This document shows, in pieces, positions 1 to 27,494 of a DNA stretch of 27,494 nucleotides. Made by a program: the position numbers and the translations under genes. The notes below the pieces were generated by a model. It was not told the origin of the DNA. It did not search any database and was given only the letters and a program-made list of their open reading frames with translations. Numbering within the stretch: position 1 is the stretch's first letter; every line of letters starts with the position of its first letter. The stretch is from a virus: the IMG/VR virus record IMGVR_UViG_3300044985_000164, positions 1 to 27,494 of that record; one strand, given 5' to 3'.

Positions 1-1
1 T

Positions 2-685
2 CCTGACGATGTTTATAATTACACAAATTTTAAAGATATATTTACGAATACATTTGTTGAAAAGGGGGCGGGTTCGATAAGTGTAGATGCTGCAATATTT
101 GGCGATGATAAATTAATGATTTGTTATTTTGAAGGAAGGCGGCTCGAGGATTTAATAATGATGGATAAAAGTTCGGGGGCGGATATTATTAATAAAATAA
201 AGAAATTCCAGGCGGATTACAAGGTTCCGAATAGTAGGGTTGTTTATGATGCGAACGGGGTTGGTGCTTTTATTGGTGGTACATCTTCGGGGTTTATTCC
301 TGGTGCAATTGGATTTTTAAACAATGGAAAAGCAATTCCAACTTCTAAGGATCTGAGAAAGTTCGCAAATCTTAAAACACAATGTTATTATATCTCAGGC
401 GACAAAGTTAATTCGGGCGAATATTATGTATCTGAAAGGGTGGCGAATATGATGTACGATGATAAAATGACAATGCGACAAAGATTCTTATTTGAAAGGA
501 AAGCAATTAAGAAAGCCAAACGAACAGACGAAGAACCGTATAAACTTATTCAGAAAAAGGAAATGTCGGCAAAGTACTTGCAAGGACAATCGCCCGATTT
601 ACTGGATGCGTTTATGATGAACGAGTATTTTTATTTAGTACCAAAAAGGACGGCACCGAAATCCACAATTGTAAAAAGGCGATGA
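2..685 (+). CDS. terL: Terminase large subunit, C-terminal nuclease part (5' truncated)
   Basis: The reading frame is open from base 2 with no start, so the N-terminal ATPase lies outside the window. What remains looks like the RNase H-fold nuclease of a phage terminase, which cuts concatemeric DNA during packaging into the head. Supporting motifs are an acidic strand SVDAAIFGDD near the start, a second strand VVYDANGVGAFIGG, and a C-terminal SPDLLDAFMMNEYF in which the aspartate of LLDA matches the third metal-binding acid of the family. The basic tail (PKRTAPKSTIVKRR) is unassigned. The stop overlaps the next start in ATGA, indicating translational coupling. An internal ATG at 116 is not the start, because the first acidic motif lies before it. 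The assignment rests on motif recognition. Confidence 0.87.
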   Translation, partial: PDDVYNYTNFKDIFTNTFVEKGAGSISVDAAIFGDDKLMICYFEGRRLEDLIMMDKSSGADIINKIKKFQADYKVPNSRVVYDANGVGAFIGGTSSGFIPGAIGFLNNGKAIPTSKDLRKFANLKTQCYYISGDKVNSGEYYVSERVANMMYDDKMTMRQRFLFERKAIKKAKRTDEEPYKLIQKKEMSAKYLQGQSPDLLDAFMMNEYFYLVPKRTAPKSTIVKRR

Positions 686-1443
686 TAAAATTTAAAGCGG
701 AAGGATTAAAATATACTTGTAAAACTTCTTGGTCCGAAATAACATTTGGAGAATGGAAGCAACTAAATAAAACAAAAGATAATTTAAAGATCTTAGAAAT
801 ATTAACGGGACTTCCTGAAGATAAAATACAAAGATTAAGCGAAAAAAGTCAATTTAATTTATCGGTTGCGATTTCTTTTATTTCTAAACCTTTAAAAATT
901 GAAGATTACAAAGCCCCTGAAGAATTTAAAATTAACCAACGAAAAAAAATTCCGTATGTTCAGGATATAAAAGAAAAGGAGTACGGACAAAAAATATATT
1001 TCCAACATTTATTAACGGAACATAGCCAGGACGAGCAAAAAATAATGGAAGAATCGGTATTAATTTATTCACAACCTTACATCGATAACGATAGATTTGA
1101 ACTTGATCGATTAGATCAATTAAAAAATTCTTTAGATAATGTTTTTTTCGTAGATTTGTATTCGATTGCAATTGCTTACTCTAAACAGTTAAAAAATATT
1201 ATTGAAACTGAGGCGAGGGAATTAAAAGTTACCACAACCTACGAGCAGAAAATGGCGGGAATCGATAAGTTTTCCAGGTTTGGAGTAATGAACACGGTAA
1301 AAGCATTGGCGAATAATAATGTTTTAAATTATGACAAAGTATTACGAATAGAATATAATACGGTTTTCATTCATTTGTTAATAAACAAAACGGAAACAAA
1401 ATACCAGGAAAATTATCGTAATATCTTAGAGAAAAAAAGATAA
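682..1443 (+). CDS. Putative tail assembly chaperone-like protein
   Basis: A 253-residue soluble protein coupled to terL by an ATGA overlap. Its N-terminus (residues 16-50, WSEITFGEWKQL followed by ILEILTGLPEDKIQRLS) resembles the opening of phage tail assembly chaperones, which keep the tape measure soluble while the tail forms. The C-terminal 60 residues are helical, with a hydrophobic patch VFIHLLINK. No signal peptide or membrane segment is visible. Chaperones are often made in two forms by frameshifting. Here the A-run before the stop (1432-1438) gives no useful extension: the -1 frame closes at 1467. The tape measure is 5.5 kb downstream, further than usual, which weakens the call. Confidence 0.45.
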   Translation: MIKFKAEGLKYTCKTSWSEITFGEWKQLNKTKDNLKILEILTGLPEDKIQRLSEKSQFNLSVAISFISKPLKIEDYKAPEEFKINQRKKIPYVQDIKEKEYGQKIYFQHLLTEHSQDEQKIMEESVLIYSQPYIDNDRFELDRLDQLKNSLDNVFFVDLYSIAIAYSKQLKNIIETEARELKVTTTYEQKMAGIDKFSRFGVMNTVKALANNNVLNYDKVLRIEYNTVFIHLLINKTETKYQENYRNILEKKR

Positions 1444-1449
1444 AAAAAA

Positions 1450-1923
1450 ATGATTATATCGATTATTGAAAGCCTGGTAAATCAAATTAATTCTAACGGT
1501 ATTACTTTTGGATTTGGTCACGGTGCTACGTATTGGGCTAACTTGTTAGAAGATGAATTCGATTTCGGAGAATTTAAAGCATTAATTTATTTAGATCAAC
1601 CAATTACAACTGATTATTTATTAACGGCAGGGGGTTACATTGGCGAATTTTATCCGATTACTTTATTCTTTATGTTTAAATCGGAATTAGATTATACACC
1701 AGCCGAACACGATGAATTTTGTATAGAACCCGCAAACGATGCGATTAGGCAATTTATTTCTATTTGTCAAAGCCGTACAGATCTAATCGATGAAGTTCAG
1801 GATGCCACGGCACTAGAATTTATTAATTTACTAGATGTAAATGTATCGGGCAAAACATTGTCGATTAAATTGAAGCCGAGAATAAATAAAGGCGTTTGCG
1901 TACCACCAATTCCAGCACCTTAA
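1450..1923 (+). CDS. Hypothetical protein, possible tail-completion or neck protein
   Basis: A 157-residue acidic protein starting at the ATG after a run of nine A, 6 bp past the preceding stop. It is rich in aromatic and beta-prone residues (GFGHGATYWANLL, then ALIYLDQPITTDYLLTAGGYIGEF) and ends in a proline-rich tail CVPPIPAP. No catalytic motif, signal peptide or membrane segment is seen. Its place between the putative chaperone and an HK97 gp10-like protein, together with its size, fits the small head-tail joining or tail-terminator proteins of siphophages. No family signature was recognised, so the role is inferred from position alone. It lies in the same frame as the upstream gene but is separated from it by a TAA. 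Confidence 0.4.
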   Translation: MIISIIESLVNQINSNGITFGFGHGATYWANLLEDEFDFGEFKALIYLDQPITTDYLLTAGGYIGEFYPITLFFMFKSELDYTPAEHDEFCIEPANDAIRQFISICQSRTDLIDEVQDATALEFINLLDVNVSGKTLSIKLKPRINKGVCVPPIPAP

Positions 1924-1926
1924 AAG

Positions 1927-2388
1927 ATGGCGGAAGAATCAAAAGATATAATTAAACAGTTTGGAAATAACCTTTTAAAGGATATGAAGGCGGCAGTACC
2001 TTCGGCAACTGGTAAAACGAGAGATTCTTTAAATATTGAGTTTACGAAAACTGGTTTTATTATTAGAGGGGGCGCACAAATTGGGGCGATAATTGACGGA
2101 AGGAAACCGACAAAGCAAGGTGCGAAGAAAGGTAACCCAACGCTACGGGATGAAATTTTAGAATGGATAAAAGCGAAAAGTATCCAGCCCCGAGAAAGTT
2201 CAATGTCGCAAGAAACTTTGGCGTTTTTAATTTCAAGGTCAATACATAAAAACGGTTATCCAGGAAAAGGAAACATTTTTAAAAGTGTAATTACGGCTTC
2301 GAGAATTGCTTCATTAACTGAAACACTAATTACGAATGAAGCGTTAGCGATTCAATCTAATTTAATAAAGGAATTTAACTTTAAATAA
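1927..2388 (+). CDS. HK97 gp10-like neck/tail-completion protein
   Basis: A 153-residue basic protein. An amphipathic N-terminal helix (DIIKQFGNNLLKDMKAAVP) leads into ATGKTRDSLNIEF and a glycine-rich beta segment FIIRGGAQIGAIIDGRKPT. Near residues 98-120 comes AFLISRSIHKNGYPGKG, followed by NIFKSVI. The order of amphipathic helix, 'TGxTRxSL', beta strands and a conserved 'I.KNGYPG..NIF' block near the C-terminus is how gp10-like neck or tail-completion proteins of Bacteroidota phages look. They help join the capsid connector to the tail. It lies 3 bp after the previous gene and directly abuts the next one. Family membership is inferred from this pattern. Confidence 0.6.
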   Translation: MAEESKDIIKQFGNNLLKDMKAAVPSATGKTRDSLNIEFTKTGFIIRGGAQIGAIIDGRKPTKQGAKKGNPTLRDEILEWIKAKSIQPRESSMSQETLAFLISRSIHKNGYPGKGNIFKSVITASRIASLTETLITNEALAIQSNLIKEFNFK

Positions 2389-3816
2389 ATGAGTACAACA
2401 ATAACGAGCAGACCTGAAGCAACTATTAACGGAAATGTTTTAACGGTTAGTAAATGGAACGCGGTACACCATCCAATTAAATACGGTTTGCAGCGTAGAG
2501 ATTACGAAACGGATGTAATTACTTTGGCTGGACCGGGCTTAATTGAATGTACGATAACGGCTGGTTTGGCTGGTTTGCCTTCAGTTGAATTCACGGTCGG
2601 TAAATTTGTTTATTTGGATATATTGGGCGCTAGTCCTGGAAGCGGAAATTTTGAAATTGATTCGATTGTTGATCCTGATACGATACTTTTGAAAAATCCT
2701 GATTTAGTTACGATAACTGGTTCGGGTTTCTTTAATGATTTAGAACGCTCAAACTTTTTTATTGAAACAAAAATATTCGACAAATCCAGCGGATCAAATG
2801 TTTTGCTTTCGACATCCATTAATAAACCATTAGCGGACGGATCAATTGAAGTAGATGTTAGTTCGTTTCTAAAGTCATTGGTTGGCTATGTAGATGAATA
2901 CGATTTTAGTACCTTAAACGTGAAGGATTTAAGTTTAGGCGGGATCTTTAATATAGAGTATGCGGAAAGGTGGTTCGGAAATATTGGTTCGTTTGTGGTA
3001 GATGCAAACGATTATTATTTTACCAATTCGTCTAAACAGATTGGCGATATATATGGTTCTAATATGGGCGAGTATGTTCCTTTTGAACAATTTACAATCG
3101 GAGAGATTGCGAAATTTATGACGGATTTTGAAGTACCGACACACTTTCCAAACTTCCCGCACTCTTTAACATTTATTCAGGGCGATGAATTAACGGGGAC
3201 GAATACTAGGTTGTTTATTGATACATTTGATATTAATAATTCGCCTTTATTTAACGGGAATGTTCCTTTAGATGTTACGCAAAAACCTTTTGTTAATAGG
3301 CTTTTGATTGCGCAAAGTGCTATTTCTTACGCTGAATTTTATATCGAAGATAATGGTACGCAAGTAATTGAAACTAAACGTATTAAGGTAGATAGCGAAT
3401 GTAAAGATTTTCCGATTTATTTAACCTGGATTAATTCTTTAGGTGGTTACGATTCTTGGTTATTCTTTAAAACTAATAAAGTAAAAATAAGGACGAAACT
3501 AGAAAACCAGCATTTAAAAAATATTGAAGATCTTGAAACCTCAATCGGTAATATTGATATTACGGGAAAATCAATACAACCGCAAGTCGATTTCGGTGCA
3601 AGGGTTCAGGCGGAAGATATGGACGGAATGGCGGGATTGTTTGGAAGTCCTAAAGTATTATATTTGACGAATCCTGAAACGTGGCAAACTGACGGGGCAA
3701 AATGGCAAAGGGTAATTATTAAACCAGGTTCTTTATTAACCTCGGAATCGAATGTTTCTTTTGTTGATATTAAATTGACGATGTTGTTACCAACGAGAAA
3801 CACACAAAAGGAATAA
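2389..3816 (+). CDS. Beta-rich tail structural protein
   Basis: A 475-residue protein starting directly after the stop of the gp10-like gene. The N-terminal block TSRPEATINGNVLTVSKWNA, followed by HHPIKYGLQRRDY, resembles the start of tail proteins in flavobacterial siphophages, where a strand-rich domain opens proteins encoded just before the large tail proteins. The rest is beta-rich with many Asp, Asn and Gly turns. A C-terminal domain begins near residue 380 (DLETSIGNIDITGKSIQPQVDFGAR). There is no signal peptide, membrane segment or enzyme motif. A distal-tail or baseplate role is most likely; the major tail protein is a less likely alternative. The next gene starts directly after this stop, so the two are probably cotranslated. 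Confidence 0.5.
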   Translation: MSTTITSRPEATINGNVLTVSKWNAVHHPIKYGLQRRDYETDVITLAGPGLIECTITAGLAGLPSVEFTVGKFVYLDILGASPGSGNFEIDSIVDPDTILLKNPDLVTITGSGFFNDLERSNFFIETKIFDKSSGSNVLLSTSINKPLADGSIEVDVSSFLKSLVGYVDEYDFSTLNVKDLSLGGIFNIEYAERWFGNIGSFVVDANDYYFTNSSKQIGDIYGSNMGEYVPFEQFTIGEIAKFMTDFEVPTHFPNFPHSLTFIQGDELTGTNTRLFIDTFDINNSPLFNGNVPLDVTQKPFVNRLLIAQSAISYAEFYIEDNGTQVIETKRIKVDSECKDFPIYLTWINSLGGYDSWLFFKTNKVKIRTKLENQHLKNIEDLETSIGNIDITGKSIQPQVDFGARVQAEDMDGMAGLFGSPKVLYLTNPETWQTDGAKWQRVIIKPGSLLTSESNVSFVDIKLTMLLPTRNTQKE

Positions 3817-6800
3817 ATGGCTTTAGAAGTTTACATAAACGAGGAATTAATCGAGTTAAAACCGAAGATAAATATCGGACTTACTTACCAGGTAGGATCG
3901 ATTTTAAATCTTAGCGGAAGGGCTGGAAATCTGAGTAATAAATTTACGGTTCCTAAAACTCAAATTAATACTAAGATCTTAGAACATATTTCGAATATAA
4001 ATTCGGGAACGGATATTCCATATAAAAGGAATTCGGGAAGGATAGTACAAAACGGAATCGAATTATTTCCTGACGGATTAGCGATTATAGAATCAGCGGG
4101 GCGAGATTATTCAATTACTGTTTATTCAGGTAATGTTTCGTTCTTTGATTTAATTAAGGGCCGCAATATTTCCGATTTGGATTGGTTGGATTCTTGCCAC
4201 GATTATGATATTCCTACAATAATTGCTTCGTTTACTAATAATTCAGATTATATTTATCCGATCGTTGATTGGGGAAACGGTGTTGAATTGTTAGATAATA
4301 CAGATACGCAAAATTCGAATTCTCTTTTACCTTGTGCGAGGACTTCAGTTATATTAGAAAAAATGATTTCGAATGTTGGCTACGAATTGAAAGGTACTTT
4401 TAAAGATACGGATCAATATTCACGACATTTAACGGCACCGAATAAATTTGGATTCTCAGAATCGGAAGTAAATAATGCAACTGGAACGGCTAATGATGTT
4501 GTTCCAATATCTGAAACAAAGCAAGTTTTAAGTACTTGTATTGATCCTTTACCTTTTCTCGAAGATAATCCTTTAGACTATCAAACGATCGCGTGGGAAT
4601 CGTTCTTAATAGATAAAGCGGTTTTTGATAATAATTATTTTGGAACATTTATTTTCAACAATGTAGGATCTTTTACGAATTATATTCCGATAGGTGGTTA
4701 TAATCAAATCGATGACGATCAAGTTCCCGACAATGCGATTTGGGGTAATGGTCAAATTAACGATACGCATTGTTGTTATACAAGCGACAAAAATACTGTT
4801 AACGATTTAATACTTCATAATTTTTCAACTGGTATTTCGATAGTTATTGCAACCGTTAATGGTTCTATTAATTGGAAGGTTTCAATGACTGAAACTAACG
4901 AAGGATATGTTGCGTATTCTGTTACTACGGCAACATTCAGAGAGGTTAAATTATACGAAATATCTACGGCAACAACAACAACGATTTATTCTAATAATCT
5001 TGGCGGGACTCCTTCGCCAGTTGAAAACTTAAAGATTTGGAATAATCGTATATCTTGGCGAGATATTGATGTTACGGGCGGATTGTTTATGTACGATATT
5101 ACATCGACAGTAACGAAAACTGTTTCAACTTCTTTAAATATTCTCGCTTCCGAAATAGATCATAACGGTGACGACTTAGTTTGGCACGACTTTACAACGA
5201 AGGATACAAGTATTTTTAATTATGTACTAGGAACTAACTCGGTTATTGAAAACACCCCAGGCGGTGGAGATATAGAAACATTAAAAGTTTTTGGAGATTA
5301 TGCAACATATTTCAACAATATAACAGACGATTTTCAATCTTTTAAAATTAGTACGTCATCTTTAGTTACTGTAATAAATCACGGATCTGATATTGTTGAC
5401 GGAAGTGCGAGAACATTAACGAAATTGTCCTGGATTGTTACGGGTGGTCAATTGTATTGGTACGATTTACTAACTGATACGATCGTTGTTACAATAGAAG
5501 TTAACGGAGAAGTTGGCGAGGACCGAATTGATATGTCCGATACTTACATTAGTTATATTGCTAATAGTTTTAATGATGTTAGATATTATAATTTAGTTGG
5601 TGTTGGTGCTGTTACAACAATCGATGCGACATTAGATCAAAAACAAAAAATTAAGGTCGGAAAATCGGATGTTATATTTTATTTGGTTGCTGGTTCATTA
5701 GATGAAATAAAATACTACGATATAAACGGAGCGAGTTTTTTTACTGCGATTACTGATATTGTTCAAAATGTTACTTTTGAAAAGGCACTAAATAACGATA
5801 GGCTTTTATTTGATAATCAAAATCCTGCGGATGATCCAACAACAAGGGTTGCGTATTTGAATCCTTTAAAAAATGCTTTAAGTGTTACCCATACAATGCA
5901 AATAAAGGAAAACGGAATTGCGATTTATTCACTAGATGTAACAAGAAACAATCCAGTTAATCCGCCTTATGATAGAACTATAAATACGGGAAATATTATT
6001 GTTAATACTGGTTCGGAATATTCTGTTTGCTTTTTTACTTCAGCAATTAAAGACGAAACTATTACATACCCGATCGACTTTGATTTAGATACAAGTTCGT
6101 TTTCATTTACGGCAACTTCTCGAATTCCTTATGGTGCGAAAATAGATTTTGCAGCGTTGTTCGATTGGGGTCAAGACAAATTATTGAAGGATGTTTTAAA
6201 TCAATATTCTTTAACAATACAAACAAATGAAATAACGAAACAAGTTTTTTTAACTCCATTGGACGACCTTGCGATAAATTTATTAAAAGCTAAAGATTGG
6301 AGCCAAAAAATAGATTTAAGAAAAGAACCAAATGTTAAATATAAATTATCAGGATACGGACAAACTAATTATTTTAATTATAAAGAAGATGACGATGTCG
6401 AAGAAGATTTCGGTCAAGGATCATTCGATATTAACGATACAAGTTTAGAAGCTGAAAAGGATATTATAACACTTAATTCGGCTGCGGCTGTAAGTGGCTT
6501 CCGTGTTGTTGACCATCATACGCCATTAATTCCGTTTTGTACTGGTCCGGGCAACTTCTTTGAAAAGAAATTAACTCGACATTTATTGTTAGATCCTGAA
6601 AACTTTACTTTAAATTTAAAGAATACGGATACGGTAGATACGGGAAGTACTTCAACGGATATTCCTTTTTGTTATTTTAAGAAGGGCGGCAAAGTTGATA
6701 GTTTAGATTTTCAAAGTTTACTTGACGATAATTATACGATACTTCAGGGAATGACGGATAAAATTAAATTCATTAGTGCGAATTTTATTCTTCGTGAAGT

Positions 6801-6945
6801 GGATGTTCAAAACATAGATTTCACAATTCCAATTTTTTTAGATGTTCATACGCCAGGTTTCCAAGCAAACGGTTATTTTTACATAAATAAAATATCCAAT
6901 TTTAAGGAAAACGCACCGACTAAAGTTGATTTAATAAGGTTATAA
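3817..6945 (+). CDS. Large tail/baseplate protein with inserted beta-propeller
   Basis: A 1042-residue protein. Residues 1-125 (ALEVYINEELIELKPKINIG ... SGRAGNLSNKFTVPKTQIN) look like the N-terminal domain of large Bacteroidota phage tail proteins. Residues of about 770-1042 resume that character (DKLLKDVLNQYSLTIQTNEI) and finish in a beta-rich end. Between them, roughly residues 300-685, lie seven to nine degenerate repeats of 30-45 residues. They follow a pattern of a hydrophobic strand, an aromatic or aspartate turn and a 'lYdi.t.t...' strand, for example FMYDITSTVTKT, IFNYVLGTNSVI, LYWYDLLTDTIV and VRYYNLVGVGAV. This is the texture of a TolB-like beta-propeller. By position, directly upstream of the tape measure gene, it is probably a tail-tip or baseplate component. 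The propeller may bind the host surface; that is inference. Confidence 0.6.
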   Translation: MALEVYINEELIELKPKINIGLTYQVGSILNLSGRAGNLSNKFTVPKTQINTKILEHISNINSGTDIPYKRNSGRIVQNGIELFPDGLAIIESAGRDYSITVYSGNVSFFDLIKGRNISDLDWLDSCHDYDIPTIIASFTNNSDYIYPIVDWGNGVELLDNTDTQNSNSLLPCARTSVILEKMISNVGYELKGTFKDTDQYSRHLTAPNKFGFSESEVNNATGTANDVVPISETKQVLSTCIDPLPFLEDNPLDYQTIAWESFLIDKAVFDNNYFGTFIFNNVGSFTNYIPIGGYNQIDDDQVPDNAIWGNGQINDTHCCYTSDKNTVNDLILHNFSTGISIVIATVNGSINWKVSMTETNEGYVAYSVTTATFREVKLYEISTATTTTIYSNNLGGTPSPVENLKIWNNRISWRDIDVTGGLFMYDITSTVTKTVSTSLNILASEIDHNGDDLVWHDFTTKDTSIFNYVLGTNSVIENTPGGGDIETLKVFGDYATYFNNITDDFQSFKISTSSLVTVINHGSDIVDGSARTLTKLSWIVTGGQLYWYDLLTDTIVVTIEVNGEVGEDRIDMSDTYISYIANSFNDVRYYNLVGVGAVTTIDATLDQKQKIKVGKSDVIFYLVAGSLDEIKYYDINGASFFTAITDIVQNVTFEKALNNDRLLFDNQNPADDPTTRVAYLNPLKNALSVTHTMQIKENGIAIYSLDVTRNNPVNPPYDRTINTGNIIVNTGSEYSVCFFTSAIKDETITYPIDFDLDTSSFSFTATSRIPYGAKIDFAALFDWGQDKLLKDVLNQYSLTIQTNEITKQVFLTPLDDLAINLLKAKDWSQKIDLRKEPNVKYKLSGYGQTNYFNYKEDDDVEEDFGQGSFDINDTSLEAEKDIITLNSAAAVSGFRVVDHHTPLIPFCTGPGNFFEKKLTRHLLLDPENFTLNLKNTDTVDTGSTSTDIPFCYFKKGGKVDSLDFQSLLDDNYTILQGMTDKIKFISANFILREVDVQNIDFTIPIFLDVHTPGFQANGYFYINKISNFKENAPTKVDLIRL

Positions 6946-6946
6946 G

Positions 6947-9526
6947 ATGGCAAAAAAAGAAACGATAATAATTGAACTGGATTTCGACACAAGCGATTTA
7001 ACGAAAGAGGCTGCAAAAACTAACAAAGTTATTTCGGAATTAAACGAAACGCAAAAACAATTGAAAAAGAATGGCGAGGAAGGTTCGATTCAATTTCAAA
7101 AAAATTCAGAGGCGTTAAGGGCAAACAAAAAAGAGTTAAGAGAAACGAACAAAACTATTGACCAATTAAACCAGGCAAACAAATCAACTGCGGGAAGTAA
7201 CGAGCAATTACGCGCTCAATTATCTATATTGACAAAAGAGTATAACGGATTATCTGAAGCGGAAAGGAAGAACGGTGCGAGAGGAAAAGAGTTAAACGCA
7301 CAAATAAATCAAACGACAGATACATTAAAGGAGAACGAGGAAGGAATCGGGGACAATAGGCGAAGTGTTGGGGACTACGGAAAGGCGTTGGGGGGTACTC
7401 CTTTCGGTTCTTTTATTGGTGGTATTAAATCGATGGGGGCTGCGTTTCTTGCGAATCCAATTGGATTAATTGTTACGGCAATAGTGTTGGCGTTAAAGGC
7501 TTTGTTTGAGGCTTTTAAATCTACCGAGGAAGGCGAAAATAAATTAGCAAAAGTAACGGCAGTTTTTTCAACTGTTTTCGAAAAATTGTTTAATATCTTA
7601 GAACCTTTAGCATCGTTTATATTTGATACATTAGGCAAAGCATTTAATTTTATAGTCGGAGAAGTTGAAAAAGCAGCGAAGGCGATTGAAGCGGGGCTTG
7701 AATTTTTTGGATTTGGAGAAGCGGCAGAGGGTTTGAAGGGTTATCGAAATGAGTTAGAACAAACGGCAAGGGCTGCCGCTTTGATTGCTGATGCGAGAGC
7801 AAAATCGGATAAAATTGAAAGGGGTTTAATTGTAGAAAATGCGAAAGCACAAAGGGCGATAGCTGAAGCGAGAGGTCAAGTAAATGATATTGAAAATGTT
7901 TCTGCAGCGGATAGAAAAAAAGCCTTAGAAGAAGCGGCAAGGCTTACGGATGAACTGGCAGCGAAAGAAGAATCGGCAGCACGATTAAGATTTAAGGCTT
8001 TGCAGCTTGAAAATGGTTTAACCAATTCAAATAAAGATGCGTTAGAAGCTGAAGCGGAAGCGGAAGCGGAGTTAATTAATATCCAAACTAAACGGGCGAA
8101 CCTTCAAAAAGGTTTATTATCTGACCGTAAAAAAGTAAATGCGGAAATATCAAAGGCAAATGCGGCAGCGGTAAAGGCTTCGCAAGATGCTTTAAAAAAG
8201 GAAATTGATTCGCAAAAATTACAATTACAGATATTTATTGAATCACAAGGAGTTCGTGCAAAAACATTGGACGAACAATTGAAACTTTCTGAACAAGTTG
8301 CGGCAAAAGAATTAGAGATTTTACAAAATCAACTGGATGCAAAATTAATTTCCGAAGAGCAATTTCAACTGGCTACATTAGAAATTCAAAACGAACAATT
8401 ATTACAACAATCTGAAGCGGTTATTGAAAACGCTGAACGTGAACTTGAAATTTTCAGAGAAGGAAACGCATCGAAATTAGAAGCGAATCAAATTTTAAAC
8501 GATGAATTATTTCTTCAGGAACAAGAACGACTTGCGCAAAACTTAGAAGCGGAACTTGAATTCCAGGCTTTAAGATTGGAGCAAGGTGTAATAAGTGAAC
8601 AAGAATTTAACGATGCAATTAACCAGGTTAACGAAGAAAATTTCCTGGCGAATAAAGATTTAGAAACTGAGAGAGAAGAAGCGGAAAAAGAAAAGCAGCT
8701 CGAGGATTTAGAATTACAAAAAGAGATTGACGATCTGCAAAGGGAAAGCGTTTTTGAACAAAGGCAAATTGATCTCGACAGACAAAAGGAACAAGAATTA
8801 TTGAACGCAGAAACTACGGGTGCGGATAAACAATTGATCGAAGAAAAGTTCGCGTTGTTCAATAAGAAATTAGAGAAGGACACAAGGAAAGCACAAGTCG
8901 GGGAAGCACTAGCAGCGTTTGATGCGATTGCAGGATTAGCGGCAGGAAATGCCGAAGCAGCGAAAGCGATTGCGATTGCTCAATCTATTATAAATGGCTT
9001 CCAGGGAGTAACGGCAGTACTGGCCGCAAAATCTACGATACCCGAACCAGCGGGTTCAATTGTTAAGGGTATTACTGCGGCTGCAATTGGTGCGACAGCC
9101 TTAATAAATGTTAATAAAATAAGAAGTACACCCGTTCCAAAGGCTGCGAAAGGTGGTGTTTTTGGTGGTAAATTACATTCGGAAGGTGGAACGAAAGGTT
9201 ACTTTGACGATGGAACACAAATCGAAGTTGAAAGGGGCGAATTGTTTGCGGTAGTAAATCGTAATTCAACTGGAATGATTAATGAACTTTCGGATCTTAA
9301 TGTTGCTGGTGGTGGTGTTTCATTTGGTCGAGGTGGTACCGAATCATTTCTTCAAGATGGTGGCGTTGCGATTGATAATGTTTCGGGAAATATTGATTCG
9401 GAAATTGAATCAAATTTACAGATAGTTTCAGCGGTTGAGAGTTTACCTCCGCCAGTTGTGGTTGTTCAAGATATTAACGAAGTCCAGGGCGATACGGCTG
9501 CGGTTGTTGATAGGGCAAATTTATAA
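6947..9526 (+). CDS. Tail tape measure protein
   Basis: An 859-residue, Glu/Lys/Gln/Ala-rich protein that is almost wholly helical and coiled coil, the hallmark of the siphophage tape measure, which sets tail length and is ejected with the DNA. Residues 25-135 are coiled coil. Residues 164-190 (MGAAFLANPIGLIVTAIVLA) are hydrophobic and may enter the host membrane. About 220-640 is a long coiled coil, and about 648-726 is Ala/Ile-rich. The C-terminus has a glycine-rich 'AKGGVFGGKLHSEGGTKGYF' element and GELFAVVNRNSTGMI, as seen at the ends of Bacteroidota tape measures. At about 0.15 nm per residue a tail near 130 nm would be expected. The start is 1 bp after the previous stop. Confidence 0.88.
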   Translation: MAKKETIIIELDFDTSDLTKEAAKTNKVISELNETQKQLKKNGEEGSIQFQKNSEALRANKKELRETNKTIDQLNQANKSTAGSNEQLRAQLSILTKEYNGLSEAERKNGARGKELNAQINQTTDTLKENEEGIGDNRRSVGDYGKALGGTPFGSFIGGIKSMGAAFLANPIGLIVTAIVLALKALFEAFKSTEEGENKLAKVTAVFSTVFEKLFNILEPLASFIFDTLGKAFNFIVGEVEKAAKAIEAGLEFFGFGEAAEGLKGYRNELEQTARAAALIADARAKSDKIERGLIVENAKAQRAIAEARGQVNDIENVSAADRKKALEEAARLTDELAAKEESAARLRFKALQLENGLTNSNKDALEAEAEAEAELINIQTKRANLQKGLLSDRKKVNAEISKANAAAVKASQDALKKEIDSQKLQLQIFIESQGVRAKTLDEQLKLSEQVAAKELEILQNQLDAKLISEEQFQLATLEIQNEQLLQQSEAVIENAERELEIFREGNASKLEANQILNDELFLQEQERLAQNLEAELEFQALRLEQGVISEQEFNDAINQVNEENFLANKDLETEREEAEKEKQLEDLELQKEIDDLQRESVFEQRQIDLDRQKEQELLNAETTGADKQLIEEKFALFNKKLEKDTRKAQVGEALAAFDAIAGLAAGNAEAAKAIAIAQSIINGFQGVTAVLAAKSTIPEPAGSIVKGITAAAIGATALINVNKIRSTPVPKAAKGGVFGGKLHSEGGTKGYFDDGTQIEVERGELFAVVNRNSTGMINELSDLNVAGGGVSFGRGGTESFLQDGGVAIDNVSGNIDSEIESNLQIVSAVESLPPPVVVVQDINEVQGDTAAVVDRANL

Positions 9527-9529
9527 TTT

Positions 9530-9772
9530 ATGAGTGTAGTAAAAGAACTTAAAAACCTAAAGGAATTAAATCTTTATTCGGGATTATTAAAGAAAGGAAT
9601 TATTTCTTTATCTGTTAATTTGTCTTATGAAATTTACGATTATTTTAAAATACGAATGATTGTAAACAAAGAATTTAAAAATACAAAATCTTTATCATTG
9701 GATGAAACTGCGGAAAAATTTGATTGTTGTGTAATGACTGTTCGAAGATCTATTGATTTTATGGAAAAGTAA
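9530..9772 (+). CDS. Small helix-turn-helix protein
   Basis: An 80-residue protein following the tape measure gene by 3 bp. The C-terminal third (about residues 54-79, SLSLDETAEKFDCCVMTVRR then SIDFME) reads as a helix-turn-helix: helix, short turn, and a recognition helix with Arg-Arg. It may therefore bind DNA and act as a small regulator, although its place at the end of the tail operon is unusual for that. Just past the stop, another frame (from 9738) stays open through the hexamer repeat to about 9914. This protein may thus be the N-terminal piece of a longer frameshifted one. No enzymatic motif is present. Confidence 0.5.
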   Translation: MSVVKELKNLKELNLYSGLLKKGIISLSVNLSYEIYDYFKIRMIVNKEFKNTKSLSLDETAEKFDCCVMTVRRSIDFMEK

Positions 9773-9812
9773 CAAATCTCGCAAAGGAGTCTTTCGGTTC
9801 GCAAAACTCGCT

Positions 9813-9860
9813 GTTAGTGTAAGTGTTAATGTTAGTGTTATTGTAAATGATAATGTTAAT
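9813..9860 (+). repeat. Degenerate hexamer repeat, eight units of GTTAGT type
   Basis: Eight units in perfect 6-bp phase: GTTAGT, GTAAGT, GTTAAT, GTTAGT, GTTATT, GTAAAT, GATAAT, GTTAAT. Read in the frame beginning at 9813 they encode alternating Val-Ser and Val-Asn dipeptides. The array lies in the gap after the HTH gene and outside any frame with a credible start. Confidence 0.8.
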
Positions 9861-9917
9861 ATTATATTATTAGTAAACGGAATTAAAAATTCCTTCCTTC
9901 TCTTTAATAAATAATTA

Positions 9918-9925
9918 TATCTTTG
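9918..9925 (+). promoter_or_regulatory. Promoter -7 box TATCTTTG
   Basis: TATCTTTG is an exact match to the Bacteroidota -7 consensus TAnnTTTG. No TTG lies at the usual upstream spacing. Transcription would begin near 9931 and give a leader of about 100 nt before the gene at 10035. Confidence 0.55.
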
Positions 9926-9935
9926 TTTTTAAATT

Positions 9936-9997
9936 CACTACCAAATTAAACGAATTAACGAATTGAACCCTTCGACATTTCGCCTTTCCTGGTAGTG
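9936..9997 (+). promoter_or_regulatory. Long-range inverted repeat in a 5' leader
   Basis: CACTACCA (9936-9943) is the exact reverse complement of TGGTAGTG (9990-9997), enclosing 46 nt. The left arm starts about 5 nt after the predicted transcription start at about 9931, so the leader of the SEC-C gene could fold into a closed domain. It is followed by a G-rich stretch with six consecutive G near 10010. It could equally be a protein-binding site on DNA. Confidence 0.5.
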
Positions 9998-10034
9998 GGC
10001 GTTTTGTTGGGGGGTTTGCCATTTAATAAATAAT

Positions 10035-10457
10035 ATGAAAGTAGTAAAAGATCAAAACGAAATTGTTTCAACTGAGCCAAAAGAAAAAAAGTACGTGCCA
10101 AAAATTGTAATTTGTCCCGATTACAAAAGTCTTGAATTAGTTAAACAAGAATTTATTGCGATGATTGGGCCGCAAGTTGTCGGTATGTGTTTATGTACTT
10201 TGAAGGAAGCGATCGAACATAAGTTACCAATAAGAGAAGCGCAAAAGAGTTTCAAGGATTTAAAGCCCCACGATATTTATTTAGCGAATACAGTCGATGA
10301 ACTGGTTCCCGATGATTACCAGGATCAAAAAGAAATTATCGATTTGGATTCGGTCGTTAAATACTTCTTTGAAAATGAGAGAAAGCAAGAACGAAATAAA
10401 CCTTGTTTATGTGAATCGGGAAAAAAGTTTAAACATTGTTGTATAAATGTTAACTAA
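10035..10457 (+). CDS. Small protein with C-terminal SEC-C zinc motif
   Basis: A 140-residue charged protein of unknown role. The last 20 residues contain PCLCESGKKFKHCC (Cys124, Cys126, Cys135, Cys136), matching the SEC-C pattern CxCGSGKKYKxCC except for Glu in place of the first Gly. This motif binds zinc in SecA tails and in many small proteins. Residues 23-90 look like a compact alpha/beta domain (IVICPDYKSLELVKQEFIAM) with no recognised family. The gene has its own predicted promoter and a structured leader, which sets it apart from the flanking tail genes. Its end overlaps the end of the convergent minus-strand gene by 8 bp. It lies downstream of the tail genes but need not be structural. 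Confidence 0.6.
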   Translation: MKVVKDQNEIVSTEPKEKKYVPKIVICPDYKSLELVKQEFIAMIGPQVVGMCLCTLKEAIEHKLPIREAQKSFKDLKPHDIYLANTVDELVPDDYQDQKEIIDLDSVVKYFFENERKQERNKPCLCESGKKFKHCCINVN

Positions 10458-10698
10458 TAAGAAAATAAAATAAAATCGACCAGGCGAATAAATTAACGAA
10501 TGTTAAAAATACAATATTAGAATATAACAAAATTACTTTTTTAGTAAACCAAACATTATCGTATTTTTTTTCTTTTGCCTGGTCGTGAAGTTTATTAACA
10601 GACTCTTTAAAATAGTAGCAACCTACGAAACCTGAAAAGAAAATTACGATAAAAGGTGTTAAAATTTTTCTAATTGTAAAAACTGTTTTTAATTCCAT
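10450..10698 (-). CDS. Two-helix membrane protein on the minus strand (moron candidate)
   Basis: An 82-residue protein and the only credible minus-strand gene in the window. Two hydrophobic segments, residues about 13-30 (LTPFIVIFFSGFVGCYYF) and 55-80 (VILLYSNIVFLTFVNLFAWS), flank a charged loop, so it should sit in the inner membrane. A TATCTTTAC box (10702-10710, minus strand) ends 3 bp before the ATG, giving a nearly leaderless transcript and supporting the gene. It converges with the SEC-C gene and diverges from the appendage operon. A small, autonomously expressed membrane protein among late genes is typical of morons such as superinfection-exclusion factors. That function is inferred and no family was recognised. 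Confidence 0.65.
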   Translation of the reverse strand: MELKTVFTIRKILTPFIVIFFSGFVGCYYFKESVNKLHDQAKEKKYDNVWFTKKVILLYSNIVFLTFVNLFAWSILFYFLIS

Positions 10699-10701
10699 TT
10701 T

Positions 10702-10710
10702 GTAAAGATA
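10702..10710 (-). promoter_or_regulatory. Promoter -7 box TATCTTTAC, minus strand
   Basis: The plus strand reads GTAAAGATA, i.e. TATCTTTAC on the minus strand, identical to the three early boxes at 22919, 24821 and 25184. It ends 3 bp before the ATG of the minus-strand membrane protein. No clear TTG lies at 19 bp spacing. Confidence 0.6.
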
Positions 10711-10726
10711 ACATAAAACTGTTAAT

Positions 10727-10754
10727 TTGTTATTATTTTTATTCGTTACTTTTG
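10727..10754 (+). promoter_or_regulatory. Promoter for the appendage operon
   Basis: TTG at 10727-10729, a 17-bp spacer, and TACTTTTG at 10747-10754 fit the TTG/TAnnTTTG pattern. The box covers a possible TTG start at 10752, so translation should begin at the ATG at 10770. Together with the minus-strand box at 10702 it forms a divergent promoter pair. Confidence 0.6.
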
Positions 10755-10769
10755 TTTAAAATCGATACT

Positions 10770-11276
10770 ATGTTAGATCTAAATTCTGTAACAATAACCA
10801 AAGAAGATAACGGAAATATTTCTGTTTTAATTGGTGGTTCAAAATCATTCAGTTTATTACCTGGTGCGTATTTAACTAAAATGTTAAATTCAGTTATTGT
10901 TCGAGGCTTAGACAATGTAATTCTTTACGAGTTCTTTTATACTGAAGTTGACGAAGTTATTAGTGGTGATGGCGGAACGGTTTCGGTTACTGATAACGAT
11001 ATTCTTTTCGATCAATTGAACGAGTTTTTTTTTTTTGAAAGCGTAGGCGGTTCGGTTCCTTCGGGAACACCTGGATCCGAAGTTATTGTTCAAAATTTAG
11101 TTGGCGGAGATAATACAATTAACCACAATTTAAACAAAACAATTATTTCTTTTTCTGTTAAAGATGTAAACGATTTTGTTTTTGCTGAAGGAAATATTAT
11201 TGATTCAAATAATTTCAATATAAACTTATCGGGCGGTTCAATTACTGGCGCAACAATTTCATTTATTTATATTTAG
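10770..11276 (+). CDS. Putative tail appendage protein
   Basis: A 168-residue beta-rich protein. The ATG at 10770 is chosen because an upstream in-frame TTG (10752) lies inside the promoter's -7 box. The C-terminal part (VQNLVGGDNTINHNLNKTII, then SFSVKDVND and NNFNINLSGG) follows a strand pattern common near the ends of phage fibre and appendage proteins: 'G.N.I.HNL', a 'V.D..' turn and a final 'GA.I.F.YI' strand. It has no signal peptide or membrane segment. Twelve consecutive T (11025-11036) encode four Phe in a row (EFFFFE), a tract prone to slippage. It begins the operon that runs to about 15.6 kb. A host-contact role is inferred. Confidence 0.5.
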   Translation: MLDLNSVTITKEDNGNISVLIGGSKSFSLLPGAYLTKMLNSVIVRGLDNVILYEFFYTEVDEVISGDGGTVSVTDNDILFDQLNEFFFFESVGGSVPSGTPGSEVIVQNLVGGDNTINHNLNKTIISFSVKDVNDFVFAEGNIIDSNNFNINLSGGSITGATISFIYI

Positions 11277-11280
11277 AGTT

Positions 11281-12948
11281 ATGATAAAAAGATTATTATT
11301 TTTAATAGCAATTTTAATTCCTTTCATTTCGATTGGTCAATTAGATGTAAAGCCAAATTATACGAAACCATTTTTTCAAGGTAGTTTAGCGGTTAAGGAT
11401 ACGATGCAAGTTGATAGCGTTATTCAGATTTCAAATAGTGGAATTATTAAATCAGTTAACGGAAACGCTTTTTTAAATTTAAGGGCTAACGGCAACGATG
11501 ATGAGGTCGAAATGGTTGGAAGCAATTCGGGATTTAAAATATTTGGTTCTTTGGGTTCTTGTGCTTTTGGAAATAATGTCGATGCGGGAAATGATTTAAC
11601 ATCGGAAGTAAATATTAGCAATTTTGGAAGTGCTTTATTTTTAGGTAATAAAAATGTAGGAATTGATAAAACGGGTTTAGTTGGTTTAGTTTATAACCAG
11701 GCTTTTTCTTGGAATTTTGATCCTGATAAACCAAATTACCCGACACAAATAAGCACACAAAAAGGCGACTATAAAATTGGTGTAACGAATTCGGCTTCTT
11801 TGGGTGGATTTCATACCATTGTTAAAACAGATAATACGGGTTACGTTAATCAATTAGGATTTAATTCGGGCGGAGGATTTGAAACGATACTTTCAGAGAT
11901 AACACCAACGGCAGATCGACAGTTATATTTGCCGAATATAAACGACACTATTGCGGCAAGAAGTAATTTATTAGAAAATACAGATATAACATTGTCGGGA
12001 AATAGAATTGTTACAATGTCGGGAAATTCTTTTATGTTTAGTGGAGGCGAAACGAAAATAAAAGGAGCAGGATCAGACGGCACGAGCGAGGCTTTTAGAG
12101 TTGAAAATTTAGCAGGGGGAAACTCGTCTTTTGTGGTAGATAACGAAAAACATATTTCACAAAACAGTAATAACCCTATTTCAAGTACGCAATATTTTTT
12201 AAATTCGGACGGTAGTGAGTACGGTTTTAGAATAAATGGTTCGCATACTGTGGCGGGATTTTCTCAGACGGGAGGCGCACCGCAAGGTGGATATACTTGC
12301 GGGGGGCTTTTAGGAGGTAATACGGGATTTTGGGTTGTAGGCGCTGCCGCAACCACCGCAGATAGAACGGGAGGTAGGTTCTACGTAGATGGAGCGAATA
12401 CGGCAGATAATACGGCTTTAACATTAAGAGCCGGAAACGGTTTGGTTAATAGGGCTATCGATTCGCAAATGGGGGACGTAGTTATCCAAGCGGGTAACGT
12501 TATTATAGGAGCTAATTCGGGCAACGCTTCCGCTTTGTTAGATGTAACAAGTACGACACAAGGATTTTTAAAGCCTAGATTAACAACAGTACAAAGGGAT
12601 GCTATCGTTTCTCCCGCTTCAGGTTTAGAGGTTTATAACGTAACAACTAACGAGCCTAATTATTATGATGGTTCGGGTTGGGGTAGTTCGGTTTTAAATA
12701 TTTTTAATTCAAACGGAACGATTGCTTCCGATAGGGTTTTAACTATGGGCGCAAACAACTTTCAGTTTTCAACTACAACGGGTAGTTTAAGCATAGGTAC
12801 AACGGTTACTACTTCTAAGGTAAATGTAGGGGGTGACGTTGAAACTACAATAGCGGGGTCGGGAATAATTGTATTAGATGAATTGGACGGTAATAGATAT
12901 AGAATACATACTGAAAATGGAAATTTATTCGTTGAATTAGTACCTTAA
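11281..12948 (+). CDS. Tail-fibre-like protein with N-terminal signal peptide
   Basis: A 555-residue Gly/Asn/Ser/Thr-rich, beta-repetitive protein. Residues 1-20 (MIKRLLFLIAILIPFISIGQ) form a textbook Sec signal peptide with a Bacteroidota-style end. The body has short repeats such as 'GNRIVTMSGNSFMFSGG' and 'DRVLTMGANNFQFS'. Around residues 418-465 is the block SALLDVTSTTQGFLKPRLTT with a following YYDGSGW, which is recurrent in Bacteroidota phage fibres and surface proteins. A signal peptide on a virion protein is odd, since assembly is cytoplasmic. Either the gene was captured from a host surface protein, or the product is exported before lysis. It is the second gene of the appendage operon, 4 bp after the first. 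Confidence 0.6.
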   Translation: MIKRLLFLIAILIPFISIGQLDVKPNYTKPFFQGSLAVKDTMQVDSVIQISNSGIIKSVNGNAFLNLRANGNDDEVEMVGSNSGFKIFGSLGSCAFGNNVDAGNDLTSEVNISNFGSALFLGNKNVGIDKTGLVGLVYNQAFSWNFDPDKPNYPTQISTQKGDYKIGVTNSASLGGFHTIVKTDNTGYVNQLGFNSGGGFETILSEITPTADRQLYLPNINDTIAARSNLLENTDITLSGNRIVTMSGNSFMFSGGETKIKGAGSDGTSEAFRVENLAGGNSSFVVDNEKHISQNSNNPISSTQYFLNSDGSEYGFRINGSHTVAGFSQTGGAPQGGYTCGGLLGGNTGFWVVGAAATTADRTGGRFYVDGANTADNTALTLRAGNGLVNRAIDSQMGDVVIQAGNVIIGANSGNASALLDVTSTTQGFLKPRLTTVQRDAIVSPASGLEVYNVTTNEPNYYDGSGWGSSVLNIFNSNGTIASDRVLTMGANNFQFSTTTGSLSIGTTVTTSKVNVGGDVETTIAGSGIIVLDELDGNRYRIHTENGNLFVELVP

Positions 12949-12952
12949 AAAA

Positions 12953-13348
12953 ATGGGCGGAACAAGACAATTAAACACAAATGATTTAGAGCAGTTACCA
13001 TCGACTGAAAACGTAATCGATGCAGGAACATTAGTTTCGGACGTGGACGATTGGAACCCTACGGATTTTGATATTGCGGATATTATAAAAGTTGATATAA
13101 GTTCTAATAATACAGAAATTACGGGAATGATTGCGCCAACTTTGGGCGTTAATAGAATTGTTTCAATTTCAAATAATAACGGTGCCGGTAATGATATAAG
13201 ATTTACGCACAACGACGGATCAAGTTTAGCGGCAAACAGATTTTTATTAAGAGATAACAATCAAAAAAGTATAAAGCCAAACGAAACGGGTCAATTTTGG
13301 TACGATCACGGTGTTAATAGATGGAAACCTTTTAATAGAATAGGATAA
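12953..13348 (+). CDS. Small tail-fibre/appendage protein
   Basis: A 131-residue beta-rich protein. The segment DDWNPTDFDIADIIKVDISS, then ITGMIAPTLGVNRIVSI, RFTHNDGSSLAANRFLL and a terminal FWYDHGVNRWKPFN, matches a single-domain receptor-contact or fibre-tip protein I recognise from Bacteroidota phages, usually beside fibre genes. It has no signal peptide, unlike its upstream neighbour. It starts 4 bp after the previous stop and is followed 1 bp later by the next gene. It may form the distal head of the fibre encoded upstream; this is inferred from adjacency and strand pattern. Confidence 0.5.
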   Translation: MGGTRQLNTNDLEQLPSTENVIDAGTLVSDVDDWNPTDFDIADIIKVDISSNNTEITGMIAPTLGVNRIVSISNNNGAGNDIRFTHNDGSSLAANRFLLRDNNQKSIKPNETGQFWYDHGVNRWKPFNRIG

Positions 13349-13349
13349 T

Positions 13350-14030
13350 ATGAAATTATACATAGAAGATAACGAAACAATTCCTGCGGCACAAGTTTTG
13401 CAGGATTCTGAAACGACTCCCGTTGGATATACTGATTTTTCAAATGATTTATTGAAATGGAGAGATTACGGGCAAAGTGCCGCGGAAGATTATTTACAAT
13501 ATAGAAATTCAGTTTCCAAATATTTTGATGTTTCGTTGTGGGGTTCAATGAGTAACGAGGAAAAATATTTAATTATTAAACTTGATATATACCCTGACGA
13601 ATTAGAAATGAGTATTACGGACTGGAATAATTTACGAGGTGCTTTTTTAGCGACTGAAGGGTTTGATCCAACTATTAAATTATTAGAAAGTTTTGCAGAG
13701 CATCACGTTTTAGATGTTGAATCGTGCCGAAGTAGGGCGGAAGATAAACAAATTTTATTAATCGTTGGAAAATATATTTCTTTACCCGATGCTAGTATTT
13801 TGTTTGATTTGGTTCAAGATTTATTACATAAATATATGATACAAGGTGTTAAGGGCGAAAACGATGGAATTGTCGGGGTTGGTCTTTTTGATTTCTTTGA
13901 AAGCACACCAGGAACGATTTACGAATTTACGGGACTTGAAGCACAAGGTTTTGATATTAAAGGAACATACACGATCGAAGAATTCGTTACCGAATTAATG
14001 TTGTGGTTCAGAAATGGTATAAGATTATGA
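13350..14030 (+). CDS. Hypothetical protein of the appendage operon
   Basis: A 226-residue protein. A short beta start (MKLYIEDNETIPAAQVLQDS) is followed by PVGYTDFSNDLLKWRDYG and a mostly helical middle (NEEKYLIIKLDIYPDELEMS). The C-terminal half is rich in hydrophobic helix (LPDASILFDLVQDLLHKYMI). No signal peptide or enzyme motif is seen. Proteins of this size and order follow fibre genes in related phages, but I know no function. It could be a fibre-associated structural protein or a chaperone for fibre folding. The stop overlaps the next start (ATGA at 14027). Confidence 0.5.
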   Translation: MKLYIEDNETIPAAQVLQDSETTPVGYTDFSNDLLKWRDYGQSAAEDYLQYRNSVSKYFDVSLWGSMSNEEKYLIIKLDIYPDELEMSITDWNNLRGAFLATEGFDPTIKLLESFAEHHVLDVESCRSRAEDKQILLIVGKYISLPDASILFDLVQDLLHKYMIQGVKGENDGIVGVGLFDFFESTPGTIYEFTGLEAQGFDIKGTYTIEEFVTELMLWFRNGIRL

Positions 14031-14275
14031 TAGTAGAATTTACGTTTGACGAAGCAATTTATAATAATAATCTATCAGGAATTAATATTTATTATGAAGA
14101 AGAATTAAAGGTAATTGATTACGTTAAGTTTGATAAAGTTACAAGGCAATTAATTGTAAATTGTACGGATGGCGATGTTTTTTTAGCAAGGCAGGACGAA
14201 ATATTTTCTTTTGAAGTTACGAATCAAAAAACTTTAAAAAAACCAAATAGGAAAAGATTAAAAGGTAAAAAATAA
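14027..14275 (+). CDS. Small hypothetical protein, beta N-terminus and basic tail
   Basis: An 82-residue protein. I place the start at the ATG at 14027, which overlaps the previous stop as ATGA, rather than at an upstream in-frame GTG at 14003 lying inside the preceding gene. Residues 1-65 are strand-rich (MIVEFTFDEAIYNNNLSGIN) and the end is highly basic (LKKPNRKRLKGKK), suggesting contact with nucleic acid or an acidic partner. No family was recognised. Tight coupling suggests it works with the 13350 product. Confidence 0.45.
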   Translation: MIVEFTFDEAIYNNNLSGINIYYEEELKVIDYVKFDKVTRQLIVNCTDGDVFLARQDEIFSFEVTNQKTLKKPNRKRLKGKK

Positions 14276-14280
14276 AAATT

Positions 14281-14829
14281 ATGAAAAATATTTTATTAAT
14301 ATTAATTATTGCAATAGGATTAAATTCTTTTGCTCAAAAATACACATTAACTGATGACTCAACGGGCTACGAGTTCGAGTTGTATAGCCAAAATATGTTC
14401 GTTAAAATGGATAACGACACGGTTAAAAATGCTACTTTCTCGGCAAGTAAAAACCAATTAGCGTGGGGTAATACTAAAATGCAATACAGTATAAAAACTG
14501 TAAACATTAGCGATAGCATAGTTTTTTTACTAAAATCAGACTTTGAAAATATCGTTAGTTCGGTAGGGGTTAATTCTTTTTCAGACGATTACGGAATATA
14601 TACTTTAAACGCTATAAGTATTACTTATTCGGTAGATAGCCTTTCGTCAATATCTTGCATTTACAGTAAGCAATTAAAATCGCCTAATGGAATACTAACT
14701 GAAAGATTTATAACGTATAACAAGCCTTTAAATGAATCTGAAATATTACAATTTCAATTGTTATTATTAGGAACACAAGTTGAACAAATGTATATCGATT
14801 GGTATAACGAAATACTAGGAAACGATTAA
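14281..14829 (+). CDS. Exported hypothetical protein with signal peptide
   Basis: A 182-residue protein. Residues 1-19 (MKNILLILIIAIGLNSFAQ) are a clear Sec signal peptide with the SFAQ ending common in flavobacterial exported proteins. The mature part is mixed alpha/beta without recognisable catalytic residues: YTLTDDSTGYEFELYSQN near the start and ESEILQFQLLLLGTQVEQMY near the end. One Cys (ISCIYS) is present. It follows structural genes in the same operon, 5 bp after the preceding gene, so it should be made late. A periplasmic or surface role, such as exclusion or lysis help, is possible; none is demonstrated. Confidence 0.5.
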   Translation: MKNILLILIIAIGLNSFAQKYTLTDDSTGYEFELYSQNMFVKMDNDTVKNATFSASKNQLAWGNTKMQYSIKTVNISDSIVFLLKSDFENIVSSVGVNSFSDDYGIYTLNAISITYSVDSLSSISCIYSKQLKSPNGILTERFITYNKPLNESEILQFQLLLLGTQVEQMYIDWYNEILGND

Positions 14830-14834
14830 ATTAT

Positions 14835-15299
14835 TTGAAATATTTTATAACAAATATTATCACATTAATAGCTACAATTTTTGTATCTATTCCTATTTTT
14901 TTATTTGGCGTTCCTTATTCTTTTACTCATTCGGTTGTAATTAGTTTTAAGGAAAAGAAGTTTAAATGTTTTTTTTATTTTATTAGATTGGTTAACGGAT
15001 TGTTGTATTCGTTCGGATATTTATTATTTCACATTTCAAAATTTTTCGATATTCTTTGGTGCGTTTGTGCTGGTGAAATGTTCGAAGATTTGGTTACTAC
15101 TCGAGAAGATACATTATTCGGAACCTTTATAACTATTTCAGAGGCTACGGGAAAGGAAGAAAAAGAAGGTTTTTTAACGCCTTTCGGAAAATGGTTTAGT
15201 AAATTACTAAATAAAGTATTCGGAGAAAAAAAACATTGTTTAGATTCTTTGGAATTAGGATTAAAACGAAAAGAACTAGAAAGTAAATATTTTAAATAA
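14835..15299 (+). CDS. Membrane protein of unknown function, TTG start
   Basis: A 154-residue protein using a TTG start at 14835. No ATG lies in frame until about residue 82, past the membrane segments, and the spacing to the preceding gene (5 bp) and the leader TTAAATTAT fit neighbouring starts. Hydrophobic stretches lie at residues about 5-28 (ITNIITLIATIFVSIPIFLF) and 45-66, with a third near 68-80 containing CVCAG. The C-terminal half is charged and cytosolic in character. Cys clusters (WCVCAGEM) may bind metal or lie at the membrane face. It sits in a run with an exported protein and a holin-like protein. Function not recognised. Confidence 0.5.
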   Translation: MKYFITNIITLIATIFVSIPIFLFGVPYSFTHSVVISFKEKKFKCFFYFIRLVNGLLYSFGYLLFHISKFFDILWCVCAGEMFEDLVTTREDTLFGTFITISEATGKEEKEGFLTPFGKWFSKLLNKVFGEKKHCLDSLELGLKRKELESKYFK

Positions 15300-15305
15300 A
15301 AAATT

Positions 15306-15581
15306 ATGGAAAATTTAATAAAATTATTACCTTACATTATGGCCGCAATAGTTGGGTCGGCAATTCATATAATCGGAAAATTTGCTGAATTAGAAAAAAC
15401 GAAAAGAACATTTCATCCGAAAAGCTGGTTTAAAAAGAATCTTTGGCGAACTGTTTTGGGTTTTGCTTTGTCAATTGGTGGCGTAGTTGTGTTATCTGAA
15501 AGCCAGGAATTAACGATTGCGGTTTGTCTTTTAATGGGGTATACGGGCGATTCTTTGATGAAAAAAGGACAAAAAAAATAA
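15306..15581 (+). CDS. Small multi-span membrane protein, holin-like
   Basis: A 91-residue protein with three hydrophobic segments at about 8-24 (LPYIMAAIVGSAIHIIG), 49-64 (TVLGFALSIGGVVVLS) and 68-82 (ELTIAVCLLMGYTGD). A basic loop (RTFHPKSWFKKNLWR) lies between the first two and a lysine-rich tail ends the protein. Size and topology match phage holins of the class I kind, and small proteins with 'GYTGDSL.KK' endings recur in Bacteroidota phages. However, the likely lysis cluster is at 21-22.8 kb and has its own holin candidate, so this may be a second holin, an antiholin or an unrelated membrane protein. It is the last gene of the appendage operon. Confidence 0.5.
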   Translation: MENLIKLLPYIMAAIVGSAIHIIGKFAELEKTKRTFHPKSWFKKNLWRTVLGFALSIGGVVVLSESQELTIAVCLLMGYTGDSLMKKGQKK

Positions 15582-15622
15582 TGTAACAAAATTATGTTAC
15601 GTGAATAGAAAAATAATTCGTC

Positions 15623-15631
15623 TATTTTTAC
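15623..15631 (+). promoter_or_regulatory. Promoter -7 box TATTTTTAC next to an ATG
   Basis: TATTTTTAC fits TAnnTTT followed by AC, like the other boxes in this genome. It ends 3 bp before the ATG of the protease gene at 15635, so any transcript would be almost leaderless. No TTG is found at the expected spacing. Confidence 0.4.
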
Positions 15632-15634
15632 ACT

Positions 15635-16726
15635 ATGATTATAAAAAAGATTTACATAAACGGACAAATTGGAAGCACCGAAGATTCAAAAGGTGTTGAA
15701 TTGCAAGACGTAATTATGCAAGTTGAGGCGAATAAAGATGCCGACCTTTTACATATTCATATTAATAGCCCTGGCGGTTCGGTTAATACTGGACGATTAA
15801 TTGCGGAGTATATTTCTAAATTACCAAATGCGGTAACGATTGCAGAAGGTTTATGCGGATCTATTGCAACGGAAATTCATTTAGCGGTAGCAATTGAAAA
15901 GCGAAAAATTATAGCAGGAACGCAATATTTTATACATAACCCTTTATTACAAGGAATTAGCGGAAACGCTTCTGAATTATTAGAGGCTTCGGAGTATGTT
16001 AAAACATACCAAACGGAAATGTTGAAAATGTATGTTAATAGAACGGGAACTGATAAAGCGGCAATTGAGGGACTTATGAACGCTGAAGCAAGTTTAACGG
16101 ATGAACAATGTATTAAACTTGGTTTCGTTTCTCAGATCTTAGCGAAACAAGAATTAAAGGCGGTTGCTTTTATGGACGAAAAGAAAATTAAAATTGATAA
16201 TAATAAAAACTTTGATATGTCAAAAATTGCACAACAAATAAAAGAAGGATTCGCAGGAATTAGAGCAGAATTAGGATTAACTAAACCAGTTGTATTCGCT
16301 GGAATGATTGTAACTGATAACGGGGAATTAAGTTTTGCTTCGGAGGGCGATATTCCTGAAGTTGGCGAAGTTGTAATGATTGGCGAAGAAATTGCGCCTG
16401 AAGGTGTTTATACAATGGAGAACGAAACAGTTGTGACGGTTGTTGCGGATGGTGTTGTTGAATCGGTTGTTGTTAAGGAAGAAGAAGAAACCGTTGAGGC
16501 TTTGAAGTTGAAATTAGAAGAACAAGCTACGGCACACGCTTCTGAAATTGCTGAAATGAACGAAACATTCACGGAACAAATGGATGCTTTGAAAGTTGAG
16601 ATCGGTTCGAACTTTGTTCCTAAAGCTGAAAAGAAAGTTTTTGCTAAAAAGAAAGTTGTTAAGGAAGAAAAATTAACAATGAAGCAAAGATTGGCGAAGC
16701 AAAAGGAAGAAAGAGAAGCGAAATAG
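15635..16726 (+). CDS. ClpP-like head maturation protease fused to a scaffold-like tail
   Basis: A 363-residue protein. Residues 1-160 match a ClpP/S14-type phage prohead protease: glycine loop NSPGGSV (44-50), nucleophile Ser76 in EGLCGSIATEIH, and His101 in YFIHNPL. The third catalytic residue is less clear, probably near the EASLTDEQCIKLGFV segment. About residues 215-275 form a small beta domain (VVFAGMIVTDNGELSFASEG). From about 285 a Glu/Lys-rich coiled coil and a basic tail follow, typical of scaffolding. The enzyme would assemble inside the procapsid, process head proteins and release or destroy its scaffold portion. The next gene is the major capsid protein, as expected. Cleavage sites cannot be read here. 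Confidence 0.85.
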   Translation: MIIKKIYINGQIGSTEDSKGVELQDVIMQVEANKDADLLHIHINSPGGSVNTGRLIAEYISKLPNAVTIAEGLCGSIATEIHLAVAIEKRKIIAGTQYFIHNPLLQGISGNASELLEASEYVKTYQTEMLKMYVNRTGTDKAAIEGLMNAEASLTDEQCIKLGFVSQILAKQELKAVAFMDEKKIKIDNNKNFDMSKIAQQIKEGFAGIRAELGLTKPVVFAGMIVTDNGELSFASEGDIPEVGEVVMIGEEIAPEGVYTMENETVVTVVADGVVESVVVKEEEETVEALKLKLEEQATAHASEIAEMNETFTEQMDALKVEIGSNFVPKAEKKVFAKKKVVKEEKLTMKQRLAKQKEEREAK

Positions 16727-16783
16727 TAATCTACCAGGATCAAAAGAATTAAAAAAAAATTGTAGAATTAAAAAATAAAAAAG

Positions 16784-17854
16784 ATGATAATTAACCCAGC
16801 CGATTTAACCTTTAACGGGGACGAAATAAAAGAATTAAGCGAAGCGATTTTCGAATCTACATTCGCAAAACCTGAAGCAAGTTTGTTTCATACTTTCACA
16901 CCTGGAATAAAGGCAAAAAAGCAAATTGCTTTATTAGGTAGAATTGAAGGTTTAACTGGTAAAGGAAGTGGCGAATGTGACCCAACGGCAAACGGATCAA
17001 CGATCGGTATGTCGGAAAAGTTTTGGGATCCTGCAACGGTTTCTAATAGAGAGACGGAATGTTGGGAAAACTTAAAAGGATCGTTCTTTATTTACGGTAC
17101 GAGTTGTGGAATTGCACAAGCGGATTTAACTTCGACTGATTTTTGGGCGTTCTTAATGGAAAGAATGGCGGATACGTTAATCGAAGAATATTACAGAATC
17201 GCTTGGTTTAGTGATTTGGCTGCGGATAACGCACCAGCTGGAAATATTACTGCGGGTATTGATCTTGGATATTTCAATAAAATTGACGGACTTTGGAAAC
17301 AATTGTTCGCTATTGTTACTGCGGATGCAAATAGAAAAACTGCGGGTATTGATTCAAGAAACGGACAAGCTACTTTCGCATTGCAGGAATTCGATGCTAC
17401 GGATACGGCTAACAATGTTGTAACTAACACGCTTCAAAATATGCGTTACGGATCTGACTTCAGATTAAGAGGTAAAGAAGGTTTACAATATATCGTAACT
17501 CAATCGGTTGCGGATCAGTACGAAAGAGAGTTAACGGCTGCGAATATTTCGTTTACGACTGAAAGGTTAGAAAACGGAATGACGATGTTAAGAAGTGGCG
17601 GAATCGAAGTTATTGGTTTCCAATTTTGGGATCGAATGATTAGAACGTACGAAAATGATGGTACGGTTTATTTCTTACCTCATAGAGCGTTATTAACTGT
17701 TAAAGAAAATACGCAAATCGGAACTTGTGAAGAAGCGAATCTTTCTGAAATGGGGACGATTTACGATCCTATTAAAAAAGAAATGCATTTAGATACTGGA
17801 TATAATATCGATGCGAAGATAATCGAAGATTATTTGGTTCAAGTTGCTTACTAA
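16784..17854 (+). CDS. Major capsid protein
   Basis: A 356-residue protein of the major capsid type found in Bacteroidota siphophages. Recognisable parts are an N-terminal helical region (FNGDEIKELSEAIFESTFAK), a middle helix with FWAFLMERMADTLIEEYYRI, and a C-terminal third with RSGGIEVIGFQFWDRMIRTY, FLPHRALLTVKENTQIGTCE and YNIDAKIIEDYLVQVAY. The position directly after the protease/scaffold gene supports the call, as does a likely terminator soon after it, which may keep its mRNA abundant. An HK97 fold is expected from family knowledge and not shown by sequence alone. Its 57-bp upstream gap is A-rich, as for strongly translated genes in this group. Confidence 0.88.
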   Translation: MIINPADLTFNGDEIKELSEAIFESTFAKPEASLFHTFTPGIKAKKQIALLGRIEGLTGKGSGECDPTANGSTIGMSEKFWDPATVSNRETECWENLKGSFFIYGTSCGIAQADLTSTDFWAFLMERMADTLIEEYYRIAWFSDLAADNAPAGNITAGIDLGYFNKIDGLWKQLFAIVTADANRKTAGIDSRNGQATFALQEFDATDTANNVVTNTLQNMRYGSDFRLRGKEGLQYIVTQSVADQYERELTAANISFTTERLENGMTMLRSGGIEVIGFQFWDRMIRTYENDGTVYFLPHRALLTVKENTQIGTCEEANLSEMGTIYDPIKKEMHLDTGYNIDAKIIEDYLVQVAY

Positions 17855-17876
17855 GTAACTTATAAAAAGAAATAAC

Positions 17877-17901
17877 GGGGGCGTAAAAAACCCCCTTTTT
17901 T
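17877..17901 (+). terminator. Rho-independent terminator-like hairpin after the capsid gene
   Basis: GGGGG (17877-17881) pairs with CCCCC (17891-17895) across a nine-base loop, followed by six T. Position and form fit a terminator, probably partial because the next genes lack an evident promoter of their own. Related hairpins lie at 25098 and 25591. Confidence 0.75.
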
Positions 17902-17923
17902 AGAATATTTAATAAATAAAATT

Positions 17924-18505
17924 ATGGCAACTATTTGCGGAAAAATTACAAGCGGGTTTGATATTGATTGCGACAATCCTTTACAAGCTGGTGCGGAAGA
18001 TACATTAATTCTTATAAATCGTGACGATTATTTAGGTGCGGCAATTACTAAGAATGTTGCAAACCCTCAGATTATCGAGGATATTGTTTTGCCAGTTCCT
18101 GCGGTTGCTTATGCTTTTGAAGGAAAAAATAATTCAATCGCTCCGAAGTATGACTTCATTAAACAAACATTTGCGGAGGTTTATAACCACGAAATTAATT
18201 TCAAGGTGTTCACGGTTAGCCCTGATTCGAAACTTGAATTAGAGAAAATGGCGAAGGGTACGATGGTTGCAATTGTGAACAATAAATTTAAAGGTATTGA
18301 CGGAAACGCAGCATACGAAATTTACGGTGCGGATGCTGGTTTAGTTGTTACGCAAAATATTCGTGATGTTATTAGTGCGGATAACCAGGGGGCGTTCGAT
18401 ATTATATTGAAATCAAACGAAACTTCGTTAGAACCACACATGCCGAAAACATTTTTCAATACTGATTTAGCAACGACAAAAGGACTCGTTGACGGATTAT
18501 TGTAA
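17924..18505 (+). CDS. Probable tail-tube or capsid-decoration protein
   Basis: A 193-residue protein directly after the major capsid gene and its hairpin, in a short operon of its own. The order ICGKITSGFDIDCDNPLQAG, a strand-rich middle with AYAFEGKNNSIAPKYDFIKQ, then MVAIVNNKFKGIDGNAAYEI and FNTDLATTKGLVDGLL recalls a family that follows the capsid gene in Bacteroidota phages. I think it is the major tail (tube) protein or a decoration protein; its size is usual for a tube subunit. No other clear tube gene is visible in the window, which favours the first option. A strong terminator closes its transcript, consistent with a highly expressed virion protein. Confidence 0.5.
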   Translation: MATICGKITSGFDIDCDNPLQAGAEDTLILINRDDYLGAAITKNVANPQIIEDIVLPVPAVAYAFEGKNNSIAPKYDFIKQTFAEVYNHEINFKVFTVSPDSKLELEKMAKGTMVAIVNNKFKGIDGNAAYEIYGADAGLVVTQNIRDVISADNQGAFDIILKSNETSLEPHMPKTFFNTDLATTKGLVDGLL

Positions 18506-18529
18506 AATACGATTAAAATAACCTAATTG

Positions 18530-18565
18530 AAAAAAGCATAATCGGATTTGATTATGCTTTTTTTT
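18530..18565 (+). terminator. Strong Rho-independent terminator
   Basis: GCATAATC (18536-18543) pairs perfectly with GATTATGC (18550-18557) around a six-base loop, with six A before and eight T after. It ends the 17924 gene and is followed at once by a new promoter box. Confidence 0.9.
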
Positions 18566-18567
18566 AT

Positions 18568-18575
18568 TACTTTTG
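18568..18575 (+). promoter_or_regulatory. Promoter -7 box TACTTTTG
   Basis: TACTTTTG fits TAnnTTTG. It starts 3 bp after the terminator and ends 4 bp before the ATG at 18580, predicting a leaderless or nearly leaderless mRNA for the portal-connector operon. Confidence 0.55.
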
Positions 18576-18579
18576 GGTT

Positions 18580-19173
18580 ATGGATTTAAAAGAACAAATT
18601 ATATTATTACAATCTTATGAGAGTAGTAAAAAAGTTTGGCGAAATATTCATACATCGAGCGAATGGATATTAGCGGATAAAGTTGCTTCGCTTGTAATGA
18701 GTCAAGGACTAAACAAATCGAAAAATTGTGGTTGCTTGGACGACCTTTTTTATATGTTAAAAACTATCAGTAAATCAAAAATTGAATTAAAACAATTACA
18801 AATGGAAAACAAGTTTAAATTAAAGCCAGGTATTTTATTATTCTTAGACGGAACGCATTATTCAAATGCAAATATTACCGATAAAAAAAGTATTGAAATC
18901 TTAAAAAGGTTTCCAGTAAAAATAAAAGATTTCGAAACGTATCCTGAAGATTGGGAAAAGTTAACGGTAAGTGAAGCGGCACCGACAAATGATCCTGAAA
19001 CAAGTCCAGCGAATACAGATGCGGTTGAATTAGCCGATATGGATGCAGAGGAACTAAGAAAGTTATGCGATGAACTGGCGGCAAATACGGAAGGATTAAA
19101 GAAGTTGCACCACGCAACAAAGGATTCGCAAAAAATGATCGACTACCTTTTAAAGAATAAGGTTAACGGGTAA
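18580..19173 (+). CDS. Hypothetical head-module protein
   Basis: A 197-residue protein opening the portal operon. It has a helical N-terminal region with a Cys pair (KSKNCGCLDDLF, Cys50 and Cys52). A central strand block FKLKPGILLFLDGTHYSNAN leads to ITDKKSIEILKRFPV and YPEDWEK. A Pro/Thr/Asp-rich linker follows (about residues 130-150), then a helical C-terminus (AEELRKLCDELAANTEGLKK) resembling small SAP/HeH-like helical units. I have seen the central block in other Bacteroidota phage head regions, always unnamed. It may be a minor head or scaffold-like protein; the function is not known. It precedes the portal gene by 4 bp. Confidence 0.45.
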   Translation: MDLKEQIILLQSYESSKKVWRNIHTSSEWILADKVASLVMSQGLNKSKNCGCLDDLFYMLKTISKSKIELKQLQMENKFKLKPGILLFLDGTHYSNANITDKKSIEILKRFPVKIKDFETYPEDWEKLTVSEAAPTNDPETSPANTDAVELADMDAEELRKLCDELAANTEGLKKLHHATKDSQKMIDYLLKNKVNG

Positions 19174-19177
19174 TTGA

Positions 19178-20437
19178 ATGAAAGCAACTGCAACGGATAT
19201 AGAGAAGCGAATTACAACTACGGTTAATAAAACTGAAGGAATTATTAATTATGATTTCGATAATTCATACCCCCAAAGGATAAATACGATTATTAATTCT
19301 TCGGGGACTGGTACGTTATGCGCTTCTTTATACGCTAAATTTTTGTACGGTGGTGGTTTCCTTCAAGAAGCATTGGCGAAAACTATTGTAAGCCCTCAAA
19401 AGAAAATGACGGCAAATAAATTACTGGTTAAGGTTGGAAAGTCTTATTCGAAATTTAATGGTTTTGCAATTCACGTAAATTATAACGCACTTTATAAAAA
19501 GAGTTCATTAAATTATATTCCGTTTCAGGATATTAGATTTACGACTTCGGACAATGAAGATCATCCGAATATGATGGCGGTTTACGATGATTGGGACCGA
19601 ACGAAAAGTTCTAAGATTAAGAAAAAAGAAATCGATTATATTAATTTTTATAATCCTGATCCTGAAGTAATAGCGGAACAAGTTGCCGAAGCTGGTGGTT
19701 GGGAAAATTACAAAGGTCAAATTTATTATTTAACGAACGAGGGTATCGAATATCCTTTAGCGCCAGTCGATTCAGTTTTAGAAGATGTTCAAACAGATAG
19801 CCAGGCGAAAAATTTCAAGTTTAGGAATATAAGCACGAATTTTATGGCTTCGCATATCCTTGAAACTGGCGAGTTCGAAGATCCAAACGATAAAGATATT
19901 TTTTTAGATAATATAAACACTTTCCAGGGGGCCGATGATTCAAGTAAAATTTTATTATTAGAAAAGTCTACGGATGAAAGTTCATTTGTTTTAACTAAAG
20001 TCGATATTCAAGATATTGATAAACTTTATCAATTTACTGAAGAATCAGTTCGGGACAATATTATTCGAAATCATTTAATTCCTTCGGTTTTATTGTTGGC
20101 TACTCCTGGAAAATTAGGTTCGGCAAACGAAATAAAAGATGCTACGGCATTTTATAACGGAGTTACTGAGGACGAACGATTGTTAATTGAAGAATCTTTT
20201 ACGGAGTTGTTTAATAATTCAATGTTTATTGTTCAACCTGAATTCGATATTATTCCAGTAGCCGCAAAAACAGTTGAGGCAAAAGACACGAACGAAGGAA
20301 AAAAAGAAATAGTTGCGTTATTAATTAACGAATCAATTTCGACAAAAAAGAAAAAAATAATTCTTCAGGTAATTTACAATTATTCAAATGAAGATGCGGA
20401 AGAATTAATTCAAAGTGAAGATCTAAACGTAAACTAA
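19178..20437 (+). CDS. Portal protein
   Basis: A 419-residue protein of the phage portal type, the dodecameric ring through which DNA enters and leaves the head. Recognisable parts are residues 29-60 (NSYPQRINTIINSSGTGTLC, then LYAKFLYGGGF), the crown/stem region with VYDDWDRT and NFYNPDPE, and residues 246-264 (DNINTFQGADDSSKILLLEK), the 'FQG.....KILL' element seen in Bacteroidota portals. An acidic C-terminus ends the protein. The ATG at 19178 lies 4 bp after the previous stop. Unusually it sits 18.5 kb from the terminase gene and downstream of the capsid gene. The next gene overlaps its stop by one base. Confidence 0.75.
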   Translation: MKATATDIEKRITTTVNKTEGIINYDFDNSYPQRINTIINSSGTGTLCASLYAKFLYGGGFLQEALAKTIVSPQKKMTANKLLVKVGKSYSKFNGFAIHVNYNALYKKSSLNYIPFQDIRFTTSDNEDHPNMMAVYDDWDRTKSSKIKKKEIDYINFYNPDPEVIAEQVAEAGGWENYKGQIYYLTNEGIEYPLAPVDSVLEDVQTDSQAKNFKFRNISTNFMASHILETGEFEDPNDKDIFLDNINTFQGADDSSKILLLEKSTDESSFVLTKVDIQDIDKLYQFTEESVRDNIIRNHLIPSVLLLATPGKLGSANEIKDATAFYNGVTEDERLLIEESFTELFNNSMFIVQPEFDIIPVAAKTVEAKDTNEGKKEIVALLINESISTKKKKIILQVIYNYSNEDAEELIQSEDLNVN

Positions 20438-21024
20438 TGTTCGATAACAATATAATAACGATAACGGATATTCAAGATTTTAAAGCCTTATCGAAAAATA
20501 CGGATACTGATAAAAAAGTTAATCCATTTATTCAGGAAGCCCAGGAATTCGATTTACGTCCTTTTATGGGCGATGAATTTTATTTAAAGTTAGTCGAAGA
20601 ATTTAAGAACACTTTCCCCGATTCAAATTACGAAAACTTGTATCAGGGTTCAACTTGGACGAAGAACGGTAAGACGTACGAAAATCCAGGTTTACGGTCG
20701 GTATTGGTTTATTGGTCGTATGCAAGATATTTAAACAAGGCTAATACGAATTCGACTGCGTTCGGAATGGTAACAAAAACGAATCCTGATTCGACACCGA
20801 TAACCGACAGAACAATTGATCGTTTAGTTAGTCAAGCGAATAGCGGTGCGAAGGCTTATTTAAACCGAGTTGAATTTTATATTAATTGCAATAAAGATTT
20901 ATTTCCTCAATACGATTGTGGTATTGAGCCAACTAAATCGGGTTCGATTAGAATATCCGCCGCAGGTGGTAACAATAAATCGAAAAGAAAATACGATCCA
21001 ATTTCTAAAACATATTATTATTAA
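20437..21024 (+). CDS. Head-tail connector/adaptor-like protein
   Basis: A 195-residue protein starting on the last base of the portal stop (TAATG). The first 110 residues are helical and have the look of DUF6712-type connector proteins of Bacteroidota phages: ITDIQDFKALSKNTDTDK, VNPFIQEAQEFDLRPFMGDE and SVLVYWSYARYLNKAN. The end is basic, with a glycine-serine stretch and YDPISKTYYY. A connector binds the portal after packaging and prepares the vertex for the tail, which agrees with tight coupling to the portal gene. There is no membrane segment. The family name is from memory. Confidence 0.6.
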   Translation: MFDNNIITITDIQDFKALSKNTDTDKKVNPFIQEAQEFDLRPFMGDEFYLKLVEEFKNTFPDSNYENLYQGSTWTKNGKTYENPGLRSVLVYWSYARYLNKANTNSTAFGMVTKTNPDSTPITDRTIDRLVSQANSGAKAYLNRVEFYINCNKDLFPQYDCGIEPTKSGSIRISAAGGNNKSKRKYDPISKTYYY

Positions 21025-21026
21025 TT

Positions 21027-21257
21027 ATGGCTAATAAAATAAAAATGTTATTTTCGGGGGACGAAATTGAGTCGATTGCCGCTTTTTTAACTGGCGGCAT
21101 TCCAGCTTTTTTAATTTCTTTAAAAATGATGAACGAACTTTTATTACCGATGTTTTTGGCTGGTTTAACTGGTTTAATTGGCGGGGCTTTTGCTTTGCTT
21201 GGAAAAGATCTTTATAAATGGGTTAAGAGTAAATTAATTAATAATGACGGAATATAA
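21027..21257 (+). CDS. Holin-like two-span membrane protein
   Basis: A 76-residue protein with two hydrophobic segments, about residues 15-32 (ESIAAFLTGGIPAFLISL) and 39-58 (LLPMFLAGLTGLIGGAFALL), and a charged C-terminus (KDLYKWVKSKLINN). Size and two-helix topology agree with class II holins, which open the inner membrane so that a cytosolic endolysin can reach the wall. Its stop overlaps the next gene by 14 bp, and the M15 endolysin follows about 0.5 kb later. The assignment rests on topology and neighbourhood. It lies 2 bp after the connector gene. Confidence 0.55.
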   Translation: MANKIKMLFSGDEIESIAAFLTGGIPAFLISLKMMNELLLPMFLAGLTGLIGGAFALLGKDLYKWVKSKLINNDGI

Positions 21258-21762
21258 AAAGAATGTTGTAAATGATTTTTTAAACTCTTTATCGGGTAAA
21301 ATTGTCGGTGCGGTAACTGGTTTAATAATTCTTTTTTTGGTTGCTAAATGGGAAGCGGTAGTTTCTACATTTGACAAAGGAAAGGGTATTGAAAAGCAAA
21401 TTCAATTCGAAGATAATTTAGTTAAGGCGTTTAAAAATGATTCGGTTGTTTTGGGTTTCCTAGAAAATGAAAAATTCGTTAAACTATTTTTTGAAAGTCC
21501 TACGGTTAAAAAGAATATCGAACAAATTGGTATTAATTTACGTAGTGAAATTATAAACGATGTAACGAAGAATGATTCTAATAAGGTTTCGATGCGTTCT
21601 TTTGTAGGTATGGAAGCGGAGATAAGGGACGAACAAGTCCTTCCGATTATTTCTGAAATTGTGAAAGCCTGGAACGAAGAAAAAATTGCAAATAAAAAGG
21701 ATATTCAAACAATAATAAAAAAATCAGTTAAACCAGGATCTTTAAAACCTTACCAGTTTTAA
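21244..21762 (+). CDS. Single-span membrane protein of the lysis region
   Basis: A 172-residue protein overlapping the holin-like gene by 14 bp. One hydrophobic segment lies at about residues 18-37 (GKIVGAVTGLIILFLVAKWE). After it comes a long charged helical domain (EKQIQFEDNLVKAFKNDSVV), probably exposed on one side of the membrane. No enzyme motif is visible. It may assist lysis, for example as a holin regulator, or anchor another complex. Function unrecognised. A 20-bp A-rich gap separates it from the endolysin gene. Confidence 0.5.
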   Translation: MTEYKKNVVNDFLNSLSGKIVGAVTGLIILFLVAKWEAVVSTFDKGKGIEKQIQFEDNLVKAFKNDSVVLGFLENEKFVKLFFESPTVKKNIEQIGINLRSEIINDVTKNDSNKVSMRSFVGMEAEIRDEQVLPIISEIVKAWNEEKIANKKDIQTIIKKSVKPGSLKPYQF

Positions 21763-21782
21763 ATATTTCAAATATTAAAAAT

Positions 21783-22247
21783 ATGAAACTATCGGAAAAT
21801 TTAACTTTAAAGGAAGTTATCAAATCAAATACGGCTACATATCACGGAATTGATAATACACCAAATGAAGAACAGTTATCGAATCTTAAATCGATTGCGA
21901 AGAATGTTTTCCAGGAAGTACGAAACGAACTTGGTAAAATTATTGTTTCTAGTGGTTTGAGATCTGAAGCGTTAAACACTATTTTAAAAGGATCTAAAAC
22001 TTCGCAGCATTGTGAAGGAAAGGCGCTTGATTTAGACAATGACGGAAACGAAGATCTTGCGAGTAATTCAGAAATATTTCATTTCATAAAAGATAATTTG
22101 AATTTCGATCAATTAATTTGGGAATTCGGAAACGATAACAATCCTTCGTGGGTTCACGTTTCATACCAGCCAAACGGAATGAATCGTAAACAAGTTTTGA
22201 GAGCGATAAAAGTTAAAGGGTTTACAAAATACCCGCTTTACAAATGA
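21783..22247 (+). CDS. Endolysin, M15-family D-Ala-D-Ala peptidase
   Basis: A 154-residue enzyme of the M15 zinc peptidase family that cuts peptide cross-links in peptidoglycan. The signature is SSGLRSEALN followed by SQHCEGKALDLD (zinc ligands His76 and Asp83), then LIWEFG with Glu114 as the likely catalytic acid/base, and WVHVSY with His125 as the third ligand. No signal peptide or membrane anchor is present, so release through a holin is expected, in agreement with the holin-like gene upstream. The length is normal for a single-domain phage enzyme. Its stop overlaps the next gene's start in ATGA, linking it to the spanin candidate. Confidence 0.88.
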   Translation: MKLSENLTLKEVIKSNTATYHGIDNTPNEEQLSNLKSIAKNVFQEVRNELGKIIVSSGLRSEALNTILKGSKTSQHCEGKALDLDNDGNEDLASNSEIFHFIKDNLNFDQLIWEFGNDNNPSWVHVSYQPNGMNRKQVLRAIKVKGFTKYPLYK

Positions 22248-22813
22248 AGTACTTTATTATAATACTACTTTCTTTTTTGTTTGCTTCGTGTAACCCTTTT
22301 ATTTCGAAGGATCTGAGGCGTAAAAATAAATGTAATAGAAAACTGGAAAGGGTTGTTCGAAAATGTCCTGAATTATTAGATAACGACACAATTATTGATA
22401 CGGTAATTATTGAGATTCCGAAAGTTGAAATTGATTCGTTTATTGTGGTCGAAAAAGATACTGCGGAAATTGATTCTTTAGTTAGATTAATAAAGAATAA
22501 AAATACTCGGGAAGTTATACGAAAATATATTACCGAATACATTCCTTTTAAAGATACGGTAATTCATTTAATAGATGGTTATTCCGTTTCGTTTTACTCC
22601 AAAGGTGGAAATATACATTATTCAATAGATAAGCCCGTAGAAGTCCTGGAAATCGAAAACGAAACAATTATTCCAGTTGTCAAACCAGTTGAATTAACGA
22701 CAATGGAAAAAATATTAAATTTCTTTGGTCGTTTTTGGTGGTGGTTAATTGTGGCCGTCCTTTGTTTTATTGGTTATAAGGTTATGACCAGGCGTTTAAA
22801 TGATTTATTCTAA
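22244..22813 (+). CDS. Candidate unimolecular spanin (lipoprotein with C-terminal TM)
   Basis: A 189-residue protein coupled to the endolysin by ATGA. The N-terminus KYFIIILLSFLFASC is a lipoprotein signal with lipobox FASC and Cys16 as the lipid site. The C-terminus has a transmembrane segment (FWWWLIVAVLCFIGYKVM, about residues 163-180) and a short basic tail RRLND. Between them lies a periplasmic stretch of about 145 residues rich in strands and charge. An outer-membrane lipid anchor plus an inner-membrane C-terminal helix in one polypeptide is the layout of u-spanins such as T1 gp11, which fuse the two membranes in the last step of lysis. Context directly after the endolysin supports this. 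No sequence similarity is claimed. Confidence 0.68.
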   Translation: MKYFIIILLSFLFASCNPFISKDLRRKNKCNRKLERVVRKCPELLDNDTIIDTVIIEIPKVEIDSFIVVEKDTAEIDSLVRLIKNKNTREVIRKYITEYIPFKDTVIHLIDGYSVSFYSKGGNIHYSIDKPVEVLEIENETIIPVVKPVELTTMEKILNFFGRFWWWLIVAVLCFIGYKVMTRRLNDLF

Positions 22814-22823
22814 ATTCTTAACG

Positions 22824-22843
22824 AAATTAATCGAACTCATTTC
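22824..22843 (+). repeat. 20-bp direct repeat, left copy
   Basis: AAATTAATCGAACTCATTTC occurs here and again at 27425-27444, in both places between a gene end and a TTG promoter element. Shorter partial copies sharing AAATTAATCG lie at 23837, 24737 and 24780. Confidence 0.85.
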
Positions 22844-22896
22844 GAGGCACTTAACGTAAATCGTATAAATCTATGCGATATTTTTATATTATTTCC

Positions 22897-22927
22897 TTGT
22901 GATTGTTAAAATAGTATCTATCTTTAC
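22897..22927 (+). promoter_or_regulatory. Early promoter, TTG-19-TATCTTTAC
   Basis: TTG (22897-22899), a 19-bp spacer, then TATCTTTAC (22919-22927), the ideal Bacteroidota arrangement. Transcription should start near 22931-22934, about 150 nt before the next annotated gene at 23085. Confidence 0.75.
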
Positions 22928-22964
22928 ATCGTAGTTTAGAAGTTATTACTTCAGATTTATTAAG

Positions 22965-23048
22965 ATGTCAGGCTCGACCCCTGTAAAACTGGATGGCTCC
23001 GAACACTCTCTGAGGGAAACCAAAAGAAAAACGAAGGAAAACTTTTAA
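22965..23048 (+). CDS. Possible 27-codon mini-ORF in a GC-rich leader (or part of an ncRNA)
   Basis: An ATG at 22965 opens 27 codons ending at TAA 23046-23048 (MSGSTPVKLDGSEHSLRETK, then RKTKENF). The first 17 codons use GGC, ACC, CCT, CTG and TCC, codons scarce in the neighbouring genes, and 22969-23016 is about 58% G+C in an AT-rich phage. That pattern speaks as much for a structured RNA as for a protein. Potential helices are AGTTT 22933-22937 with AAACT 22986-22990, GAAGT/ACTTC at 22939-22952, and CAGG/CCTG at 22969-22983 around a T-loop-like CTCGACC. A strong promoter lies 38 bp upstream. Protein function unknown; existence uncertain. Confidence 0.3.
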   Translation: MSGSTPVKLDGSEHSLRETKRKTKENF

Positions 23049-23050
23049 AC

Positions 23051-23058
23051 TATATTTG
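23051..23058 (+). promoter_or_regulatory. Possible second promoter box TATATTTG
   Basis: TATATTTG fits TAnnTTTG and is followed by TTAAACTTTTAAAACTAATA and an ATG, the same leader form as the promoters at 24821 and 25184. No TTG lies at the expected spacing. Confidence 0.4.
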
Positions 23059-23084
23059 TAAATTAAACTTTTAAAACTAATAAT

Positions 23085-23225
23085 ATGATTTGCTTTATTA
23101 ATTACCTGGATTCTAAAAACAACTTTAAAGAAACTAAAAAGGATTTTAAAAGTTTCGAGGCTGCAAATAATTGGATGTTAAAGAACTTTGAAAAAATAAA
23201 TATTGATCTTATTAAATTTTATTAA
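23085..23225 (+). CDS. 46-residue hypothetical protein
   Basis: A short frame beginning at ATG 23085 after the leader motif ACTTTTAAAACTAATAAT shared with other early genes. The product starts MICFINYLDSKNNFKETKKD and continues with KSFEAANNWMLKNFEK. It is lysine- and asparagine-rich with a probable helix in the second half, and has no signal peptide or known motif. The next gene follows after 2 bp, which supports real translation. The early position suggests a host-takeover or regulatory small protein, without direct evidence. Confidence 0.55.
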   Translation: MICFINYLDSKNNFKETKKDFKSFEAANNWMLKNFEKINIDLIKFY

Positions 23226-23227
23226 AT

Positions 23228-23422
23228 ATGAAACACGAAAAAGAAATGTCGTTTATGATGGTCCGTAATTTATTGGCGGATGCTTTAATATTGAATTTAA
23301 AATTACAAAAGGAATACGATTTTTTAAATGTACCTTTCGAGGGTTCAAATTTAGAAAAGGAATACGTAAAGTTAGATTCCAGATATAAAAATAATACACA
23401 CTTAAAAATTATAACAAAATGA
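23228..23422 (+). CDS. 64-residue hypothetical protein
   Basis: A small charged, helical protein (HEKEMSFMMVRNLLADALIL, then NLKLQKEYDFLNVPF) starting 2 bp after the previous gene and overlapping the next by ATGA at 23419. It has no membrane segment, signal or recognised motif. The tight packing of four small genes before the methyltransferase indicates one early operon. Function unknown. Confidence 0.6.
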   Translation: MKHEKEMSFMMVRNLLADALILNLKLQKEYDFLNVPFEGSNLEKEYVKLDSRYKNNTHLKIITK

Positions 23423-23601
23423 AACCCTATAAATTTAAAATTGCAGATTGTTTCGCTGAAGAAATGAAACGAAAATTAGATCGAACGGAATTCGAATATA
23501 CTGCAACACCAGGCGAAAACGGTTTAACGGATTTCGAAGTTGAAATTTCAACGCCTGACGATAAGTATGTAGTAAAAGAACTTGAAATGTTAATTTTTTA
23601 A
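23419..23601 (+). CDS. 60-residue hypothetical protein
   Basis: A small alpha/beta protein (KPYKFKIADCFAEEMKRKLD ... FEVEISTPDDKYVVKELEML) coupled to the previous gene by ATGA. The pattern of strand, helix, strand, strand, helix suggests a compact ferredoxin-like or similar fold, a guess from sequence alone. No catalytic residues stand out. It is part of the small-gene early operon. Confidence 0.55.
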   Translation: MKPYKFKIADCFAEEMKRKLDRTEFEYTATPGENGLTDFEVEISTPDDKYVVKELEMLIF

Positions 23602-23612
23602 AAACTTGAAAT

Positions 23613-23843
23613 ATGAAAAGCCTAAAAACATTATTAAGAGAAAACGGATTTACTGAACCGAACGAATATTACGATTTGATCCTGGATAAATTCAACAAAG
23701 GAAATCATATTAAATGTTCGGAATTGTTTCAGGAACTTAAAAGAGAAGAACGGGAATACTTTCTTTGTAGATACATAGAACAACGATATCAAATGTGCGT
23801 ACCAGTTATGAAGTTCTTTATTAGGGAATTGATACAAAATTAA
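23613..23843 (+). CDS. 76-residue hypothetical protein
   Basis: A helical, charged protein. Its N-terminus (KSLKTLLRENGFTEPNEYYD) leads to a middle LILDKFNKGNHIKCSELFQE and an end rich in aromatic and basic residues (CRYIEQRYQMCVPVMKFFIR). Three Cys residues are present but do not form a familiar metal site. It lies 11 bp after its neighbour, and its stop falls inside a partial copy of the early repeat (AAATTAATCGAACT, 23837-23850). Function unknown. Confidence 0.55.
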   Translation: MKSLKTLLRENGFTEPNEYYDLILDKFNKGNHIKCSELFQELKREEREYFLCRYIEQRYQMCVPVMKFFIRELIQN

Positions 23844-23864
23844 TCGAACTTTAAAAATAAAATT

Positions 23865-24743
23865 ATGAATGTATTAAGTTTGTTTGATGGAATGAGTTGC
23901 GGAAGGATTGCGCTCGATAAAGCGGGAATTAAAGTATCTAATTATTATGCGAGTGAAATAGATAAACACGCAATAAATGTTTCGAAAAAAAATTACCCTG
24001 ATATTATTCAAGTTGGTAATATTATTGATTTAAAAGGATCAGATTTTAAAAATATAACTTTGTTAATTGGTGGTTCACCTTGTCAAAGTTTTAGTCGTAA
24101 TGGCGATGGTTCGGGATTTAGCGGTAAATCAAAACTATTTTTTGAATATGTAAGAATATTAAAAGAGGTAAACCCCGAATATTTTCTTCTTGAAAATGTT
24201 GTAATGAAAAAAGAATGGGAAAATGTGATTAGCGAAATTTTAGGTGTTGAACCGATATTGATTGATAGCAAACTTGTTTCGGCTCAGAAACGGCAACGAT
24301 TATACTGGACGAATATACCTGAAGTAAAACAACCAAAGGACAAAGGAATAAATTTAAAAGATATTATTTCGGGGGATCATGAAATAATAAACGACAACGA
24401 TGTTGTTTTAGGTCGGGCGTGTAAAGATTTTATAATAAAGAACGGAACGAATAAAGGGTATTTAATTGCTGAAAATGGCGATGGTGTTAACTTGGAGTTC
24501 CCGAACTCTAAAACCAGGCGCGGAAGGGTTTCTAAATCAAAAATAAATACTTTAAATTGCGGTTGTAATTATGGTGTTGTAATAGATGGTAATTTGTTAA
24601 AATTAAATATTACAGATATTGAAAGACTTCAAACAATACCCGACAATTACACCGAAGGAGTTAGTGAAAACCAAAGGCGAAAAATGATTGGTAACGGTTG
24701 GACGGTAGATTCAATTACGCATATTTTTAAAAGTATAAATTAA
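23865..24743 (+). CDS. Orphan C5 cytosine DNA methyltransferase
   Basis: A 292-residue enzyme methylating cytosine at C5 from S-adenosylmethionine. Motifs appear in canonical order: I, VLSLFDGMSCGRIALDKAGI (residues 3-22); IV, GGSPCQSFS with catalytic Cys73; VI, ENV (110-112); VIII, QKRQRLYW (141-148); IX, ERLQTIPDNYT; X, MIGNGWTVDSITHIF. The region between VIII and IX, about 100 residues, would hold the target-recognition domain, so specificity cannot be read. No restriction endonuclease gene is nearby, so it is solitary, probably protecting phage DNA or marking it. It sits at the end of the small early operon, 21 bp after its neighbour. All key motifs are intact. Confidence 0.92.
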   Translation: MNVLSLFDGMSCGRIALDKAGIKVSNYYASEIDKHAINVSKKNYPDIIQVGNIIDLKGSDFKNITLLIGGSPCQSFSRNGDGSGFSGKSKLFFEYVRILKEVNPEYFLLENVVMKKEWENVISEILGVEPILIDSKLVSAQKRQRLYWTNIPEVKQPKDKGINLKDIISGDHEIINDNDVVLGRACKDFIIKNGTNKGYLIAENGDGVNLEFPNSKTRRGRVSKSKINTLNCGCNYGVVIDGNLLKLNITDIERLQTIPDNYTEGVSENQRRKMIGNGWTVDSITHIFKSIN

Positions 24744-24820
24744 TCGTCCTGGTTTTCAGTTAGTTAACGAATTAGTGTAAAATTAATCGTTATCCTTCTT
24801 TAATATATCAAAATAGTTTA

Positions 24821-24829
24821 TATCTTTAC
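24821..24829 (+). promoter_or_regulatory. Early promoter box TATCTTTAC
   Basis: TATCTTTAC identical to the boxes at 22919 and 25184, followed by the same initial sequence (CAT, then TTTAAAACT at 24836-24844). At the 19-bp position TTT replaces TTG (24799-24801). It drives the gene at 24853. Confidence 0.65.
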
Positions 24830-24852
24830 ATAGAATTTAAAACTTAAAAGAT

Positions 24853-25089
24853 ATGAAAAGCTATTTAACAACATTGATCGAGGAAAAAGGAAAGACAATT
24901 GAACACGAAATTAATTTAGAAGGTCATTTCGGTTTAACTTATGAAATGTTAATCGATTATATTGAGGCTGCGAAGCAGTATCACAACCAAATAAAAACAA
25001 CTTTAGTAAAAATTGATTTTATGAACGGGGATGTTTTTCATTACTTAGATTATTTAGCTGCGGGAATGGTAAAATCTTTAGGATATTAA
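24853..25089 (+). CDS. 78-residue conserved-looking hypothetical protein
   Basis: A monocistronic small gene between its own promoter and a terminator. The product (KSYLTTLIEEKGKTIEHEIN, then EGHFGLTYEMLIDYIEAAKQ) ends with a segment containing VKIDFMNGDVFHYLDYLAAG. It resembles unnamed proteins I recall from flavobacterial phage early regions. It is helical at first, with a strand pair near VKIDF.NGDVFHY. No membrane segment or enzyme motif is present. Isolated expression from an early-type promoter suggests a dose-sensitive regulatory or takeover function, by inference. Confidence 0.65.
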   Translation: MKSYLTTLIEEKGKTIEHEINLEGHFGLTYEMLIDYIEAAKQYHNQIKTTLVKIDFMNGDVFHYLDYLAAGMVKSLGY

Positions 25090-25097
25090 AAAACGAA

Positions 25098-25120
25098 GGG
25101 GGCTATCAAACCCCCTTTTT
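25098..25120 (+). terminator. Rho-independent terminator
   Basis: GGGGG (25098-25102) pairs with CCCCC (25111-25115) across an eight-base loop, followed by five T and an A-rich tract. It closes the single-gene transcript from 24821. Confidence 0.85.
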
Positions 25121-25161
25121 AAATAAAAAAAATAAAAAAACGAATTATTTTTATAAAACGC

Positions 25162-25192
25162 TTGTGATTATAAAATAAATTACTATCTTTAC
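25162..25192 (+). promoter_or_regulatory. Early promoter, TTG-19-TATCTTTAC
   Basis: TTG (25162-25164), a 19-bp spacer and TATCTTTAC (25184-25192). The element TTGTGATT at the upstream end is shared with 22897. The downstream TTTAAAACT (25200-25208) matches the other early leaders. Confidence 0.78.
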
Positions 25193-25211
25193 ATTGAACT
25201 TTAAAACTAAT

Positions 25212-25583
25212 ATGATGAAAACAAATTTAAAAGAATTCAATTTAAACAACGAAGTAAGAAAGGAAAACGAAAGAATTGTTCGTTTAAATACTGAGTTAAT
25301 TCGAGAAGGAAAAAACACTTTAGAAACTGATAAAGAACTTCATAATGCGGAAGCGATTCTTGAATGTCAAAAGGAAGTTTATTTCGATTTAATACCGACC
25401 GTAAATGTTTCTTATTGGATCGGATATTACAAACATTATTCGGAAGTAATGAAGATCGGTAAAACGTATTTACATAGATTTGATAAAATGACACAATCGA
25501 ACGGTTATAGAAGTGTTCAGGAAATAGAAGAAATTACCGACAGAATGAAGGAACAAATGTTGTCGGATTCATACGCAAGATAA
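25212..25583 (+). CDS. Early hypothetical protein
   Basis: I start it at ATG 25212 (a second ATG follows at 25215) because an in-frame TTG at 25194 lies at or before the expected transcription start. The 123-residue product is helical and highly charged: KEFNLNNEVRKENERIVRLN, LETDKELHNAEAILECQKEV, then an aromatic stretch YWIGYYKHYSEVMKIGKTYL and a helical end. The first 60 residues may form a coiled coil. No catalytic or binding motif is recognised. It lies alone between an early promoter and a hairpin. Function unknown. Confidence 0.6.
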   Translation: MMKTNLKEFNLNNEVRKENERIVRLNTELIREGKNTLETDKELHNAEAILECQKEVYFDLIPTVNVSYWIGYYKHYSEVMKIGKTYLHRFDKMTQSNGYRSVQEIEEITDRMKEQMLSDSYAR

Positions 25584-25590
25584 AATAAAA

Positions 25591-25610
25591 GGGGGCTTTA
25601 AAACCCCCTT
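25591..25610. terminator. Terminator-like hairpin, possibly bidirectional
   Basis: GGGGG (25591-25595) pairs with CCCCC (25604-25608) across CTTTAAAA, flanked by four A before and TT then AAAA after. The plus-strand T-tract is weak. Read on the minus strand it is followed by TTTTATTTTA and looks stronger. Confidence 0.6.
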
Positions 25611-25638
25611 AAAATAAACACTAATTAAAATTAAGATT

Positions 25639-25833
25639 ATGCCAAAAGAAGTAATTATTATCAAAGAAGAAAACGACCAGGAAAACAAAACGGTCGAGGC
25701 GTGGGGTTCTTTAACTGGAATATGCGAAGCGTATAAAAGTTTTCAGTATCACACAATTAAAAAAATTCCTTACCCTTTCAAACATAAAGGATACGAATTT
25801 AAAAAAATAAAATATAATTCAAAACATAAATAA
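25639..25833 (+). CDS. 64-residue hypothetical protein
   Basis: A small basic protein (PKEVIIIKEENDQENKTVEA, then GSLTGICEAYKSFQYHTIKK and PYPFKHKGYEFKKI). The second half, a helix followed by YHTIKK...PF...GY.F.K, recalls small helix-turn-helix-like units in Bacteroidota phage proteins that choose between similar bases, so a DNA-binding role is possible but not shown. It lies 1 bp ahead of the ERF gene and probably shares its transcript. Confidence 0.55.
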   Translation: MPKEVIIIKEENDQENKTVEAWGSLTGICEAYKSFQYHTIKKIPYPFKHKGYEFKKIKYNSKHK

Positions 25834-25834
25834 T

Positions 25835-26407
25835 ATGATTAAGACTTTAAATAAAATTCAAAATGTAATTACCAGGATCAAAGAAACTGAAGTTTCAAAA
25901 GGTGGTAATAATGATTATTCGGGATATGATTATTTTACACCTGAACAAATCGAGGAATTAGTTTCGAAGGAATGTTTAACAGAAAAATTATTTTATAAAT
26001 TTGATTTGATTCGAAACGACCTTGGTATTTATGGCCGACTAAATGTTTACGATTTAGAGGACGAAGAAAGCGATCCAGTATCTTACGAAATGGCTTCGGA
26101 TATTCCAGTAATAAAGGCAACTAATGTCGCTCAACAATTAGGCGGGGCGATGACCTACACGAAGCGTTATTTGTTAATGAATACCTTTAACATAACGGAT
26201 AATAATTTAGATCACGACACAACCCAAAACACGCAGAAGCGAGAAGAAATTCAAATTACGTGGTTAACTTCAGACAATTTCGAAGCAGCTATGCGAAGCG
26301 ATGTAAAAGGAATTAATGCAACCCTCGAAAAGTATTCTTCGCAAACTCATAAAATGAAAAGAGATTTCAAAACAAAATTAGAAGAACAATTAAACGAATT
26401 AATTTAA
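25835..26407 (+). CDS. erf: ERF-family single-strand annealing recombinase
   Basis: A 190-residue protein matching the ERF family of phage annealing proteins, which bind single-stranded DNA and pair homologous strands during replication and recombination. Recognisable elements are NDYSGYDYFTPEQIEELVSK near residues 26-45, SYEMASDIPVIKATNVAQQL, the family hallmark QQLGGAMTYTKRYLLMNTFN (101-120) and the acidic ITDNNLDHD. A charged C-terminal helix follows. The length is normal for the core domain plus a short tail. It is followed by Gp157-like and NinB-like genes, a typical recombination group. No exonuclease gene is visible in the window. Confidence 0.82.
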   Translation: MIKTLNKIQNVITRIKETEVSKGGNNDYSGYDYFTPEQIEELVSKECLTEKLFYKFDLIRNDLGIYGRLNVYDLEDEESDPVSYEMASDIPVIKATNVAQQLGGAMTYTKRYLLMNTFNITDNNLDHDTTQNTQKREEIQITWLTSDNFEAAMRSDVKGINATLEKYSSQTHKMKRDFKTKLEEQLNELI

Positions 26408-26419
26408 ACTTTAAATAAT

Positions 26420-26989
26420 ATGAAAATGAAAAACGAAGCAATTGACAAAAGAAACGAAGCCGAAAACGGAATGGACTTCGAAAGGCAACAATTAGAACCA
26501 GTAAAAAACAAATCGTTATTTAATATCCAGGAAGATTATTCGGGAATGATGCGACAAATTGAAGAAGCGGAAGGAGAGATTACGGAAGAAATGGCGGCAG
26601 CCCTGGAGATAAACGAAAAGGATCTACAAAAAAAAGGCGTAGGTTATTTGGAAATAATAAAACAAAAGGAAGCATTTAATTTAATCGTAAGCGAAGAAAT
26701 AAAGCGATTACAAGGGCTTAAAAGGATTAACGACAATAGTATTGATCGTTTAAAGAATAGTTTATTAAATGCAGTTAAAACCTTTGGAGAATTTACAATC
26801 GGAACAATTACTTTTAAAACCAGGAAGTCGAGTTCGTTAATTATTGAGAACGAAGAATTAATTCCAAAGAAATATAAAACGCAAATTGTTACAACTAAAA
26901 TCGATAAGGCTGCAATTAAAAAGGATCTGAAAAACGAAGATATTCCTTCGGCTTATATTCAGGAAAATTTTAATCTAATGATAAAATGA
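26420..26989 (+). CDS. Siphovirus Gp157-like protein
   Basis: A 189-residue, largely helical protein with the features of the Gp157 family found beside annealing proteins in many siphophages: LFNIQEDYSGMMRQIEEAEG, the GEITEEM motif (residues 52-58), a long central helix with NDNSIDRLKNSLLNAVK, then FKTRKSSSLIIENEELIP, KIDKAAIKKDLK and a final LMIK. Its exact biochemical role is unknown; a helper role in DNA recombination or replication is inferred from constant neighbours. An alternative ATG at 26426 would shorten it by two residues. Its stop overlaps the next start as ATGA. Confidence 0.72.
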   Translation: MKMKNEAIDKRNEAENGMDFERQQLEPVKNKSLFNIQEDYSGMMRQIEEAEGEITEEMAAALEINEKDLQKKGVGYLEIIKQKEAFNLIVSEEIKRLQGLKRINDNSIDRLKNSLLNAVKTFGEFTIGTITFKTRKSSSLIIENEELIPKKYKTQIVTTKIDKAAIKKDLKNEDIPSAYIQENFNLMIK

Positions 26990-27426
26990 TTAAGAAAGTA
27001 CAAATAAAATCTAAAGTCGTTGACGGCAATTTAACCAGGAATCGAAAGTTCCTGGTTAATTGTTTAAAGGATCACGAAGGAAAGGAAATCGTAATTACAA
27101 TTGAAAGGAAAAGAAAAAAACATTCAGACCTTCAAAGGGGTTATTATTTCGGTGTTATTGTTTCATTGATAAGAGAGGCAATATTTATTGAATGGGGCGA
27201 GAAAATGGATTCTAACGAGGTTCACGAGTTATTGAAAACGAATTGTAATTGGAAGGAACAAGCGAATAAAAGAACTGGCGAAATTATAAGGGTTGCGGGA
27301 AGTATTAAACAACATACAACCAGCGAACAAGAAGAATTCCACGAGGATTGCCGCAGATGGGCGAAAGAGTGGTTTAATATCGACATTCCTTTACCTAATG
27401 AACAAATCGAAATCCAGGTAGATTAA
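26986..27426 (+). CDS. NinB-like recombination protein
   Basis: A 146-residue basic protein coupled by ATGA to the Gp157-like gene. The pattern RKFLVNCLKDHEGKEIVITI, KHSDLQRGYYFGVIVSLI (residues 45-62), EVHELLKTNCN (78-88) and EFHEDCRRWAKEWFNIDIPL is that of NinB/Orf-like phage proteins, which bind single-stranded DNA and assist annealing recombinases ('S..Q.gYYwgvIv..I', 'E.H..LK', 'wA..w..I.IP.P'). The neighbourhood (ERF, Gp157-like) supports this. Related unnamed phage families share parts of the pattern, so the name is tentative. It ends within the right-hand copy of the 20-bp repeat. Confidence 0.55.
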   Translation: MIKKVQIKSKVVDGNLTRNRKFLVNCLKDHEGKEIVITIERKRKKHSDLQRGYYFGVIVSLIREAIFIEWGEKMDSNEVHELLKTNCNWKEQANKRTGEIIRVAGSIKQHTTSEQEEFHEDCRRWAKEWFNIDIPLPNEQIEIQVD

Positions 27427-27444
27427 ATTAATCGAACTCATTTC
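27425..27444 (+). repeat. 20-bp direct repeat, right copy
   Basis: Exact second copy of the element at 22824-22843. It starts within the last two bases of the NinB-like gene's stop and precedes a TTG element by 31 bp. Confidence 0.85.
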
Positions 27445-27475
27445 TAGTGAGTTATAAAAATAATCGTTTTCTTTC

Positions 27476-27494
27476 TTGTTAATATAAAAATAAT
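27476..27494 (+). promoter_or_regulatory. Upstream half of a probable early promoter, cut by window end
   Basis: TTG at 27476-27478 follows a segment (AATCG, then TTCTTTCTTG) resembling the one before the 24821 promoter. With 19-bp spacing, the -7 box TATCTTTAC is predicted to begin at 27498, four bases past the edge. Confidence 0.45.

Follow-up and report, generated by a model that had tools for sequence, protein, structure and literature searches.

Introduction

Among the closest described counterparts of the locus analyzed here are the evolved Dit and Tal proteins, which carry carbohydrate-binding modules within loops of a galectin or gp27-like core; these modules attach to the host less strongly than does the true receptor-binding protein (PMC7291167). 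Such modular decoration of core tail proteins has been reported mostly from Gram-positive hosts' phages and with small carbohydrate-binding modules. Beta-propellers are likewise established components of phage tails: phi11 gp45 and 80alpha gp61 both contain five-bladed propellers, PhiKZ gp131C a seven-bladed one, and others occur in PRD1 P2, crassvirus gp44, and the T7 nozzle (PMC4901313; PMC7048315; PMC10172136). A preliminary description of the present locus, which called propellers unusual in phage tail-tip proteins, was overstated on this point. Each of the phi11, 80alpha, PhiKZ, PRD1, crassvirus, and T7 proteins is a receptor-binding protein in its own right, a baseplate protein, or a nozzle. 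In the literature that we searched (most subscription papers fell outside its scope), no propeller inserted in Dit, Tal, or a comparable core tail protein is described.

Here we analyze a 27.5-kb viral contig (IMG/VR record IMGVR_UViG_3300044985_000164; 27,494 nucleotides; hereafter, the window, i.e., the whole stretch of DNA), in which the tail genes come first and the head genes follow. One tail gene encodes a 1042-residue protein with a long repetitive insert. In our preferred reading, a propeller of eight, possibly nine, blades was inserted once in a conserved tail protein and probably serves as an accessory adhesion module. It would share with the propellers listed above its fold and its location in a virion tail protein; in contrast to them, it is an insert of eight to nine units in the middle domain of a different family, and no sequence similarity to them was detected. 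The new part is this placement of a predicted propeller in the middle domain of an uncharacterized, probably Bacteroidota-specific tail family. Modular decoration may thus extend to a large family of Bacteroidota-phage tail proteins, here with a propeller of ~390 residues.

The tail protein and its family

The tail protein gene, its parts, and the adjacent tape-measure gene are as follows:

3817..6945, + strand: gene for the 1042-aa tail protein (open reading frame; PHROG 33698, E = 2e-11; tblastn matches to phi46:1 gp20 and TCUEAP1_7)
3817..4446, + strand: conserved N-terminal block, residues 1-210 (aligned in 145 relatives; 59.5% identical to the sister phage L138)
4447..4716, + strand: first part of the variable middle domain, residues 211-300 (alignment; a beta-sandwich by the look of its sequence)
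4717..5877, + strand: inserted, predicted beta-propeller, residues 301-687, nine units of 39-48 aa (self-repeat; absent in relatives; present in L138; fold)
5878..6126, + strand: second part of the middle domain, residues 688-770 (L005, L029, L031, and other relatives align from residues 703-722 on)
6127..6942, + strand: conserved C-terminal block, residues 771-1042 (alignment with relatives; 56% identical to L138)
6947..9526, + strand: tape-measure protein, directly 3' of the tail protein gene (PHROGs tape measure, E = 8e-12)

Two homologues come from described phages. The record of gp20 of Cellulophaga phage phi46:1 (610 aa) lists it as a virion protein identified by MS/MS, and the homologue in Elizabethkingia phage TCUEAP1_7 has 821 aa; both genes lie immediately upstream of the tape measure, like the gene in the window. 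These proteins share family, gene position, and homologous N- and C-terminal blocks with the window protein, but are shorter and lack the propeller. The homologous end blocks and the position upstream of the tape measure place the 1042-aa protein in the phi46:1 gp20/PHROG 33698 tail family. Another insert-free member occurs in a Flavobacteriales metagenome-assembled genome; given these three occurrences, the hosts of the window phage are probably Bacteroidota.

The preliminary description regarded the flanks of the insert as ordinary tail-protein sequence, and residues 1-210 and 771-1042 indeed align with 145 relatives. Neither Pfam nor PDB profiles matched the flanks as a Dit or gp27-like core, and the sampled genomes yielded no PF06605 match. 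Comparison of the flanks with GPD/VgrG (gp27/VgrG-type) hubs by hhalign gave E = 0.58, which is not significant, and the sole alignment fell on a helix-strand motif typical of hubs. Some members of the family carry other additions: one (L074, 4944-7571) is extended at its C-terminal end by a PKD domain and another (L013, 5914-8589) by a Gly/Ser-rich stretch, and single members match CBM5/12, C1q, and tail-fiber families.

Distribution and history of the insert

All 145 other open reading frames of more than 500 aa that align by the end blocks (95 non-redundant at 80% identity) lack the insert. Between these blocks, the window protein is longer than its relatives by a median of 381 residues; the middle domain spans ~110-230 residues in most insert-free relatives, which have total lengths of 514-892 residues, the shortest of them truncated where their contigs stop. 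MAFFT was unreliable in the middle domain, either spreading the middle of the relatives over the insert or misplacing C-terminal fragments.

The insert was found in one sister phage (L138; L197 is the same contig), whose protein has 1059 aa and is 46% identical to the window protein end to end. A maximum-likelihood tree built from the flanking blocks places these two proteins in a clade with 100/100 support nested among insert-free members, such that the presence of the insert needs only one change. Most likely, to judge from this tree, the propeller was gained once in the lineage of the window phage and its sister. Alignment and tree thus bear out the proposal that the propeller is an insert, and nearly all homologues lack it.

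The further idea that it was captured from a host gene found no backing. Outside the sister phage, no homologue of the insert, and hence no donor, turned up in several hundred genomes from the phylum, in phage records and viral contigs, or in Pfam, PHROGs, and PDB. The G+C content of the insert (33.9%) equals that of its flanks (33.3 and 31.8%), i.e., no signature of transfer is seen in base composition.

Repeat units of the insert

Eight, perhaps nine, degenerate units of ~43 residues make up residues 301-687, a repeat signal far beyond that expected by chance. Scored at least 20 residues off the diagonal, self-alignment of residues 297-690 reached 105, compared with 47 ± 8.5 for shuffled sequences (maximum 67, n = 30). 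With other gap costs, the window insert scored 88 against 44 ± 8 and the sister insert 97 against 43 ± 7.5, while the two flanks scored 34 and 35. The repeat offset is ~43 residues and nine units can be drawn:

4717..4860, + strand: propeller unit 1, residues 301-348 (repeat register; leave-one-out; four strands in the model)
4861..5001, + strand: propeller unit 2, residues 349-395 (repeat register; leave-one-out; model)
5002..5136, + strand: propeller unit 3, residues 396-440 (register; model; weak TIGR04275 match at 399-430)
5137..5259, + strand: propeller unit 4, residues 441-481 (repeat register; leave-one-out; model)
5260..5388, + strand: propeller unit 5, residues 482-524 (repeat register; model)
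5389..5505, + strand: propeller unit 6, residues 525-563 (repeat register; model)
5506..5634, + strand: propeller unit 7, residues 564-606 (repeat register; leave-one-out; model)
5635..5760, + strand: propeller unit 8, residues 607-648 (register; leave-one-out; the model shows only two strands)
5761..5877, + strand: possible unit 9 or closing strands, residues 649-687 (unrecovered in leave-one-out; low model confidence)

When each unit was searched with a profile of the others, units 1, 2, 4, 7, and 8 were recovered clearly and units 3, 5, and 6 weakly; unit 9 was not recovered in this test. Self-alignment and leave-one-out profiles therefore both show tandem units in the ~40-50-residue range of propeller blades. 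Averaged over the repeat register, beta propensity peaks four times per unit, with turn residues in between. The preliminary description, which placed degenerate repeats at residues ~300-685, was correct to within a few residues, and the three motifs it quoted are all present in the 1042-aa open reading frame.

Predicted fold

We used AlphaFold2 to model the sister insert from an alignment of the two inserts alone (mean pLDDT 55.9, pTM 0.60). Units 1-6 were mostly modeled at pLDDT 55-90, and the model is poor after residue 263. Each of units 1-7 contains exactly four antiparallel strands, in the register drawn from sequence beforehand. At E ≤ 0.001, a Foldseek search with this model returned 1615 PDB chains; the best 50 of these are all beta-propellers (50/50; E from 2e-12 to 4e-9), several of them eight-bladed, and the top matches are the eight-bladed Fbw7 and the designed eight-bladed Tako8/Ika8. 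The best structural matches are thus solved propellers. Among viral predictions, the best matches were WD-repeat, RCC1, and other propeller proteins. As a control, a single-sequence AlphaFold model of the window insert reached a pLDDT of 31 and had no PDB match at E ≤ 0.001; the propeller match is therefore not a by-product of beta-rich composition.

These predictions agree with the propeller fold put forward in the preliminary description and indicate that the insert is a beta-propeller of probably eight, possibly nine, four-stranded blades in a putative ring. Closure of the ring is where the model is weakest: units 8-9 have pLDDT values of ~26-38 with spurious helices, the TM-score to the query does not exceed 0.52, and PDB searches gave no significant sequence match of the insert to any solved propeller. 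These points would also suit a different repetitive beta architecture, e.g., a solenoid or an open stack of sheets, but four strands per 43-residue unit over seven units and best structural matches that are uniformly closed propellers make such a fold very unlikely. We also consider it doubtful that the insert is a natural nine-bladed closed propeller forming an exposed ring at the tail tip that engages or triggers at a receptor; no exposed nine-bladed ring serving as a tail decoration was found in the literature searched.

Family assignment was pursued with domain libraries. No match to a Pfam propeller family was obtained. The sole weak library matches to propellers were TIGR04275 for the window insert (E = 0.14; 11.9 of 85 bits) and TolB for the sister insert (E = 0.004; 16 of 428 bits), both below the cut-offs. 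TolB and the Methanosarcina surface propellers of TIGR04275 resemble the insert in having a 43-residue, four-stranded repeat with the texture D-[hydrophobic]-x-x-Y-[DN]-[IL]...T-[IV], and the two independent matches may weakly favor propeller families as well. Their scores, however, fall far under the curated cut-offs, and the insert is therefore not filed in either family; none of the TolB, WD40, and TIGR04275 families was matched above its curated cut-off. A Pfam match to flavivirus NS2A (E = 0.001) and an NCBIfam match to a porin were also below cut-off and are biologically implausible.

Putative role in adhesion

The likeliest role of the propeller, by analogy, is that of an accessory adhesion domain, comparable to the carbohydrate-binding modules that decorate evolved Dit and Tal proteins. 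As in those proteins, an extra beta-rich module sits mid-protein in a conserved tail protein encoded beside the tape-measure gene and is absent from most relatives, as seen in both alignment and tree. The two cases differ in that the module here is a ~390-residue propeller with putative binding activity rather than a carbohydrate-binding module, and in that the core family comes from Bacteroidota phages and is at most a putative relative of Dit and Tal.

Gene order and the virion location of the phi46:1 homologue suggest that the two end blocks form the tip or core of the tail beside the tape measure. The propeller would project from the tail tip, and its loops may bind a glycan or protein on the host surface; a separate fiber or spike would then fix specificity after this contact. 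The adhesion-type domains in other family members (PKD, CBM5/12, C1q, and tail-fiber matches) count in favor of such a role. No known carbohydrate-binding motif was recognized in the insert. Between window and L138, no part of the tail protein diverges more than the insert (36% identity, compared with 56-60% in the end blocks), and the whole tail protein diverges far more than the tape measure (46% vs. 78% identity between window and sister). This is the pattern expected of a surface-exposed part, but the fast divergence of the insert is also compatible with a simple lack of constraint. With one sister phage that carries the insert and ~95 relatives that do not, its function is directly testable by comparing proteins with and without it.

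Host specificity and the fiber-like locus

A second locus that may govern host range lies downstream of the tape measure:

10752..12948, + strand: rival host-range locus, tail-fiber-like genes of 174 aa and 555 aa (N-terminus conserved, C-terminus different in the sister)

The first gene (10752-11276) corresponds at 52% identity to the first 127 residues of a 527-aa open reading frame of the sister phage (L199, 11195-12775), the shared N-terminus comprising 124 residues, whose while the C-terminal part of the sister protein is unrelated to the window and beta-helix-like by eye. The 555-aa protein is encoded by a separate gene without a match in the sister phage; it starts with a signal-peptide-like stretch. 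A conserved N-terminus with a replaced C-terminus is the usual mosaic of tail fibers and spikes; judged from these comparisons, this locus is a better candidate than the propeller gene for choosing the host.

This bears on the earlier designation of the tail gene as the specificity determinant, with the propeller as the main receptor-binding domain. The divergence of the insert within an already divergent protein would suit that reading, as would the receptor-binding proteins of phi11 and 80alpha, in which a propeller is the putative GlcNAc-binding part (PMC4901313; PMC7048315). Three observations nevertheless render it quite unlikely. The propeller is present in only two of ~97 family members and is therefore not a general specificity part; a separate, classic fiber-mosaic locus lies downstream; and the propeller is retained in both phages, at 36% identity, while the fiber-like C-terminus has been wholly replaced, which suggests that the propeller does not set host range. 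That designation is accordingly unsupported.

Propellers are common protein-docking folds. Rather than contacting the host, the insert could thus serve within the virion as a docking platform for the downstream fiber or spike or for another tail protein. The two phages that retain it have the N-terminal 124 residues of the fiber-like gene in common but differ at its C-terminus, a pattern that would suit a fixed attachment partner. On the other hand, insert-free relatives hold the same gene position beside the tape measure, and the insert diverges faster than the N-terminus of its presumed partner (36% vs. 52% identity). Docking is consequently possible but rather unlikely, and accessory adhesion remains the reading that we prefer.

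Other genes in the window

Directly upstream of the tail protein gene, positions 2389-3816 encode a 475-aa protein, the first part of which is fast-evolving (36% identity). It corresponds to two separate adjacent genes in different frames in the sister phage (L199, 2778-3896 and 3787-4383), an arrangement also present in L016 and L139; on this comparison, the window gene appears to be a fusion of two tail genes. A DNA methyltransferase gene near the early region (23865-24743) has no match in the sister phage record. Just past the tape measure, positions 10035-10457 encode a small protein with a C-terminal SEC-C zinc motif (Pfam, E = 9e-8) that is 51% identical in the sister. The head genes (maturation protease, probable capsid protein, and portal; 15635-20437) follow the tail genes, reversing the usual siphophage order, and the portal is 80% identical between window and sister phage.
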